A stretch of DNA of 64,000 nucleotides from Planobispora longispora (GTDB lineage: Bacteria; Actinomycetota; Actinomycetes; Streptosporangiales; Streptosporangiaceae). A program made the position numbers and the translations under genes. The stretch spans positions 1-64,000 of the forward strand of contig NZ_BOOH01000063.1 in the NCBI RefSeq assembly GCF_016863135.1, given 5' to 3'. Each line of letters starts with the position of its first letter. Within the stretch, counting starts at the first letter, position 1. Positions 1 to 64,000 of the stretch are shown one piece after another. The notes under the pieces are model-generated. The model did not search any database and was not told the origin of the DNA. It saw only the letters and a program-made list of their open reading frames with translations.

Positions 1-10
1 TCTTTTGAAA

Positions 11-42
11 GGGGTCGCCCCGTGTGGGGCGGCCCCTTTTTT
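11..42 (+). terminator. Rho-independent terminator of an upstream gene
   Basis: An 11-bp GC stem (11-21 with 26-36, one G:T pair) closes a GTGT loop and is followed by six T on the plus strand. It should end a plus-strand transcript entering from outside the window. It faces the 3' end of the minus-strand gene at 112. Confidence 0.8.
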
Positions 43-111
43 GTTTTCCGGCATCCCTTCCGGGACGGCCGCCCCTCCGCGACGGGCCGCGGGACCGTCA
101 GGGAATGACCG

Positions 112-1578
112 TCAGGGGGTGATGAACAGGGCGTCGCCGACGGTCCGTTCCCGGCCGTCGGAGGGACGGTTGATGACCTTGTGGCCGACGACCATCGCGG
201 TGGAGCCGCCGCCGTCGAAATTGATGGCCTGCTTGGCGCCGAGCCAGCGCATGAGCTGCGCGGCCTCGACCATCGACGCGCCGACGGAGACGCCGGGGTT
301 GCGGCCGTCGACGGTGACCAGGATCAGCCCGCCGGACCTGGTGACGCCGACCATCGTGCGCGGGTGGCGGCGGAGCATCATGTTGACCGAGGCGTGCCCG
401 TCGGCCCCCGCGGTGATCCGGACGCGGCCGTTCCTGACCAGCCCGACGCCGCCGCCCATCACGTACGTGTCCGGGGTGAGGGGTACGGCCCGCCGCGTCC
501 GCAGGTCGGCGACCCTGGTGTCGAGCTTCATGGTCCAGGTCTCCCAGGCGTGCTCGTAGAGCCACTCGGCCATGGCGCCGGTGCCGTGCAGGACGTAGTG
601 GCCGCGGGGGACGGCGCCCCCGGCGGCGCGGGCCGTGACGATCCTGCCCTGGGCGTCGACCACGATCTCGGTCCCGCCGTCCGCGGCGGTCTTGGCGCCG
701 AACTCCTCGGTGTAGAGGACCAGTTCCTCGGCGCCGGCGGCCCGGTTGACGCCCTTCACCTCGATTCTCGCCCCGTCCGAGGAGATCGCGGTGACCGTGG
801 TCTTCAGCTCGGTGATGCGCGCCTTGCGGCCGGTGATGACCAGCCCGCTGCGGCCGGGAACCCCCTCGCTGAGCAGCTTCCCGCCCACCACCGAGACGCC
901 GACCGGGTCGCCTTGGAGCGCCCTGGCGGTGTGGATGTTGAAGAATCCGCCGTTGACGCCCGCGATGGCCTTGACGCGCTTGGACATGGAGCTGGTGGTC
1001 TCACGCTTGGCGACGTTGACTCCCACGCTGGTCTTGTAGGACCCCCGGAACGTCCTCGGGTCCACCATCACCACGCGCATCTCCCACGGGCCGGTGCCCG
1101 CGTCCCCGTCGTCGCCGAGGTAGTCGGTCTTGGCCCGGATGCCGGCTTCCTTGAGCTCCTTCACCAGCTTGTCCGCCTTGGCGCGCTGCTTGAACGGCCA
1201 CAGCCCCATCCGGACCATGTACCGCTCCACGGCCGGGGCGTCCGCCGCGGCGGGCTGTACGATCCGCAGGACGCTGGGGGTGAATCCGGCGGCCTCGACC
1301 TCCGCGGCCTTCGCCTGGGCGACGGGCAGGGTGCCGTTGTCGTGCCCGTTGGGCATCAGCACCGACACCGTCCATCCCTGGGTGGACTTGCCGTGCATCA
1401 CGCTGAAGAGATCGACGCCCCGGGCCACCGTGCGCTGGCTCTTCAGCGGAGCGGCACGCTCGCCGAGCGGGAACGCCGAGCCTGGGAACGGCGGGCTCTC
1501 CACGCTCCCCGCCCACGCGGGAAGCGCGGTGGCGGTGAGCGCCATTACCGACAAACCGGCGACAAGACGTCGTGACAT
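112..1578 (-). CDS. Secreted phosphodiester glycosidase family protein
   Basis: This 488-residue protein starts with a signal peptide (basic MSRR, hydrophobic core, AWA-GS cleavage site near residue 23). Residues of about 75-150 resemble a SPOR-like sequence. The C-terminal half carries the hallmarks of the NAGPA (phosphodiester glycosidase) domain: a VNGGFF motif, a MGGGVGLVRNG segment and FDGGGSTAM close to the end. The family removes sugar phosphodiester caps or acts on exopolysaccharide; the substrate here is unknown and the site of action is outside the membrane. The ATG at 1578 is preferred to an in-frame upstream start because a GGGGAG ribosome site precedes it and the signal peptide begins there. 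It is monocistronic. Confidence 0.88.
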   Translation of the reverse strand: MSRRLVAGLSVMALTATALPAWAGSVESPPFPGSAFPLGERAAPLKSQRTVARGVDLFSVMHGKSTQGWTVSVLMPNGHDNGTLPVAQAKAAEVEAAGFTPSVLRIVQPAAADAPAVERYMVRMGLWPFKQRAKADKLVKELKEAGIRAKTDYLGDDGDAGTGPWEMRVVMVDPRTFRGSYKTSVGVNVAKRETTSSMSKRVKAIAGVNGGFFNIHTARALQGDPVGVSVVGGKLLSEGVPGRSGLVITGRKARITELKTTVTAISSDGARIEVKGVNRAAGAEELVLYTEEFGAKTAADGGTEIVVDAQGRIVTARAAGGAVPRGHYVLHGTGAMAEWLYEHAWETWTMKLDTRVADLRTRRAVPLTPDTYVMGGGVGLVRNGRVRITAGADGHASVNMMLRRHPRTMVGVTRSGGLILVTVDGRNPGVSVGASMVEAAQLMRWLGAKQAINFDGGGSTAMVVGHKVINRPSDGRERTVGDALFITP

Positions 1579-1715
1579 ATGTGTCTCCCCGTTAATGGTC
1601 AAACTTCGGTGAACCATCGTTGCGGGATCCACCTGGCAATGTGGCCGGAATGCGAGAAATAGCGGGAAATGGTATTCCCCCTGGTGCGCCCCCGGGACGC
1701 GCCCTCAGCGGGAGG

Positions 1716-3341
1716 TCAGATGCGGGGGGCGTCCCTGCGGAAGGACTCCAAGGCCAGCAGGGCGACGTGCAGGGACAGGCACGACTCCGCGTCGTCGAGG
1801 TCGGTGTCGAGGATGCGCTCCAGCCGGCGGAGCCGGTCGTAGAAGGCGGGTCTGGACAGGTGGGCCTTCTGCGCCGCGACGGCCTTGTTCCGTCCGGCGT
1901 CCAGATAGATGCGGAGGATCCGGGCCAGGTCGCCGCCGCGCTGGGCGTCGTGGGCCAGCAGCGGGCCGAGCTCGCGCTCGGCGAAGGTCTGCAGCCGGGC
2001 GTCGTCGCGCAGCAGGTGGAGCAGGCCGCGCAGGCGCAGGTCGGGCAGGCGGTAGAAGGGCCGGCCGTCGGGTTGCCGGACGGCGACGTCGGCGACCTGC
2101 TCGGCCTCCAGGAAGCTGCGCCGTACGTCGCGGATGGACTCGACCACCGAACCCGCGGCGAGCACGAACGGGATGGCGAACAGCGCGCGCAGGCGTTCGG
2201 ACAGGGAGGTCAGGGCCGGCTCGGCGAAGGTCCGCGGGGGCAGCGGGAGCAGGACGCCGACGCGGTTCTGGTCGAGGGCCCCGACCAGGGAGGGGAGGCG
2301 GGCGTCGCGGCAGGCGGCGGCGGTGGCGTCGGCCAGCTCGCCGAGCCGGGCGAGCTGCTCCTGCCCGTCCGGCGCGCCCTCGGGCGACTCCGCCAGGCGG
2401 AGCACCGCGCTGATCAGCTTGCGCCCGGTGAGCGGCACGCCGACCGCGCGGGCGCGGGCCGCGGCCTCGTCGGGGTCGGCGTAGGCGTGGGTGAGGATGC
2501 CGGTGATGATCGTGCCGTGGGCCTGGCGCTCCAGCGACTCCTGGTGCCGCTCCAGCAGCCGGCCCAGGGCCAGCGTGGTCGCCGCGCGCTCGGCGAGCAC
2601 GATGTCGCGGGGGGTGGGCTCCGCGTCGCAGAGCAGGATCAACCGGCCCCAGTCCTGACCCCGGGCGCCGACCACGGTCACCAGCCAGCCGGAGGCGGCG
2701 TCGTAGGCGGTGCGCTGCTGGAGCACGACCGCGCGGGAGCGGCTCTCCCAGCTGGCGAGCAGCGTGCCGGTGTCGCGTCCCGCGGTCTCGCAGGCGAGGA
2801 CCTGATGGGCGAGGTTCTCCAGCAGCACGGGTCGGCCGGAGAGCCGGGCGACCTGGCTGAGCACCTCGGCCGGGGACGCGCCCTCGACCGAGAGCTCGGT
2901 GAAGACCTCGTGGAGCTGCTCGGAGGCGCGCAGCTCCTCCAGCTGGCGGTCGATGATCCGGGCGTGGACCGACTCGGTGATCTGCACGAACGGGGTCTCG
3001 CGGGCCAGGGTGATCAGCGGCAGGCCGTGCTCCTCGGCGGTGTCGACCACGCACCGGGGGAGCTCCCTGACGAACTTGCGGCCCAGCTCCACGATGAGCC
3101 CGGACGCGCCGACCGAGGCCAGTTCGGCGACGTAGGCGGCGAGCTTGTCGTGGTCGTCGGGCAGCGCGATGCCGGTGGTGAGCACCAGCTCACCGCCGCG
3201 CAGCAGGTGGGCGATGTCGGTGACCTCGCCGACGTGGACCCAGCGCACACGGGTGTCCAGCCGGTCGGCGCCGGCGACGACGCGGGGATTGCCCCGGCGG
3301 ACGGTGTCCAGGGCCAGGACGTCGGCGATGGTGGGCAGCAC
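1716..3341 (-). CDS. PucR family transcriptional regulator
   Basis: The protein has 541 residues, the usual size of the family. An N-terminal PucR ligand domain is recognised by the run from TIADVL to GGELVLTTG (residues 4-57), followed by the conserved RETPF segment. At the C-terminus a PucR-type helix-turn-helix (HTH_30) contains NKAVAAQKAHLSRPAFYDRL and LERILDTDLDD. Such proteins activate purine, pyrimidine, GABA or amine catabolic genes in response to a metabolite. A GTG start is used. The nearest fitting target is the aminotransferase and semialdehyde dehydrogenase pair at 5.9-8.8 kb, with the TetR/MFS pair in between; this link is inferred. Confidence 0.9.
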   Translation of the reverse strand: MLPTIADVLALDTVRRGNPRVVAGADRLDTRVRWVHVGEVTDIAHLLRGGELVLTTGIALPDDHDKLAAYVAELASVGASGLIVELGRKFVRELPRCVVDTAEEHGLPLITLARETPFVQITESVHARIIDRQLEELRASEQLHEVFTELSVEGASPAEVLSQVARLSGRPVLLENLAHQVLACETAGRDTGTLLASWESRSRAVVLQQRTAYDAASGWLVTVVGARGQDWGRLILLCDAEPTPRDIVLAERAATTLALGRLLERHQESLERQAHGTIITGILTHAYADPDEAAARARAVGVPLTGRKLISAVLRLAESPEGAPDGQEQLARLGELADATAAACRDARLPSLVGALDQNRVGVLLPLPPRTFAEPALTSLSERLRALFAIPFVLAAGSVVESIRDVRRSFLEAEQVADVAVRQPDGRPFYRLPDLRLRGLLHLLRDDARLQTFAERELGPLLAHDAQRGGDLARILRIYLDAGRNKAVAAQKAHLSRPAFYDRLRRLERILDTDLDDAESCLSLHVALLALESFRRDAPRI

Positions 3342-3397
3342 TCACCGAGGATAACCGAGGATATCCATGCAGAGTGTAACTACGCCCACTTGTTGTC

Positions 3398-4180
3398 TTA
3401 CATCATGTTTTTGGTTGATTCGTCATGCTCTGCCGTGGACGGGGGTGCGAAACGCTGGTTGTCCTCCTTGCCCGCGGCCAGCCGCACCCGCAGCCCGTCG
3501 AGGAGGCAGGTGAGGCCGAAGTCGAAGGCGAGCGCCTGGATGACCTCGGGATCCTGCGCCTGGTGCTCGTCGTAGCGCTTGACGAGTTCCGGGTAGTCGC
3601 GGGCGGCCCGGTGCACGGTCTCTTTCATGGCGGCGTCCAGTTCCTCGCCGGTCAGCCCCGAGCGCTCGCGGGCGGCCCGCCAGGCGATCTCGGGCCCGGT
3701 CCAGCCGAGGACGAAGGCCAGCACGGTGGAGAGCGTGTAGTCCAGCAGCGGGCCCGTGAAGCCCGCCCGCTCGAAGACCTGCTGCATGCGGGAGGACAGG
3801 TTCATCGCCCGGGGGCCGAGGGACGGCCTGCTCCCGATGAGGGAGATCACCCACGGGTGCTCGGAGAGCGTCGTGCGCAGGCCGTACGCGAAGATCGAGA
3901 CCATGTCCTCCCAGGAGGTCACCGCGGGATCGGGGAGCGGGACCTCGCCGTAGACCTCGTCCATGACGAGCTCCATCAGCTCGTCCTTGTGTGCGATGTG
4001 CCAGTAGAGGCTGGTGGCGCCGGAGCCCAGCTTCGCGCCCAGGCGGCGCATGCTCAGCGCGTCCACCCCCTCGGCGTCCAGGATCTCCATGGCCGCGCGG
4101 ACGATCTGGTCGCGGCTCAGGCCGGGGCTCTTGGCGGGCCGGCTCTCGCGGGTCCACACGGAGGTGAAGGGCTCTTTCAC
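3398..4180 (-). CDS. TetR/AcrR family repressor with tetracycline-repressor-like C-terminal domain
   Basis: The protein has 260 residues. The N-terminal HTH (about residues 22-68) includes MRRLGAKLGSGATSLYWHI, the TetR-type recognition helix with the typical LYWH of the TetR_C_1 group. The C-terminal part resembles TetR class ligand domains with an acidic, Ala-rich helix bundle. It is divergent from an MFS drug exporter with 55 bp between the starts, the classic repressor/efflux arrangement. The gap and first codons of the exporter contain 21-bp periodic repeats that may be its operator. The inducer is unknown. Confidence 0.9.
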   Translation of the reverse strand: MKEPFTSVWTRESRPAKSPGLSRDQIVRAAMEILDAEGVDALSMRRLGAKLGSGATSLYWHIAHKDELMELVMDEVYGEVPLPDPAVTSWEDMVSIFAYGLRTTLSEHPWVISLIGSRPSLGPRAMNLSSRMQQVFERAGFTGPLLDYTLSTVLAFVLGWTGPEIAWRAARERSGLTGEELDAAMKETVHRAARDYPELVKRYDEHQAQDPEVIQALAFDFGLTCLLDGLRVRLAAGKEDNQRFAPPSTAEHDESTKNMM

Positions 4181-4204
4181 CGTTCAAGCATAAATCCCCT
4201 CGCA

Positions 4205-4276
4205 CACTGTTCGACTGTTGTCGTACGCTGTGTGAGTGGAATCGAACACTGTACGATCCGAATCGAACGATGTGCG
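4205..4276. promoter_or_regulatory. 21-bp periodic repeats, probable operator array between tetR and MFS gene
   Basis: Three near-copies of a 21-bp unit lie at 4205-4225, 4226-4246 and 4247-4267, with a partial fourth to 4276. Conserved parts are an initial C(A/G)CTGT and a closing TCGWA (GAATCGAA in the last two). The period is exact, about two helical turns, and the array runs over the exporter's GTG start (4236) into its first codons. This suits cooperative repressor binding. Confidence 0.6.
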
Positions 4277-5780
4277 GGACGAGCGGGACCCCCGGCGCTG
4301 GTGGATCCTCGGCGTCCTCTGCCTGAGCCTGCTGGTCCTGGTGGTGGACAACACCGTCCTGAACCTGGCCATCCCGGCCCTGATGACCGACCTGGGCGCC
4401 AGCCCTTCGGACATCCAGTGGATCCTCGACGCCTACATCCTGGTCTTCGCGGGTCTGCTGCTCACCTCGGGCAGCCTCTCCGACCGGTACGGCCGCCGCC
4501 GCTTCCTGATCATCGGCTTGGCGCTGTTCGGCGGGGCCTCGGCGCTGGCGCTGGTGGTCACCGAGCCCTGGCACCTGATCGCCGTGCGCGCGCTGATGGG
4601 CGTCGGCGGCTCCATCCTGATGCCGAGCACCCTGTCCATCCTGATCACCGTCTTCGACGAGAGTGAGCGCCGCAAGGCCATCGCGGCCTGGAGCGCCGTG
4701 GCCATGGTCGGTGTGATCGCCGGGCCCACGCTGGGCGGTTTCCTGCTGGAGCACTACTGGTGGGGATCGATCTTCCTGCTCAACGTGCCGGTGGCCGCCG
4801 TGGCGATCGTGGCGGCGGTCGCGCTGATGCCCGAGTCGCGCGGCCTGGTCCGGCGGCTCGACCCGCTCGGCGTGGTGCTGTCCATCGTGGGCATGAGCGC
4901 GCTGGTCTTCGTGGTGATCTCCACCCCGGCCAAGGGGCTGGGCTCGGCCGAAGTGCTGACCGCGGCGGCGCTGACCGTGCTCGCCCTGGGCGGGTTCGTG
5001 CTCTGGGAGCGCCGCTCCGAGCACCCGATGCTCCCGCTGGAGCTCTTCCGCGACCGCAACTTCAGCGGGGCGAGCTTCTCCATCGTGCTGCTGTCGTTCG
5101 GCACGGGCGCCCTGCTGCTGATGCTCACCCAGTACCTGCAGTTCGTGCTGGGCTACGACCCCATGAAGGCGGGGCTCGCGCTGCTGCCGTACGCGGTGGC
5201 CGCCGCCCTGTTCAACGCGGTCGGCGCGGGCCTGGGGCAGAAGGTGAGCAACCGCGCGCTCATGGCCGCCGGCCTGGGCGTCATGGCGCTCGGCTTCGGC
5301 GTGCTCGCCTTCATGACCGCCGAGAGCGGGTACGGCATGCTGATCACCGGCCTGATGGTCATGGGGATCGGCGGCGGCCTCGCGGGCCCGGCGGCCTACG
5401 CGACCCTGATGGGCGCGGTCCCGCCGGCGCACGCGGGCGTCGGCTCGGCGCTGAACGACACCGTCCAGCAGGTCGGGATGGCGCTGAGCGTCGCCGCGCT
5501 CGGCAGCGTGCTCGCCGGGGTCTACACCTCCTCGATGCCGCAGGACGCGCCCGCCGCCGCCCGCGACTCGATCGCCGGGGCGATCCGGCTCGGCGACCCG
5601 GGACTGCTGGAGACCGCCCGCGAGTCGTTCGTCTCGGCCATGTCGTTCGGCTCCTGGGTCGGCGTCATCTTCTGCCTGGCCGCGGCCGTCCTGGCCCTGA
5701 CGGTGATCCGTCCCCTGCCGAAGCCCGCGGCGGCTCCGGGCGCGGAGCCGGTCGCCGAGACCTCCGGCATTCCGGGCTGA
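4236..5780 (+). CDS. MFS multidrug exporter, DHA2 (EmrB/QacA-like) family
   Basis: The protein has 514 residues and about 14 hydrophobic segments, the length expected for proton-driven DHA2 exporters in the cytoplasmic membrane. The cytoplasmic loop motif SDRYGRRR follows the second segment, and motif C is visible as GPTLGGFLLEHYWWGSIFLLN. The N-terminus contains two similar heptads (ESNTVRS, ESNDVRD) that simply translate the operator-like DNA repeat, so the true start might lie downstream. It is divergent from a TetR repressor. The substrate cannot be read from the sequence. Confidence 0.92.
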   Translation: MESNTVRSESNDVRDERDPRRWWILGVLCLSLLVLVVDNTVLNLAIPALMTDLGASPSDIQWILDAYILVFAGLLLTSGSLSDRYGRRRFLIIGLALFGGASALALVVTEPWHLIAVRALMGVGGSILMPSTLSILITVFDESERRKAIAAWSAVAMVGVIAGPTLGGFLLEHYWWGSIFLLNVPVAAVAIVAAVALMPESRGLVRRLDPLGVVLSIVGMSALVFVVISTPAKGLGSAEVLTAAALTVLALGGFVLWERRSEHPMLPLELFRDRNFSGASFSIVLLSFGTGALLLMLTQYLQFVLGYDPMKAGLALLPYAVAAALFNAVGAGLGQKVSNRALMAAGLGVMALGFGVLAFMTAESGYGMLITGLMVMGIGGGLAGPAAYATLMGAVPPAHAGVGSALNDTVQQVGMALSVAALGSVLAGVYTSSMPQDAPAAARDSIAGAIRLGDPGLLETARESFVSAMSFGSWVGVIFCLAAAVLALTVIRPLPKPAAAPGAEPVAETSGIPG

Positions 5781-5885
5781 TCCGGCGCGGGCCGGGTGAC
5801 GGGGGACGCGCGGCCACCGCTCCACCTGACAACATGACGGGTTTAATCTTCATGTCCCGACAGGTTGGCGGTAGGAGCGGTGGCC

Positions 5886-7199
5886 GTGAACCGACATACT
5901 CAATGCATGTCGGACCTTCTTGCGCGCCACCGGGCGGTCATGCCCAACTGGGTGGCCCTTTACTACAACGAGCCCATCGAGATCGTCAGCGGCAAGGGCA
6001 ACCGGGTCGTCGACGCGTCGGGCAAGAGCTACCTGGACTTCTTCGCGGGCATCCTGACCAACATGATCGGGTATGACGTGCCCGAGGTCCGCGAGGCCGT
6101 CGAGCGGCAGATCGCCACCGGCGTCGTGCACACCTCCACCGTCTACCTCCTGCGCGGCCAGATCGAGCTGGCCGAGAAGATCGCCAAGCTCTCCGGGATC
6201 GAGAACGCGAAGGTCTTCTTCACCAACTCCGGCACCGAGGCCAACGAGACGGCCCTGCTGCTGGCGACCTACGCGCGCAAGTCCGACCAGGTGCTGGCCA
6301 TGCGGCAGAGCTACCACGGCCGCAGCTTCGGCGCGCTCGGCGTGACCAGCAACCGCTCCTGGAAGAACAACTCGCTCTCGCCGCTGAACGTGCACTTCCT
6401 GCACGGAGCCGACCGGCACCTCACCCAGTTCCGCGGCCTGTCGGACGCCGACTACGTCAAGGTCTGCGTCGAGGACCTGCGCCACGTGCTGTCCACCGCG
6501 GTCGGCGGCGACGTCGCCGCGCTGATCGCCGAGCCGATCCAGGGCGTGGGCGGGTTCACCATGGCTCCCGACGGCCTGTTCGCCGCCTACAAGGAGGTCC
6601 TCGACGAGCAGGGCATCCTGTTCATCTCGGACGAGGTGCAGACCGGCTGGGGCCGTACCGGCTCGGCCTTCTTCGGCATCCAGAACCACGGCGTCACGCC
6701 GGACATGATGACCTTCGCCAAGGGGATCGGCAACGGCTTCGCGGTCGGCGGCGTCGTGGCCCGGGGCGACCTGATGGACGGCCTGCACGCCACCGGCCTG
6801 GCGACCTTCGGCGGCAACCCGATCTCCATGGCCGCGGCCAACGCCACCCTCGACTACGTCCTCGACCACGACCTCCAGGCCAACGCCGCCCGGACCGGCG
6901 CGCTGATCATCGACGGGCTCCGCGAGGCCGCCGCGCGCCTGCCGATAGTCGGCGACGTGCGCGGCAAGGGCCTGATGTTCGCCGTCGAGCTGGTCGACCC
7001 CGCCACCGGCGCGCCCTCCCCGGCGCTCGCGGCCCGGTTCATGGAGGAGACGAAGAAGGCCGGCCTGCTGGCGGGCAAGGGCGGCCTGCACGGCAACGTG
7101 CTGCGCATGGCGCCGCCGCTCACGCTGACGACGGAGGAAGCCGCCGAGGGCCTCGGCATCATCGTCAACGCGCTCGAAGTCATCAACGCAGAGATCTAG
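5886..7199 (+). CDS. Class III pyridoxal-phosphate aminotransferase (beta-alanine / 3-aminoisobutyrate type likely)
   Basis: The protein has about 437 residues and is related to alanine-glyoxylate aminotransferase 2 and other omega-aminotransferases. Class III features are the cofactor-binding SGTEANE, the ISDEVQTGWGRTG segment holding the cofactor Asp, and the Schiff-base Lys in TFAKGIGNGF. A GTG at 5886 has AGGAG eight bases upstream; an ATG at 5907 is an alternative. The next gene, 66 bp downstream, is a CoA-acylating semialdehyde dehydrogenase, so the pair can convert beta-alanine or 3-aminoisobutyrate to acetyl- or propionyl-CoA, the end of reductive pyrimidine or valine breakdown. The substrate is inferred from context. 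Confidence 0.9.
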   Translation: MNRHTQCMSDLLARHRAVMPNWVALYYNEPIEIVSGKGNRVVDASGKSYLDFFAGILTNMIGYDVPEVREAVERQIATGVVHTSTVYLLRGQIELAEKIAKLSGIENAKVFFTNSGTEANETALLLATYARKSDQVLAMRQSYHGRSFGALGVTSNRSWKNNSLSPLNVHFLHGADRHLTQFRGLSDADYVKVCVEDLRHVLSTAVGGDVAALIAEPIQGVGGFTMAPDGLFAAYKEVLDEQGILFISDEVQTGWGRTGSAFFGIQNHGVTPDMMTFAKGIGNGFAVGGVVARGDLMDGLHATGLATFGGNPISMAAANATLDYVLDHDLQANAARTGALIIDGLREAAARLPIVGDVRGKGLMFAVELVDPATGAPSPALAARFMEETKKAGLLAGKGGLHGNVLRMAPPLTLTTEEAAEGLGIIVNALEVINAEI

Positions 7200-7265
7200 A
7201 CAGAGGTCGTCGCGCCGCGGGGAGCGACCCGGGCGCACCGGACAACCTCTTAGGAGCACAGGATC

Positions 7266-8765
7266 GTGAAGAACGTCACCCACTGGATCAACGGGACCCC
7301 CGTCGAGGGCGAGGGCCGCACCTCCGAGATCTTCAACCCGGCGACGGGGGAGGTCAGCGGGAGGGTCCACCTGGCCTCGGCCGCGGAGGTGGACGCGGCG
7401 GTGGCCGCCGCCGCGGCCGCCTGGCCCGCCTGGCGGGACGCCTCGCTGGTCAAGCGGGCGCAGGTGCTGTTCCGCTTCCGCGAGCTGATGTACGCCCACC
7501 GCGACGAGCTCGCCGCGCTGATCAGCTCCGAGCACGGCAAGGTCCACTCCGACGCGCTCGGCGAGGTCGCCCGCGGGCTGGAGGTCGTGGAGTTCGCCTG
7601 CGGCATCCCGCACCTGCTCAAGGGCGGCTTCTCCGAGGGCGTCTCCACCCGGGTCGACTCCTACTCGATCCGCCAGCCGCTCGGCGTGGTGGCCGGGATC
7701 ACCCCGTTCAACTTCCCGGCCATGGTGCCGATGTGGATGTTCCCCATCGCCGTCGCCTGCGGCAACGCGTTCGTGCTCAAGCCGTCCGAGCGGGACCCGT
7801 CGGCGTCGCTGCTGATGGCCCGGCTCTGGAAGGAGGCGGGGCTGCCCGACGGGATCTTCACCGTCGTCCAGGGCGACAAGGAGGCCGTGGACCGGCTGCT
7901 GGAGCACCCGGACGTCAAGGCGGTCTCCTTCGTCGGCTCGACCCCCATCGCCAAGTACGTCTACGAGACCGGCACCTCCCACGGCAAGCGGGTCCAGGCG
8001 CTCGGCGGGGCCAAGAACCACATGCTGGTCCTGCCCGACGCCGACCTCGACCTCGTCGCGGACTCCGCCGTCTCGGCGGGCTTCGGCTCGGCGGGGGAGC
8101 GCTGCATGGCGATCTCCGTCGTGCTGGCGGTGGACCCGGTCGGCGACGAGCTCGTCAGGAAGATCGTCGAGCGGGTGGAGCGGCTGGTCGTCGGCCCCGG
8201 CGACGACCCGAAGTCCGAGATGGGCCCGCTGGTCACCCAGGTCCACCGGGACAAGGTCGCCTCCTACCTCGACCTCGACGAGGGCTTCGAGATCGTGGTG
8301 GACGGCCGCAAGACCCAGGTCCTGGGCGGCGCCGCGGCGGAGGAGACCCCCGGATTCTGGCTCGGCCCCACCGTGCTCGACCACGTCCGGCCGGGCTCCC
8401 GGGTGCACACCGAGGAGATCTTCGGCCCGGTCCTGTCGATCGTGCGGGTCTCCTCCTACGAGGAGGGCCTGGAGCTGATCAACGGCGGCGAGTACGGCAA
8501 CGGCACGGCCGTCTTCACCAACGACGGCGGCGCCGCCCGGCGCTTCCAGAACGAGGTGGAGGTCGGCATGGTCGGCATCAACGTGCCGATCCCGGTGCCG
8601 ATGGCGTTCTACAGCTTCGGCGGCTGGAAGGCCTCCCTCTTCGGGGACACCCACGTCCACGGGACCGAGGGCGTGCACTTCTACACCCGCGGCAAGGTCG
8701 TCACCTCGCGCTGGCTCGACCCGAGCCACGGCGGCGTCAACCTGGGGTTCCCCACGAACAGGTGA
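7266..8765 (+). CDS. mmsA: CoA-acylating methylmalonate-semialdehyde dehydrogenase
   Basis: The protein has 499 residues, the normal MmsA length. It oxidises methylmalonate or malonate semialdehyde with NAD and CoA, releasing CO2 and propionyl- or acetyl-CoA. Family signatures are GITPFNFPAMVPMWMFPIA near residue 140, GGAKNHMLVLPDADLDL near residue 250, and the catalytic Cys in SAGERCMAIS. The GTG start follows a good AGGAG. It is probably cotranscribed with the aminotransferase 66 bp upstream, whose product would be its substrate. Family assignment is firm; physiological substrate follows from the pairing. Confidence 0.93.
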   Translation: MKNVTHWINGTPVEGEGRTSEIFNPATGEVSGRVHLASAAEVDAAVAAAAAAWPAWRDASLVKRAQVLFRFRELMYAHRDELAALISSEHGKVHSDALGEVARGLEVVEFACGIPHLLKGGFSEGVSTRVDSYSIRQPLGVVAGITPFNFPAMVPMWMFPIAVACGNAFVLKPSERDPSASLLMARLWKEAGLPDGIFTVVQGDKEAVDRLLEHPDVKAVSFVGSTPIAKYVYETGTSHGKRVQALGGAKNHMLVLPDADLDLVADSAVSAGFGSAGERCMAISVVLAVDPVGDELVRKIVERVERLVVGPGDDPKSEMGPLVTQVHRDKVASYLDLDEGFEIVVDGRKTQVLGGAAAEETPGFWLGPTVLDHVRPGSRVHTEEIFGPVLSIVRVSSYEEGLELINGGEYGNGTAVFTNDGGAARRFQNEVEVGMVGINVPIPVPMAFYSFGGWKASLFGDTHVHGTEGVHFYTRGKVVTSRWLDPSHGGVNLGFPTNR

Positions 8766-8883
8766 CCCGGGCGCGGCCCCGCCCGTCCGGGTCGAGCCCG
8801 GGTATGCCGCAGGTCATCCGGAGGTATCCTCCGGGCCGGTAGGCTCCCAGGAGAACCGGACGGCGGGGTCGTGAGGGGGTTTC

Positions 8884-10170
8884 GTGGGCAGGGACAGGCT
8901 TCGCCGTACCCGCCTGGCGGCGGTGGCCGGGGCGGGAGTCCTGGCGCTCGCGGCCTGCGCGACGGGGGTCGACGGCGCCCGGCTCGCGGCCGGGCCCGGG
9001 AACGCCCGGCCGATCGCGGCCGCGTCCCCGGTCGCGGACCCGTCCGGCACGGTCTCGCCCACCCCCGCTCCGTCCGGTTCGGCCTCGCCCACCCCGGCCC
9101 CCTCCACCGCGGCCGGCAGCCCGAGCCCCACGCCCTCGGCGTCCATCGGCGCGTCCGAGGGCGCCCTGCGGGTGCTCACCTTCCAGGGCCACGTCGAGTA
9201 CGGCGGGACGAGCTCGGAGGCCGACTGGGTGGCGTCGTTCGAGCAGGAGAGCGGCTGCCGGGTCGCCACGCTCGACCGGGTCCGGACGAGCGCGGAGATG
9301 GCGGACAAGCTCGGCGCCGGCGTCTACGACGTCGTCTCGCCCTCCCCCGACCTGGCCGGGGCGCTGATCGCGGAGGGCGGCGCGTCCCCGCTCGACACCG
9401 CTCTCGTCGAGGGCTACGACGACATCCCCGCCCGGCTGCGCGAGCTGCCCGCCCTGCGATCGGGGGAGAAGGTCTACGGCATCCCCTACCTGTGGGGGGT
9501 CAACCTGGTCCTGCACGGCGAGGGCCGCCACGACGGCCCCCGGGCCCTCTACGCGGACGGCCCCGCCGCGATCAGGGACACCCCGCTGAGCATCGCCGAC
9601 GCCGCGCTCGTGCTCAAGGAGACGGAGCCCGCCCTCGGGATCGACGACCCGTTCCAGCTCACCCCCGACCAGCTCGGCGCGGCGGAGAAGCTGCTGGCCG
9701 AGAAGGACGGCGCCGACCGGGTCTACTGGCGGGACCCGATCGAGCTGATCCGCGCCGTCGCGGGCGGATCGGTGCGGCTGGCGCAGGCGTGGCCGTACCA
9801 CGCCGACCTCTTCAAGCGTGCGGACAGCCCGGTCCGGGCCTTCGGCGACGCGCCGATGACCGGGTGGGCCGACTCCTGGATGATCACAGCCAGGCCGGCC
9901 AGCCCGAACTGCGCCTACCGGTGGCTGAACTGGGTCACCTCGCCCGCGGTGCAGCAGGAGGCCGCGGCCTGGACGGGACTGGCCCCGGCCAACCCCGCGG
10001 CGTGCACCGGCCAGGCCCGCCCGATCTGCGACCTCCACCACGTCGGGGACGAGATCTGGTCGAAGCGCGTTTTCTTCGCCGCCCGCCCGTCACGGGATTG
10101 CGGCGGCCTGGACGGGGAATGCACTGACTACACCGACTGGGTGAACCGCTGGCGCAAGCTGGTGAGCTGA
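8884..10170 (+). CDS. PotD-like extracellular binding lipoprotein (polyamine type), orphan
   Basis: The protein has 428 residues. It begins with a lipoprotein signal (RRTRLAAV, hydrophobic core, LALAAC lipobox), then a disordered Pro/Ser/Thr-rich spacer of about 60 residues with SPTPAPS repeats. The rest is a bacterial solute-binding fold of the PotD/PotF type: IPYLWGVNLVLH, a late WADSWMI, and SPNCAYRWLNWV followed by AVQQEAA. No permease or ATPase of a polyamine importer is adjacent. It may serve a remote transporter or act as a sensor. It follows the aminotransferase/dehydrogenase pair by 118 bp; polyamine breakdown gives GABA, which fits the catabolic theme. Confidence 0.85.
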   Translation: MGRDRLRRTRLAAVAGAGVLALAACATGVDGARLAAGPGNARPIAAASPVADPSGTVSPTPAPSGSASPTPAPSTAAGSPSPTPSASIGASEGALRVLTFQGHVEYGGTSSEADWVASFEQESGCRVATLDRVRTSAEMADKLGAGVYDVVSPSPDLAGALIAEGGASPLDTALVEGYDDIPARLRELPALRSGEKVYGIPYLWGVNLVLHGEGRHDGPRALYADGPAAIRDTPLSIADAALVLKETEPALGIDDPFQLTPDQLGAAEKLLAEKDGADRVYWRDPIELIRAVAGGSVRLAQAWPYHADLFKRADSPVRAFGDAPMTGWADSWMITARPASPNCAYRWLNWVTSPAVQQEAAAWTGLAPANPAACTGQARPICDLHHVGDEIWSKRVFFAARPSRDCGGLDGECTDYTDWVNRWRKLVS

Positions 10171-10231
10171 CCCGGCCGGGGTTCGATCGAGCTGCGGGCG
10201 CGTCCGTCCCCCCGCTGGGCGCGGCCTGCCA

Positions 10232-10269
10232 GGGGCGCTCCGGGCGCTCCCCCGACCCCGGAGCGCCCC
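10232..10269 (+). terminator. Strong GC hairpin after the PotD-like gene
   Basis: A perfect 13-bp stem pairs 10232-10244 with 10257-10269 around a 12-base loop. There is no T run, as is common for actinobacterial terminators. The remainder of the 10171-10440 gap shows no coding signal. Confidence 0.55.
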
Positions 10270-10440
10270 GCCCGCACGCCCGCGTGTGAGCCGCCTGCCT
10301 GCCCACGAGCCGCCTCCGCGTGCCATTTCCCCCTGTATCGCCACGGTTTCCGTGGCCCGCGTCCCCGCAAGCGATGGATTCGGTAGAAAATCATGGTCGC
10401 GCTATTGGCTGGTCAGTCAGTCAGTGGATAGAGTCCCGCC

Positions 10441-11748
10441 ATGAGAATCCTTCTTGTGGGAGCCGGCGGCGTCGGCTCCGCCGTCGTTCCGATCGCCGCC
10501 CGCCGAAATTTCTTCGAACACATCGTGGTGGCGGACTCTAAACAGAGCCGGGCCGCCGACGTGGTGGCCGCGATCGGGGACCCGCGCTTCAGCGCCATCG
10601 CGCTGGACGCCTCCGACCAGGCCGCCGTGGAGGCCGCCCTCGCCGAGCACCGCTGTGACGTGCTCTTCAACGCCGTCGACCCGCGCTTCACCATGCCGCT
10701 GTTCCGGGCCGCCCTGAACGCCGGCGCGCACTATCTGGACATGGCGATGTCCCTGTCGCGGCCCCACCCGCAGCGGCCGTACGAGCTGACCCATGTCAAG
10801 CTGGGCGACGAGCAGTTCGCCATGGACGGCGCGTGGCGCGACTCCGGCCGGCTGGCCCTGGTGGGCATGGGCGTGGAGCCGGGCCTGGCCGACGTGTTCG
10901 CCCGCTACGCCGCCGACCACCTGTTCTCGGAGATCGAGGAGCTCGGTGTCCGCGACGGATCGAACCTGGTGGTGGAGGGCTACGACTTCGCGCCGACCTT
11001 CTCCATCTGGACGACCATCGAGGAGTGCCTCAACCCGCCGGTCGTCTGGGAGGACGGGGCCTGGCACACCACCGAGCCGTTCAGCGAGCCGGAGGTGTTC
11101 GACTTCCCCGAGGGCATCGGCCCGGTCGAGTGCGTGAACGTCGAGCACGAGGAGGTCCTGCTCGTCCCGCGCTGGATCGACGCCAAGCGGGTGACGTTCA
11201 AGTACGGCCTGGGCCAGGAGTTCATCGGCGTCCTGAAGACCCTGCGCAAGCTCGGCCTGGACAGCGCGGACAAGATCCGGGTCGGCGGGGTCGAGGCCGC
11301 GCCGCGCGACGTGGTCGCGGCCCGGCTGCCCGATCCGGCCACGCTCGGTGACCGGATGCGCGGCAAGACCTGTGCCGGGACGTGGGTGAAGGGCGCCGGC
11401 AAGGACGGCGCGCCGCGCGAGGTGTACCTGTACCACGTGGTCGACAACGAATGGTCCATGCGCGAGTACGGCTGCCAGGCCGTGGTCTGGCAGACGGCCG
11501 TGCACCCCGTGGTCGCGCTGGAGCTGCTGGCCACCGGCGTCTGGAAGGACGCCGGCGTGCTGGGGCCGGAGGCGTTCGACGCGGTGCCGTTCCTGGACCT
11601 GCTGAACGAGTACGGCTCCCCGTGGGGCATGCGCGAGGAGACTCCCGGGACCGGCAGGGCCCGGCAGGAGGCGGGAGCGCGCGAGGCCGAGCAGGCCGAC
11701 AGGGACCGTGAGGTGGCGCAGCGGCGCGAGGTGCTCCTCTCGGCCTGA
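10441..11748 (+). CDS. Saccharopine dehydrogenase family oxidoreductase
   Basis: The protein has 435 residues. The N-terminal Rossmann fold begins with VGAGGVGSAVVPIAARR, and the catalytic-domain region includes NAVDPRFTMPLF, GMGVEPGLADVFARYA and WSMREYGCQAVVWQT. The family includes saccharopine, carboxynorspermidine and lysine-related dehydrogenases that form or split an imine between an amine and a keto acid using NAD(P). The C-terminal 40 residues are charged and look like a non-conserved tail. Placement between polyamine/amine catabolic genes and a peptide importer suggests amine or lysine metabolism; the substrate is not determinable. Confidence 0.85.
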   Translation: MRILLVGAGGVGSAVVPIAARRNFFEHIVVADSKQSRAADVVAAIGDPRFSAIALDASDQAAVEAALAEHRCDVLFNAVDPRFTMPLFRAALNAGAHYLDMAMSLSRPHPQRPYELTHVKLGDEQFAMDGAWRDSGRLALVGMGVEPGLADVFARYAADHLFSEIEELGVRDGSNLVVEGYDFAPTFSIWTTIEECLNPPVVWEDGAWHTTEPFSEPEVFDFPEGIGPVECVNVEHEEVLLVPRWIDAKRVTFKYGLGQEFIGVLKTLRKLGLDSADKIRVGGVEAAPRDVVAARLPDPATLGDRMRGKTCAGTWVKGAGKDGAPREVYLYHVVDNEWSMREYGCQAVVWQTAVHPVVALELLATGVWKDAGVLGPEAFDAVPFLDLLNEYGSPWGMREETPGTGRARQEAGAREAEQADRDREVAQRREVLLSA

Positions 11749-11790
11749 TTTCGTCGGCCGATCCCCATACCGATCTTCTCGCTGCTCACC

Positions 11791-11826
11791 GAGGGCGGCG
11801 GCCGGGTTGTCCCGGCCGCCGCCCTC
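11791..11826 (+). terminator. Perfect 16-bp hairpin terminator
   Basis: A perfect 16-bp GC stem (11791-11806 with 11811-11826) closes a TTGT loop. It stands 40 bp after the saccharopine-dehydrogenase-like gene. No T run follows. Confidence 0.65.
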
Positions 11827-12101
11827 CGGCGTACAGGGACAACCGATGTTTACGGTGATGTCGATCAGGTGCCGAAGGTCACATCGTGCGGAAGGCCCGT
11901 TGTGTTACAGAATCCGGACACTGTTACGCCTGATCGTTACATGGCGCGTCCTATCTTTGCCTTGGCCGCAGGTATCGTTTCCAACATCCCGCATAAAACG
12001 TAAAAAGCGGGATCAATCGTGCGTTTCATGGGGTTTTGACGTGCCCGGATAGCGGGCCACTCACGTCGCCCCGCACGCTCTCGGCGATACACGAGGGGAG
12101 G
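11827..12101 (+). promoter_or_regulatory. Promoter and leader region of the peptide ABC importer operon
   Basis: This gene-free stretch is less GC-rich than its surroundings. It has three GTTAC elements (11904, 11923, 11936) and an inverted repeat ATCCCGC (11986-11992) / GCGGGAT (12007-12013) around an A-rich 14-base centre. They are plausible promoter and operator elements, but no regulator can be named. A GAGGGGAGG ribosome site (12093-12101) ends the stretch. Confidence 0.45.
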
Positions 12102-13082
12102 ATGATGGGCGCCTACCTGCTGAAGCGGCTGGTCAGCAATGTCCTGCTGGTGGCGATCGCCGCGAGCATGGCCTACTTCCTCGCCGCGACCAGCCTCAAC
12201 CCGCGCGCCAAGTACGAAGGCCGACCGACCAAGGTGGCGGAGTCGGTCATCGACGCGACGCTGGACGACTACAACCTCAACGACAAGACGCCCGTCTTCG
12301 AGCGGTACGTCACCTGGGCCTCCGGGGTCGTCACGGGCGACCTGGGCAAGACCTGGGACGGCAAGTCCATCAACGACGAGATGGGCCGCCGCATCGGTGT
12401 CAGCCTGCGACTGCTGCTCGTCGGAACGCTCGTCGGCTGCGTCGTCGGCGTCACCGTCGGCGCCTACGCCGCGGTCAAGCAGTACCGGCTCAGCGACCGG
12501 GTGATCGGGGTGAGCGCCTTCGTCATCATGGCGGTCCCCGTCTTCGTCCTCGCGACGATGCTGACCCTGGTCGCGGTGGGGATCAACGACACCCTCGGGT
12601 TCACGCTCCTGGAGTACACCGGCGAGTACAACCCGGCGCTGAGCGGCTGGGACCAGTTCACCAACCGGCTCAACCACCTGATCCTGCCGACGATCTCCCT
12701 CGCCCTCGGGCAGATCGCCTTCTACAGCCGGATCCAGCGGAACATGATGCTCGACGTGCTGGGCCAGGACTTCGTCCGGACCGCCCGGGCCAAGGGGCTC
12801 AGCCGCCGGGCCGCGCTGTTCAAGCACGCGCTGCGGACCTCGCTGGTCCCGGCCGCGACCTACTTCGCCTTCGCGTTCGGCACGCTGCTGACCGGCGCGA
12901 CCTTCACCGAGAAGATCTTCGGCTGGCACGGCATGGGCGCCTGGCTGGTCGACTCGATCCACACCCACGACACCAACGCGGTCGCCGCGGTGAGCCTGTT
13001 CGCCGCCGTCTGCGTCCTGGTGGCCGGGTTCCTCTCGGACCTGATCGTGGCGGCCCTCGACCCCCGGGTGCGGGTGAGCTAG
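12102..13082 (+). CDS. Peptide/nickel-type ABC transporter permease (DppB-like)
   Basis: The protein has about 326 residues. It begins with YLLKRL, typical of DppB/OppB permeases, followed by a transmembrane helix, an extracytoplasmic loop and about five further helices. The EAA-like cytoplasmic loop reads VRTARAKGLSRRAALFKHALR. Two ATG codons lie in tandem after a GAGGGGAGG; 12102 is used here and 12105 is equally possible. Its stop codon touches the next start, so it is translationally linked to the DppC-like permease. It imports oligopeptides or similar solutes. Confidence 0.93.
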   Translation: MMGAYLLKRLVSNVLLVAIAASMAYFLAATSLNPRAKYEGRPTKVAESVIDATLDDYNLNDKTPVFERYVTWASGVVTGDLGKTWDGKSINDEMGRRIGVSLRLLLVGTLVGCVVGVTVGAYAAVKQYRLSDRVIGVSAFVIMAVPVFVLATMLTLVAVGINDTLGFTLLEYTGEYNPALSGWDQFTNRLNHLILPTISLALGQIAFYSRIQRNMMLDVLGQDFVRTARAKGLSRRAALFKHALRTSLVPAATYFAFAFGTLLTGATFTEKIFGWHGMGAWLVDSIHTHDTNAVAAVSLFAAVCVLVAGFLSDLIVAALDPRVRVS

Positions 13083-13922
13083 ATGCGTTCCAAGGTCACT
13101 CTCGCCCGCCTGGTGCGGAACCCCCAGGCCCGCTACGGCCTGCTCGCGCTGGTCCTGCTCCTGGCGCTGGCCTACCTCGGCCCGTTCTTCGGTCCCTATG
13201 ACTGGACCGAGAAGGACTTCATGGCCTTCCTCTCTCCGCCCTCGGCCGATCACTGGTGGGGCACCACCCAGATCGGCCAGGACGTCTACGCGATCACGCT
13301 GCGCGGCATGCAGAAGTCGATCGTCATCGGCTTCCTCGTCGCCCTGGTCTCCACCGGCCTGGCCGCCCTGGTCGGCGCCGCCGCCGGCTACTTCGGCGGC
13401 TGGGCGGACAAGGCCCTGATGTGGGGGGCGGACCTGCTGCTCGTACTGCCCAGCTTCCTGATCATCGCGATCATCTCGCCGAGGCTCAAGGGCGGCTCCT
13501 GGCTCTGGTTCGTGCTCCTGCTCGCGCTCTTCTCCTGGATGATCACCTCCCGGGTGGTCCGGAGCATGACCCTCTCGCTGCGGGAACGTGAATTCGTGCT
13601 GGCGGCCCGGTACATGGGCATCCCCGCCTGGAAGATCATCCTCCGGCACATCGTGCCGAACCTCTCCTCGCTGCTGATCATCGACGCCACCATCAACGTC
13701 AGCGGCGCGATCATCGGCGAGGCCGCCCTCTCGTTCTTCGGGTTCGGCATCCAGCCGCCCGACGTCTCGCTGGGCACGCTGATCGCCGCGGGAAGCGACA
13801 AGGTCACGGGCTATCCCTGGCTGTTCCTCTTCCCGGCCGGCCTGCTCGTGCTGCTGGTGCTCAGCGTCAACCTCATCGGCGACGGCCTGCGCGACGCGCT
13901 CGACCCGGGGAGCAACAAGTGA
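13083..13922 (+). CDS. Peptide-type ABC transporter permease (DppC-like)
   Basis: The protein has 279 residues and about six transmembrane helices. DppC traits are HWWGTTQIGQDVYAITLRG after the first helix and the cytoplasmic coupling loop REREFVLAARYMGIPAWKII, followed by GEAALSFFGFGIQPPDVSLG. It partners with the DppB-like permease immediately upstream (no gap) and overlaps the ATPase gene by four bases (GTGA), a stop/start coupling. Confidence 0.94.
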   Translation: MRSKVTLARLVRNPQARYGLLALVLLLALAYLGPFFGPYDWTEKDFMAFLSPPSADHWWGTTQIGQDVYAITLRGMQKSIVIGFLVALVSTGLAALVGAAAGYFGGWADKALMWGADLLLVLPSFLIIAIISPRLKGGSWLWFVLLLALFSWMITSRVVRSMTLSLREREFVLAARYMGIPAWKIILRHIVPNLSSLLIIDATINVSGAIIGEAALSFFGFGIQPPDVSLGTLIAAGSDKVTGYPWLFLFPAGLLVLLVLSVNLIGDGLRDALDPGSNK

Positions 13923-16015
13923 ACGAGCCGACCACCGGGCGCGACGCGCCCATCCTCGAGGTGAACGACCTCAACGTCACCTTCCGCGGCGGCATCAAGG
14001 CCGTGCGCGGCGTGAGCTACCGGCTCGACCGGGGTGAGGTCCTCGGCATCGTCGGCGAGTCCGGCTCCGGCAAGTCCGTCACCTCGCTCGCGGTGATGGG
14101 CCTGCTCCCCGAGGGCACCGAGATCAGCGGCTCGGTCAAGCTCCACGGCAAGGAGCTGATCGGCGCGCGGGAAGAGGAGCTCACCCGGCTCCGCGGCAAG
14201 AGCGTCAGCATGATCTTCCAGGACCCGCTCTCCGCCTTCACCCCCGTCTACACCATCGGCGACCAGATCGCCGAGGCCGTGCGGATCCACCAGAAGGTCG
14301 GCAAGGACCAGGCCGCCAAGCGGGCGGTCGAGCTGCTGGACCTGGTCGGCATCCCGCGTCCGGACCTGCGGGCCAAGGCGTTCCCGCACGAGTTCTCCGG
14401 CGGCATGCGCCAGCGCGCGATGATCGCCATGGCCGTCGCCAACGACCCCGACGTGCTGATCTGCGACGAGCCGACCACCGCGCTCGACGTCACCATCCAG
14501 GCCCAGGTCCTGGAGGTGCTCAAGACCGCGCAGCGGGAGACCGGCGCCGGGATCGTGATGATCACCCATGACCTGGGCGTCGTCGCGGGCCTGGCCGACC
14601 GGGTGCTGGTGATGTACGCCGGCCGGCCCGTCGAGACGGGCGCCGTGGACGAGATCTACTACCGCCCGCGGCAGCCGTACACGATGGGCCTGCTCGCCTC
14701 GATCCCGCGCATGGACCGCCCGACCGAGCGGCTGATCCCGATCGAGGGCAACCCGCCCTCGCCGGCGGCGCTCCCGCCGGGCTGCCCGTTCGCGCCGCGC
14801 TGCCCGCTCAAGGTGGAGGCGTGCGACGACGTCGAGCCCGAGCTGGAGCGGATCGGCCCCGGCGGTCGCATGTCGGCCTGCATCCGCTCGCACGAGATCG
14901 ACCTCAAGGGCCTGGACGGCGCGACCGTCTACCCCGTGCCGGAGGCTCCGGCCGATCCGGGCGAGCGCACGCCGCGTGCCGAGCGGGAGACCGTGCTGAA
15001 GGCGGACGACCTGGTCCGGCACTACCCGCTCATGAAGGGCGCGGTCTTCAAGCGCCAGGTCGGCACCGTGTACGCGGTGGACGGCATCAGCTTCGACATC
15101 GCCCAGGGCGAGACGCTCGCCCTGGTCGGCGAGTCGGGCTGCGGCAAGACCACCACGCTCCAGCAGATCATGCAGCTGCAGGCGCCGGAGGGCGGCACGG
15201 TCGTGGTGCTCGGCAAGGACAGCGCGAAGCTGGGCAAGGCCGAGCGCAAGGCACTCCGCAGGGACCTGCAGATCGTCTTCCAGGACCCGATGGCCGCGCT
15301 CGATCCGCGCATGCCGGTCGGCGACATCCTCGCCGAGCCGCTGCGCGCGCACGGGTACAAGGACGCCAAGGCCATCAGGACCAGGATCGACGAGCTGCTC
15401 ACCCTGGTCGGCCTGGCCCCCGAGCACGCCGAGCGCTACCCGCAGCACTTCTCCGGCGGTCAGCGCCAGCGCATCGGCATCGCCCGCGCCCTGGCGCTGG
15501 AGCCGAAGCTGATCGTGCTGGACGAGCCGGTCTCGGCCCTGGACGTGTCCATCCAGGCGGGTGTGATCAACCTGCTGGAGGACCTCAAGGTCAGGCTGGG
15601 CCTGTCCTACCTGTTCGTCGCGCACGACCTGTCGGTGGTCCGGCACCTCGCCGACCGGGTCGCGGTCATGTATCTCGGCAAGATCGCCGAGATCGGCGCG
15701 GTGGACGAGGTGTACGGCGCGCCCGCGCACCCCTACACGCGGGCGCTGCTGTCGGCGATCCCGCTCCCCGATCCCGAGCTGGAGCGTTCCCGGACGCGCA
15801 TCCTGCTCGAGGGCGACCTGCCCAGCCCGGCGGACCCCCCGTCGGGGTGCCGCTTCCGCACCCGCTGCCCCAAGCGCGCCCTGCTGGACGAGGCGGAGGC
15901 ACGCAAGTGCGCGGAGGTGGAGCCCACCGTCGTACGGCTCGCGCCCGCCGGAGACCACGGCGCCGCCTGCCACTACCCCGAGAACACCGAGGCCGTCGCG
16001 GCCCCGGGTGTGTGA
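13919..16015 (+). CDS. Fused double ATPase of the peptide ABC importer (DppD-DppF fusion)
   Basis: The protein has 698 residues and joins two ABC ATPase domains that are separate genes in many bacteria. First half (about 1-330): Walker A GESGSGKS, signature FSGGMRQR, Walker B VLICDEPTTALD, then a peptide-transporter C-terminal Cys motif (CPFAPRCPLK). Second half (about 350-690): GESGCGKTT, FSGGQRQR, LIVLDEPVSALD and a second Cys motif (CRFRTRCPKR). It powers the two permeases encoded just upstream and ends 22 bp before the binding protein gene. Such fusions are known in actinobacteria. Confidence 0.95.
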   Translation: MNEPTTGRDAPILEVNDLNVTFRGGIKAVRGVSYRLDRGEVLGIVGESGSGKSVTSLAVMGLLPEGTEISGSVKLHGKELIGAREEELTRLRGKSVSMIFQDPLSAFTPVYTIGDQIAEAVRIHQKVGKDQAAKRAVELLDLVGIPRPDLRAKAFPHEFSGGMRQRAMIAMAVANDPDVLICDEPTTALDVTIQAQVLEVLKTAQRETGAGIVMITHDLGVVAGLADRVLVMYAGRPVETGAVDEIYYRPRQPYTMGLLASIPRMDRPTERLIPIEGNPPSPAALPPGCPFAPRCPLKVEACDDVEPELERIGPGGRMSACIRSHEIDLKGLDGATVYPVPEAPADPGERTPRAERETVLKADDLVRHYPLMKGAVFKRQVGTVYAVDGISFDIAQGETLALVGESGCGKTTTLQQIMQLQAPEGGTVVVLGKDSAKLGKAERKALRRDLQIVFQDPMAALDPRMPVGDILAEPLRAHGYKDAKAIRTRIDELLTLVGLAPEHAERYPQHFSGGQRQRIGIARALALEPKLIVLDEPVSALDVSIQAGVINLLEDLKVRLGLSYLFVAHDLSVVRHLADRVAVMYLGKIAEIGAVDEVYGAPAHPYTRALLSAIPLPDPELERSRTRILLEGDLPSPADPPSGCRFRTRCPKRALLDEAEARKCAEVEPTVVRLAPAGDHGAACHYPENTEAVAAPGV

Positions 16016-16037
16016 AATCCCTGTGTTGGAGGAACAC

Positions 16038-17744
16038 GTGAAGGTTGGCTACAAGGCCGCCGCCGGAGCCGCGCTCCTGGCCATGGCCCTCACCGCCTGC
16101 GGCGGCGGCGCCGCCGACAAGCCCAAGGCCGCCTCGACCGAGGCCGCCAAGGAGGCCGCGGCGCAGCTCCCGGGCAGCACCATCAACCCCGTCCCCTACG
16201 AGCAGGTCGCCGACGGCGGCACCGTGACCCTGGCGCTCAGCTCGTGGCAGGCCAACTGGAACTACAACCAGGTCAACGGCACCCACGACAACACCGACAA
16301 CGTCATGGAAGCCGTCATGCCGAGCGCCTTCCTCTCCGACGACAAGGCCGACGTCAACAACCACCCGGACTACGTGACCGAGTGGAACATGGAGATCAAG
16401 GACGGCGTCCAGGTCGTCACCTACAAGATCCACGAGAAGGCCGCCTGGTCGGACGGGACGCCGATCACCTACAAGGACTTCCAGGCGCAGTGGAAGGCCC
16501 TGAACGGCTCCGACAAGAAGTACCAGGTCTCCTCGACCGACGGCTACGACCGGGTCAAGTCGGTGGAGAAGGGCGCCACCGACAAGGACGTCGTGGTGAC
16601 CTTCGAGAAGAACTACCCGGACTGGAAGGGCATGTTCTCGCCCCTCTACCCGGCCTCCACCAACGAAGACCCCGAGGTCTTCAACAAGGGCTGGGTCGGC
16701 AAGATCCCGGTCACCGCGGGCCCGTTCAAGGTCGAGAAGCTCGACGAGACCACCAAGACCGTCACCCTGGTCCGTGACGACAACTGGTGGGGCCGCAAGG
16801 CCAAGCTCGACAAGGTGCTCTTCCGCGCCATCGAGGACGGCGCGACGATGAACGCCTTCGCCAACGGCGAGATCGACGCCTTCGAGATCCCGGCCAACGC
16901 CTCCGACCTCAAGCGGGCCAAGGAGGTGCCGAACGTCGACATCCGCAAGGCGGCGGCCCCGAACTGGCGTCACTTCACCGTCAACGGCTCGGCCGAGCTG
17001 CTGAAGGACAAGTCGGTCCGGCAGGCCATCTCCATGGGCATCAACCGCGAGACGATCGCCGCGTCCGACCTCAAGGACATGGACTGGCCGATCCAGACGC
17101 TCAACAACCACCTGTACATGAACACCCACAAAGGTTACGTGGACAACTCCGGCGAGGTCGGCAAGTACAACCCGGAGAAGGCCAAGCAGCTGCTGGAGGC
17201 CGCGGGCTGGAAGCAGGAGGGCGAGTACCGCAAGAAGGACGGCAAGGAGTTCGCCATCCGCTTCACCTACCCGTCCTCGATCGCCGTCGCCAAGCAGGAG
17301 GGTGAGCTCACCCAGGCGATGCTGAAGGAGATCGGCGTCAAGGTCAACGTCGAGCCGGTCCCGGACGACAAGTTCTTCGACGACTACGTCATCCCCGGCA
17401 ACTTCGACATCGCGCCGTTCTCCTGGCTGGGCACGCCGTTCCCGAACGGCGCCCTGCCGCAGATCTACAAGACGCCGGAGAGCGCCGAGAACTACGGCAG
17501 CAACTTCCCGCGCGTCGGCACCCCCGAGCTGGACGCCCTGATCGAGCAGGCGGCCGGCGAGATGGACCCGCAGAAGGCCATCGACCTGGGCAACCAGGCC
17601 GACAAGCTGATCTGGGACCTGGTCCACACCCTCCCGATGTACCAGCGTCCGAGCATCTACGCGACCAAGAAGAACCTGGCCAACTACGGCGCCTTCGGCT
17701 ACGCCGACCCGAAGGACTGGACCGCTGTCGGTTTCACCAAGTAG
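16038..17744 (+). CDS. Extracellular peptide-binding lipoprotein (SBP family 5)
   Basis: The protein has about 568 residues. GTG at 16038 has GGAGG five bases before it and opens a lipoprotein signal ending in the lipobox LTAC. The mature part is an ABC-type family 5 binding protein: YKIHEKAAWSDGTPITYKDF, DYDRVKSV-like and GPFKVEK segments, and AISMGINRETI. It delivers peptides or related solutes to the DppB/C-like permeases. Being last in the operon with its own strong ribosome site suits high-level synthesis. Confidence 0.94.
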   Translation: MKVGYKAAAGAALLAMALTACGGGAADKPKAASTEAAKEAAAQLPGSTINPVPYEQVADGGTVTLALSSWQANWNYNQVNGTHDNTDNVMEAVMPSAFLSDDKADVNNHPDYVTEWNMEIKDGVQVVTYKIHEKAAWSDGTPITYKDFQAQWKALNGSDKKYQVSSTDGYDRVKSVEKGATDKDVVVTFEKNYPDWKGMFSPLYPASTNEDPEVFNKGWVGKIPVTAGPFKVEKLDETTKTVTLVRDDNWWGRKAKLDKVLFRAIEDGATMNAFANGEIDAFEIPANASDLKRAKEVPNVDIRKAAAPNWRHFTVNGSAELLKDKSVRQAISMGINRETIAASDLKDMDWPIQTLNNHLYMNTHKGYVDNSGEVGKYNPEKAKQLLEAAGWKQEGEYRKKDGKEFAIRFTYPSSIAVAKQEGELTQAMLKEIGVKVNVEPVPDDKFFDDYVIPGNFDIAPFSWLGTPFPNGALPQIYKTPESAENYGSNFPRVGTPELDALIEQAAGEMDPQKAIDLGNQADKLIWDLVHTLPMYQRPSIYATKKNLANYGAFGYADPKDWTAVGFTK

Positions 17745-17785
17745 TCCGCCAGGCGAACCCGGGTGAGCCCGACCCGCTCACCCCG

Positions 17786-17819
17786 CGTGCCCTTCCCCGA
17801 TCCGGCGGGGGAGGGCACG
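17786..17819 (+). terminator. Operon terminator after the peptide-binding protein
   Basis: A 13-bp stem (17786-17798 with 17807-17819, one G:T) is followed by a T/C-rich tract with TTTT at 17824-17827. It ends the five-gene importer operon. Confidence 0.8.
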
Positions 17820-17844
17820 TCCCTTTTCCCGTTTCCCGGCCTCT

Positions 17845-17907
17845 CAGGAGTTCCCGGCCTCACAGGAGTTCCCGGACCTTCAGGAGGCTCCCGGCCTTCT
17901 TCAGGAG
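17845..17907. repeat. Degenerate 18-21 bp tandem repeats
   Basis: Units beginning CAGGAG start at 17845, 17863, 17881 and 17902; the first three share a following CCCGG. They lie between the terminator and the 3' end of the small minus-strand gene. No function is evident. Confidence 0.5.
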
Positions 17908-18149
17908 AAGGCCACCCTGAAGGGGAGCGGGTAGACGTTCCCCACCGGCTCGGGAGTCAGCGCGGCGGCGCACTCCGGGCAGGCGAACAGGGCCGCGCCG
18001 TTGGGCAGCCGGCCGATCCTGGCCCTCGGGCGGGGCCACTTCTTGTGGCAGGCCACGCAGGCGTCACCGTCACACTGGGCGGGGGTCAGGCCTTCGGGAT
18101 CGAACGTCACCATGGTCCGTACCGTTCTGGTCGGCCTCCAGTCCACCAC
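17901..18149 (-). CDS. Small Cys-rich (zinc-ribbon-like) protein, unknown function
   Basis: This 82-residue protein has Cys in a C-x4-C-x2-C arrangement (CDGDACVAC) and later C-x2-C (CPEC), compatible with binding one zinc ion; the middle is basic (KKWPRPRARIGR). AGGAGG precedes two tandem GTG codons (18149 and 18146) at close spacing. It is not recognised as a named family. It sits alone between the importer terminator and the gabT terminator. Cysteine spacing and the ribosome site support a real gene, but size and compositional bias leave doubt. Confidence 0.55.
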   Translation of the reverse strand: MVDWRPTRTVRTMVTFDPEGLTPAQCDGDACVACHKKWPRPRARIGRLPNGAALFACPECAAALTPEPVGNVYPLPFRVAFS

Positions 18150-18272
18150 GCCTCCTGTCCTGACCGCTCAGCCACCTGTCGGAACCGTTATAACGCCAGC
18201 ACCTTCGGTGATCGCTTTGCTGGAGGCCAAGTGAGGGTTAAATCGCCCCCAGCGTGCGATTCGCGCAATGAC

Positions 18273-18305
18273 AAAAGGGGCACCAGGCATCAAGCCGGGT
18301 GCCCC
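18273..18305 (-). terminator. Terminator of gabT
   Basis: On the minus strand a hairpin (18277-18288 with 18294-18305, nearly perfect, ATCAA-side loop) is followed by TTTT. It lies about 55 bp beyond the gabT stop codon. Confidence 0.85.
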
Positions 18306-18359
18306 TTCTGCTCGGAGACCGCTCGGAAACCGTCCGGCGATCACCCGCAGGCGTAAACC

Positions 18360-19712
18360 TCAGATCTCGCTGATGACCTTCTCCAGGATCGTCAAGCCCT
18401 CTTCCAGGAGGTGGTCAGGCATGACCAGCGACGGCAGGAAGCGCAGGACGTTGCCGTAGGTGCCGGCGGTCAGCACCAGCAGGCCCTCGGCGTGGCACCT
18501 CCTGGCGATCTCACCGGCGGCCGTGGGGTGCGGCTCCTTGGTCCCGGGGACGACCAGCTCGATGGCGATCATCGCGCCGCGGCCGCGCACGTCGCCCACG
18601 ATCGGGGCCTTCTCCGCGATGGCGCGCAGGCGCGGGAGCATGACCTCGCCGATGCGGCGGGCCTTGCCGACCAGGTCCTCGGCCTCGATCGTCTCCAGGA
18701 CGCCGAGCGCCGCCTCGCAGGCGAGCGGGTTGCCGCCGTAGGTGCCGCCCAGGCCGCCGACGTGGACCTTGTCGAGGATCTCGGCGCGGCCGGTGACGGC
18801 CGCCAGCGGCAGGCCGCCGGCGATGCCCTTGGCGGTGACGATGATGTCGGGGACGACGCCCTCGTCCTCGCAGGCGAACAGGTCGCCGGTGCGGGCGAAG
18901 CCGGTCTGCACCTCGTCGGCGATGAAGACGATCCCGTTGGCCGCGCAGAACTCGGCGATCCTCGGCAGGAAGCCCTTGGCCGGCTCGATGAAGCCGCCCT
19001 CGCCCGCGATCGGCTCGATCACCACCGCCGCCACGTTCTCGGCGCCGATCTGCTTGTTGATCTGGTCGATCGCCTGGGCCGCGGCCTCCTCGGCGCAGTT
19101 CTCCGGGCCCGTCGGCCAGCGGAACGGGTAGGCCAGCGGCACCCGGTAGACCTCGGGGGCGAACGGGCCGAAGCGGTGCTTGTACGGCATGTTCTTGGCC
19201 GTCAGCGACATCGTCAGCAGGGTCCGGCCGTGGTAGCCGTGGTCGAAGACGACGACGGCCTGGCGGCCGGTGGCGTGCCGGGCGACCTTGACCGCGTTCT
19301 CCACGGCCTCGGCGCCGCTGTTGAGCAGGAAAGTGCGCTTCTCGTGGTCGCCGGGGGTGATCTCGTTGAGCTTCTCGGCGACCTGCACGTACGACTCGTA
19401 CGGCGTGACCATGAAGCAGGTGTGCGTGAAGTTCGCCACCTGCCGCTGGACCCGCTCGACCACGCGCGGCGCGGAGTTGCCCGCGTTGGTCACCGCGATG
19501 CCCGAGCCGAAGTCGATCAGGGAGTTGCCGTCGGCGTCGACGACGACACCGCCACCGGCGTGCGTCACGAAGACCGGCAGTGTGGTGCCGATGCCCGGCG
19601 GGACGGCGGCCTGCTTGCGGGCGAACATCTCGCGGGACTTCGGCCCGGGGATCTCGGTGACGACGCGGCGCTCCTGCGGGAGGGACGGGCCGCCCTGGGT
19701 GACGGTGCTCAT
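18360..19712 (-). CDS. gabT: 4-aminobutyrate aminotransferase
   Basis: The protein has 450 residues, normal for actinobacterial GabT. It transfers the amino group of GABA (or other omega-amino acids) to 2-oxoglutarate, giving succinate semialdehyde. Signatures are LNSGAEAVENAVKVAR (cofactor phosphate), FDHGYHGRT, IADEVQTGFARTG, the Schiff-base Lys in TAKGIAGGLP, and GGTYGGNPLACEA. It is divergent from a PucR regulator, the arrangement known for gab genes, and an aldehyde dehydrogenase gene at 22.2 kb could take the product. No clear ribosome site precedes the ATG, so translation may be leaderless. Confidence 0.95.
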   Translation of the reverse strand: MSTVTQGGPSLPQERRVVTEIPGPKSREMFARKQAAVPPGIGTTLPVFVTHAGGGVVVDADGNSLIDFGSGIAVTNAGNSAPRVVERVQRQVANFTHTCFMVTPYESYVQVAEKLNEITPGDHEKRTFLLNSGAEAVENAVKVARHATGRQAVVVFDHGYHGRTLLTMSLTAKNMPYKHRFGPFAPEVYRVPLAYPFRWPTGPENCAEEAAAQAIDQINKQIGAENVAAVVIEPIAGEGGFIEPAKGFLPRIAEFCAANGIVFIADEVQTGFARTGDLFACEDEGVVPDIIVTAKGIAGGLPLAAVTGRAEILDKVHVGGLGGTYGGNPLACEAALGVLETIEAEDLVGKARRIGEVMLPRLRAIAEKAPIVGDVRGRGAMIAIELVVPGTKEPHPTAAGEIARRCHAEGLLVLTAGTYGNVLRFLPSLVMPDHLLEEGLTILEKVISEI

Positions 19713-19809
19713 GCTGTGACGGTATGTCGGGCATGCCGTGATGCCGATGATGCACTATGGCAAAATCGCAGGGAGCGCTCTGGCCGTAACGTACAAACCG
19801 GGGGTGGTT

Positions 19810-21276
19810 GTGGCGCCGACGCTCCGCACCGTCGTGCGGCGGCTGCCGTTCGGGCTCGCCGTCCTGGCCGGGCAGGAGGCGCTCGACCGGCCGGTGCGCT
19901 GGGTCGCGGTCAGCGAGCTGGAGGACCCCACCCCGTTCCTGGAGGGGGGCGAGCTCGTTCTCACCACGGGGATGCGCCTGGCCGGGGCGAACGCCGCGCC
20001 GTACGTCGAGCGCCTGGTCGCCCGGGGGATCGCCGGGCTGGGGTTCGGCGTCGGGCTGGGCCACGAGGCCATCCCCGGCGAGCTGCTGGACGCCGCCGCC
20101 CGGGCCGGGCTCCCGCTCCTGGAGGTGCCGCGCGAGACCCCGTTCGTCGCGATCGGCAAGGCGGTCAGCGACCTGCTGGCCGCCGAGCAGTACGAGGAGA
20201 TCACCCGGGCCTTCGCCGCGCAGGGCCGTCTCACCCGCGCGGCGCTCCGCCCCGAGGGGCCGCGGGCGGTGATCGACCGGCTGGCCCGGGAGCTCGGCGG
20301 CTGGGCGGCGCTGCTCGACGAGGCGGGAGCCGTACGGCACGCGGCGGGCCGGGGCGCGGACGCCGTCGCCGGCGTCCTGCCCGAGCTCGGCCGGCTCCGG
20401 GGCCGCTCCCCGGGCGGCGCCCCCGCCAGCCTCGCGCTCTCCACCCCGGGGGAGCACGTCGTCGTCCAGCCCTTCGGCGCCCCCCGGGCCAGGGGCTTCT
20501 TCGCGGTCGGGCTCGGCAAGCCCTTCACGCCGGTCGAGCACACCGTGGTCAACGCGGCCGGGTCCCTGCTCACCCTGGTCCTGGAGCACGGCCGCGAGAA
20601 CCTCGCCGCCGAGCGCAGGGTGCGTTCGGCGGTGCTCCGGCTGCTGCTCGCGGGCGAGATGGAGGCGGGACGGCAGGTGCTGGAGCTGCTGGGGGACCGG
20701 CTCCCCGACGGCCCGCTGACGGTGCTGGCCGCCGGAGGCGATCCCGAGGCGGTGCTGGAGGCCGCGGGGGAGGAGTTCGCCGCGGTGGCCGACGGCCGGG
20801 TGGTCGCCGTCGTGCCCGCGGCGCGGGCGGACGCCGTCGCCGCGGCCCTCGCCGGGCACGGCCCGGTCGGCGTCGGCGCCCCGGCGGCCCCGGAGGAACT
20901 GCGGACGGGGTTCGCCCAGGCCGACCGCGCGCTCGCCGCGGCCCGCCGCGGGGCCGAGCCCGTCATGCGATTCTCCGACCTCGCCGGTCAGGGCCTGCTC
21001 GCCCTGCTGGACGCCGAGGCGGCCGAGGCGTTCTCCGCGGCGCTGCTCGCCCCCCTGCGGGAGTACGGCTCCCGCGCGGACCTGCTGGAATCGCTCCGCG
21101 CCTACCTGGCGTGCAACGGGCACTGGGACGCCGCGGCCCAGCGGCTCGGCGTGCACCGGCACACCCTGCGCTACCGCATGCGCCGCGTCGCCGAGATCCT
21201 GGGCCGCGACCTCGACGACCCGGCGGCCCGCGCCGAGCTCTGGGTGGCGCTGAACGTGGGGGACGAGACCGCATAG
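19810..21276 (+). CDS. PucR family transcriptional regulator, divergent from gabT
   Basis: The protein has 488 residues from the GTG at 19810; an upstream in-frame ATG at 19738 would lie in the promoter region. The N-terminal PucR domain includes WVAVSELEDPTPFLEGGE followed by LVLTTGMRL, then PRETPF. The C-terminal HTH_30 includes LAYLACNGHWDAAAQRLGVH-type sequence and RHTLRYRMRRVAEILGRDLD. It lacks a GGDEF-like middle domain with recognisable motifs. Its position back to back with gabT, about 97 bp apart, suggests it activates GABA catabolism. Confidence 0.88.
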   Translation: MAPTLRTVVRRLPFGLAVLAGQEALDRPVRWVAVSELEDPTPFLEGGELVLTTGMRLAGANAAPYVERLVARGIAGLGFGVGLGHEAIPGELLDAAARAGLPLLEVPRETPFVAIGKAVSDLLAAEQYEEITRAFAAQGRLTRAALRPEGPRAVIDRLARELGGWAALLDEAGAVRHAAGRGADAVAGVLPELGRLRGRSPGGAPASLALSTPGEHVVVQPFGAPRARGFFAVGLGKPFTPVEHTVVNAAGSLLTLVLEHGRENLAAERRVRSAVLRLLLAGEMEAGRQVLELLGDRLPDGPLTVLAAGGDPEAVLEAAGEEFAAVADGRVVAVVPAARADAVAAALAGHGPVGVGAPAAPEELRTGFAQADRALAAARRGAEPVMRFSDLAGQGLLALLDAEAAEAFSAALLAPLREYGSRADLLESLRAYLACNGHWDAAAQRLGVHRHTLRYRMRRVAEILGRDLDDPAARAELWVALNVGDETA

Positions 21277-21286
21277 GGGGCCGGCC

Positions 21287-21934
21287 TCAGAGCCGGGCGG
21301 CCGTCTCCCTGCCCTCCTCCGTCAGGTAGCGGTAGATGACGGCGTGGGTGACGCCCTCGTAGGCGCGCCCGTCGCGCAGGTGCCCGGCACGTTCCAGACT
21401 GATCGCGCCCTGGGCCGCGGCCCACAGGGAGTCGGCGATCTTCCTGGGCTGCGTGGGGATGAGGTACCCCGCCGAGATGCAGTCGGAGATCACCCGGTCG
21501 AAGATGTTGAGCGCGGCCCGGGCCAGCGTCCTGGCCCGCTCGCTGGGCGTGAAGCCGGGGATCGCCTTCTCGAACATCAGCCCGTAGTAGCCGGGCTCGG
21601 CCAGCGCGGCCTCCCGGTAGGCGGGGCCGAGGGCGGTGAGGTGCTCCAGGGCGTTCTTCCTCGGGGGCACGGTGTCCAGCCGGCGCCGGAACCGCTCGAA
21701 ACCCTCCAGGTAGAGCGCCTCCGCCAGGCCCTCCTTGCTGCCGAACATGGTGTAGATGACGGTCGTCGAGCACCCGGCCTCGGCCGCGATGCGCCGCATC
21801 GACAGGCTCTCCGGTCCGACGGTGACCAGGAGCTGGCTGGCCACGTCGAGGAGGCGGGCGCGGAGCTCGTCGTAGCCGGCGCGCTCGCCGAGCAGGTAGG
21901 CGCCCTGCAGTCCGAGCGGCGCCGGGGAGGTCAT
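21287..21934 (-). CDS. TetR family transcriptional regulator
   Basis: The protein has 215 residues from the ATG at 21934, which has AGGAG seven bases upstream; a longer frame exists but lacks this. The HTH (about residues 26-72) contains SMRRIAAEAGCSTTVIYTMF. The C-terminal domain is of the WHG-like or TetR_C type with EPGYYGLMFEKAIPGF. It is divergent from the aldehyde dehydrogenase gene and ends ten bases from the PucR gene stop, so it probably controls the dehydrogenase. Confidence 0.9.
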   Translation of the reverse strand: MTSPAPLGLQGAYLLGERAGYDELRARLLDVASQLLVTVGPESLSMRRIAAEAGCSTTVIYTMFGSKEGLAEALYLEGFERFRRRLDTVPPRKNALEHLTALGPAYREAALAEPGYYGLMFEKAIPGFTPSERARTLARAALNIFDRVISDCISAGYLIPTQPRKIADSLWAAAQGAISLERAGHLRDGRAYEGVTHAVIYRYLTEEGRETAARL

Positions 21935-21987
21935 GGGGACGCTCCTTTCCGCTCGGGGGTGGCCACCCGAGAGACGTAGCCAGGGTG

Positions 21988-22072
21988 AAGATCCTTCAAA
22001 CCGCTGTACGCATAAATATCCTGAAAAGATCCTGATTTCGTTACATAAGCAGGTGGTAGACACTTTTATGCG
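21988..22072. promoter_or_regulatory. AT-rich divergent promoter with repeats (tetR / aldehyde dehydrogenase)
   Basis: The stretch holds two direct copies of ATCCTGA (22018 and 22029) and an inverted pair CGCATAAA (22009-22016) / TTTATGCG (22065-22072). It is the only low-GC DNA in the gap. These are candidate operator half-sites for the adjacent TetR. Confidence 0.45.
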
Positions 22073-22149
22073 GATCGTCGAGCGGGGGTGACGGTCTTGT
22101 GCGGAGTGGAGTAAGGCCGGGCCCGGGCGGGTGACATACGGTCGAAGGC

Positions 22150-23577
22150 ATGGACGTGCGCCCCTTCTGGCTCGCCGGCCGCCCCGCGACCGGGGACGCC
22201 GAGCTCACCGTGACCAACTCCCATGACGGCCGCGTCGTCGGCGTCTGCTCCGTGCCCACCCCCGGCCAGGTCGAGGAGGCCGTCGCCGCGGCGGACGCCG
22301 TGCGGAAGGAGGCCGCCGCGCTCCCGATCCACGTGCGGGCGGAGGCCCTCGCGCACGTCTCGCGCCGCCTGGCCGAGCGCGCCGACGAGATCGCCCACCT
22401 CATCATGGAGGAGAACGGCAAGCCCCTCTTCTGGGCCCGCGGCGAGGTCAACCGCGCGATCTCCACCTTCCGGTTCGCCGCCGAGGAGACCCGCCGCCTC
22501 AGCGGCGAGGCCCTGCGCCTGGACACCGAGCCCGCCGCGGCCGGCCGCCTCGCCTATGTCTCGCGCGTCCCGCACGGCCCGATCCTGGCGATCACGCCGT
22601 TCAACTTCCCGCTCAACCTGGTCGCCCACAAGGTCGCCCCGGCCGTCGCCGTCGGCGCGCCGGTCATCGTCAAGCCCGCCCCCGCGACCCCGATCTCCGC
22701 CCTGGTGCTCGGTGAGATCCTCGCCGAGACGGACCTGCCCGCCGGCATGTTCTCCGTGCTCCCGGTGCCCAACGACCGCGCCGCCGCGCTGGTGGCCGAC
22801 CCCCGCCTCCCGGTGGTCTCCTTCACCGGCTCCGGCCCGGTCGGCTACGCCATCATGGACCAGGTGCCGCGCAAGCACGTCACCCTGGAACTCGGCGGCA
22901 ACGCCGCCGCGGTCGTCCTCGCCGACGCCGACCTCGACTGGGCCGCCTCCCGGGTGGCGCTGTTCTCCAACTACCAGGCGGGCCAGAGCTGCATCGCGGT
23001 CCAGCGGGTCATCGTCGAGGAGTCCGTGCGCGAGGACTTCCTGGCCAAGCTCGTCCCGGCCGTCGAGGCCCTGGTGACCGGCGACCCGGCCGACGAGAAG
23101 ACCCAGGTCGGCCCGCTCGTCTCGGTCGAGGCCGCCGAGCGCGTCGAGCAGTGGGTCAACGAGGCCGTCGCGGCCGGCGCCCGCGTCCTGACCGGCGGCG
23201 CCCGCGACGGCGCCACCGTCACCCCGACCGTCCTGGCCGACGTGCCCGCCGACGCCAAGGTCTCCTGCGAGGAGGTCTTCGGCCCCGTCATGATCGTCCA
23301 GACCGTCTCCGGCCCCGACGAGGCCTTCGCCGCGGTCAACGCCTCGAAGTACGGCCTGCAGGCCGGCGTGTTCACCCGCAACCTCGACCTCGCCTTCCGC
23401 GCCAACCGCGAACTCGAGGTCGGCGGCGTGATCATCGGCGACGTCCCGTCCTACCGCGCCGACCAGATGCCCTACGGCGGCGTCAAGGACTCCGGCGTCG
23501 GCCGCGAGGGCATCCGCTCCGCCATCGCCGACTACACCTACGAGAAGGTCATGGTCCTCACCGGCCTGTCCCTGTAG
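22150..23577 (+). CDS. Aldehyde dehydrogenase family protein (succinate-semialdehyde type likely)
   Basis: The protein has 475 residues, the normal family length. Visible features are ITPFNFPLNLVAHKVAPA, the general-base Glu in LELGGN, the nucleophilic Cys in YQAGQSCIAVQR, and EEVFGPVMIV. It oxidises an aldehyde with NAD(P). With gabT and PucR nearby, succinate semialdehyde is the natural candidate, but lactaldehyde- or betaine-type relatives share these motifs. It is monocistronic and divergent from a TetR gene. Confidence 0.9.
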   Translation: MDVRPFWLAGRPATGDAELTVTNSHDGRVVGVCSVPTPGQVEEAVAAADAVRKEAAALPIHVRAEALAHVSRRLAERADEIAHLIMEENGKPLFWARGEVNRAISTFRFAAEETRRLSGEALRLDTEPAAAGRLAYVSRVPHGPILAITPFNFPLNLVAHKVAPAVAVGAPVIVKPAPATPISALVLGEILAETDLPAGMFSVLPVPNDRAAALVADPRLPVVSFTGSGPVGYAIMDQVPRKHVTLELGGNAAAVVLADADLDWAASRVALFSNYQAGQSCIAVQRVIVEESVREDFLAKLVPAVEALVTGDPADEKTQVGPLVSVEAAERVEQWVNEAVAAGARVLTGGARDGATVTPTVLADVPADAKVSCEEVFGPVMIVQTVSGPDEAFAAVNASKYGLQAGVFTRNLDLAFRANRELEVGGVIIGDVPSYRADQMPYGGVKDSGVGREGIRSAIADYTYEKVMVLTGLSL

Positions 23578-23640
23578 TACGGCGCGGGCTGCGCCGTACG
23601 GCGCTCGTGGGTACGGCGCGGGCTGCGCCGATACGGCGCG
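23578..23640. repeat. Two copies of a self-complementary 19-bp repeat
   Basis: TACGGCGCGGGCTGCGCCG occurs at 23578-23596 and 23612-23630, followed by a partial ATACGGCGCG. Each copy folds into a hairpin (CGGCGC with GCGCCG). The first begins two bases after the dehydrogenase stop, so they may act as 3'-end stabilisers or terminators. Confidence 0.65.
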
Positions 23641-23737
23641 CCATCACCCCACCCGCTGCCACCGATGGGCTTATCCCTCGTGGCGCCGGTACGGCGAGCC
23701 GCCGCACGAACGTGACCGGTGCCGTAGGCGCAACCCG

Positions 23738-24802
23738 CTATGCGTTCTGGGCGGTGGCGTAGAGGTTCTTGGCGATGTCGCCGAAGTAGGGGCCGTACAT
23801 CGTGCCCTGGTCGTTGCTGTATTTGAAGCTGCTCACCGAGGTGACGGTGCCGCGGCCGGTGGAGGGGTCGAAGCCGGTGAACCAGGGGCCGCCGCTGGAT
23901 CCGGCGGTCATGCCGCAGGGCAGGCCCTGGTTGCGGGTCTGGTCGTGGGGGTCCTGGCGGAGCGGGCCGGCGCAGTAGATCAGATGCTCGCCGTTGTAGG
24001 GAGGGTCCACGGGGAAGCCGAAGCCGTAGGTGTGGCGACCCCGGGGCGAGCCGAAGGCGATCTCCTGGAAGCCGACGGCCTCCGTCAGGTGCGCGCCGTC
24101 GCGCGCGTTGAGCGCGACCATGCCGATGTCGTGGCTGTCGTCCGCGCTGCTCGACCACGGGCCCGCGACGAACATGCGGCGGGCGGTGAACTGCCCGTAC
24201 GGCTGGCGGCCCTGGTCGTAGCCGGGAACGAAGGTCCAGTTGTCCGCCCAGGCGCCGGTGCCGTCCTTGACGCAGTGCCCGGCGGTGACCACGAGGTCCT
24301 TGTTGGCGCTCCTGACCGAGCTCGCCGAGCACACGAAGTCGACGCCGTTGAGGGTGAGGAACACGCGGCCGGTGGTCCTGCCCACCAGCCCGCCTGCGGT
24401 CCAGCGGGATCCGCTGGTGGACGTGCCGGGCCCGGCGGCCGCGGGCCGGCGCTCCGGGGCGGCCGGGGCCTTCCGGGAGCCCGGGGCGCCCGATCCGCCG
24501 GGGGCGTCCGGGCGCCGGAGCGTCCCGGTCACCGTTCCGAGCAGGTCGATCGGGAGAGCCCGGGCCATCCGCACGGGGGTCCAGTAGTCGAGCACACGGC
24601 GCTGCTCCGCCGCGCTGCGGGCGGCCGCGTGCTCGACGACGGGGGTCTCGCCGGATCCCGGCGCGGCCGTGAGTGACTGGACCGCCCGGGCGGCGGCGGC
24701 AGCCCGGCCCGGATGCTCCGTGACCGTCGCGCCGGTCGGTGAGACACCCGCCAGCCCGGTGACGAGCGAGGCGACCGCAAACAGGACGAGGCTCGAAGTC
24801 AT
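23738..24802 (-). CDS. Secreted trypsin-like serine protease
   Basis: The protein has 354 residues: a signal peptide, a propeptide-like segment of about 120 residues and an S1 protease domain. The triad is visible as VVTAGHC (His), DDSHDIGMVAL (Asp) and TAGSSGGPW (Ser). It resembles glutamyl-endopeptidase/V8-like secreted proteases. It lies 53 bp after a second protease gene of the same architecture, so the two form a tandem pair. No convincing ribosome site precedes the ATG at 24802; an earlier non-ATG start is possible. Confidence 0.88.
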   Translation of the reverse strand: MTSSLVLFAVASLVTGLAGVSPTGATVTEHPGRAAAAARAVQSLTAAPGSGETPVVEHAAARSAAEQRRVLDYWTPVRMARALPIDLLGTVTGTLRRPDAPGGSGAPGSRKAPAAPERRPAAAGPGTSTSGSRWTAGGLVGRTTGRVFLTLNGVDFVCSASSVRSANKDLVVTAGHCVKDGTGAWADNWTFVPGYDQGRQPYGQFTARRMFVAGPWSSSADDSHDIGMVALNARDGAHLTEAVGFQEIAFGSPRGRHTYGFGFPVDPPYNGEHLIYCAGPLRQDPHDQTRNQGLPCGMTAGSSGGPWFTGFDPSTGRGTVTSVSSFKYSNDQGTMYGPYFGDIAKNLYATAQNA

Positions 24803-24855
24803 AGGAGCCGAGTGTGCACTACCAGATGTGTTCTTGCTGCTACTTTCGGTGAATT

Positions 24856-25896
24856 CTACGGCGTGTCGGTGCGCTGCGCGGCGTCGTAGACGGCGCGGGC
24901 CTCGGAGCCGAAGTAGGGGCCGAACATCCAGTTGGCGGCGAAGTTGTACTTGAAGCTGTTCACCGAGTTCTGCGTGCCCAGCCCGGTGCTCTCGTTGAAG
25001 TTGAGGAACCAGGGGCCGCCGCTCGATCCGCCGGTCATGTTGCAGCTCAGGCCGAGGTCGCGGCTGAGCAGGAAGTCGTCGAAGGCCCGCCCGCTGCAGT
25101 AGATCAGCCTGGAGCCGTCGTACGGGCCGGCCGCGGGGTAGCCGAAGGCGTGCATCTGCTGGCGCCGCGCCTGGTTGAAGGCGACGCCCTGGCCGCCGAC
25201 CACGTCGGTCAGCCGCTGGCCGTTCAGCGGGGCCACCACGGCGGCGGCGACGTCGTAGTTGATGTCCTCGGAGTTGTTCCACTGGGGGGTGGTGTAGAGG
25301 GTGGTGGCCACCCACGTGCCGTACGGCCGGTTGCCGTTGTCGTAGCCGGGCACGAAGACCCAGTTGCCGTGGAAGGAGCCGCCCATCTTCACGCAGTGCC
25401 CCGCGGTGATCACGGTGCTCTTGTTCTCGCTGGTCACGGCATTGGCGGAGCAGGAGGCGTTTCTGCCCTGGTAGGTGAAGAACACCCGGCCGGCGGTCTT
25501 GGTGATCGCTCCGCCGCGCGTCCAGGGGGATCCGGAGGTGGCGCGGGCCGCGGCGGCCTCGGCCTGGAGGGGGGTGACGGCGTCGCCGCTCGCGGTCGTC
25601 GCGGGGATCGAGACGGGGCGGGCCGCGGTCTGGGCGGCGAGCGTCTCGGCGGTGAGGCGGATGCCTTCCTTCTTCGGGGCGAGACTGTCGAGTGGCTGGG
25701 CGGCCTCCATCTTGGCCTCGGTCCAGTAGCGCTGGACGACGCGCTGCTCGCTTGCGGTGTCGGCGGCCTCCTTCTCGGCGGGCTGCGGGGTGGCGGGCGC
25801 CACGGCGGCGGTGTCGCCGTACGCGATCGTCGCGGGCAGCAGGGCGCTTCCGACGGCGAGGGTGAGAATGGGGACCAGGCGTGCCTTGCGGCGCAT
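24856..25896 (-). CDS. Secreted trypsin-like serine protease (paralogue of the next gene)
   Basis: The protein has 346 residues. The ATG at 25896 follows GGGAGG and opens a signal peptide (MRRKARLVPILTLAVG, cleavage near AYG). The triad is STVITAGHC, an Asp in NYDVAAAVV, and MTGGSSGGPW. The same order of propeptide (with a WTEAKMEAAQPLD segment matching YWTPVRMARALPID) and catalytic domain is seen in the downstream protease. It probably leads a two-gene operon. Confidence 0.9.
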   Translation of the reverse strand: MRRKARLVPILTLAVGSALLPATIAYGDTAAVAPATPQPAEKEAADTASEQRVVQRYWTEAKMEAAQPLDSLAPKKEGIRLTAETLAAQTAARPVSIPATTASGDAVTPLQAEAAAARATSGSPWTRGGAITKTAGRVFFTYQGRNASCSANAVTSENKSTVITAGHCVKMGGSFHGNWVFVPGYDNGNRPYGTWVATTLYTTPQWNNSEDINYDVAAAVVAPLNGQRLTDVVGGQGVAFNQARRQQMHAFGYPAAGPYDGSRLIYCSGRAFDDFLLSRDLGLSCNMTGGSSGGPWFLNFNESTGLGTQNSVNSFKYNFAANWMFGPYFGSEARAVYDAAQRTDTP

Positions 25897-26080
25897 GTAT
25901 ACCTCCCGAAACCTGATGCTGACTCGGGAAGCTAGTGCGCTGGATGTCCGCATTTCTCAAGATTTGCAACTATTGATATAGCAAGATTCGGGCGTAAATA
26001 ACGTTTTTTATCCCCCGTTTCGTAGGTAACGGATTTCCATGCCGATTCGACATGTCCGCGGCGGCCGGGAGAATGGGACG

Positions 26081-27265
26081 GTGCAGCCAGACATCACTCG
26101 CTCCGTCGTCCTGCTCGGCTCGACCGGCTCCGTCGGCACCCAGTCCCTCGACGTCATCGCCCGCGACCCCGGGGGCCTCCGGGTCGTCGCCCTCGCCGCC
26201 GGAGGCGGCCGGATCGACCTGCTGGCCCGCCAGACGGCCGAGTTCCGGCCCGAGGCCGTGGCCGTGGCCGATCCGGCGGCCGTGCCGGCGCTCAAGGAGG
26301 CCCTGGCCGTGCACGGCGTGACGGCGAAGATCCTCGCGGGCCCCGAGGGGGTCGCCGAGGCGGCGGCCTGGCCGTGCGACATCGTGCTCAACGGCGTCAC
26401 CGGGGCCCTCGGGCTGACCTCGACGCTGGCCGCGCTGGAGGCGGGACGCACGCTCGCCCTCGCCAACAAGGAGTCCCTGATCGTCGGCGGGCCGCTGGTC
26501 AAGCGCCTGGCCGAGCCGGGGCAGCTGATCCCGGTCGACTCCGAGCACTCCGCGCTCGCCCAGTGCCTGTGGGCCGCCGGACCGGCCGGGCCGGACGCGT
26601 CGGCCGTACGGAAACTGGTCGTCACGGCGAGCGGCGGGCCCTTCCGCGGCCGGTCCCGCGCGGAGCTGGAGAACGTCACACCCGAGCAGGCCCTGGCCCA
26701 CCCCACCTGGTCGATGGGGCCGGTCATCACGGTGAATTCCGCCACACTCGTCAACAAGGGCCTGGAGGTCATCGAGGCCCACCTGCTCTTCGACATCGGC
26801 TTCGACCGGATCGACGTCGTGGTCCACCCGCAGTCGATCATCCACTCGATGGTGGAGTTCGTCGACGGCTCGACCATCGCCCAGGCCAGTCCGCCCGACA
26901 TGCGGCTGCCGATCGCGCTGGCCCTCGGCTGGCCGGGCCGGATCCCCGGCGCCGCCTCCGCCGTCGACTGGACGAAGGCCCACACGTGGACCTTCGAGCC
27001 GCTCGACGACGAGGCGTTCCCCTCCGTCGCGCTCGCCCGCCACGTCGGCTCCGCGGGCGGCACGGCTCCGGCCGTCTACAACGCCGCCAACGAGGTGTGC
27101 GTGGACGCCTTCCTGGCCGGACGGCTGCCGTTCCTCGGCATCGTGGACACCGTGGCCGCGGTCGTCGCCGAGCACGACGTCACCGGGGCGGGCTCGGTCG
27201 AGGAGGTCCTGGCGGCCGACGCGTGGGCGCGGGCGCGGGCACGCGAGCTCACCGCGACTACCTAG
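26081..27265 (+). CDS. dxr: 1-deoxy-D-xylulose 5-phosphate reductoisomerase
   Basis: The protein has 394 residues. It converts DXP to 2-C-methylerythritol 4-phosphate with NADPH, the first committed step of the MEP isoprenoid pathway. The NADPH motif is [16 protein letters not shown]; the metal and substrate site includes [29 protein letters not shown], and [20 protein letters not shown]. The GTG at 26081 gives the usual family length. It lies 35 bp before ispG; the Rip1/RseP protease gene usual between these two in actinobacteria is absent. Confidence 0.95.
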
Positions 27266-27300
27266 ACTGGACGCGTCGTCGACTCTTCAAAGGGCTGAAA

Positions 27301-28470
27301 ATGACTTCTGTTGCTCTCGGGATCCCCTCGGTCAGGACCAAGCCGATCGCCGAGCGACGCCGTTCCCGCCAGATCATGGTCGGCTCCGTCCCGGTGGGCG
27401 GTGACGCGCCGGTCTCGGTGCAGTCCATGACCACCACGGTCACCGCCGACGTCAACGCCACGCTCCAGCAGATCGCCGCGCTGACCGCGTCCGGCTGCCA
27501 GATCGTCCGGGTGGCGGTGCCGTCCCAGGACGACGCCGAGGCGCTGCCGATCATCGCGAAGAAGTCGCAGATCCCGGTGATCGCCGACATCCACTTCCAG
27601 CCGAAGTACGTCTTCGCCGCGATCGAGGCGGGCTGCGCGGCGGTCCGGGTCAACCCGGGCAACATCAAGAAGTTCGACGACAAGGTCGGCGAGATCGCCA
27701 AGGCCGCCGCCGACCACGGGGTGCCGATCCGGATCGGCGTCAACGCCGGCTCGCTCGACCCGCGCCTGCTGCAGAAGTACGGCAAGGCGACCCCCGAGGC
27801 GCTGGTGGAGTCGGCGCTGTGGGAGTGCTCGCTCTTCGAGGAGCACGGCTTCCGGGACATCAAGATCTCGGTCAAGCACAACGACCCGGTCGTGATGATC
27901 CAGGCGTACCGGCTGCTCGCGCAGAAGTGCGACTACCCGCTGCACCTGGGCGTCACCGAGGCCGGTCCGGCCTTCCAGGGCACCATCAAGTCCGCCGTGG
28001 CCTTCGGCGCGCTGCTGGCCGAGGGCATCGGCGACACCATCCGCGTCTCGCTGTCGGCCCCGCCGGTGGAGGAGATCAAGGTCGGCATCGGCATCCTGGA
28101 GTCGCTGGGCCTGCGCGAGCGCGGCCTGGAGATCGTCTCCTGCCCGTCGTGCGGCCGGGCCCAGGTCGACGTCTACACCCTGGCCGAGCAGGTGCAGGCC
28201 GGCCTGGAGGGGCTGAAGGTCCCGCTCCGGGTGGCGGTCATGGGCTGCGTGGTCAACGGCCCCGGCGAGGCCCGCGAGGCCGACCTCGGCGTCGCCTCCG
28301 GCAACGGCAAGGGCCAGATCTTCGTCAAGGGCGAGGTCATCAAGACCGTGCCCGAGTCGCAGATCGTGGAGACCCTGATCGAGGAGGCCCTGCGCCTGGC
28401 CGAGGAGATGGGCGTCGAGGTCGACCTGGACGACGCCGACGCCCCCGGCCCCGAGGTCGTCGTCCGCTGA
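27301..28470 (+). CDS. ispG: 4-hydroxy-3-methylbut-2-en-1-yl diphosphate synthase (flavodoxin)
   Basis: The protein has 389 residues. It reduces methylerythritol cyclodiphosphate to HMBPP using a 4Fe-4S cluster. Cluster residues are the two Cys of CPSCGR and the Cys of [11 protein letters not shown]. The TIM-barrel N-terminus has [19 protein letters not shown] and ADIHFQPKY. The ATG at 27301 follows AAGGG. It is next to dxr and completes the second MEP enzyme in the window. Confidence 0.96.
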
Positions 28471-28622
28471 CCCCCGCGCGGGCGGATCCGCCCCCGCCGC
28501 GGGCACTCTTATTACAGAGAGCAATCAGTTGACTACACATTGGTAAGCGTCTGGCCGGGCGGCCGTGGCCGCGAGGCCGCCCGGGGGACCATCTCCTCTG
28601 CCGGATGAGGAGAGGGAGTCCA

Positions 28623-30221
28623 GTGAAGAGGGTCGTCGGGGTCGTCACGGGAGCCATGCTGCTCGCCGCCACCGCCGGAGCGCCGCCGCAGGCGGTCGCC
28701 CGCACCCACCACGACGGTTTGACGTGGGGGCCCTGCGAGACGGGGGACGGCCGGGCCGGCGACACCACGCTCGTGCCCTCCGACCGGGTGGTGGAGTGCG
28801 CCACGCTCCGGGTGCCGCTCGACTACCGCGAGCCGTACCAGACCATCTCCATCGCGCTGAACCGGATCAAGGGGACGGCCTCCCGCGACCGCGACCACCT
28901 GGGCGCGCTGCTGGTCAACCCCGGGGGGCCGGGCGCCTCCGGGCTGCTCATGGCCCAGTACGTCGCGGCGAAGCTCCCCGCCCGGCTGGCCGAGCGCTTC
29001 GACGTGATCGGCTTCGACCCGCGCGGGGTGGGCCGCAGCGAGCCGGCGCTGCGGTGCGCGGACCCGGCCGAGCACTACGCCGCCCCGCGTCCCGACAACG
29101 TGCCGAGGAACGCCCAAGAGGAGTCCGTCCTGCTCGACCGCGCCCGCCGGTACGCCGACGCGTGCGCGATGCGGTGGAGCTGGCTGCTGCCCCACGTGAC
29201 CACCGAGAACACCGCCCGGGACATGGACCGGATCAGGCAGGCGCTGGGCGAGGAGAAGATCAGCTTCCTGGGCTACTCCTACGGCACCTACCTCGGCTCG
29301 GTCTACGCGACGCTCTTCCCCGGCCGCGTCAAGCGCCTCGTCCTGGACAGCGCGGTCGACCCCCGCCACGTCTGGTACGAGTCCAACCTCCGCCAGAACG
29401 CCGCCTTCGACCGGCGGCACCGCGACTTCCTGCGGTGGACGGCGCGGCACAACGACGTCTACCGGCTGGGCAAGACCGGCCGGGAGGTCTCCTTCGCGTG
29501 GTACTCCACCCGGCAGCGCCTGCGCGCCCGTCCCGCCGGGGGCGTGATCGGCCCCAGCGAGTTCGACGACGTCTACACCGTCGGCGGCTACTCCGACACG
29601 GTCTGGCCGCAGCTGGCCCAGGCCCTCTCGGCCTACGTGCGCAGAGGCGACGCGGAGCCCCTGGTGAGCGCCCACCGCCGCTACGCCGCGGGCGACGCCG
29701 AGGAGGAGAACGGCTACGCCGTCTACCTCGCGGTGCAGTGCGGCGAGGCCCACTGGCCGCGTGACTGGCGGCGGTGGAAGGCGGACACGACCGCGATCCA
29801 CGCCCGCAGTCCCTTCATGGCCTGGTCGAACACCTGGTTCAACGCGCCGTGCGGATTCTGGTCCGGGCGGGGCGCCACCCCGGTGCCCATCCGGAACGAC
29901 CGCAGGCTCCCGCCCGCCCTGATCATCCAGTCCCGGTGGGACGCCGCCACCCCCTACCCCGGGGCGCTGGAGCTGCGCCGGGTCTTCGCCCGCTCCCGCA
30001 TGGTGACCGAGCCCGGCGGCAACCACGGCGTCTCCCTCGCCGGGAACGCGTGCGTGGACCGGCACCTGGCCGCCTATCTCAGGGACGGCGTCGTGCCCGG
30101 TCCGGCCCGCCGCGCCCCGAGCGGGCCCGACGCGCGCTGCGCCACCACTCCCGCGCCCCAGCCCGCCGAGCCCGTACGGCAGGCCGCGCGCATGCCGGCA
30201 TCTCCCGGACTGGGGAGATGA
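28623..30221 (+). CDS. Secreted tripeptidyl-aminopeptidase-like alpha/beta hydrolase
   Basis: The protein has 532 residues from a GTG with GGGAG five bases upstream; a signal peptide follows (KRVVGVVTGAMLLAATAGA). It is an S33-like peptidase: oxyanion region NPGGPGASG, nucleophile GYSYGTYLG, Asp in QSRWDAATPY and His in GGNHGVSL, with the TAP C-terminal domain. It cleaves N-terminal peptides outside the cell. It interrupts the ispG-GNAT neighbourhood common in actinobacteria. Confidence 0.92.
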   Translation: MKRVVGVVTGAMLLAATAGAPPQAVARTHHDGLTWGPCETGDGRAGDTTLVPSDRVVECATLRVPLDYREPYQTISIALNRIKGTASRDRDHLGALLVNPGGPGASGLLMAQYVAAKLPARLAERFDVIGFDPRGVGRSEPALRCADPAEHYAAPRPDNVPRNAQEESVLLDRARRYADACAMRWSWLLPHVTTENTARDMDRIRQALGEEKISFLGYSYGTYLGSVYATLFPGRVKRLVLDSAVDPRHVWYESNLRQNAAFDRRHRDFLRWTARHNDVYRLGKTGREVSFAWYSTRQRLRARPAGGVIGPSEFDDVYTVGGYSDTVWPQLAQALSAYVRRGDAEPLVSAHRRYAAGDAEEENGYAVYLAVQCGEAHWPRDWRRWKADTTAIHARSPFMAWSNTWFNAPCGFWSGRGATPVPIRNDRRLPPALIIQSRWDAATPYPGALELRRVFARSRMVTEPGGNHGVSLAGNACVDRHLAAYLRDGVVPGPARRAPSGPDARCATTPAPQPAEPVRQAARMPASPGLGR

Positions 30222-30324
30222 GGGACCCCTCGCACCGATCGCCACGTGACGCCCCGTGTGACGTTGTGTGTCGGTCTCTGCGTCGGTTCCTGCCAAAATC
30301 GAGGAGGTCGCGTAGGCTGGGCCC

Positions 30325-31170
30325 GTGATGCTGCGCACAACGGCGTCGCGCGTACTCGACGACAACGACCGTGACGAGGTTCTGGCGCTTCTCGACGCCG
30401 ACCCCGTCGCCAATGTCTTCGTCGCCTCCAGGGTCCGGTCCGTCGGGCTCAATCCGGCCCGGCTCGGCGGCCAGATGTGGGGATTCGGGTCACGCGGGAC
30501 CCTGACATCCCTCTGTTACTCCGGGGCCAACCTGGTTCCGGTGAACGCCGGTCCCGAGGCGGTGCACGCCTTCGCCGACCGGGCGCGCCGGCAGGGCCGC
30601 CGCTGCTCCTCGGTCGTCGGTCCGATCGACGCGGTCGAGCTGCTCTGGGAGCGGCTGGAGCCGCACTGGGGGCCGGCCCGCGCCGTCCGCTGGGCCCAGC
30701 CCGTCATGGCCACCTCGGCGTATTCGCCGATCCCGTACGACCCGCTGGTGCGGCGGGTGCGGATGGAGGACTTCGAGACCGTCCTGCCGGCCTGCGTGGC
30801 GATGTTCACCGAGGAGGTGGGCGTCTCCCCGGAGGCGGGCGACGGCGGAGCGCTCTACCGCTCGCGGGTCGCCGAGCTGATCAGGATCGGCCGCTCCTAC
30901 GCCCGGATCGACGACGGCACCGTGGTCTTCAAGGCCGAGATCGGCGCGGTCACCCCGCTGGCCTGCCAGATCCAGGGCGTCTGGGTCCACCCCGACCTGC
31001 GCGGCCGGGGCCACGCGGCGGCCGGGATGGCCGCGGTGGTCCGGCAGGCGCTCGACTGCTTCGCCCCGACGGTCACGCTGTACGTCAACGACTACAACGC
31101 CCCGGCCAGGGCCGCCTACCGCAGGGCGGGTTTCAAAGAGGTCGACACCTTCATGTCGGTGCTCTTCTGA
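30325..31170 (+). CDS. GNAT family N-acetyltransferase with DUF4081 N-terminal domain
   Basis: The protein has 281 residues. The N-terminal half is the actinobacterial DUF4081 domain (ANVFVASRV, VVGPIDAVELLWERL). The C-terminal half is a GNAT fold with the acetyl-CoA loop VHPDLRGRGHAAAGM and LYVNDYNAPARAAYRRAGF. In mycobacteria a homologue lies directly downstream of ispG. Start is GTG 30325 or ATG 30328. Its last two codons form the beginning of a tandem DNA repeat. The acceptor substrate is unknown. Confidence 0.9.
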   Translation: MMLRTTASRVLDDNDRDEVLALLDADPVANVFVASRVRSVGLNPARLGGQMWGFGSRGTLTSLCYSGANLVPVNAGPEAVHAFADRARRQGRRCSSVVGPIDAVELLWERLEPHWGPARAVRWAQPVMATSAYSPIPYDPLVRRVRMEDFETVLPACVAMFTEEVGVSPEAGDGGALYRSRVAELIRIGRSYARIDDGTVVFKAEIGAVTPLACQIQGVWVHPDLRGRGHAAAGMAAVVRQALDCFAPTVTLYVNDYNAPARAAYRRAGFKEVDTFMSVLF

Positions 31171-31240
31171 CCCGGTCCCGCGGTTCTGACCCGGTCCCGC
31201 GGTTCTGACCCGGTCCCGCGGTTCTGACCCGGTCCCGTGG
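31165..31240. repeat. Four tandem 19-bp repeats at the end of the GNAT gene
   Basis: TTCTGACCCGGTCCCGCGG occurs four times without gaps (31165, 31184, 31203, 31222; the last has one change). The first copy includes the GNAT stop codon. The array lies between convergent genes. Confidence 0.95.
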
Positions 31241-31257
31241 TGCGGCGGCCCGGAGTC

Positions 31258-31635
31258 TCAGGAGGGCCGCACCAGCCGGTCCATCAGGTGCTCCAGCTCG
31301 CCCTCGGGGGCGTCGGTCAGTCCGGCGTGCACCGGGCCGGCCTGCACGATCGTGCTGCGCGGCGCGGTGAGCCAGCGGAACCGGCTGCCGAGCGACTCCC
31401 TGGACAGCGGGCCCGTGTCGTCGTCGCAGGAGATCCGGTAGGCGTCGAGCGCGTGCCGTACCCCGTCGACGTCGGCGTGGGCGTCGAGCGCGCGCAGCCG
31501 TGCCTCGTCCAGCTCCACCCGCGCGCACAGGTAGTCGCGCGGCTGGCAGTAGAGCAGGATGCCCGCGTTGATCAGCTCGCCGCGTTCGACGCGGGGGACG
31601 ACCCGGATGACGGCGTACTCGTAGACGTCTCTCAT
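31258..31635 (-). CDS. DUF3037 family protein paired with HipA-like kinase
   Basis: The protein has 125 residues and begins YEYAVIRVVPRVERGELINAGILLYC, characteristic of DUF3037. No catalytic motif is recognised. Its ATG overlaps the stop of the HipA-like gene (ATGA), so the two are translated together; association of these two families is known, though their joint role is not. It is the last gene of a four-gene operon beginning at 33465. Confidence 0.88.
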   Translation of the reverse strand: MRDVYEYAVIRVVPRVERGELINAGILLYCQPRDYLCARVELDEARLRALDAHADVDGVRHALDAYRISCDDDTGPLSRESLGSRFRWLTAPRSTIVQAGPVHAGLTDAPEGELEHLMDRLVRPS

Positions 31636-32441
31636 CGGGTGCCCTTCCAGAACGCACCGACCGAACCGGACTTCTTCTCCTGCCGGGGAGCCGCGGAGGG
31701 CTCCGGCAGCCAGGCCCGCGGCCCGTGCGCGCGGGCGAGCAGGTGCCCGGTGTACGCCTCCCGCACGGCCTGCGCGTCGTCGAACCCCGGCTCGTCGGCC
31801 AGCCATTCGTCCGGGACCTCGGCCAGCACCTCGCCGAGGAGCCCGGGGGTGATCCGCTCGCTCAGCTCCGCGTCGGCCTCGGCCATCGCGGTGGCGAAGG
31901 GGGCCAGGACGTGGTCGCCCGCGTCGAAGCCGCGCTGCGGGTCGGCGGTGCGCCAATTGTGGTGGAACCAGAGGGCGGCGCCGTGGTCGATCAGCCAGAC
32001 GTCGCCGTGCCAGAGCAGCAGGTTGGGGTTGCGCCAGCTCCGGTCGACGTTGTGGATCAGCGCGTCGAACCAGAGCAGCCGGGAGGCGAAGGCGGGATCG
32101 GGCGGCCAGGTGAGCGGCTCGAAGCCGAGCGCGCCGGGCAGGAAGTCGACCGCGAGGTTGCGCCCGGCGCTGGCCTTGAGCAGGTCCTGGATCTCCTCGT
32201 CGGGTTCGCGGGCGCCGAGCTGCGGATCGACGTCGACCACCTTCAGCTCGGGGGTGCGGAAGCCGAGCCGCCGGGCCAGCTCGGCACAGACGATCTCCGC
32301 CACCAGCACCCGGCGCCCCTGCCCGGCGCCTCGGAACTTCACGGCGTAGGTGCCGAGGTCGTCGGCCTCCATCACCCCGGGAAGCGACCCGCCCTCACGC
32401 AGCGGCGTGACGTAGCGGGTCGCCGTGATCTCTTCCAGCAC
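31632..32441 (-). CDS. HipA-like kinase family protein (short, without HipB partner)
   Basis: The protein has 269 residues, much shorter than E. coli HipA. The kinase core is recognisable: YAVKFRGAGQG (nucleotide Lys), FDALIHNVDRSWRNPNLLL (catalytic Asp and Asn) and VWLIDHGAAL (metal-binding Asp). It likely phosphorylates a protein or small molecule; classical HipA phosphorylates glutamyl-tRNA synthetase. No HipB-type HTH protein is adjacent. It starts nine bases after an SRPBCC gene and overlaps DUF3037, so these genes are one transcription unit. Confidence 0.87.
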   Translation of the reverse strand: MLEEITATRYVTPLREGGSLPGVMEADDLGTYAVKFRGAGQGRRVLVAEIVCAELARRLGFRTPELKVVDVDPQLGAREPDEEIQDLLKASAGRNLAVDFLPGALGFEPLTWPPDPAFASRLLWFDALIHNVDRSWRNPNLLLWHGDVWLIDHGAALWFHHNWRTADPQRGFDAGDHVLAPFATAMAEADAELSERITPGLLGEVLAEVPDEWLADEPGFDDAQAVREAYTGHLLARAHGPRAWLPEPSAAPRQEKKSGSVGAFWKGTR

Positions 32442-32450
32442 CGGGCCAGG

Positions 32451-33065
32451 CTATCGGGTGGCCCGGTCCCGGATGGCACGCAACATGACCAGCCGGACCA
32501 GGCCGCTGCCCAGCCGGATGATCCGCCAGTATCGGCCCATGGCCCGCCGGGCGTCGGGGCTGGTGGCCAGGATCCTCGTCTCGGTCACCAGACGGATCCG
32601 GCCCGGCCCGGCGTCGTCGAGGAGCAGGAAGTTGAACGTCGCCTTGGCGTAGCCGGGCGTGTCGAACGCCCGGAAGGCGTCGAGGTCCCCGAAGGAGGGG
32701 TCGTGGGAGCCGCCCAGCCGCCACCACTGGCCGATCAGTCCCTGGACCGTCTCGCGGCCGGAGTCCGCGGCCAGCTGGGTGAAGGGGAAGGACGGAGTGC
32801 TCCCCTGACCGCGGGCGTCCCCTGGTCCGAGGCCGTTCCCTGGTCCGCGGCCGTTCTCCTGTCCGTGCCCGCCCCGCCGCCCGTGGCCGCCGCGGAGCCG
32901 GGAGGCCAGCTCGCGGATGGCGAAGAGCGGCCGGGCCGCCCGCAGGTCCGTCGGGTTCAGCGTGGTCACCGCGTCCCAGACCCGCTCGCGCGAGGCGGTG
33001 ATGGTGATCTCGTGCCGTTCGGCGAAGTCGGGGCGGGCGATGATCTGGTCAGTCAACGTCCGCAC
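32451..33065 (-). CDS. SRPBCC superfamily protein with Gly-rich insertion
   Basis: The protein has 204 residues. Start-domain-like features are ITITASRERVWDAVTTL, FNFLLLDDAG and RIRLVTETRILA. An inserted Gly/Arg-rich stretch (about residues 60-90, RGGHGRRGGHGQENGRG) is encoded by imperfect DNA repeats and is probably disordered. It overlaps the preceding SRPBCC gene by 17 bp and is nine bp before the HipA-like gene. It may bind a hydrophobic ligand; the ligand is unknown. Confidence 0.82.
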   Translation of the reverse strand: MRTLTDQIIARPDFAERHEITITASRERVWDAVTTLNPTDLRAARPLFAIRELASRLRGGHGRRGGHGQENGRGPGNGLGPGDARGQGSTPSFPFTQLAADSGRETVQGLIGQWWRLGGSHDPSFGDLDAFRAFDTPGYAKATFNFLLLDDAGPGRIRLVTETRILATSPDARRAMGRYWRIIRLGSGLVRLVMLRAIRDRATR

Positions 33066-33465
33066 GGCTGGCCTCCCGCTCCAGGTTGTCCAGGAGCCGC
33101 TCCAGGACGGCGTCGTGCTGCCAGCGGATCAGCACCGGCCACAGCAGCCGGAACAGGCCCGTGGTGCGTCCCTTGATCTCGTGCCGGACGAGGGTGCCGC
33201 CCTCGGCGGGGTGGAGCGTGAAGCCGTGCCCGCCGGTCATCTCCTTGGTGTCGAACCAGATCCTGCGGCAGGGCTCGACGGCCCCCACCCGGTAGCGCAT
33301 CGGGTCGTGCTCGACGGGGGCGCCGGGCTTGACGCCCTCGGGGAGGTGGAAGCGGCCCTTCTCCTGCGGCCAGAGCGGGTCTCCCGGGCCGCCGAGGTTC
33401 ATGAGCAGCTCCCAGACCCGCTCGGGAGACGCGGGGACGACGCGTTCGTGCATGTTGTAGACCAC
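33049..33465 (-). CDS. SRPBCC superfamily protein, first gene of the HipA-like operon
   Basis: The protein has 138 residues from a GTG that has GGAGG seven bases upstream; longer starts would run through the operator. Typical SRPBCC segments are VVPASPERVWELLMNLGG, RIWFDTKEMTGGHGFTL and GTLVRHEIKGRT. It leads four genes (SRPBCC, SRPBCC, HipA-like, DUF3037) whose spacing is overlap or under ten bases. Two palindromes matching one before a nearby TetR gene lie just upstream. Confidence 0.85.
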   Translation of the reverse strand: MVYNMHERVVPASPERVWELLMNLGGPGDPLWPQEKGRFHLPEGVKPGAPVEHDPMRYRVGAVEPCRRIWFDTKEMTGGHGFTLHPAEGGTLVRHEIKGRTTGLFRLLWPVLIRWQHDAVLERLLDNLEREASRADVD

Positions 33466-33474
33466 GAGCCACCT

Positions 33475-33515
33475 CCATACGGTTGCGTATGGTTCGACTA
33501 TACGCCCGCGTATGG
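33475..33515. promoter_or_regulatory. Twin TetR-type operators before the SRPBCC/HipA-like operon
   Basis: CCATACGGTTGCGTATGG (33475-33492) is a perfect 7-4-7 palindrome. CTATACGCCCGCGTATGG (33498-33515) is a second copy with one arm mismatch, 23 bp away start to start. An almost identical site (34661-34678) precedes the TetR gene at 34691. Confidence 0.85.
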
Positions 33516-33636
33516 AAGGGGTGCGGAGGGGCCCCGGGTCGGGGCGTGCGCGCGCCGCCTCCGAGGTGGGGAGCCGGGCGGCGGCCCGGTCGCGCGGCGT
33601 GGTCATGACCCCGGGACACGTGGGGAGAGTGATTTT

Positions 33637-33683
33637 TCTAACGGCAAAATATCTATTGACCCGTTAGATGCTCATCCGTTAGA
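33637..33683. promoter_or_regulatory. CCGTTAGA repeats in the promoter of the alpha/beta hydrolase
   Basis: TCTAACGG at 33637-33644 is the inverse of CCGTTAGA at 33661-33668 and 33676-33683; the direct pair is 15 bp apart. A TTGACC box (33656) and TAGAAC (33680), 18 bp apart, could be the promoter, which the repeats would overlap. Confidence 0.5.
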
Positions 33684-33728
33684 ACTGATCGGGTCAGTCC
33701 CTCCGGCAGGCCCGTGAAAGGCGTTGAG

Positions 33729-34604
33729 ATGAGGCTCCTGGACGTCCCCCGCACCGCGCACCGCCACATCGAGGTCGACGGGGTGCGGGTCTTCTACCGC
33801 GACTCGTCGCCGGCCCGGCCCGACGCGCCGGTTATGTTGCTGCTGCACGGCTTCCCGTCGGCCTCGCACCAGTTCCGCCGGCTCATCGACGTCCTGGGCG
33901 GGCGGTACCGCCTGATCGCTCCGGACTACCCCGGGTTCGGGCACACCGAGGTCCCGGAGGGGTTCGCCTACGGCTTCGACCGGCTCGCTGACGTCATGGA
34001 GGGCTTCGTCGAGCGGCTCGGCCTGACCCGGTTCGTGATGTACGTCTTCGACTTCGGCGCCCCCATCGGCTTCCGGCTGGCGACCCGCCGCCCCGAGTGG
34101 ATCGCGGGCCTGGTCGTCCAGAACGGCAACGCCTACGAGGAGGGGCTGTCGCCGCAGGCCCGCGACTTCATCGCGCTGCGTCCGGAGGACGACGGCGCCG
34201 AGGAGACCGTCCGCGGCCTGCTGACGCTCCCGGCGACCCGGGGCCAGTACGAGGGCGGGACCGGCCACGCCGAACTGGTCGCCCCCGACGGCTGGACGCT
34301 CGACCAGCACTTCCTCGACCTGCCGGGGCGCAAGGAGGCCCAGGTCGCGCTGGCCTTCGACTACCACGCCAACGTCGGGATGTACCCGCTCTGGCACGCC
34401 TGGCTGCGCGAGCACGTCCCGCCCACGCTCATCGCCTGGGGCCGGGGCGACCCGTTCTTCACCGAGCGGGGCGCCCGTGCCTACCTGCGCGACCTGCCGG
34501 AGGCCGAGCTCCACATCCTGGACACCGGTCACTTCGCGCTGGAGGAGAAACTCCCCGAGATCGCCCCGCTGATCGCGGACTTCCTCGACCGCGTCTGGAC
34601 GTGA
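33729..34604 (+). CDS. Alpha/beta hydrolase, epoxide hydrolase / haloalkane dehalogenase type
   Basis: The protein has about 291 residues (ATG 33729; GTG 33714 possible). The oxyanion motif is LLHGFPSASHQFRRL. The nucleophile elbow reads VFDFGAPIGFRLA, with Asp rather than Ser, as in epoxide hydrolases and dehalogenases. A late Asp in WGRGDPFF and the His in DTGHFALEE complete the triad. It lies between the SRPBCC/HipA-like operon and the TetR gene sharing operators with it, and may belong to the same function. The substrate is unknown. Confidence 0.9.
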   Translation: MRLLDVPRTAHRHIEVDGVRVFYRDSSPARPDAPVMLLLHGFPSASHQFRRLIDVLGGRYRLIAPDYPGFGHTEVPEGFAYGFDRLADVMEGFVERLGLTRFVMYVFDFGAPIGFRLATRRPEWIAGLVVQNGNAYEEGLSPQARDFIALRPEDDGAEETVRGLLTLPATRGQYEGGTGHAELVAPDGWTLDQHFLDLPGRKEAQVALAFDYHANVGMYPLWHAWLREHVPPTLIAWGRGDPFFTERGARAYLRDLPEAELHILDTGHFALEEKLPEIAPLIADFLDRVWT

Positions 34605-34660
34605 CGCCCGGCGCGGGCGGCGGAATGTGGGCGGCTCCAGCGCGGTCGCGCGCGAGCCGG

Positions 34661-34678
34661 CCATACGCCCGCGTATGG
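34661..34678. promoter_or_regulatory. Palindromic operator before tetR
   Basis: CCATACGCCCGCGTATGG is a perfect 7-4-7 palindrome ending 12 bases before the TetR start. It matches the twin sites at 33475-33515, so TetR probably represses itself and the divergent operon. Confidence 0.85.
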
Positions 34679-34690
34679 AAGACTGGCCGG

Positions 34691-35236
34691 ATGGCACGGT
34701 TGAGCGCGGAGGACTGGGCGACGGCGGCGCTGGAGGCGCTGGCCGAGGGCGGCCTGGCGGCCGTCGCGGTGGAGCCGGTGGCGGTACGGCTCGGCGCCAC
34801 CAAGGGCAGCTTCTACTGGCACTTCGCCAACCGCCGGGCGCTGGTCGAGGCCGCGCTCACCCGCTGGGAGGCCGGGACCGAGGAGATCATCGCCGGGCTG
34901 TCGGAGATCCCCGACCCGGTCCTGCGCATGCGCACGCTGCTGGAGTTCGCCTTCGGCGACCCGGTGGACTCCAAGATCGCCTTCCAGCTGATCAGCGCGG
35001 CCGACGACCCGCTCGTCGCCGAGACGGCCCGCCGGGTGAGCGCGCGGCGGCTGGAGTTCATGCAGGCGGTCCTGGAGGAGGCCGGGCAGCCGCCCGAGCT
35101 CGCCCGGGGACGCGCCGTGGTGGGCTACAGCGTCTACCTCGGCATGGCCTCGCTGCACCGGGTCGGCGCGGTGGACGAGCCCATCGGCGCCTTCATGGAC
35201 CTGGCCCTGTCGGAGATGGGGCTCGCGGGCTCCTGA
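34691..35236 (+). CDS. TetR family regulator, probable repressor of the SRPBCC/HipA-like operon
   Basis: The protein has 181 residues. The N-terminal HTH includes VEPVAVRLGATKGSFYWHFANRRALVEAAL (the recognition helix around KGSFYWHF). The C-terminal ligand domain is short and contains GYSVYLGMASLHRVG. The operator just upstream indicates autoregulation, and the same motif occurs twice before the minus-strand operon at 33465. The ribosome site is weak. The inducer may be the substrate or product of the adjacent hydrolase (inference). Confidence 0.9.
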   Translation: MARLSAEDWATAALEALAEGGLAAVAVEPVAVRLGATKGSFYWHFANRRALVEAALTRWEAGTEEIIAGLSEIPDPVLRMRTLLEFAFGDPVDSKIAFQLISAADDPLVAETARRVSARRLEFMQAVLEEAGQPPELARGRAVVGYSVYLGMASLHRVGAVDEPIGAFMDLALSEMGLAGS

Positions 35237-35245
35237 GCCCGCCCC

Positions 35246-35384
35246 GGAGACCAGATGGGAAGCGCGCCCTCCCGGGAGACCAGACGGGAAGCGCGCCCCC
35301 CGGGAGACCAGACGGGAAGCGCGCCCCCCCGGGAGACCAGACGGGAAGCGCGCCTCCGGAGAACACCCGGGGGCGCGCTTCCCG
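35246..35384. repeat. Four 28-29 bp tandem repeats ending in a 13-bp hairpin
   Basis: Units beginning GGAGACCAGA start at 35246, 35275, 35303 and 35332, each holding a GGGAAGCGCGCC core. The last core (CGGGAAGCGCGCC, 35342-35354) pairs perfectly with an inverted copy at 35372-35384. The hairpin separates convergent genes and probably terminates transcription in both directions; any of the four left arms could pair with the one right arm. Confidence 0.85.
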
Positions 35385-35422
35385 CTTGACGGTCGTGAGT
35401 GATCCGCCGCCGGGAGGGGCGG

Positions 35423-36307
35423 TCACATCTTCGCGACGACCTCCTCGGCGAAGCGTTCGAGGGTGGCGGTCTTGAGCGCGAGGCTGCCCCGGCCGTACCG
35501 CTCCTTCTCCTCCGGCGTGGCCAGCCACCAGGGGGCGGCCATCGTCCCGGTGACGCCCTTGTCGGCGAAGCGGCGGTAGGTGTCGGCGTCGGGCATCACG
35601 GCCAGCGGGGCGACGATCTCCAGGGCGTCCTGCGGCCTGCCGTACTCCGACAGATAGCGCCGCAGGTCGGCGAGGACCGTGTCGAGCTGTTCCTCGGTGT
35701 AGACGCGGTTGCCGATCCAGCCGTCGCCCAGCCGGGCCGCGCGGCGCAGCGCCGCCTCGCTGTCGCCGCCGACGAAGAACGGCACGGGCGCGGCGGGCAC
35801 GGGGCAGATCGACAGCGGACCGAAGTCGAAGTGCCCGCCGTGGTGTTCGACCGTGCCTCCGGCCCAGAGCGCCCGCAGCGCCGGGATCATCTCGTCCAGC
35901 CTCCGGCCCCGGGTGTGGAAGTCCTGGCCGGTCTGGACGAACTCCTCCTTGCACCAGCCGACCCCGACCCCGAAGGAGACCCGGTCCCCGGATAGGACGG
36001 CGGCCGTCGAGACCTGCTTGGCGACGGTGAACAGGTCGCGGGCCGGGGCGATGTAGACGTTGGGGGAGAAGCGCAGCGTCGAGGTGACCGCCGCCATCGC
36101 GCCGATCGTCACCCACACGTCCGGCCAGTGCGTGTCGGCGTCCCAGCGGGGGGAGCCGGTGTCGGAGTAGGGGTAGGGGGAGTCGAAGTCGGCGTAGAAG
36201 ATGTGGTCGGACAGCGTGAGCGTGTGGATGCCGCAGCGCTCCGCCACCCGGGCCAGCTCCACGAACTGGTCGGTCGGAACGAATGACGCCCCTAGCCAGA
36301 ACTGCAC
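35423..36307 (-). CDS. LLM class F420-dependent oxidoreductase
   Basis: The protein has 294 residues, a luciferase-like TIM barrel of the F420 subgroup. Typical segments are LTLSDHIFYADF, SPNVYIAPARDLFTVAKQVS, VSFGVGVGWCKEEFVQTG, GRRLDEMIPALRALWAGG, PFFVGGDSEAALRRAARLGDGW. It oxidises or reduces an organic substrate with F420 or FMN. It is preceded by a GTG start with GGAG. It lies 173 bp after another LLM gene on the same strand. Confidence 0.92.
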   Translation of the reverse strand: MQFWLGASFVPTDQFVELARVAERCGIHTLTLSDHIFYADFDSPYPYSDTGSPRWDADTHWPDVWVTIGAMAAVTSTLRFSPNVYIAPARDLFTVAKQVSTAAVLSGDRVSFGVGVGWCKEEFVQTGQDFHTRGRRLDEMIPALRALWAGGTVEHHGGHFDFGPLSICPVPAAPVPFFVGGDSEAALRRAARLGDGWIGNRVYTEEQLDTVLADLRRYLSEYGRPQDALEIVAPLAVMPDADTYRRFADKGVTGTMAAPWWLATPEEKERYGRGSLALKTATLERFAEEVVAKM

Positions 36308-36390
36308 GGGTCACTCCGCCTTCTGTGAATGGTGAAATTTCGGGATATGTCACACGGCGAAGCCGGGGGACATATCCCGTCGGCACCCGG

Positions 36391-36495
36391 GGTGCGAGGA
36401 GTCTCCGGGGCCGGTCGGTGAACTCGGTGCGAGGAGTTTCCGGGGCCGGTCGGTGAACTCGGTGCGATGAGTCTCCGGGGTCAGTCGGCGAACTC
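36391..36495. repeat. Three 35-bp tandem repeats overlapping the 3' end of an LLM gene
   Basis: Units begin GGTGCGA at 36391, 36426 and 36461 with a constant 35-bp period and few changes. The third contains the last codons and stop of the LLM gene ending at 36481, so the 3' end of the gene appears to have been copied outward twice. Confidence 0.92.
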
Positions 36496-37731
36496 GGGGA
36501 TGACCTTGGTGGCGAAGAGTTCGAGGTTGCGCTTGACGGTGTCGAGCGGGAGCACGCCCTGCTGGCCCTGCATGAACAGGCCGAACCACTCCAGGTCGGG
36601 CATCCGGTCGAGCATGCGCTGGATGCCGCGCTTGACGTCGTCGGGGCCGCCCAGCAGGGCCATCTCGACCTCGTTCATGCGCTTGAAGTCGCCCTTCTCC
36701 GGGCTGATCGGCTTGTGCTTGTCGTCCTCCTGCTTGCGCAGGACCTCCAGGTAGCCGAACGGGCCGAAGAAGGCGGCGAAGTCCTTCTGCATGCCCTTGC
36801 CGTAGGTGGCGATGGCCTCCTCGCGGGTGTCGGCCATACCGACGATCTTGAGGATGCCGGTGTGCTCGCCCAGCTTGTAGTCCCGGCCGCACTTGGCCGA
36901 CTCCTCCTGGTAGAGCTTGGCCTTGGCGGCGTGCTCGTCCGGGTTCGGGGTGAACATCCAGGGCAGGATGTCCTCCTGGGCGGCGCGGATCACCGAGCGG
37001 TCGGAGATGGTGAACGGCTGCCACAGCTCCGGGTAGGGGTTCTGGTACGGCTTGGGCCCGACCGAGACCGCGTGGATGCGGCCCTGCTCGTCCACCTCGC
37101 CGGGGGCGCCGAACGTCCGCGTCCACTCCAGCGCCGGCCAGCCCTCGATCCCCTCGTACGGCGAGGGCACCTCGTAGTCCAGCACGTCCGACTTGTAGCG
37201 CAGGGTGTCCTGGGTCCACGCCATCTTCATGATCTTCAGCACCTCGCCGAAGACGTCGAAGTTGCGGGTGTCGGAGGCCGAGCCGTCGGAGCGGGCCGCG
37301 GCGGCGTGCCAGCGCTGGCCGAGCACGTTCATCCACCGGTTCTGGTAGCCGCGGGCCACGCCCAGGCGGAGCCGGCCCCTGCTGAAGTGGTCCAGCAGCG
37401 CCACGTCCTCGGCGGCGCGGATCGGGTCCCAGGCCGGCAGCACGATGCCCAGCGGGGCCAGCAGGATGCGCTCGGTCCTGGCGGCCAGGTCGGTGAGGAA
37501 CATCAGCGGGTTGACCGAGAACTCGAAGCCCTCGGAGTGGAAGTGGTGCTCGGTCATCATGAGCGCGTCGAAGCCGATCTGGTCGGCGTGGACCGCGATC
37601 TCGCGCACCTCGTGCAGCAGCGCCTGGTAGGACTCGATGTCCCGCCCGATCGGCCGCTTGGCGACGGCGTTCTCCTCCTGGGAGTAGCCCGAGCCGGGAA
37701 TCTGCGGGTTGAGGAATATCGAGAACTTCAC
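36481..37731 (-). CDS. LLM class flavin-dependent monooxygenase (long type)
   Basis: The protein has 416 residues. The luciferase-like barrel is shown by ALMMTEHHFHSEGFEFSVNP, ILLAPLGIVLPAWDPIRAAE, and HFSRGRLRLGVARGYQ. The length and late segment (QDFAAFFGPFGY-like, LEWFGLFMQGQQGV) resemble the alkanal/limonene monooxygenase-like branch. GTG at 37731 overlaps the stop of the alpha/beta hydrolase gene by four bases and has AAGGAG nine bases upstream, so the two are coupled. Substrate unknown. Confidence 0.92.
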   Translation of the reverse strand: MKFSIFLNPQIPGSGYSQEENAVAKRPIGRDIESYQALLHEVREIAVHADQIGFDALMMTEHHFHSEGFEFSVNPLMFLTDLAARTERILLAPLGIVLPAWDPIRAAEDVALLDHFSRGRLRLGVARGYQNRWMNVLGQRWHAAAARSDGSASDTRNFDVFGEVLKIMKMAWTQDTLRYKSDVLDYEVPSPYEGIEGWPALEWTRTFGAPGEVDEQGRIHAVSVGPKPYQNPYPELWQPFTISDRSVIRAAQEDILPWMFTPNPDEHAAKAKLYQEESAKCGRDYKLGEHTGILKIVGMADTREEAIATYGKGMQKDFAAFFGPFGYLEVLRKQEDDKHKPISPEKGDFKRMNEVEMALLGGPDDVKRGIQRMLDRMPDLEWFGLFMQGQQGVLPLDTVKRNLELFATKVIPEFAD

Positions 37732-38522
37732 GACGACAGACTCCTTAGCCAGTTGGTGACGACGAGCAGGAACTCCGCTGGGCGTTCCTCGTGCAGCCGG
37801 TGGCTGCTGCCCTCCCAGGTGACGACCTTGGAGCGCGGGTCCTTCAGCAGTCCCGCCTCCCAGGCCGCCTGGGCCGGGTCGAACCAGAGACTCAGCACCG
37901 GGCACTCCCGGCGCGCCAGGTAGGCGTCGGAGTTGTGCCGGACCCCGAGCGCGTCCGGGCCGCCGAACATCGCCTCGAACGCCTGGAGCAGCACGTGCGG
38001 AGGGGTGCCGAGGATCTTGCGCCGGTGCCACTCGCGTATCCACTCGGGGGTCGCCCGGTTGGCGGTCCACCGGTCGTTGGCCAGGGACACGCCCACCGTG
38101 TCCTCGCGCATCCGCTCGATCATCGAGGGGAAGGCGTCGGCCACCGGGCCCGCGAAGCCGTACCCGGGATCGACCGCGACCACCGCGCTGACCAGCGAGG
38201 GGTGCTCGACCGCCAGGTGGGAGACGATCTGCCCGCCCATCGAGTGGCCGATCGCGACGCACGACCCGACCCCCAGCCCGGCGCAGAGCCGGGCGAGGTC
38301 GTCGGCCATGGCACGGGGGGTGTTGCCGGTCTCCGGGGCGGACGAGTAGCCGTGCCCGCGCATGTCGGCGGCGATCACCCGGTAGTGCTCCGCCAGCGCC
38401 GGGATGTGGTGGACCCACTCGTGGGAGTCCGATCCCAGGCCGTGGACGAGCAGCAGCGTCGTGTCCCCCGAGCCGTCGTCGGTGTGGAACAGCCGTACGT
38501 CGCCTAAGTCGGTGAATGCCAT
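37728..38522 (-). CDS. Alpha/beta hydrolase, cotranscribed with the LLM monooxygenase
   Basis: The protein has 264 residues from the ATG at 38522 (AAAGGG upstream). Motifs: oxyanion VHGLGSDSHEW, Asp loop MRGHGYS, nucleophile Ser in GHSMGGQ, later Asp in SLWFDPAQ and His in EGSSHRLHEERP. A product of a luciferase-type Baeyer-Villiger oxidation would be an ester or lactone, which this enzyme could hydrolyse. It is the first gene of the minus-strand operon controlled from 38645-38682. Confidence 0.9.
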   Translation of the reverse strand: MAFTDLGDVRLFHTDDGSGDTTLLLVHGLGSDSHEWVHHIPALAEHYRVIAADMRGHGYSSAPETGNTPRAMADDLARLCAGLGVGSCVAIGHSMGGQIVSHLAVEHPSLVSAVVAVDPGYGFAGPVADAFPSMIERMREDTVGVSLANDRWTANRATPEWIREWHRRKILGTPPHVLLQAFEAMFGGPDALGVRHNSDAYLARRECPVLSLWFDPAQAAWEAGLLKDPRSKVVTWEGSSHRLHEERPAEFLLVVTNWLRSLSS

Positions 38523-38644
38523 GAGCACCCTTTCCTGAGGACCGCCGGGCCCGCCGGGTCGCCCCGCTCCCACTCGCGCCGCGGACGGCCGGGTCCGGGG
38601 ACCTCGTCATCCACGACGTGAGCAAGCTACCCTAGGAATGATAA

Positions 38645-38682
38645 CCGAGCAATCGCTTGGTTCGCCAAGCGGATCCGCTTGG
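38645..38682. promoter_or_regulatory. CCWAGCG/CGCTWGG operators between divergent catabolic operons
   Basis: Site 1 is CCGAGCAATCGCTTGG (38645-38660; two arm mismatches, spacer 2). Site 2 is CCAAGCGGATCCGCTTGG (38665-38682), a perfect palindrome with spacer 4. They lie between the divergent hydrolase/LLM operon and the LLM gene at 38715. Similar sites occur at 45964, 46055 and 53253. Confidence 0.8.
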
Positions 38683-38714
38683 TCGCGCGGACGCAGCGGA
38701 ACCGGAGGTCTTTC

Positions 38715-39542
38715 ATGCGGCTGGGTGTCACGATGTTCGCCACCGACACGGCGATGCCGGTCGCCGACCTGGCGCGGTCGGCGGAGGAGCGCGGGTTCGT
38801 CTCCCTCTACCTGCCCGAGCACACCCACATCCCGGTCTCGCGCCGCACGCCCCCCGCCGGCGGCCAGGAGACGCTCCCGGAGGAGTACTGTCGCACGCTC
38901 GACCCGCTGGTGGCCCTCTCCCACGCCGCCGCCGTGACGGAGCGGCTCAGCCTCGGCACCGGCATCCTGCTCGCCGCCCAGCGGGAGCCCATCGTGACCG
39001 CCAAGGCCATCGCCACCCTCGACCACCTCTCCGGCGGCCGGGCGGTCATCGGCGTCGGGTTCGGCTGGAACGTGGAGGAGATCGAGGACCACGGCGTGCC
39101 GTACGGCTCCCGCCGCGACGTCGCCCGCGAGCACATCCTCGCGATGAAGGAGCTGTGGAGCCGGGAGGAGGCGGGCTTCGAGGGGCGCCACGTGCGTTTC
39201 GAGCCGTCCTGGTCCTGGCCCAAGCCGGTCTCCGGGCCGCCCGTCTACGTCGGCGGCGCGGCGGGCCCGAAGCTGTTCGCGCACGTCGCCGAGTACGCCG
39301 ACGGCTGGATGCCGATCGGCGGCAGGGGGGTGCGGGCCGCCCTCCCGGCCCTGAGTGAAGCCTGTGAGAAGGCCGGGCGGCCGATGGCCCGGGTGATCCC
39401 GTTCGGCACGGTGCCGAGTGAGGAGAAGCTCGCCTACTACGCGGAGATGGGCATCGAGGAGGTCGTGCTCAGTCTGCCCAGCGCTCCCGCCGATCGGGTG
39501 CTCCCGGTGCTCGACGACTACGCCGGGTTCATCACTGTTTAG
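38715..39542 (+). CDS. LLM class F420-dependent oxidoreductase
   Basis: The protein has 275 residues; ATG follows GGAGG. Diagnostic segments: LYLPEHTHIPVS, SLGTGILLAAQREPIVTAKA, HLSGGRAVIGVGFGWNVEEIE, VYVGGAAGPKLFAHVAEYADGW. It belongs to the F420-type branch of luciferase-like enzymes. It is divergent from the hydrolase/LLM operon over a shared palindromic operator region. Confidence 0.93.
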   Translation: MRLGVTMFATDTAMPVADLARSAEERGFVSLYLPEHTHIPVSRRTPPAGGQETLPEEYCRTLDPLVALSHAAAVTERLSLGTGILLAAQREPIVTAKAIATLDHLSGGRAVIGVGFGWNVEEIEDHGVPYGSRRDVAREHILAMKELWSREEAGFEGRHVRFEPSWSWPKPVSGPPVYVGGAAGPKLFAHVAEYADGWMPIGGRGVRAALPALSEACEKAGRPMARVIPFGTVPSEEKLAYYAEMGIEEVVLSLPSAPADRVLPVLDDYAGFITV

Positions 39543-39682
39543 AGTCGGATATCCGGTTGCTCTGATTAGTTCTGGCGGGATGATTACACAAATATCACGG
39601 TCCGGGATAGAACGACGGCATTCCCGTTGACTGGCCGCGGTGCCTCTTCTTGAGTGGAGTGGTGCGGCGAGGGGAGGCCCAC

Positions 39683-41798
39683 GTGCCGTATGCGCAGCCG
39701 CTCAAGCCGGGGGATCCCGAACGGCTGGGAGAGTACGAGATCGTCGGCCGCCTGGGAGAGGGAGGCCAGGGGGCGGTCTATCTCGGCATGCATTCCGCCA
39801 CCGGCTCCGATCCGTACGCGGTCAAGCTGCTCCACGGCTCCGTCGGGGAGGAACGGGCCGCGTTCCTGCGCGAGGTGGAGCTGGCCAAGCAGGTGGCGCG
39901 GTTCTGCACCGCGCAGGTGGTCGGCGCGGGGCTGGAGGGCGACCGCCCCTACATCGTCAGCGAGTACGTCGACGGACCCTCCCTCCACCGGGAGGTGGCC
40001 GTCGGCGGCCCCCGGGCGGGCGGGTCGCTGGAACGGCTGGCCATCGGCACGGCCACCGCGCTCACGGCGATCCACCGGGCCGGGATCGTCCACCGCGACC
40101 TCAAACCGCAGAACGTCCTGCTCGGCCCCGACGGCCCCCGAGTGATCGACTTCGGGCTGGCCAGGGCGCTGGACGCGGCGGCCACCCAGACCGGACGGGG
40201 TGCGGGGACCCCCGCCTACATGGCGCCCGAGCAGGTCGAGGGGGGCCAGATCAGCCCGGCAGCCGACGTCTTCGCCTGGGGCGCCACCATGTGCTTCGCG
40301 GCCAACGCCCAGGCGCCGTTCGGGCAGGACTCGATCGCGGCCGTGCTGCACCGCATCCTCACCGCCCCTCCGGAGCTGGGCGACCTCGACGGGTGGCTCG
40401 GCGCGCTGGTCGCCGAATGCCTGCGCAAGGAGCCTCATGACCGGCCCACGAGCCGGGAGCTGCTGCTCGCGCTGCTCGGGGACGACGCCCGGCGGGAGAC
40501 GTCCGGCGGCGCCGTCCGGGAGGGGGCGGCCGGGAGGGGGCGGCCGGCGGGGGACGCCCGGTTCCGAGCCGGTCTCCATCCGCTCGGCCTCGGCGCCCTG
40601 GGAGGCCGTCCCGCACGCCGCCGTCCCGCATACCGCCGTCCCGCATACCGCCGTCCCGCACGCCGCCGTCACGGGCGGGGCGCGGAGCCTGTGGGAGGCC
40701 GGGACGCGCGCTCCGGCGGTCTCCGGCCCCGGAACCCGCGGGTGGCCGGGATCCGGGCCGCCGGGACAGGGCGTTCCCGTGCCGGGCGCCGTCCCCGGCG
40801 AGCCGCGCGGGACCCGGACCCATCCGGGGCGGGCGGCCACCAGGGCGTCGGTCGCGATGTCGGGGTCGCTCCTGGTCAGCGCGGTCGTGCTGGTGGTGGG
40901 AGTGCTGGTCCCCTCCCTGGGCGGCGGCGCGCGGGACGGCGGCCGGGCCGCTCCCCCGGCGGGGACGACGACGGGGACGCATCCCGGCGGGACGGGCGCC
41001 GCGACGCCGTCCGCCTCCCCGCCCGGCCCGGACAGGACCACGCGCCCCGACGGGAGCACCCGCGCCGGCGGGGACACCGGCGGGGGCGGGGACGGAGGGA
41101 GTCCGGGGGCGACGAAACCGCCTCTCGCCCGCGCCGAGGTCACGGTGCCCTCGCTGGCGGGGATGGGGCGGTCCGAAGCGTTGCGCGCGGTCAAGCGGGC
41201 CGGGCTGGCCGTCGGACCCGTCACCCGGGCCGACTCCCGCGAGCCGATCGGACGGGTGCTGCGGACCTGGCCGCAGGCGGGGAGCAGGGTGGCCAGAGGG
41301 ACCGAGGTCACCCTGGAGGTCTCGGCCGGGGTGGCGGTCCCCGGGCTGACCGGGCTCCGCAGGAAGGCGGCCGAGGCGCTGCTGGCCCAGGCGGGGCTGG
41401 CCGTGGGCGGGGTGACCGTCCGCTGCTCGGACCGGCCCGCGGGAGAGGTGCTCTCCAGCGCCCCCGGCACGGGCGAACGCGTCTCCGCGGGCACCGCGGT
41501 CGCGCTGACCGTGTCCCGGCGGGGGACGGAGATGCCCTCGGTCGTCGGGCGGGGCGAGGCCGGGGCGCGCGACGCGCTGGCCGCGGCGGGCCTGGCCGTA
41601 CGGGTGCGGCCGAAACTGGTCACCGACCCGTCGAAGGACGGGGTGGTGCTGGGGCAGAACCCGGCGCCCGGCGGGTGCGTCCGCCGGGGAGGGGCGGCCG
41701 TCATCACGGTCGGCGTCGCGGGACAGACCGGACCGGGTCCGGACCCCACCGCCTCACCGGACCCGACCGGCTCCCCGACGGCCACCGGCGGTCCGTGA
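39683..41798 (+). CDS. PASTA-domain Ser/Thr protein kinase, split by a frameshift
   Basis: The kinase domain (GTG 39683, GGGGAGG upstream) is read in one frame: glycine loop LGEGGQGAVYLG, Lys in YAVKLLH, HRDLKPQNVLL, DFGLARAL and YMAPEQVEGG, ending near 40490. The single membrane helix (SLLVSAVVLVVGVLVPSLGG) and three PASTA repeats (TVPSLAGM, AVPGLTGL, EMPSVVGR) are in another frame, ending at 41798. The change of frame must occur between about 40490 and 40600, where 14-bp repeats lie. Deleting one base or adding one repeat unit would give a normal kinase-linker-helix-PASTA protein that senses cell-wall fragments. As written the kinase frame stays open to 41899 with meaningless sequence. It may be a sequence error, a pseudogene or a variable switch. 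Confidence 0.8.
40516..40557. repeat. 14-bp tandem repeat at the kinase frameshift
   Basis: CCGGGAGGGGGCGG occurs at 40516-40529 and 40530-40543, followed by a degenerate third copy. Unit length is not a multiple of three, so copy-number changes alter the downstream reading frame. Confidence 0.85.
40605..40664. repeat. 15-bp tandem repeats coding for AVPHT/AVPHA
   Basis: Four 15-bp units start at 40605, 40620, 40635 and 40650; in the PASTA frame they encode AVPHA, AVPHT, AVPHT, AVPHA in the juxtamembrane linker. Confidence 0.85.
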
Positions 41799-41822
41799 GG
41801 GGGCCGGGCGGCCGCGCTGGGA

Positions 41823-42377
41823 TCAGGAGTGGTAGGCGGCCAGGGCGGCGGTCAGCAGGGTCTCCCGGACGACCTCCTCGGGCAGGTCGATCGTCTTGAC
41901 CGCGGCGTACTGGAGCGAGCCCACCACCGCCCAGGCGCGCACCCGGCCGGCCGGATCGGGGTCCGGGCCGGCGAGCCGGACGTAGATGCAGTCGCGGAAG
42001 GCGCGGATGGCCTCGCCGGGGGAGCCGGGCGGGGCGTCGTCGGCGCCGCCGATCTCCTCCATGATCAGGCGGATGATCGCCCGGTGGCGGATGACGAAGG
42101 TCACCAGCGCCTCCAGGAACGCGCGTTCGTCGCCGAACTCGGTCTCGATCAGGGCGATGATGTCGTTGGCGGCGGGGGCGATGAGCTCGGCGGCCAGGCG
42201 GTCCTTAGGATGAAAGTGGTAGGCCACGGCCGTCTTGGTGACCCCGACCGCCGAGGCGATGTCGGCCAGGGAGGTCGCGGCGTAGCCGCGCTCGGCGAAC
42301 AGCTGGCGGGCGGCGTGGAGGATCCGGTCGCGGGTGGCGTGGCCCGGGGCGTCGTAACGCGGATCGAGTGTGGTCAT
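41823..42377 (-). CDS. TetR family regulator divergent from an MMPL transporter
   Basis: The protein has 184 residues. The HTH (about residues 14-60) contains SLADIASAVGVTKTAVAYHFHPKDRL. The ligand domain includes FVIRHRAIIRLIMEEIGG. A perfect palindrome lies between it and the divergent transporter gene, so it should repress the transporter and itself. Confidence 0.92.
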   Translation of the reverse strand: MTTLDPRYDAPGHATRDRILHAARQLFAERGYAATSLADIASAVGVTKTAVAYHFHPKDRLAAELIAPAANDIIALIETEFGDERAFLEALVTFVIRHRAIIRLIMEEIGGADDAPPGSPGEAIRAFRDCIYVRLAGPDPDPAGRVRAWAVVGSLQYAAVKTIDLPEEVVRETLLTAALAAYHS

Positions 42378-42437
42378 CGTCTCATTTCCACGGGTGGCGA
42401 GAGCACTCCCAGATGTGGGGTATTAGGCTTTTGGTAG

Positions 42438-42463
42438 CCGTACTGTACGGGCGTACAGAACGG
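42438..42463. promoter_or_regulatory. Palindromic operator of the tetR/MMPL pair
   Basis: CTGTACGGGCGTACAG (42443-42458) is a perfect 7-2-7 palindrome with partly matching outer arms CCGTA/AACGG out to 42438 and 42463. Confidence 0.8.
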
Positions 42464-42504
42464 TGTTACAGGCCGATGTCATCGAGTTTAATAGGGCGGT
42501 CCCA

Positions 42505-44748
42505 ATGTCTGGCCTCCTCGGGCGGGTAGGCGGTTGGTGCGCGAGGCACGGCGTGATCGTGCTGACGCTGTGGATTCTCCTGGCGGCGGGGCTGACCGCG
42601 GGCTCGGTGTTCTTCCCCGGCCCGGTCAGCAACAACGTCGCGATCCCGGGCACGGACGCCCAGCGCGCCCACGATCTGATGGCCGAGGGGTTCGGCCCCG
42701 GCTACGACCCGGGCGGGACGATCCAGATCGTCCTCTACTCCGAGAACGGTCCCCTCACCTCCCAGCGCCGGACGCGCGCCGTGAACCGGGCGATGGACCG
42801 GATCCGCGACCTCCCGCACGTGGTGGAGGTGATGACGCCGTACCGGATGGGCGGCCTGGCCCCCAACAGGGAGATCGGTCTCATCACGGTCAAGCTCCAG
42901 GGGCACGACAACAACAAGCTGGCCGAGACGACCAAGGCGATCTCCGCGGCGGCCGAGCCGGTCCGCGGCCTGGGCATCGAGGCGGTGCCCGCCAACGCCG
43001 GGACCCCGGCCGACAAGGAGATCAAGACCGGCGCCAGCGAGGTCATCGGCGTCGTCTGCGCGCTGCTGGTGCTGCTGTTCGCCTTCGGCACCCTGGTGGC
43101 CGCGATGATCCCGATCTTCGCCGCGCTGGTCAGCATCGCGACCGGCCTGGGCGTGATCAGCCTCCTCGGCCACCTCGTGGACGTGCCCAAGCAGGCCTCG
43201 ATCATGGCGACGATGATCGGCCTCGGCGTCGGCATCGACTACGCGCTCTTCCTGCTCAGCAGGCACCGCAAGCTGCTCGGCGACGGCGTGCCCGTGCGCG
43301 AGGCGGTCCGCAGGGTGTCCGCCAGCTCGGGCGGGGCCGTGGTGTTCGCCGGCGGCACGGTCGTCATCGCGCTCAGCGCGCTGATGCTCGCCGGCTTCCC
43401 GATGCTGCGCACGCTCGGCTGGATCACCGGCATCTCGGTCGTCTGCGCGGTGCTCACCTCGGTCACCCTCGTGCCCGCGCTGCTCGGCCTGCTCGGGCAC
43501 CGGGTGAACGCCCTGCGCCTGCCGTTCATGGGCCGCCGCCGCAAGGACGCCGACGGCTCCTCGGGCTGGGCCGGGCTGGGCTCCTGGGTCGCCCGGCGCC
43601 CCTGGGGCGTGCTCGTGCTGAGCATCGCGGTCCTCGTCGCGCTGGCCGCGCCCGCCCTCGCGCTCAAGCTCGGCCCGATCGACGACGGCTACAGCGACCG
43701 GGGCACCGACACCCGCCGCTCCTACGAGCTCATCGAGGCCGGATTCGGGCCCGGCATGAACGGCCCGCTGGTCGTGGTGGCCGAACTGGAGGAGGCGGTC
43801 GCCGACCGCGAGCCCGCCCCCGCCGCGCTCCAGCTGCTGAAGGACCAGGTCGCCGCCGTCGAGGGCGTGCGCTTCGTCGGCGATCCGCTGCTCAACACCA
43901 CCGGCACCGCGGTGCTGGTCCAGGCCGTCCCCGAGTACGCGCCCAGCGACCCCCGGGCCCTGGACGTGGTCGAGGACGTCCGCGCGCTCCGGCTGGAGGG
44001 GATGAGCGTGCACGTGGGCGGCAAGGTGGCCGGCATGGCCGACGCCGGCAACACGATCGCCGAGCGCACCCCCCTGGTGGTCGGGGTCGTGGTGCTGCTC
44101 AGCGCTCTGCTGCTGCTCCTGGCGTTCCGCTCGCCGATCGTGGCGATCAAGGCCGCGCTGATGAACCTGATCTCGCTGGGCGCCGCCTTCGGGGCCCTCT
44201 CCCTGGTCTTCTCCCTCGGCCTGGGCAGCGGCCTGGTCGGCATGGACCCGCCGGTCGGCACGGACGACTCCTACCTGACCACGCTGTTCTTCTCGGTGCC
44301 GATCGACAGCTACATCCCGCTGATGCTGTTCGCGGTGCTGTTCGGCCTCTCGATGGACTACGAGGTGTTCCTGCTCACGGCCGTGCGGCAGGCGTACCTC
44401 AAGCACGGGGACAACAGCCGGGCGGTGGCCGAGGGGCTGGGCACGACCGGCCGGGTCATCACCTCCGCCGCGCTGATCATGGTGGCCGTCTTCGTGGCCT
44501 TCATCGCCTACCCGGATCCCATGGTCAAGATCTTCGGCGTCGGCCTGGCCGTGGCCATCGCGGTGGACGCCACGATCATCCGGGGCTTCCTGGTCCCGGC
44601 CACCATGGTGCTGCTCGGCCGCTACAACTGGTGGTGCCCCCGCTGGCTGGACCGGATCCTGCCCGACCTGTCCGTCGAGGGCCACGACGAGGAGTCCATG
44701 GTCGAGGAGGAGCCCCGCAAGGAGCTCGTCGGCGCGGCCCGCTCCTGA
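42505..44748 (+). CDS. MMPL/RND family membrane transporter
   Basis: The protein has 747 residues with two repeats, each one helix, a large extracytoplasmic loop and five more helices. Proton-relay helices read GLGVGIDYALFLLSRHR in the first and LFGLSMDYEVFLLTAVRQ in the second, both with the conserved Asp-Tyr. MMPL proteins export lipids, siderophores or drugs. The ATG at 42505 is preferred to an upstream start lying inside the operator region. The C-terminal tail is acidic. It is controlled by the divergent TetR. Confidence 0.93.
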   Translation: MSGLLGRVGGWCARHGVIVLTLWILLAAGLTAGSVFFPGPVSNNVAIPGTDAQRAHDLMAEGFGPGYDPGGTIQIVLYSENGPLTSQRRTRAVNRAMDRIRDLPHVVEVMTPYRMGGLAPNREIGLITVKLQGHDNNKLAETTKAISAAAEPVRGLGIEAVPANAGTPADKEIKTGASEVIGVVCALLVLLFAFGTLVAAMIPIFAALVSIATGLGVISLLGHLVDVPKQASIMATMIGLGVGIDYALFLLSRHRKLLGDGVPVREAVRRVSASSGGAVVFAGGTVVIALSALMLAGFPMLRTLGWITGISVVCAVLTSVTLVPALLGLLGHRVNALRLPFMGRRRKDADGSSGWAGLGSWVARRPWGVLVLSIAVLVALAAPALALKLGPIDDGYSDRGTDTRRSYELIEAGFGPGMNGPLVVVAELEEAVADREPAPAALQLLKDQVAAVEGVRFVGDPLLNTTGTAVLVQAVPEYAPSDPRALDVVEDVRALRLEGMSVHVGGKVAGMADAGNTIAERTPLVVGVVVLLSALLLLLAFRSPIVAIKAALMNLISLGAAFGALSLVFSLGLGSGLVGMDPPVGTDDSYLTTLFFSVPIDSYIPLMLFAVLFGLSMDYEVFLLTAVRQAYLKHGDNSRAVAEGLGTTGRVITSAALIMVAVFVAFIAYPDPMVKIFGVGLAVAIAVDATIIRGFLVPATMVLLGRYNWWCPRWLDRILPDLSVEGHDEESMVEEEPRKELVGAARS

Positions 44749-44796
44749 TCGCACCGTCCCGCTCCCGATCCTCCGTCCCGCCCGGCCCGCGGCCCG

Positions 44797-45900
44797 TCAG
44801 TCGAAGACGATCACGCTGCGGGCCACGGCGCCCTCGCGGACGTGCCGGACGGCCTCGTTGACCTCCTCCAGCGGGACCCGCTCGCTGACCAGGCGGTCGA
44901 GGTCGAGGCGGCCCCGCAGGTACTGCCCGGCGAGCATGGGCAGGTCCCGCAGCGGGGCGGCGTCGCCGCCCTGGGTGCCCATCAGGCGGCGGGAGGCGAA
45001 CAGCAGGCCGGGCTCGATGGAGAGCGGCTGTCCCTGGGGCGGGCTGCCGACCATCACGGTCGTGCCGCCGGGCCGGGTCGCGGCGAACGCCTCACCCAGC
45101 ACGCCGGGAACGCCGGTGACGTCGAAGGCGTAGTCCACGCCGCCCCGGACGATCTCGCCGACCTGCCGGGGCAGGTCGGCGGAGAGGATCGCGTGGGTGG
45201 CGCCGAACTCCCGGGCCAGCTTCAGCTTGGGCTCGGCCACGTCGGCCGCGATGATCGTGGTGGCCCCGGCCAGGGCGGCGCCCTGGACCACGTTCAGCCC
45301 GACTCCGCCGCAGCCGGCCACCAGGACGCTGGAGCCCGGGGTCACCTCCGCCACGTTCAGCACCGCGCCGACGCCGGTGACGACGCCGCAGGCCAGCAGG
45401 CACATGGTGTCGAACGGGGCGTCTTTTGCGATCTTCACGCACATGGGCTCGTTGACGACGGCGTACTCGGCGAAGGAGCCGATGCCGATCATCGTCCGGG
45501 CGGGGGCGCCGTCCACCGTGATGCGGGTGGTGCCGTCGTGCATGGTGCCCATGATGGCGGCCATCCGGGCCTTGCCCGAGCACAGGTGGAAACGGCCGGC
45601 CCCGCAGTCGCGGCACCGGCCGCAGGCGCCGTTCATCGCGATGATCACGTGGTCGCCGGGGCGGACGCTCGTCACGCCCGCGCCGACGCTCTCCACGATT
45701 CCGGCGCTCTCGTGGCCGAGGACGAAGGGGAGTTCCCGCACGACGGGGCTCTTGCCGTCGAGCGCCTTGATGTCGGAGCCGCACACGCCCGACGCCTTGA
45801 TCCTGACGCGGACCTCGCCGGGGCCGGGGTCGGCGATCTCGACCTCGCGGACCTCCATCGGCCTGTCGAATCCGGTGAGTACGGCCGCCCGCATCAACAT
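44797..45900 (-). CDS. Zn-dependent alcohol dehydrogenase (MDR family)
   Basis: The protein has 367 residues. Catalytic zinc residues lie in ASGVCGSD and GHESAG; the structural zinc site is GACGRCRDCGAGRFHLC with four Cys. The nucleotide fold has VAGCGGVGLNVVQGA. It oxidises an alcohol with NAD(P). It is divergent from the LIV-type importer, and both sides of the shared gap carry the CCWAGCG-type operator, placing it in the same regulon as the LLM genes. Confidence 0.93.
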   Translation of the reverse strand: MLMRAAVLTGFDRPMEVREVEIADPGPGEVRVRIKASGVCGSDIKALDGKSPVVRELPFVLGHESAGIVESVGAGVTSVRPGDHVIIAMNGACGRCRDCGAGRFHLCSGKARMAAIMGTMHDGTTRITVDGAPARTMIGIGSFAEYAVVNEPMCVKIAKDAPFDTMCLLACGVVTGVGAVLNVAEVTPGSSVLVAGCGGVGLNVVQGAALAGATTIIAADVAEPKLKLAREFGATHAILSADLPRQVGEIVRGGVDYAFDVTGVPGVLGEAFAATRPGGTTVMVGSPPQGQPLSIEPGLLFASRRLMGTQGGDAAPLRDLPMLAGQYLRGRLDLDRLVSERVPLEEVNEAVRHVREGAVARSVIVFD

Positions 45901-45963
45901 CAGTCCGCTCCCGTCGCGCCGAGGCCAGTCCGCTGCGCACGCTAGCCCCCGCGACGACTGAAA

Positions 45964-45979
45964 GCAAGCAATCGATTGG
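45964..45979. promoter_or_regulatory. CCWAGCG-type operator before the alcohol dehydrogenase
   Basis: GCAAGCAATCGATTGG matches the 7-2-7 consensus in 11 of 14 arm positions and contains the perfect core CAATCGATTG. It lies 64 bp upstream of the minus-strand gene. Confidence 0.6.
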
Positions 45980-46054
45980 TGTGGGAGGCCGGTGCAACGC
46001 TCCGGTAACGCCGCATTGACACCCCGGAGCGGCCAAACCTACGCTGACCGAAAA

Positions 46055-46070
46055 CCAAGCGAGCGCTAGG
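46055..46070. promoter_or_regulatory. CCWAGCG-type operator before the LIV-type importer
   Basis: CCAAGCGAGCGCTAGG lies 68 bp before the binding protein start and differs from the site at 53253 only in the central dinucleotide. Confidence 0.8.
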
Positions 46071-46137
46071 CCAAATTGGGGAGCGGGCGGGGGACCGTAC
46101 GGCACGGCAGGGAGTGACCTGTGGGACGGAGTGACCT

Positions 46138-47418
46138 ATGGGACGGCAGGCAGTGAGACGGCGGCCGGGACGGCTCGTCGGCCTGGTGGCCGCGGCGGCG
46201 CTGGCCGTCGCGGGCTCCGCGGGCTGCGCCGCCGAGCAGAAGGCGGCGGGCACGGGCGGCTCCGGCGGGACGGCCGGGGTGACCGACACCACGATCAAGG
46301 TGGGCGGCGTGCTCACCAAGACCAGCGCGAGCGGCTACTCCACCAAGGACGCCGAGATCGGGGCCAAGGCCCGGTTCCAGCGGGCCAACGACGCCGGTGG
46401 CGTGCACGGGCGGAAGATCGAGTTCGTCGGGGCCGAGGACGACGGCCAGGACGCCGCCAAGGGCGACGCGGCGGCCAAGAAGCTGGTCCAGAAGGACGGG
46501 GTCTTCGCGCTGGTCCCGGTGCACGGGCCCAACTTCGGCGGGGCGGTCTTCCTGGAGCAGCAGGGCGTGCCGTGGTTCGGCTGGGCGACCGGCCCGCAGT
46601 GGTGCGGGACGAAGACGGGCTTCGGCTACAACGGCTGCCTGGCCCCCAAGCCGGGCGCGGGCTCGCAGACCTGGTGGGGCAACCAGATGGCCGAGCTGCT
46701 CGGCGGCTCCGAGGGCAAGACGGTCTACGTCCAGACGACCGACTCCAGCGGCAGCAAGTACGGCGGCAAGACCATCTCGCAGTCCTTCGAGGCCGCGGGC
46801 TTCAAGATCGTCGGTATCAACTCCGGCCTGCCCGCCGCGGCCCCGCCGCCCGACTGGCTGCCGTACGTCAACAAGATCATGACCTCGGACGGCGGGAAGG
46901 CCCCGGACGTGGTGGTCTCCATCATCGCCGGGACCAAGTTCAACGTCGGGCTCTACTCGGCGCTGAAGAAGGCCGGGTACGAGGGTGTGCTGTCCGACGC
47001 CACCAGCTACGACGCGGCCATCCTGAAGGACCCGGCCACCGCCCAGGCGCTGGAGGGCGTGATCGCGGCCCCGATGTTCGAGCCGTTCGAGTCCACCGCG
47101 CCGGAGATCGCGCAGCTCAAGGCCGACGTGGAGAAGGTCGCCCCGGGCACCGTGCCGACCCAGCACCTGGCCATCGGCTACTGGTCGGCGGACATCTTCC
47201 TGAAGGTCCTGGAGCAGACCGGCAAGGACCTGACCCGGGAGAGGTTCCTGGCCGCCGCCAACGGCTCGTTCTCCTACGAGAACGCCGGCTTCGGCCGGAT
47301 CCAGTACCCCAAGGACCACAGCGAGCCCAACGGCTGCGGGGCCCTGGTCAAGCTGGAGGGCGGCGCCTTCAAGGTCGCCAAGAGCATGAAGTGCTTCGAG
47401 AACGTGCCGCTGAAGTAG
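46138..47418 (+). CDS. LIV-type ABC importer binding lipoprotein
   Basis: The protein has 426 residues with a lipoprotein signal (VGLVAAAALAVAGSAGC). It belongs to the branched-chain amino-acid type binding fold (Peripla_BP_6): IKVGGVLTKTSASGYSTKDA, GVHGRKIEFVGAEDDGQD and VPVHGPNFGGAVFLEQQGVP. In actinobacteria such proteins also carry aromatic acids or sterol-type compounds, so leucine is not assured. It leads the importer genes and is separated from them by two strong hairpins. Confidence 0.92.
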   Translation: MGRQAVRRRPGRLVGLVAAAALAVAGSAGCAAEQKAAGTGGSGGTAGVTDTTIKVGGVLTKTSASGYSTKDAEIGAKARFQRANDAGGVHGRKIEFVGAEDDGQDAAKGDAAAKKLVQKDGVFALVPVHGPNFGGAVFLEQQGVPWFGWATGPQWCGTKTGFGYNGCLAPKPGAGSQTWWGNQMAELLGGSEGKTVYVQTTDSSGSKYGGKTISQSFEAAGFKIVGINSGLPAAAPPPDWLPYVNKIMTSDGGKAPDVVVSIIAGTKFNVGLYSALKKAGYEGVLSDATSYDAAILKDPATAQALEGVIAAPMFEPFESTAPEIAQLKADVEKVAPGTVPTQHLAIGYWSADIFLKVLEQTGKDLTRERFLAAANGSFSYENAGFGRIQYPKDHSEPNGCGALVKLEGGAFKVAKSMKCFENVPLK

Positions 47419-47430
47419 CGGCGCCGGACG

Positions 47431-47505
47431 TGCCGCCCGCGAGCTGGCGGGCCACGCGGGCGGCATGACGCGGGCGGCCGGGACCGTCGTGGAGACGGTC
47501 CCGGC
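47431..47505 (+). terminator. Two strong hairpins between binding protein and permease genes
   Basis: Hairpin 1 pairs 47431-47441 with 47455-47465 (11 bp). Hairpin 2 pairs 47477-47488 with 47494-47505 (12 bp, loop GTGGA). Both are perfect. They probably cause partial termination or protect the upstream mRNA so that more binding protein than permease is made. Confidence 0.7.
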
Positions 47506-47562
47506 CCTCGCCGTACCCGGCCCGGCCGATACGTCAGGCGCGAGAGTTCGGGGTGGAGACCC

Positions 47563-50259
47563 TTGTCGGAGTTCGTCGGCTACATCATCAGCGGCCTGGT
47601 CACCGGGGCCGTCTTCGCGGTCATGGCCTCGGGCCTGACCCTCTCCTACGCGGCGACGGGCGTGTTCAACTTCGCCCACGGCGCCATCGGCTTCCTGTCC
47701 GCGCTGCTGTTCTTCGAGCTCACCGTCGGCCTCGGCGTGCCCGCCTGGCCTGCCGGGGTGGTCGCGGTGCTGGTGTTCGCGCCCCTGCTCGGATACGTGC
47801 TGCACCGGGCGATGTTCCGCGGGCTGGCCCAGGCGGGGGAGACCGCGCAGATCGTCGGGACGATCGGCCTGACGATCGCGCTGCCCGCCCTGGGGCTCTG
47901 GATCGTCGACCTGATCGCCGAGCCGTTCGGGCTGCCGCGCGCCGACGCGACCTCGCTCCCGCGCGGGCTGGGGCCGTACCCGGCGGTCAACGTCACCCTC
48001 GGGGGCGTCCGCCTCGACTCCGACCAGATCATCACGTTCGTCTTCGCGCTCCTGGCCGCCGCCGGGCTCTGGGCCTTCATGCGGCACACGCCGTACGGCC
48101 TGCGCATGCGGGCCTCGGTCGACCGCCGCAGGCTGGCGACCCTGCGCGGGATCGACGCCGACGCCTCCTCGGCGCTGGCCTGGACGCTCAGCTCCACCCT
48201 CGCCGGGCTGGCCGGGGTCCTGGCCGTGCCGACCCTGGGGCTGGACTCCACCGCGTTCACCGTGATGCTGTTCGTCTCGGCGACCGCCGCGGTGTTCGGG
48301 CGGCTGCGCTCGATCCCGGTGACCTTCGCCGCCGGGCTCGGCCTCGGCGTGGTGCAGAACCTGGTCGCCGGGTACGCCGACTTCGCCGAGGACGTCACCG
48401 GCCTGCGCACGGCGGTCCCGGTGATCCTGCTGTTCGCCGGGCTGGTGGTGCTCAACAGGTCCAGGGACCGGGTCGCCGGCTCCGCCGCCGAGGACGCGCC
48501 GCCCCCCGACTACCTGGCCGACCTGCCGCTGTGGCGGCGGAGACTGCCCTGGGCCGTGTCCCTCGTCGCCCTGCTCGTCTGGACGTTCACCCGCCCGGCG
48601 GACGACTTCTACGTGGGCGTGGTGGCGCAGGGGCTGGTCCTCGCGCTGATCTTCTGCTCGTTCGTGGTGGTCACCGGCATCGGCGGCATGGTCAACCTCG
48701 CGCAGGCGTCCTTCGCCTCGATGGCCGCGCTGACCTGCGGGTGGGCGTTCTCCTCCGGGCTGCCCTTCCCGGTGGCGATCCTCCTGGGCGTGCTGGGCGC
48801 CACGGCGGTGGGCGTGCTCGTCGCGCTGCCCGCGCTCCGGCTGGGCGGGCGGATCCTGACCCTGGCCACGCTCGCCCTGGCCCTCCTCGCCGACCAGGTG
48901 CTCTTCCAGATCGACGCGTTCAGCAACGGCACCATCGGCTGGCCGCTGCCCGCGCTCGGCCTCGGGTTCGCCGACACCACCGACCCGCGCGTGCGGGTCG
49001 TGCTGCTGCTCGCCCTGATCGGGCTCGTCGGCCTGCTGGTGCGGAACCTGGAACGCTCGGCCTCGGGCCGGGCGATCCTGGCCGTGCGCTCGGCCCCGGC
49101 CGCCGCGACGACCTCGGGCGTCTCCGCGCCCCGCACCAAGATCCTGCTGTTCGCCCTGGCGTCGGGGATCGCGGGCCTGGGCGGGGTGCTGTTCGCGATC
49201 TCCAAGGGATCGGTGACGGCCACCGACCTGCCCGCCTTCGCGGGGTTCGTCTGGCTGGCCGTGGTCGTCCTGCAGGGCGTCCGCCGGATCGGCGGGGCCG
49301 TGCTCGGCGGCCTGATCGCCGCGATCTTCCCCGAGCTGCTGGCCACGTGGCACGTGTCCGCGCACGTCGGCGCGATCCTGTTCGGCACCGGCGGCATGAT
49401 CCTGGCCCGGCACCCCGACGGCGTGCTCGCCCAGATGGCCGAGGGCCGCTACCGCCGCCGGCGGCGCAGACTCGAACGCACCAAGGCGGCCGCGATCCAG
49501 GCGGAGGCGGCGCCCGCCGTGCGAGCCGCGGCGGCATCGGGCCCCGATCACCCCGGCGAGCCCGCCGTGCCGGAGTCGGACGCGCTGTTCCGGCTGGAGA
49601 ACGTGGTCGCGGGATACGGCGACGTGACGGTGCTGCGCGGGGTGGACCTGTCCGTACGGCCCGGCGAGGTGGTGGCGCTGCTCGGGGCCAACGGCGCGGG
49701 CAAGTCCACGACCTGCGCGGTGGCGGCGGGGGACCTGCCGGTGACGGCCGGGCGGGTGCTCCTGGACGGGGCGGACGTCACCGCCTGGCCCGCGCACCGC
49801 CGCGCGCGGGAGGGCGTGCTGCTCGCCCCCGAAGGGCGCGGCGTGTTCCCCAGCCTGACCGTCGAGGAGAACCTGCGGACCTGGCTGACGGACCCCGGCC
49901 CCGTCTACGAGCGATTGCCCCAGCTCGCCCGGCGGCGCGGGATCGCCGCGGGCGCCCTGTCCGGAGGGGAGCAGCAGCTGCTCACCCTCGCCCCGGCGCT
50001 GGTCCGGCCGCCCCGGGTGCTGATCGCCGACGAGCCGTCGCTGGGCCTGGCCCCGCTGGTCGTGGCGGAGATCTTCGAGGTCTTCGCCGAGCTGCGGGAG
50101 CGCGGCGTCGCGCTGCTGCTGGTGGAGGAGAAGGCCACCGCCGCGCTGGAGCTGGCGGACCGGGTGGCCTTCATGCGCCTGGGCCGGGTCACCTGGAGCG
50201 GGCCGCGTGCCGAGGTGGACGACACCCGGCTCACCGCCGCGTACCTGGGGGTGTCGTGA
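47563..50259 (+). CDS. Three-domain fusion LivH-LivM-LivF of a LIV-type ABC importer
   Basis: The protein has 898 residues and merges three subunits. Residues of about 1-310 are a LivH permease (GLTLSYAATGVFNFAHGAIG). Residues of about 330-630 are a LivM permease (VTGIGGMVNLAQASFASMAA, a late ISKGSVTATDLPAF). Residues of about 665-898 are a LivF ATPase: Walker A GANGAGKST, signature LSGGEQQLL, Walker B VLIADEPSLGL. The start is TTG with GGAG upstream. The stop overlaps the LivG start by four bases. With LivG and the lipoprotein this makes a complete importer from three genes. Confidence 0.93.
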   Translation: MSEFVGYIISGLVTGAVFAVMASGLTLSYAATGVFNFAHGAIGFLSALLFFELTVGLGVPAWPAGVVAVLVFAPLLGYVLHRAMFRGLAQAGETAQIVGTIGLTIALPALGLWIVDLIAEPFGLPRADATSLPRGLGPYPAVNVTLGGVRLDSDQIITFVFALLAAAGLWAFMRHTPYGLRMRASVDRRRLATLRGIDADASSALAWTLSSTLAGLAGVLAVPTLGLDSTAFTVMLFVSATAAVFGRLRSIPVTFAAGLGLGVVQNLVAGYADFAEDVTGLRTAVPVILLFAGLVVLNRSRDRVAGSAAEDAPPPDYLADLPLWRRRLPWAVSLVALLVWTFTRPADDFYVGVVAQGLVLALIFCSFVVVTGIGGMVNLAQASFASMAALTCGWAFSSGLPFPVAILLGVLGATAVGVLVALPALRLGGRILTLATLALALLADQVLFQIDAFSNGTIGWPLPALGLGFADTTDPRVRVVLLLALIGLVGLLVRNLERSASGRAILAVRSAPAAATTSGVSAPRTKILLFALASGIAGLGGVLFAISKGSVTATDLPAFAGFVWLAVVVLQGVRRIGGAVLGGLIAAIFPELLATWHVSAHVGAILFGTGGMILARHPDGVLAQMAEGRYRRRRRRLERTKAAAIQAEAAPAVRAAAASGPDHPGEPAVPESDALFRLENVVAGYGDVTVLRGVDLSVRPGEVVALLGANGAGKSTTCAVAAGDLPVTAGRVLLDGADVTAWPAHRRAREGVLLAPEGRGVFPSLTVEENLRTWLTDPGPVYERLPQLARRRGIAAGALSGGEQQLLTLAPALVRPPRVLIADEPSLGLAPLVVAEIFEVFAELRERGVALLLVEEKATAALELADRVAFMRLGRVTWSGPRAEVDDTRLTAAYLGVS

Positions 50260-51083
50260 GAATGAACGGTGGGACGGGTGTGGACGGCGGAGCGGGCGCG
50301 GACGGTGTGACGGGCGTGAAGGCGGACGGCGGAGCGGGCGCGGCGCTGGCGGTCGAGGCGGTCTCGGTGTCCTTCGGCGGCGTCCGCGCGCTCAGCGACG
50401 TCTCCTTCGAGGTGCCGCCGGGGCAGGTGTGCGGGGTGATCGGGCCCAACGGCGCGGGCAAGACCACGCTGTTCGACGTCATCTCCGGGCTGCGCCGGCC
50501 GGCCTCCGGCTCCGTCTCGGTGGCGGGCCGCGACACCACGGCCGTCCCGGCGGTACGGCGGGCCCGCGCCGGGCTGCGCCGTACCTTCCAGCGGACCCAG
50601 GTGTTCGGCCGGCTGACCGTGGCCGACAACGTGCTGGCCGCGATGGAGTGGCGCGGGGGCGGCGGCGGCCTCCTGGCGGACCTGACCGGCTGGCCCGCCC
50701 GGCGGAGGCTGGAGCGTGAGCGCAGGCGGCGGGTGGACGAGGTGCTCGCCCTGTGCGGGCTGACCGAGCTGCGCGACGCCTACGCGGCCTCCCTGCCCGT
50801 CGGCCAGCGCCGCCTGGTCGAGCTGGCCCGCGCCCTGGCCGACGACCCCGCGCTGCTCCTGCTCGACGAGCCGACCTCCGGCCTCGACGCCGATCAGACC
50901 ACCCGCCTCGGGGAGGTCGTCCGGTCGCTGGACACCACGACGCTGCTGGTCGAGCACGACATGGGCTTCGTCATGGAGGTCTGCGACCGCCTCGTCGTCC
51001 TGGACCTCGGCGAGGTCATCGCCGTCGGGACCCCCGCCGAGATCCGCGACGACCCCGCCGTGCGCGCGGCCTATCTCGGCTGA
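50256..51083 (+). CDS. LIV-type ABC importer ATPase (LivG-like)
   Basis: The protein has 275 residues (GTG 50256 inside the GTGA overlap; ATG 50262 possible). The first 28 residues are a Gly/Ala/Asp-rich tail. The ABC domain has Walker A GPNGAGKTT, a LivG-type RTFQRTQVFGRLTV, a degenerate signature LPVGQRRLVEL and Walker B LLLLDEPTSGLD. It pairs with the LivF domain of the fused protein. Confidence 0.93.
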   Translation: MRMNGGTGVDGGAGADGVTGVKADGGAGAALAVEAVSVSFGGVRALSDVSFEVPPGQVCGVIGPNGAGKTTLFDVISGLRRPASGSVSVAGRDTTAVPAVRRARAGLRRTFQRTQVFGRLTVADNVLAAMEWRGGGGGLLADLTGWPARRRLERERRRRVDEVLALCGLTELRDAYAASLPVGQRRLVELARALADDPALLLLDEPTSGLDADQTTRLGEVVRSLDTTTLLVEHDMGFVMEVCDRLVVLDLGEVIAVGTPAEIRDDPAVRAAYLG

Positions 51084-51138
51084 GGACGAATCCGTGCCGT
51101 GGGGTCCGCACCGCGGGGGCCGCAAGCGTGACGGATCG

Positions 51139-51561
51139 TCACCGGAGTCCGGCCAGGGTCGCCAGCAGCGACCGGAAGACGTGCGAGCGCCAGCCGCTGC
51201 TCATGCCGCGGAACGCGTACTCCTGAACGGGGTCGTCGAGGTCGAAGCCCGCGTGTTCGACGAACAGCCGGGTTCCGCGGCCCTCGGCGGTCAGCCGCCA
51301 GGTGACCGTGGTGTCGAGCGCGCCCCCGGCCCAGCCGATGCGCAGCAGCCGCCCGTCGTCGATCTCCAGGACCTCGCACCGGATGATCCCGTCGAAGCCG
51401 ACGCGCGGGACCGGCTGGGTGGCGAAGGTGAACCGATGGCCCACGACCGGCTTGAAGTCGTTCGGCATCAGCCAGCGGGCCAGGAGGTCCGAGTCGGTCA
51501 GCGCCCGCCACACCTTGGCCGGTGGATGCGGCAGGAACTCGTCGACCTCGATCGTCGTCAT
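51139..51561 (-). CDS. SRPBCC (AHSA1-like) protein in an ArsR cluster
   Basis: The protein has 140 residues; ATG follows GGGAG. Typical segments are FLPHPPAKVWRALTDSDLLARWLM and TVTWRLTAEGRGTRLFVEHAGF. Such proteins commonly accompany ArsR regulators and probably bind a hydrophobic ligand. It is on the same strand as ArsR and VOC genes, with a 115-bp gap that shows no coding signal. Confidence 0.9.
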   Translation of the reverse strand: MTTIEVDEFLPHPPAKVWRALTDSDLLARWLMPNDFKPVVGHRFTFATQPVPRVGFDGIIRCEVLEIDDGRLLRIGWAGGALDTTVTWRLTAEGRGTRLFVEHAGFDLDDPVQEYAFRGMSSGWRSHVFRSLLATLAGLR

Positions 51562-51676
51562 GCTCTCCCTTCCCGTCGCACATGATGGGACCGCCGTACG
51601 GCGGTACCGGCGACCGGGTCCGGCCCGGCCGGAGCCGGTGCGCTCCCGAACCGTTTCCCGGTCCCGGCTTCTGTGG

Positions 51677-51982
51677 TCACAACTCCTCCAGCAGGTCGCG
51701 CAGGGCGGCCAGCCTGCCGCGCCAGAACCGCTCGTACGGCGCGAGCCAGTCCGACAACTCGTGGAAGGGCCCGGGCTCCAGTTGGTAGAGGCGGTGCCGG
51801 CCGTTGCGTCGCTCACTCACCAGCCCGGCGTCCTTGAGCACCTTGAGATGCTCCGAGACGCTCGGCCGGCTCATGTCGAAATGGGCGGCCAGGTCGCCGA
51901 CCGGTCGCGGCCCGTCCAGCAGCAGCGCGACGAGGTCCCGCCGTACGGGACTGGCCAGCGCGGCGAACACGTCCACCGGCAC
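51677..51982 (-). CDS. ArsR family transcriptional regulator
   Basis: The protein has about 101 residues. The winged HTH reads FAALASPVRRDLVALLLDG, then DLAAHFDMSRPSVSEHLKVL, then GLVSERRNGRHRLYQLEPGP. No metal-binding Cys pair is present, so it belongs to the non-metal branch often paired with SRPBCC proteins. The GTG at 51982 lies a few bases after the VOC stop, so it is coupled to that gene. Twin palindromes upstream of VOC are its likely targets. Confidence 0.9.
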   Translation of the reverse strand: MPVDVFAALASPVRRDLVALLLDGPRPVGDLAAHFDMSRPSVSEHLKVLKDAGLVSERRNGRHRLYQLEPGPFHELSDWLAPYERFWRGRLAALRDLLEEL

Positions 51983-51987
51983 GGGCG

Positions 51988-52350
51988 TCAGCCGGCGGAC
52001 GCCAGGACGATTCCGTTCCCGTCGGGATCGGCGAAGGTCGCCTGGCGGCCCCACGGCAGGTCCTGGGGACCTTCGACGGCCACCCCCGCCTCCCGGAGCC
52101 GGGCGCAGTCCGTGTCGATGTCGGAGGTGGTCAACATCAGTCCTTGAACGTCGCCCGGGGTCGTGCCGGGCAGATGGGCGGCGAGGACCACGCCGGTTTG
52201 CGCCCCCTCCGGTGCGACCTGGAGCCACCGCATCGGCCCCATCGAGCGGTCCTCGAGCACCGTGAAGCCGAGGAGGCCGGCGTAGAAGTCCTTCGCGACG
52301 TCCTGATCGGAGACCGGAACGGTCACCAGTGCCACCTGTGTGATGTTCAT
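51988..52350 (-). CDS. VOC (glyoxalase/bleomycin-resistance) family protein
   Basis: The protein has 120 residues with the VOC beta-alpha-beta repeat: VTVPVSDQDVAKDFYAGLLGFTV at the start and ATFADPDGNGIVLAS at the end. Such proteins are metal-dependent lyases, dioxygenases or drug-binding proteins. It is the first gene of the VOC-ArsR unit and its promoter carries two GTAGG-N6-CCTAC sites. Confidence 0.9.
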   Translation of the reverse strand: MNITQVALVTVPVSDQDVAKDFYAGLLGFTVLEDRSMGPMRWLQVAPEGAQTGVVLAAHLPGTTPGDVQGLMLTTSDIDTDCARLREAGVAVEGPQDLPWGRQATFADPDGNGIVLASAG

Positions 52351-52364
52351 GAGGTCGAAGATAC

Positions 52365-52405
52365 GTAGGGTGTTTCCTACCTGTCAAGCGTAGGCGATTC
52401 CCTAC
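52365..52405. promoter_or_regulatory. Twin ArsR-type operators
   Basis: GTAGGGTGTTTCCTAC (52365-52380) and GTAGGCGATTCCCTAC (52390-52405) share the form GTAGG-N6-CCTAC and are 25 bp apart, starting 15 bp upstream of the VOC start. Confidence 0.8.
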
Positions 52406-52430
52406 CTTTTCGTTTCCGTCGCGCGGACGC

Positions 52431-53204
52431 TCAGGTGAAGAGCTGGCCGGCGTTGACGTCGAGGGTGGCGCCGGTGATGGAACGGGCCCGGTCGGAGGCG
52501 AGGAAGACGATCGCGCGGGCGACGTCCTCCTCGGTGGCGATCCGGCGCAGCGCCATCGCGCTCACGTCGCGGGCCAGGACGTCCTCGAAGGCGACGCCCT
52601 CGGCGGCGGCCCGGGTGCGCATCCAGTCGTCCAGGACCTCGCTGGCGATCCAGCCGGGGGCCACGCAGTTGACCCGCACGCCGTACGGCCCGAGCTCGTC
52701 GGCCAGGCAGTGGGAGAGCAGGTGCGCGGCGGCCTTGCCGGCGGCGAAGTCGCTGCGGCCCGCGTAGCCCTTCCGGGACGACATGGAGGTCACGTTCACG
52801 ATCGCGCCCTCGCCCCGCTCGACCATCAGGGGGGCGAGGAAGCGGCAGGCGAGCAGCGTGCCGTACGCGCCGATGTCGACCGCCGCGCGCCAGGAGGCCA
52901 GGTCGGCGGGGGACATCTCCAGTACGTTCTTGCGGTGGGTGCCCGGGAAGGCCGCGTTGACCAGGACGTCCAGGCGGCCGAAGCGCCCGGTGACGGCGGC
53001 GGCGAGGGCCTCGACGTCCGTGGGGTCGGTGACGTCGGCGGGGACGGCGACCGTGCCGGGGACCTCGGCGGCGATCTTCTCGACGGTGGCGGCGGTCCGG
53101 GCGGCGACCACCACGCGGGCGCCCTCGGCGGCCATCGTCCGGGCCAGCGTCCGGCCCAGGCCGGGCCCCGCCCCGGTGATGACCGCGATCTTTCCGTGCA
53201 GCAT
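52431..53204 (-). CDS. Short-chain dehydrogenase/reductase with Phe in place of the catalytic Tyr
   Basis: The protein has 257 residues. The nucleotide motif is TGAGPGLGRTLA; NAAFPG stands where NNAG is usual; the catalytic Ser is in VTSMSS. The expected Tyr-x3-Lys reads FAAGK (codon TTC), so the general acid is missing. C-terminal part (ASDRARSITGATLDVNAGQ) is normal. It may be inactive, need an alternative mechanism, or reflect a base error. It is divergent from an LLM gene across a CCWAGCG-type operator. Confidence 0.9.
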   Translation of the reverse strand: MLHGKIAVITGAGPGLGRTLARTMAAEGARVVVAARTAATVEKIAAEVPGTVAVPADVTDPTDVEALAAAVTGRFGRLDVLVNAAFPGTHRKNVLEMSPADLASWRAAVDIGAYGTLLACRFLAPLMVERGEGAIVNVTSMSSRKGYAGRSDFAAGKAAAHLLSHCLADELGPYGVRVNCVAPGWIASEVLDDWMRTRAAAEGVAFEDVLARDVSAMALRRIATEEDVARAIVFLASDRARSITGATLDVNAGQLFT

Positions 53205-53252
53205 CCGGCCTGCCTCCGGTGGTGGGTGGGCTCGCTGTGCTGTACGAGGATA

Positions 53253-53268
53253 CCAAGCGTGCGCTAGG
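53253..53268. promoter_or_regulatory. CCWAGCG-type operator between SDR and LLM genes
   Basis: CCAAGCGTGCGCTAGG lies 48 bp upstream of the SDR start and 43 bp before the LLM start, so it could control both. Confidence 0.8.
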
Positions 53269-53311
53269 TTGGTTAGATGGGACGGGGATCCGCACGGGAG
53301 ACGGAGGCGGG

Positions 53312-54139
53312 ATGAGATTCGGGGTACCGCTCGGGCTGATCCACCCCGACGCGTGGAAGGACGTCGCGGTCGCGGCGGACGAGCTCGGGTTCGAGTCGGT
53401 GTGGCTCCCCGAGCACCTGGTCTTCACCACGGACCTGTCGCTCGCGGTCTACCCGGGCACCGACAAGCCGGGCATCTCGCCGAGCACCCCCCTGTTCGAC
53501 GCCCCCGCCTACCTCTGCTGGCTGGCCGGGCTGACCTCGCGCGTCCGGCTGGGCACCGCCGTCCACCTCTACGCCCTGCGGCACCCGTTCATCTCGGCCC
53601 GGGCCTTCGCCACCCTCGACCGGGTCTCCGGCGGCCGGGCGATCTGCGGGGTCGGCGCGGGATGGTACGAGGGGGAGTGGCGGGCGGCCGGGGTGGACTT
53701 CGCCACCCGGGGGGCCCGCCTGGACGAGGCGATCGAGGTGACCCGGCGGCTCTGGTCGGAGCCGGTCGTCGCGCACTCGGGCCGCTTCCACGCCTTCCCC
53801 GAGGTGGCCTTCGAGCCCAAGCCGGTCCAGGAGCGGCTGCCCATCCTGGCCGGGGGGGAGTCGGGGGCCGCGCTGCGCCGCGCGGCGCGGCTGTGCGACG
53901 GCTGGATCAGCATGCCCCACTCGCTCGGCAGCGTCCGCCCCCAGCTCGACCGGCTCGCGGCGCTCCGGGACGGAGGCCGTCCGTTCTCGGTCACCGTCCA
54001 CGCCTACGAGCTCGCCGGCCCCGCCGAGATCCCCGAGTGGGAGAAGCTCGGCGTCGACCGGATGATCGTCCGCCCCTGGCGGCGCAGCCGCGACGCGGTC
54101 ACCGCCCTGGCCGCCTTCGCCGCCGACTACGGGGTCTGA
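53312..54139 (+). CDS. LLM class F420-dependent oxidoreductase
   Basis: The protein has 275 residues; ATG follows GGAGG. Segments: GFESVWLPEHLVFT, RLGTAVHLYALRHPFISARA, RVSGGRAICGVGAGWYEGEW, LPILAGGESGAALRRAARLCDGW. It is the fourth luciferase-like enzyme in the window. It is divergent from the SDR over a shared operator, suggesting sequential action on one pathway. Confidence 0.93.
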   Translation: MRFGVPLGLIHPDAWKDVAVAADELGFESVWLPEHLVFTTDLSLAVYPGTDKPGISPSTPLFDAPAYLCWLAGLTSRVRLGTAVHLYALRHPFISARAFATLDRVSGGRAICGVGAGWYEGEWRAAGVDFATRGARLDEAIEVTRRLWSEPVVAHSGRFHAFPEVAFEPKPVQERLPILAGGESGAALRRAARLCDGWISMPHSLGSVRPQLDRLAALRDGGRPFSVTVHAYELAGPAEIPEWEKLGVDRMIVRPWRRSRDAVTALAAFAADYGV

Positions 54140-54214
54140 CGTCCGGCTCGTCGCTCCGGACCCGGGTCTGCCCGGCGCTCGGGACAGGTCATGCCGCGGC
54201 CGGGTCCCCACCGA

Positions 54215-55636
54215 TCAGGAGACGAAGTCGGTGGTGTCGAAGCCGGTCGCGGGCGCGTTCGCGTCCCATACCCACCAGCGGTGCGGATCCGGCCCGAAGC
54301 TGTCGTGCTCCCAGGAGTCGAGCAGCACCTCGGCGCGCCCGTCCCGGTCGTAGTCGCCGGCCCGCACGGGTCCCGTCACGTAGTCGTAGTCGCCGTCGGG
54401 ACGGCGGAACGGGCTGATCACCTGCCTGGCGGACAGCCCTTCCTTGAGTAACTCGACCAGTCCGCCGTTGCGGAACATCAGGTCGTCCCGGTTGTCGCCG
54501 TCGACGTCTGCGGAGGTGAGCTTGCCGCGGAGACCGGGGATCCGGATCACCGCCGGAGACCGTGGCGCGCGCCCGTAGTAGATCGTGATCGCCCGGGTGG
54601 CGCCGGCGGTCTCGCCTCCCGGTTCGTCGTTGCGGCTCCCGTCGTCGCCGACCGCGACGTCCCTGCGGCCGTCCCCGTCGAAGTCGCCGGTGGCGACCGC
54701 GTTACCCGGTCCGAGACGGTGGAACCGCGAGGAGGGGACCTCCGGCATGACGACTCCCTCGCTCTGCTCGCCGTCGCCGTCGCGGTGAAGGATGAGCCCG
54801 GTCCGCCGTCCCGGCCTGATCCGATCCGCGGCGATCCAGCCGACGTCGTACCAGGGCGCGTTCGCCACCTTGAGTTCGTGGAAGCGCGTACGGCTCGGCA
54901 CGCCGTCCCGGCCGAACGGTCCGTAGAGCACGGCGTAACCGCCCTGGTCCTGCGACGTCGGACCCGACGCGGTGAGAGCCAGGTCGGCGTGACCGTCCCC
55001 GTCGAAGTCTCCGGTGGCCGGCCAGTCCGAGCGGAAGCGCCCGGGCTGGGCGGGCGTCACGGTCGACAGGCCGCCCGTCACGGGACCGTCCGGACCACCC
55101 CACACGATCTGCAGCACGGGCTGCCCGGCGCGGGGGAATCCGAGCCGGACCGGGATGTCGGCGTACCCGTCGCCGTCGAGATCGGCGGTGTCCGGCCGCC
55201 GGGCGCGCCATTCGGGACCGTGGGGCCACAGCGTCCGGCCCTCCGTCCGCACGACGGACCGTCTCTCCGGGTCGAGGCCGCCGCGGGAGCCGTACAGGAT
55301 GACGAGGGATCTCATGTGGTCGGGCCGGTCAGGGATGATCTCCTCATCATGGCCGGAGGTGATCACCGCGTCCGGGTAGCCGTCCCCGTTGACGTCGTCC
55401 GTCAGCGCGCTCCCCTCGCCCCGCGGCACGCCCTTCGCGGACACGGACATCGTCTCCGTCCCGGTTACCTCGGGCGGGCTCGGCAGCCTGGTGCCGGGCG
55501 GCGACGGGCCGGTGCCACCCGGCCGCCCCGCCTGGGGCGAGGGCACGGGATCCCCGTTCGTGCCGCACGCGGCGAGAGCGAGCACACCGGCTATCACGCC
55601 CCCCGCCCACCGGACGGCCAGGCGAGAAGATCTCAT
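54215..55636 (-). CDS. FG-GAP/VCBS repeat lipoprotein
   Basis: The protein has 473 residues. A lipoprotein signal ends in LALAAC. Six calcium-binding loops of form DxDxDG mark a seven-bladed-propeller-like fold: DVNGDGYPD, DLDGDGYAD, DFDGDGHAD, DFDGDGRRD, DVDGDNRDD, DYDRDGRAE. Such surface proteins bind ligands or other proteins; no enzyme motif is seen. It is monocistronic. Confidence 0.9.
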   Translation of the reverse strand: MRSSRLAVRWAGGVIAGVLALAACGTNGDPVPSPQAGRPGGTGPSPPGTRLPSPPEVTGTETMSVSAKGVPRGEGSALTDDVNGDGYPDAVITSGHDEEIIPDRPDHMRSLVILYGSRGGLDPERRSVVRTEGRTLWPHGPEWRARRPDTADLDGDGYADIPVRLGFPRAGQPVLQIVWGGPDGPVTGGLSTVTPAQPGRFRSDWPATGDFDGDGHADLALTASGPTSQDQGGYAVLYGPFGRDGVPSRTRFHELKVANAPWYDVGWIAADRIRPGRRTGLILHRDGDGEQSEGVVMPEVPSSRFHRLGPGNAVATGDFDGDGRRDVAVGDDGSRNDEPGGETAGATRAITIYYGRAPRSPAVIRIPGLRGKLTSADVDGDNRDDLMFRNGGLVELLKEGLSARQVISPFRRPDGDYDYVTGPVRAGDYDRDGRAEVLLDSWEHDSFGPDPHRWWVWDANAPATGFDTTDFVS

Positions 55637-55748
55637 GTCTGTGAGACGCCTGAACCCGCCTCCTCGTTCCGGCCTTCCGTGAGCCGTCGCCCGTACGGAA
55701 CGGCCGGCTCCCGGGAATCGCGCTCGCCTGGATCCTGGGGCGCCCGAC

Positions 55749-56156
55749 TCAGTCGATGACCGCGGTGGCCTCGACCTCGACCAGCAGGTCGGGTTCTCCC
55801 AGCGCCGCGACGCCCAGCAGGGTGATCGGCTTGACCGGGTCGATCCCCAGCTTCGCGGCCGCCCGGGCGACGCCCTCTCCCAGCAGCGGCATCTTGTCGG
55901 GCGTCCAGTCGACGACGTAGACGGTCAGCTTGGCCACGTCGTCGAAGGAGCCGCCGACCGCGGCCAGGGCGGTGCCGATATTGAGATAGGCCTGCTCGGC
56001 CTGGGCGGCCAGGTCTCCTTCGCCGACGCGTCGGCCCTCGGAATCCCGGGCCACCTGGCCCGCCAGGAACACCAGTTTCGACCCGGTGGCGATCGACAGC
56101 TGGCGGTAGACGTCAGGCTTCGGCAGTCCGTCGGGGTTGACCAGCGTCACGGTCAT
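55749..56156 (-). CDS. Rid/YjgF family protein, non-canonical
   Basis: The protein has 135 residues; ATG follows GAGGAG. The trimeric chorismate-mutase-like fold is shown by LVFLAGQVARDSEGRRVGEG and NIGTALAAVGGSFDDVAKLTVYV. The catalytic Arg of RidA (in PARS) is not present; the equivalent stretch reads PVKPITLLGV. It is therefore probably a Rid paralogue without imine deaminase activity. It is divergent from a TetR gene. Confidence 0.9.
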   Translation of the reverse strand: MTVTLVNPDGLPKPDVYRQLSIATGSKLVFLAGQVARDSEGRRVGEGDLAAQAEQAYLNIGTALAAVGGSFDDVAKLTVYVVDWTPDKMPLLGEGVARAAAKLGIDPVKPITLLGVAALGEPDLLVEVEATAVID

Positions 56157-56200
56157 GTCCGCTCCTCGAATCGGCGCAGGCGGTTCGGCACTCCCCGAAA

Positions 56201-56217
56201 ACATAGCAACGTTATGT
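56201..56217. promoter_or_regulatory. Inverted repeat between RidA-like and tetR genes
   Basis: ACATAGCAACGTTATGT has arms ACATA/TATGT around an AACGTT centre. It ends 12 bases before the TetR ATG and 45 before the RidA-like gene, fitting a TetR operator for both. Confidence 0.55.
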
Positions 56218-56228
56218 ATTGTGGCGCC

Positions 56229-56897
56229 ATGGTGAGGGTGAAAGATCCGGCGGTCCGCTCTCTGCTGATCGACCAGGCCGCGCAGATGCTCGCCGCCCGG
56301 CAGCCGGTGACGCTCCGCTCGCTGGTGGCCGGGACCGGCGTCTCGACCATGGCCGTCTACACCTACTTCGGCGGCATGGACGGGCTGTGGAAAGCCGTAC
56401 GGCAGGAAGGGTTCACCCGCCTGGCGGTACGGCTCGCCGCGGTCTCGCCGTCGGCGGATCCGGTACGGGATCTGGCCGCCCTCGGCGCCGCGTATCTGTC
56501 CAACGCCCTGGCCGGTCCCGATCTCTACCGGGTTATGTTCGACGCCGCGTTCGAGCTCGAGGACGCCGCGGCCGCGGATGACACGCTGCACCGCCTGGTG
56601 CGCGGCGTCGAACGGGCCACGGCCGCCGGTCGCTTCCGCGATGACGTCGACCCGCTGGAACTGGCCACGCAGAGCTGGACCATCGGTCATGGACTGGCGT
56701 CACTGGTCGCGACCGGCCCGCTGCCCCACCAGGCGCTCGCCCACGGCGTGCCCCTGCTGACCGCCCTGTTCGTCAGCGCGGGCGACGACCCCGACCGGTG
56801 TCGCCGGTCGGTCGAACACGGGTGGCACCCTCTGGCGCCCGATCACCGCTTCGAGCTCTCCGACACGGTGTCCGCGTCGCCCGGAATCTCGCCCTGA
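56229..56897 (+). CDS. TetR family regulator
   Basis: The protein has 222 residues from the ATG at 56229. There is no ribosome site, and the operator lies directly upstream, so leaderless translation is likely. The HTH contains TLRSLVAGTGVSTMAVYTYFGGMDGLW. The C-terminal domain is of the WHG type (LYRVMFDAAFELED). It probably controls the divergent Rid gene. It ends five bases from the stop of the convergent CHAP gene. Confidence 0.9.
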   Translation: MVRVKDPAVRSLLIDQAAQMLAARQPVTLRSLVAGTGVSTMAVYTYFGGMDGLWKAVRQEGFTRLAVRLAAVSPSADPVRDLAALGAAYLSNALAGPDLYRVMFDAAFELEDAAAADDTLHRLVRGVERATAAGRFRDDVDPLELATQSWTIGHGLASLVATGPLPHQALAHGVPLLTALFVSAGDDPDRCRRSVEHGWHPLAPDHRFELSDTVSASPGISP

Positions 56898-56901
56898 TCG
56901 G

Positions 56902-58713
56902 TCATCGGGCCTGAGCGGGCACCGCCTCCCTGCGGCGGCGTCCCCGATAGTCCCCGAGGGCCGGGAGGTCGACGGATGTGGTGGGACGGGACGAGGCGGG
57001 AGGGGAGGGAGCGGGAACGGGCGCGGAGGGGATGGTCGTGCTGACGGCAGGCTCGGTCCGCCGGTGGCGCCGCCCGCGCAGAGGCGCGTCCTGGACGAAG
57101 GTCGTGGACTCGGAACGCCGGTGCCGTCGGCCGCGCAGGGGCGCGTCCTGGGTGAAGGTCGAGGACTCCACGACCGGCCGCTCCCGGATACGGCGTCTGC
57201 CCTGGTAGGGGAGCCGGGGTCGTTCGGCGGGAAGGCTCTGGACAGCGGAGGCTCCTTCCCTGAGGAAGGGTTCCGGGGAGGCCGGGAGCTCCCGTGCGGT
57301 GGAGAGGCCCGAGGTGATGAGGGCTTCCGGCGCGGAGAGGGGCTTGCGGGGGGCGACGTCCTCTCCGGTGAGGGAGAAGCTCTCGGTGGCGAAGGATTCC
57401 CGGGTGAGGGAAGTGCTCTGGGAAGCGTGGGACTCGCGGGTGACGGACGTCTCCGTGACGGCGGAACCGGCGTCCACGAGCTCGGGAGCGGTCAGAGCGG
57501 TGAGGAGCACGGAGGTGTTGCGGGAGGTGTTCCGGGTGGCGCGGCGGCGGCCCGGGGCCCGGCGGCCGCCGGAGCGGTGCGAGCCGGCGGTGCGGGGGGA
57601 CGGGCGTGCGGCGTCTTCCGCGCCCTTCGCGCCGCGCGCGCCTCCCGCGAAGGCGAGGCGCAGGCCGGACTGCTTGGCCTTGGCGTGGGCGATGATCGCG
57701 GCGGCGGCGATCAGGACCGGGCCGATCATGGCGGGGGTGCTCAGATCGGTGGCGGTCGTGGCCAGGTCGGCGCTCACCGCGGTGGGGGTCGCGGTGAAGG
57801 AGGCGGTGTCCGCCGTGGTGGGCTTGGCGTGCTTGCCGGTCGCGGGGCGGCCGGCGGAGACCTGCGGCCGGGCGGTGGCCGCGCTGGTGGTCCCGGAGGA
57901 CGAGGAGGTCCCGGTGGCCGCGGCGGACTCGCCGGTCTCGGGTCCGGAGGCCGTCGCGGGGGCCGTCCCGGTGCCCTTCGCGGAGACCGCCTCGGTGGAC
58001 TCCGCCCGCGTGGACTTCGCGCCGGAGGTCTCCGTGCCGGGAGCCTTCGCGGTCTCCTCTCCGGTCGCGGCCGTCGTCGCGCCGGAGGCGGACTCCTGCT
58101 CCGCGTCGGCCTGCCCGTCCACGAGGGTCGGCGTGGTGAGGATCGAGAGCAGGTCGGGCCGGGGGAGCAGGGCCACGAAGTTGTCCGGCGCGGTGGAGGT
58201 GGCCGTGGAGGCGCTGACCTCCTGCTGCTCGGCCGCCTCCTCGTCCAGCCGGGCCTTGATCTTCTCCGGGTAGCCGTACCCCACGACCTTGCCCGTGTCG
58301 CGCTCCTTGCGCTTGGCGACACCGCCGTCGATGTTGCCCTCGATGGTGTGGATGGTCCCGCCGTCCACCTTGGTGACGATCCCGACGTGGTCGATGTTGT
58401 CGATCTCGCGGGAGCCGCCCCAGTCGAAGAACACGATGGCCCCCGGCTTGGGCGTGGTGCCCCAGGCGTCCTGATCCCGGAACCACTCGGCGTGGTAGAC
58501 GGTGTAGGCGAACTGCCCGATCCAGTCCTCGTAGCCGAGCTTCTTGGCCGCCCAGGACAGGTACATGTCGCACCAGGGCGCCCCGGAGTAGTCCGCGTCG
58601 AACTCGACGGTCTTGCCGTACCAGTCACCGAACTTGGTGTAGCCGCCGCTCTTCTCGGAGTATCCGAGCTCGCTCTCCAGCAGCTCGATGAACTTCTGCA
58701 TCTCAGGGATCAT
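56902..58713 (-). CDS. CHAP-domain protein with long low-complexity tail
   Basis: The protein has 603 residues. Residues 1-150 are a CHAP amidase/peptidase domain: Cys48 in APWCDMYLSWAA, His109 in DHVGIVTKV, and TIEGNIDG with the third polar residue. No N-terminal signal peptide is visible. Residues of about 165-325 are Ala/Thr/Ser/Glu-rich and likely disordered; a short hydrophobic stretch (AMIGPVLIAAAAIIA, about 328-342) is followed by a basic region. The C-terminus has two copies of QDAPLRGRRHRR. It could cleave peptidoglycan if exported by an unusual route. The ATG at 58713 has only a weak ribosome site. Confidence 0.85.
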   Translation of the reverse strand: MIPEMQKFIELLESELGYSEKSGGYTKFGDWYGKTVEFDADYSGAPWCDMYLSWAAKKLGYEDWIGQFAYTVYHAEWFRDQDAWGTTPKPGAIVFFDWGGSREIDNIDHVGIVTKVDGGTIHTIEGNIDGGVAKRKERDTGKVVGYGYPEKIKARLDEEAAEQQEVSASTATSTAPDNFVALLPRPDLLSILTTPTLVDGQADAEQESASGATTAATGEETAKAPGTETSGAKSTRAESTEAVSAKGTGTAPATASGPETGESAAATGTSSSSGTTSAATARPQVSAGRPATGKHAKPTTADTASFTATPTAVSADLATTATDLSTPAMIGPVLIAAAAIIAHAKAKQSGLRLAFAGGARGAKGAEDAARPSPRTAGSHRSGGRRAPGRRRATRNTSRNTSVLLTALTAPELVDAGSAVTETSVTRESHASQSTSLTRESFATESFSLTGEDVAPRKPLSAPEALITSGLSTARELPASPEPFLREGASAVQSLPAERPRLPYQGRRRIRERPVVESSTFTQDAPLRGRRHRRSESTTFVQDAPLRGRRHRRTEPAVSTTIPSAPVPAPSPPASSRPTTSVDLPALGDYRGRRRREAVPAQAR

Positions 58714-59069
58714 GGGAAGTGGGGAACCTCGGAACCTCTGGGAGCCCGCAAGGCATGGTCGCGCCGCCCCGCGACCGGGCTGTAAAGAGGTTGGGTCGAA
58801 CGATGGCGCGTTCACGCGGGTCGATCCGAAGGGACGACCGGGGCGCGTGTGGCGGCACCATTGGCCTGTTGTCTTCCGTGGGCAGGGAGGCTACCCGGAG
58901 GAAAGAACAGGTCAAGACGGATCAAAGCGCCCGCTAAGGCCCTCGAGGATCGGAGGGAAGGGGTAAAAGCCCACGTCAGCGGCCTTTATGTGCCTTTTAC
59001 CTGAACGCCGCAACAGGCAAAAAGATCTACAGATGTCCGTTGTCAAAGGGCCGTCCGAACGGGATTCTG
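58714..59069. other. Gene-free region between CHAP gene and thioesterase gene
   Basis: No coding signal is seen. On the CHAP-gene leader side there is an inverted repeat, CCTGTTGTCTTCC (58865-58877) with GGAAAGAACAGG (58900-58911), enclosing GGGCAGGGAGGCTACCC. It suggests a folded 5' leader, and cell-wall hydrolases of actinobacteria often have riboswitch leaders, but the conserved c-di-AMP riboswitch sequences were not recognised. Confidence 0.4.
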
Positions 59070-59083
59070 TAGAACGTGTTCTA
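59070..59083. promoter_or_regulatory. KstR-type palindrome
   Basis: TAGAACGTGTTCTA fits the known KstR consensus TNNAAC-N2-GTTNNA with perfect arms. It ends ten bases before the thioesterase start. Confidence 0.75.
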
Positions 59084-59093
59084 TTATGGCGGC

Positions 59094-59729
59094 ATGACGA
59101 TCGACCTCGCCTCCGCCGGAAACGCCGAGGCCCGCCAGGCCGCGCTGGCCGCGCTCGGCCAGCAGACCCGCGAGCTGATCGACGCGGTCGTGTTGACCGA
59201 GGTCCCCGAGGACGAGATCACCTCCGTCACCGCCGAGCTGGCCGCCCTGACCGGACGCCTCCGCGCGCTCCGGCGCACCTCGCCTCAGCCGTTCGAGATC
59301 GGCCCGGACGGCACCCCCCGGCACGTGGGCAACGCGGTGGCCGGTCCGGTCAACCCGCACGCCCTCCCGCTGATCATCGAGAGCACTCCCGAGCGCACGG
59401 TCCGCGCCGAGCTGGCGTTCCGACCCTCCCATGAGGGCCCGCCCGGCTGGGTCCACGGCGGCGTCACCGCGATGATCATGGACCACCTGCTGGGCCATGC
59501 CGCCGCGGTGGCCGGGTCCGCCGGGATGACCGGCACGCTGAGCGTCCGCTACCGCAGGCCGGTGCCGTACGGCGAGCCGCTGCTGGCCACCGCCGAGCAC
59601 ACCCGGTCGGAAGGGCGCAAGAGCTGGGTCGACGGCCGCATCGCCCTGCCCGACGGGACGGTGCTCGTCGAGGCGACCGGCCTGTTCATCACCCCCTCCG
59701 ACTGGGTCGGCCGGTTCGATCCCGCGTGA
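59094..59729 (+). CDS. PaaI/hotdog-fold thioesterase
   Basis: The protein has 211 residues. An N-terminal helical part of about 70 residues precedes a single hotdog domain with the helix motif PGWVHGGVTAMIMDHLLGHAA and strands TLSVRYRRPVPYGEPLL. It hydrolyses an acyl-CoA ester. The KstR-like site immediately upstream places it in a steroid- or lipid-responsive regulon. There is no ribosome site between that palindrome and the ATG, so it may be leaderless. Confidence 0.9.
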   Translation: MTIDLASAGNAEARQAALAALGQQTRELIDAVVLTEVPEDEITSVTAELAALTGRLRALRRTSPQPFEIGPDGTPRHVGNAVAGPVNPHALPLIIESTPERTVRAELAFRPSHEGPPGWVHGGVTAMIMDHLLGHAAAVAGSAGMTGTLSVRYRRPVPYGEPLLATAEHTRSEGRKSWVDGRIALPDGTVLVEATGLFITPSDWVGRFDPA

Positions 59730-59764
59730 CGGGCCGCCGGACCTCCCCGGTGGCCGTCCCCCTC

Positions 59765-59793
59765 GGGAGCCCGCCGCCGCGACGGCGGCTCCC
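59765..59793. terminator. Bidirectional hairpin between convergent genes
   Basis: An 11-bp stem with one bulged C pairs GGGAGCC-GCCG with CGGCGGCTCCC. It separates the thioesterase and the minus-strand hydrolase. Confidence 0.6.
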
Positions 59794-59813
59794 TCGGGGG
59801 ACGGCGGATTCCC

Positions 59814-61574
59814 TCAGACGGGGATCCGCGCGGTGAAGGGCTGTCCGCCGAGGCTGCCGGAGACCGGGACGGGATCCAGCGGCCGGAAGGCGGGCCAGGA
59901 GAGAGTCACCTCGGCGCCGCCGGCGGTCAGCCGGGCCGTCGCGGTCCCGTCGCGTCCCAGGGAGATCTGGCCGCTCACCGCCACATCGTTCACGAAGCGC
60001 ACGTCCTCCAGGCGGATGACCGCCGCTCCGTCGTCGAAGACCAGCTTCCCGCCGCGCAGGCCGGGTTCCTCCTTCAGCGGCCGGTAGGATCCCGAACCCG
60101 GATTCCGCCTGACCACGGCGTCGGCCGCCGTGGCGAACGCGGCGACGACGCGGCGGTCGAGGCCGCCGGCCTCCGGCAGGTCCTCCGCCGTCCGGGGGAA
60201 GGACGCGATCGGGCGGTACGTCCGGGCATCGCACGATCGGGGCGGCTCGCCGGGGTCGGCGAGGAAGGCGCGCAACGCCTCACGGGCGCAGGGCACGCTG
60301 AGCGTCGTGCTGTGACCGCCGCCGACGACGCGCAGCAGGGAGCCGTGCGGGAAGCGCCGAGCGACCTCGGCGGGGGTGTGGGTGTCGTAGTCCCCGGCCG
60401 CCGTCGCGGTCGGCACGTCGGGATGGTCGGCGCGGGGCGGGACCGGAGGGTTCTTCCGCGGGGTCGGCCAGTGGACGCACCAGTCGGCCCACCCGGTCAC
60501 GCCGCCGGCCTCCGCCACGGTGAACGGCCGCAGCGGCCGCTTCACGGCGTAGAAGCGGTCGAGCTGGCGCCGCCGTTCGGCGGCCGGCGCGTCCCGGTCG
60601 AACGGGAACTTCGCGTCACCGCACTTGTAGGCGAGCATTCCGGCGAACTGGGGTCCGCGCAGCGGCTGGGTCGGAGCCTTGGCGGCAGCGGCGGCCAGCC
60701 GGCGCAGCAGCAGCGGGTCGCCGCGCAGGTAGGCGGTGGCCGCCGCGTTGAGCTCGCGTCCGAACACCGGCTCGGAGAGGCGGGGCAGCAGACTCCACAG
60801 CGTCTTGAGGGAGATCTCCGCGTCGGGCCGGTCGCGCAGCCGCCGGACGAGCGCCGACCAGGTCGCCTCGCAGTCGCGGGATGACCGGCAGGTCAGCCCG
60901 AGCAGGTCGGTGCGGGATCGGATCGGCTCGATCGCGTAGCCGTCCTTCCGCACCGGGACGAGGCTGTCGAGGAACACCCCGGCGGTGCTCTCCGGGAACC
61001 GGGCGGCGTAGGCCTGGGCGAACACGGTTCCGTAGGAGATGCCGTAGAACGTCACCTCGGGCACGCCCAGCGCCTTCCGGACGGCGTCCATGTCGGCGAC
61101 GGCCTGATCCGTGGTGAAGAACCGGCCCCGGGCGCCTACCTGCCCGGCGCAGGAGGCGATGGTCTCCGGACGATTCAGATCCAGATCCGGGCAGCTCAGC
61201 GGGCTGGACTCGCCCAGCCCGCGGGGCTCGACGACCAGCAGGTTCTGCCGGTCGACGGTCCGCTCCAGCATGGGGAGCATCGGCAGGGCGGGCAGCGGCC
61301 CGCCGGGGTTGGCCAGGACGGTGGAGGTCGCGCCCTTCCTGGGAACCCAGGCGAAGGCCACGTCGATCCGCTCTGATCCCGGGTCGTCCCAGTCGAGCGG
61401 GACCGAGATCCGCCCCTCGCACCGTTGCGTGGCCGCGGCGCAGGCGTGGGTGGAGGGCGGGATCGCCGGAGAGGCGGAGGGGGGAGGAGGGGGAACGGAT
61501 GAGGCGGATGAGGGTGGGGGTACGGCGAGCAGCCCGGCGAGCACAGCTGCGGCCGTCACAGTCGTCCGTAACAT
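59814..61574 (-). CDS. Secreted alpha/beta hydrolase, TAP-like, with extra C-terminal domain
   Basis: The protein has 586 residues with a signal peptide and a Pro/Ser-rich mature N-terminus. Peptidase-type motifs: LANPGGP, nucleophile Ser in FYGISYGTVFAQ, Asp in AAGDYDTHTP and His in GGGHSTTL. About 110 residues after the catalytic domain form a beta-rich module not seen in the related protein at 28.6 kb. It is likely an extracellular exopeptidase or esterase. Monocistronic. Confidence 0.88.
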   Translation of the reverse strand: MLRTTVTAAAVLAGLLAVPPPSSASSVPPPPPSASPAIPPSTHACAAATQRCEGRISVPLDWDDPGSERIDVAFAWVPRKGATSTVLANPGGPLPALPMLPMLERTVDRQNLLVVEPRGLGESSPLSCPDLDLNRPETIASCAGQVGARGRFFTTDQAVADMDAVRKALGVPEVTFYGISYGTVFAQAYAARFPESTAGVFLDSLVPVRKDGYAIEPIRSRTDLLGLTCRSSRDCEATWSALVRRLRDRPDAEISLKTLWSLLPRLSEPVFGRELNAAATAYLRGDPLLLRRLAAAAAKAPTQPLRGPQFAGMLAYKCGDAKFPFDRDAPAAERRRQLDRFYAVKRPLRPFTVAEAGGVTGWADWCVHWPTPRKNPPVPPRADHPDVPTATAAGDYDTHTPAEVARRFPHGSLLRVVGGGHSTTLSVPCAREALRAFLADPGEPPRSCDARTYRPIASFPRTAEDLPEAGGLDRRVVAAFATAADAVVRRNPGSGSYRPLKEEPGLRGGKLVFDDGAAVIRLEDVRFVNDVAVSGQISLGRDGTATARLTAGGAEVTLSWPAFRPLDPVPVSGSLGGQPFTARIPV

Positions 61575-61683
61575 CCGCAGCGCCTTCCCCGGCGTCCCCG
61601 GGGTAAACGCGTCCGGACGATCTCAGCGCACCCGGGCCGGGACCGTCCGCGCGGGCCGCCCCGTCGGTCGTGCCTGCCGACCG

Positions 61684-61720
61684 GCCGTCCCCGGCCCCGG
61701 TGTCCGGTGCCGGGGACGGC
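61684..61720 (-). terminator. Terminator of the SDR/acyl-CoA synthetase operon
   Basis: A perfect 12-bp stem (61684-61695 with 61709-61720) lies just downstream of the minus-strand SDR gene. No T run. Confidence 0.65.
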
Positions 61721-61735
61721 GAGTGTTCCACCGGC

Positions 61736-62485
61736 TCAGTAACCGGCGCCGGTGAGCATTCCCCCGTCCACCGTGAACTCGCTGCCCGTGCAGTAACTCG
61801 CCCGGTCCGAGGCCAGGAACGCCACCACGTGGGAGGCCTCGACCGGCTTGGCGAAGCGTTTGATGACCATGGACTTGAAGAACGCCTCGGCGTCCACCTC
61901 GGCCGCGATCTCCGGATCCGCGACCATGGCGGTGTCGATGGCGCCGGGGTGCACGGAGTTCACCCGGATCTTGAACCGGGCGAGCTCGCGGGCGGCGGCC
62001 TTGGTGACGCCGCGCACGCCGAACTTCGAGGCGGCGTAGGCCGACATGCCCTCGGCGCCGATGAAGCCCTCGACCGAGGAGATGTTCACGATCGCGCCGC
62101 CCCCGGCGGCCTTCATCGGCTCGATCACCGACTTGATCCCGAGCCAGGTGCCCTTGAGGTTCACGTCGAGGATGCGGTCGTACTCCTCCAGCGTCATATC
62201 CGCGATCCGACGAAATTTCAGGATTCCGGCGTTGTTGACCAGGACGTCGAGCCTGCCGTACGCCTCGACCGTGGCGTCCACCGCCCGCTGCCAGTCCTCG
62301 GGCCGCGTCACGTCCTGGTGGACGAAGAGCGCCCCGGTCTCCTCGGCGACCGCCTTGCCCTCCTCGTCCAGCACGTCCCCGAACGCGACCCGCGCGCCCT
62401 CCTCGATGAACAGTCGCACGTGGGAGGCGCCCATGCCGCGGGCACCCCCTGTGATCAGTGCGACCTTGCCGTCCAGCAGACCCAT
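61736..62485 (-). CDS. Short-chain dehydrogenase resembling 3-alpha/20-beta-hydroxysteroid dehydrogenases
   Basis: The protein has 249 residues. Start GLLDGKVALITGGARGMGAS followed by HVR, and FGDVLDEEGKAVA, is very like mycobacterial 20-beta-hydroxysteroid dehydrogenase (Rv2002) as remembered. NNAG, catalytic Ser (NISSVEG), and YAASK are intact. It oxidises or reduces a hydroxy group with NAD(H), on a steroid or alicyclic substrate. It starts 28 bp after the acyl-CoA synthetase gene, forming an operon. Confidence 0.92.
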   Translation of the reverse strand: MGLLDGKVALITGGARGMGASHVRLFIEEGARVAFGDVLDEEGKAVAEETGALFVHQDVTRPEDWQRAVDATVEAYGRLDVLVNNAGILKFRRIADMTLEEYDRILDVNLKGTWLGIKSVIEPMKAAGGGAIVNISSVEGFIGAEGMSAYAASKFGVRGVTKAAARELARFKIRVNSVHPGAIDTAMVADPEIAAEVDAEAFFKSMVIKRFAKPVEASHVVAFLASDRASYCTGSEFTVDGGMLTGAGY

Positions 62486-62513
62486 CTCAAGCTCCTCGGA
62501 TGACTCGGGCGAC

Positions 62514-63923
62514 TCAAACGGTCCGGATGCCCCGGGTGAAACGCCTGGCGGCGGCGACGGCGACCGCCGCGGCCTCCATCGAACGGTAGACGGGGATCCC
62601 GGCCCCCGCCGCGATCACGCGGACCTCGTCCTCGACCCCGTGCGGCGCGCACTCGCCGTTCCGGGTGACCAGGGTGACCCGCACGCCGGGCAGCTCCTCC
62701 TGGGCCCGGGCCAGGGCGCGCGTGTAGGCGTAGAGGGGATCGGCGGAGGTCCCGTAGGTGAAGAAACTCTGCACGTTGACGTGCGCCACGACGTCCGGGT
62801 ACGGCCGCCGCGCCACGATCGCCCCGACGGCCTCCCGCACGAGATCCGCCCGCCCGCGAGGGCCGACCGGGATCTCCAGGGGGTTGGCGAGGGAGCTTCC
62901 CACCCCGACCCCCAGCGCCTTCAGCCCGTCCAGGGCTGCCCCCGGCAGGGCTCCGAGCGACAGCCCGGCCCCGTCGAAGACGTCGGCGGCCAGCACGCTC
63001 GCCCCGCCGCTCGGTCCCACCACCAGCACCCCGGCGTCCTCGCCGGGGCCGGCGGCGGGGAGGCGGGCGGCGTGGGACTGGAAGAAGGACAGGGCGCCGA
63101 TCAGGTCGTCCTGGCCGGTGACGAGGGTGGCGCCGGTCTGGTCGGCCAGGGAGCGCCAGACCCGGGCGTCGCCGACCATGCCGCCGGTGTGCGAGGCGGC
63201 GGCCCGCCGGCCCTGGGCGCTCCGGCCGCCGACCAGCAGCACCACCGGAAGCCGTCCCCGCACGGACATCAGCGCCTCGAACAGGGCGCGGCCGCCCCGG
63301 GGATCCTCCAGGTACATGCCGACGGCCGAGGTCTGCTCGTCGGCGGCCAGCCAGCGCAGCAGCTCGGCCGGGGTCACGTCGGCGGAGTTGCCCACCGTCG
63401 CCACCCGGCTGAACGCCAGCCCGCGCCGCTCGCCGACCTTGATGACCTCTCCGGCCAGCCCGCCGCTCTGCGAGATCAGCGCGACGTGGCCGGGCGGCCC
63501 GGGCTCGCCGCCGACGAACGTCTGCCGGCCGCGCGGACTGTAGACGCCCATGCAGTTCGGCCCGAGCAGCCGGGTCCCGGCCTCGGCCGCCGCCCCGATC
63601 AGCGCGGCCTCCAGGTCGGGCCGTCCCGCCTCGCCGAACCCGCCGCTCATCACCTGGACGAACGGGATGCCGCGGGCCTGCCGTACGACCTCGGCGCACT
63701 TTCCGGCGGGCACGGCGACCAGCGCGTAGTCGGCCTCGACCCCGGCCAGCGACGGCACGGCGGGCACCCCGTCGATCGCGTCCGCCTCCGGATGCACCGC
63801 CACCAGCGGCACCCCGGTCGTCTTGTAGAACTCCAGGAACATGTTCCCGAAGTTCGGCCTGCTCGTGGACGCCCCCACCACGGCCACCGCCCGCGGCTCG
63901 AACAACGCCGCGAAGTCCGTCAC
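62514..63923 (-). CDS. NDP-forming acyl-CoA synthetase, CoA-binding (alpha-like) subunit
   Basis: The frame has 469 residues. It has a CoA-binding Rossmann domain (AVVGASTSRPNFGNMFLEFY), a succinyl-CoA ligase-like domain (ISQSGGLAGEV, GPNCMGVYSP) and AASHTGGMVGD. No ATP-grasp domain is present, so a partner should lie upstream, outside the window. The same frame stays open to the window edge (63924-64000, reading VDARYIPADP and a Pro-rich run), so GTG 63923 may not be the real start. With the SDR it fits CoA activation in the catabolic region. Confidence 0.85.
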   Translation of the reverse strand: MTDFAALFEPRAVAVVGASTSRPNFGNMFLEFYKTTGVPLVAVHPEADAIDGVPAVPSLAGVEADYALVAVPAGKCAEVVRQARGIPFVQVMSGGFGEAGRPDLEAALIGAAAEAGTRLLGPNCMGVYSPRGRQTFVGGEPGPPGHVALISQSGGLAGEVIKVGERRGLAFSRVATVGNSADVTPAELLRWLAADEQTSAVGMYLEDPRGGRALFEALMSVRGRLPVVLLVGGRSAQGRRAAASHTGGMVGDARVWRSLADQTGATLVTGQDDLIGALSFFQSHAARLPAAGPGEDAGVLVVGPSGGASVLAADVFDGAGLSLGALPGAALDGLKALGVGVGSSLANPLEIPVGPRGRADLVREAVGAIVARRPYPDVVAHVNVQSFFTYGTSADPLYAYTRALARAQEELPGVRVTLVTRNGECAPHGVEDEVRVIAAGAGIPVYRSMEAAAVAVAAARRFTRGIRTV

Positions 63924-64000
63924 CCCCGGCCCGGGAGGGACCGTGGGCGGCGGGTGTCGGGGGTGTGCCGGGTCGGCCGGGATGTAGCGGGCGTCGACCG

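Follow-up and report, generated by a model that had tools for sequence, protein, structure and literature searches.

The locus lies at positions 31258 to 35236 of a 64,000-nucleotide stretch of Planobispora longispora DNA (contig NZ_BOOH01000063.1), and we refer to the whole stretch that was analysed as the window. Four closely packed genes on the minus strand encode, in the order of transcription, two SRPBCC-type proteins (SRP1 and SRP2), a HipA-like kinase and a DUF3037 protein, while the plus strand carries the genes of an alpha/beta hydrolase and of a TetR-family protein. The genes, together with the promoter and operator elements assigned to them, are the following.

31258-31635, minus strand: DUF3037 protein, 125 amino acids, single domain (PF11236, 4e-42; PADLOC PDC-M66B, 1.7e-7).
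31632-32441, minus strand: HipA_2 (HipA-like) kinase, 269 amino acids, GTG start (PF20613, 4.6e-17; PDC-M66A, 1.3e-16).
32448-32453, minus strand: predicted -10 element of the kinase gene itself, TAGCCT, at -12 to -7, leaderless (based on TANNNT conservation among homologues).
32451-33065, minus strand: SRP2, second SRPBCC-type protein (weak hhalign match to the SRP1 profile, 88%).
About 33049-33465, minus strand: SRP1, SRPBCC/polyketide-cyclase-like, GTG start (PF10604, Polyketide_cyc2, 7.1e-6, just under the cut-off).
33472-33476, minus strand: Shine-Dalgarno sequence of SRP1, GGAGG.
33475-33492: predicted operator site 1, exact palindrome, kept in the same place in aligned divergent promoters.
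33497-33502, minus strand: presumed -10 element of SRP1, TATAGT (TANNNT here in 20/21 close orthologous promoters).
33498-33515: predicted operator site 2, one mismatch, 23 bp from site 1 (spacing of 23-25 bp conserved).
33637-33668: another operator-like palindrome, TCTAACGG-N16-CCGTTAGA, overlapping the TTGACC/TAGAAC promoter-like pair of the hydrolase gene.
33714-34604, plus strand: alpha/beta hydrolase, Asp-nucleophile type by sequence (PF00561, Abhydrolase_1, 3.3e-31).
34661-34678: predicted operator site 3, exact palindrome, directly upstream of the TetR -10 element.
34679-34684, plus strand: presumed -10 element of the TetR gene, AAGACT, 6 nt before the ATG, leaderless (hexamer and spacing kept across orthologous loci).
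34691-35236, plus strand: predicted TetR-family autorepressor (PF00440, TetR_N, 4.4e-11).

The palindromes, the four tightly spaced genes, the hydrolase and the TetR gene of the original prediction are all found where it had placed them, with one correction: CCATACG-N4-CGTATGG is exact at 33475-33492 and 34661-34678, but the site at 33498-33515 reads CTATACG and thus carries one mismatch. The gene spacing, given there as overlap or under ten bases, is also accurate, since the DUF3037 and kinase genes overlap by 4 bp (ATGA), a gap of 9 bp separates the kinase gene from SRP2, and SRP2 and SRP1 overlap by 17 bp. The kinase of P. rosea is 94% identical to that of the window, and the gene order is the same. 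Three short tandem-repeat arrays (31165-31241, 35237-35354 and 36391-36497; periods 19, 29 and 35) are intergenic and flank the kinase, TetR and LLM genes.

The operator palindrome and the TetR-SRPBCC cassette

The operator palindrome is highly specific. In the 8.84-Mb genome, it occurs with at most one mismatch in four places only, namely the three of the window and C9:76393. The latter, which is the genome's only exact palindrome outside the window, lies immediately upstream of an SRPBCC-type gene, the sole other homologue of SRP1 in the genome (42% identical), and its geometry is that of site 1: palindrome, then Shine-Dalgarno sequence, then start. We therefore take the palindrome to mark an SRPBCC regulon. 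A scan of 251 family genomes found it in exact form 32 times, in 25 of them, compared with 2 occurrences of the reversed control pattern, and a reading of the neighbouring genes places 30 of the 32 beside related TetR, SRPBCC-type or DUF2867 genes. We found no literature on SRPBCC-TetR operators with this sequence. At four loci of related genomes (L173, L183, L184 and L188), palindromes of this type stand upstream of DUF2867 genes, at L188 next to a TetR paralogue; these palindromes suggest a wider operator family joining TetR paralogues to SRPBCC/DUF2867 proteins.

TetR orthologues with at least 60% identity occur, together with the palindromes, in 18 of the 251 genomes. The usual arrangement is a compact divergent promoter in which two sites are spaced by 23-25 bp. 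On the SRP strand, the TANNNT hexamer conserved in 20 of 21 close orthologous promoters is mostly TATAGT and sits at the inner edge of site 2; it is a conserved one-base departure from the palindrome that makes this -10 element, which explains why site 2 is usually imperfect. Site 1 spans the presumed transcription start of SRP1 and touches the edge of its Shine-Dalgarno sequence, and on the TetR side an AAGACT-like hexamer lies 6 nt before the start codon and abuts its operator. The operators therefore overlie promoter elements of both SRP1 and TetR, so that binding of TetR would shut both genes. Planobispora and one relative (G083) have three sites instead of two: in the same-genus genomes G001 and G003 all three fall within about 100 bp, and in the window, in G002 and in P. 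rosea, sites 2 and 3 are separated by the hydrolase gene. In five further genomes (G006, G122, G178, G238 and G248), the cassette is present without the kinase. We consider it well supported that the TetR protein is an autoregulator that would control the SRPBCC genes through the palindrome, and TetR plus SRPBCC are predicted to be a stand-alone cassette. The original prediction of TetR-controlled SRPBCC genes is backed both by palindromes that track TetR, SRPBCC and DUF2867 genes and by the conserved divergent promoter.

In the proposed mechanism, TetR would bind two sites 23 bp apart, at the -10/start region of SRP1, as well as the upstream edge of its own -10 element. A small, probably hydrophobic ligand would release it, and this release would induce SRP1 (plus SRP2) and, in trans, the second SRPBCC gene elsewhere on the chromosome. 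Since related TetR paralogues of the family use near-identical sites, one of them could be supposed to bind the palindromes in place of the adjacent TetR; however, the sites travel with orthologues of the adjacent TetR, within a shared divergent promoter and at a fixed spacing, and the genome holds no second TetR of comparable similarity, which makes this very unlikely. The adjacent TetR is thus retained as the presumed regulator. In one other genome, an SRP2 homologue sits at a different chromosomal location, behind a two-site divergent promoter of its own (L176, at G240:C5:120384, and L152), and the TetR orthologue remains beside the kinase, where the sites are degenerate.

SRP2 gave no Pfam match and nothing convincing in the PDB, and its assignment to the SRPBCC proteins is tentative, following a weak profile match to SRP1 (88%, hhalign). 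The tandem repeat at 32816-32865 within the gene encodes a low-complexity insertion of about 26 amino acids that is absent from all aligned relatives. Compared with its G002 orthologue, SRP2 has a dN/dS of about 1.0, indicating relaxed constraint, and the gene was not found in G001, G003, G018 and G100. With a dN/dS near 1, the insertion and the absence from several relatives, SRP2 is apparently dispensable. In the same comparison of the window with G002, the kinase, SRP1, TetR and GNAT genes have dN/dS values of about 0.17-0.25, and DUF3037 has too few changes for a judgement.

The hydrolase gene sits inside the divergent SRP1/TetR promoter and is absent in the same-genus genomes G001 and G003. 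Its upstream palindrome, TCTAACGG-N16-CCGTTAGA, is largely conserved in G002 and has one other exact copy in the genome (C47:24272-24303, locus L191), before a DUF1348 (NTF2/SnoaL-like) gene; the hydrolase and the DUF1348 gene may form a separate two-gene regulon. Membership of the hydrolase in the TetR regulon was considered and rejected on two grounds, its different operator and its absence from sister species, and the original joining of this gene to the TetR, SRPBCC and kinase genes is for the same reasons unsupported. Most likely, the hydrolase is a separate unit, which would have the further operator and the promoter-like sequence as its own.

The kinase gene and its relation to the cassette

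The original prediction overlooked a promoter-like sequence that runs across the 9-bp junction between SRP2 and the kinase gene. The upstream sequences of kinase homologues share little but TAGCCT (or TAACCT, TACCCT), with 6-7 nt between its end and the start codon. TANNNT stands at -12/-13 before 77 of the 87 actinobacterial homologues, among them 46 of the 47 closer ones, against 0-1 of 87 in comparable control windows farther upstream, and it is kept both in loci with the cassette (the window, G001-G003, G018, L053, L059 and others) and in loci without it. The kinase gene has this hexamer about 12 nt before its start codon and lacks a Shine-Dalgarno sequence; TANNNT at about this distance is the signature of leaderless genes in Actinobacteria (PMC3160421). 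The TAG of TAGCCT also serves SRP2 as its stop codon, and the remainder of the promoter makes up the 9-bp gap. We infer that the kinase gene is served by a conserved leaderless promoter of its own, TAGCCT-N6-GTG, and since this predicted promoter spans the junction, the close spacing is real yet no proof of TetR control. On the sequence evidence, the supposition that the kinase pair lacks a separate promoter is contradicted by this element and its conservation.

Of the 37 family genomes sampled, 28 encode the kinase, which has a reach that extends to Bacteroidota and is a single copy in nearly all genomes. DUF3037 is adjacent to it in 76 of 80 named loci; the strict pairing and the overlap are seen from Actinomycetota to Bacteroidota, and the 4-bp ATGA overlap is kept in most of the actinobacteria examined. 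The position of the pair is fixed beside GNAT-IspG across Streptosporangiaceae, near the same GNAT gene in 27 of 29 loci. The majority of these loci have no SRPBCC gene, TetR gene or palindrome, and gene-neighbourhood comparison indicates that HipA_2-DUF3037 is an older, fixed locus, usually without the cassette. The gene set that was originally taken as one operon is accordingly not conserved in full in related genomes: the kinase pair is mostly found alone, and the orientation of the cassette varies. In Nonomuraea endophytica and N. typhae (L050 and L055), the SRPBCC genes face away from the kinase, in the opposite orientation to that of the window.

Taken together, the kinase gene's own promoter, the prevalence of pairs without the cassette, the variable orientation and the different operator of the hydrolase gene lead us to regard the locus as probably made up of two adjacent transcription units that are independent of each other, or three if the hydrolase is counted, including the TetR-SRPBCC cassette and the kinase pair. 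Our statements on promoters, binding and function are drawn from sequence. Of the single TetR-controlled system that had been predicted, the TetR-SRPBCC part is thus upheld, and the kinase pair, with its own predicted promoter and mostly without the cassette, and the hydrolase probably fall outside it.

Against separate units stands the linkage of the two: of the 18 genomes that have a close TetR orthologue, 13 carry the kinase pair no more than about 2 kb away (the remaining 5 are without the kinase). This linkage, the 9-bp and overlapping junctions and the placement of the cassette immediately before the kinase, on the same strand, in the window and in G001-G003, G018, G100, G083, G120, G125, G272, L053 and L059 would also be expected from one TetR operon in which a small molecule induces the SRPBCC proteins and the kinase/DUF3037 pair alike, as the ligand-triggered or self-limiting system first proposed. 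We consider such an operon improbable, given that the kinase promoter is conserved and independent, most kinase homologues are without the cassette, its orientation is opposite in L050/L055, SRP2 is decayed or lost in sister species, and the linkage fits one insertion event. The TetR protein tree allows for one ancestral insertion, with a linkage that was later broken up, although its inner forks are weakly supported, and selection may also have favoured the linkage. Repeated independent recruitment of the kinase linkage was also considered and is not supported by the tree, which fits one origin, though not decisively.

A second point against separate units is that the 9-bp gap leaves no room for a terminator, and some read-through from the TetR-controlled SRP promoter into the kinase pair is therefore likely in this lineage. 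The extended proposal, that in the Planobispora lineage the ligand-sensing cassette 9 bp upstream adds ligand-induced read-through to the pair's own promoter and thereby gives small-molecule-tuned growth arrest or phage defence, seems to us unlikely, if slightly less so than the single operon.

Structure and possible function of the kinase/DUF3037 pair

The kinase-type residues K35, E49, D133, N140 and D152 are invariant in 32 homologues from several phyla. When searched by sequence, the kinase had no match among solved structures, and for this reason it was compared by fold; its model matches CtkA with a Z of 15.5 and HipA with a Z of about 11-12. In the 126 codons searched for the DUF3037 protein, the single domain extends over residues 8-123. 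The AlphaFold model of this protein is confident (pLDDT 95.8), but no solved structure matched it convincingly (best Foldseek E 1.0, best VIA Z 3.5). The C-terminal DNA-binding part present in DS-6B and Retron-Sda1 is absent from this 125-amino-acid protein. There is no gene for a HipB helix-turn-helix antitoxin beside the kinase, whose neighbours are the DUF3037 and SRPBCC-type genes. As the DUF3037 protein is short and lacks a DNA-binding part, HipBA-style autoregulation is not expected.

In published relatives of the pair, the kinase is a toxin neutralised by DUF3037, and the pair protects against phage (PMC12548924, PMC13092281). Both proteins of the window match the PADLOC PDC-M66 models, with modest scores. 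The HipA_2 kinase and DUF3037 would be co-transcribed from their own leaderless promoter as a resident kinase/neutraliser pair, in which the kinase is probably a toxin that arrests growth unless DUF3037 restrains it. Such a reading of the two proteins as toxin plus neutraliser agrees with the published work; for the window's pair, we give it about an even chance, since those relatives are distant and their DUF3037 protein is longer.

A somewhat less probable, still serious alternative is that the pair consists of a resident regulatory or housekeeping kinase and its partner, with no role as toxin-antitoxin or phage-defence pair. The fixed spot beside GNAT-IspG across Streptosporangiaceae, with one copy per genome in nearly all, would suit such a role, and so would purifying selection on the kinase resembling that on the neighbouring GNAT gene, the lack of a DNA-binding domain in DUF3037 and a closest fold that is CtkA, not HipA. 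It has to be set against the toxicity of the relatives without DUF3037 and their phage defence (PMC12548924, PMC13092281), the matches to PDC-M66 and the strict, overlapping pairing from Actinomycetota to Bacteroidota, all of which favour the toxin and neutraliser.

These results matter in several respects. An apparent four-gene operon can be two units, with a junction that hides a promoter in a stop codon, and a precise operator regulon is defined for the TetR-SRPBCC cassette. Moreover, a HipA-like kinase/DUF3037 pair of the kind known from phage defence also exists in a chromosomally fixed, apparently leaderless and single-domain form, which spans Streptosporangiaceae and further actinobacteria and raises the question of whether the pair serves in defence there in the first place.

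Comparison with known systems

The TetR-SRPBCC cassette resembles other TetR autoregulators with a divergent target in its divergent promoter, in palindromic operators lying over both promoters and in target proteins of a small-ligand type. It differs from typical members in that the target is an SRPBCC/DUF2867-type protein and not an efflux pump, and in that this lineage has a third operator and a set split by the hydrolase gene.

With HipBA, the pair shares the HipA-type kinase fold (Z about 11-12) and a small partner gene. In contrast to HipBA, there is no HipB-type antitoxin, the toxin gene comes first, and the kinase is shorter, with a model that aligns to the HipA core only and a fold closer to CtkA (Z 15.5).

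The nearest likeness is to HipAD, DS-6 and PDC-M66, which have the same two domains, the kinase first, and adjacent or overlapping genes (PMC13092281, PMC12548924); as in HipAD and PDC-M66, the kinase-type residues are intact. DS-6B and Retron-Sda1 carry a DUF1829 or winged-helix part, whereas the window's DUF3037 has neither. We therefore place the window's pair, provisionally, in the same type as HipAD and PDC-M66, and do not claim it as an orthologue of DS-6. Compared with HipAD and PDC-M66, it is distinguished by its chromosomally fixed position, its non-defence neighbours and its predicted leaderless promoter.
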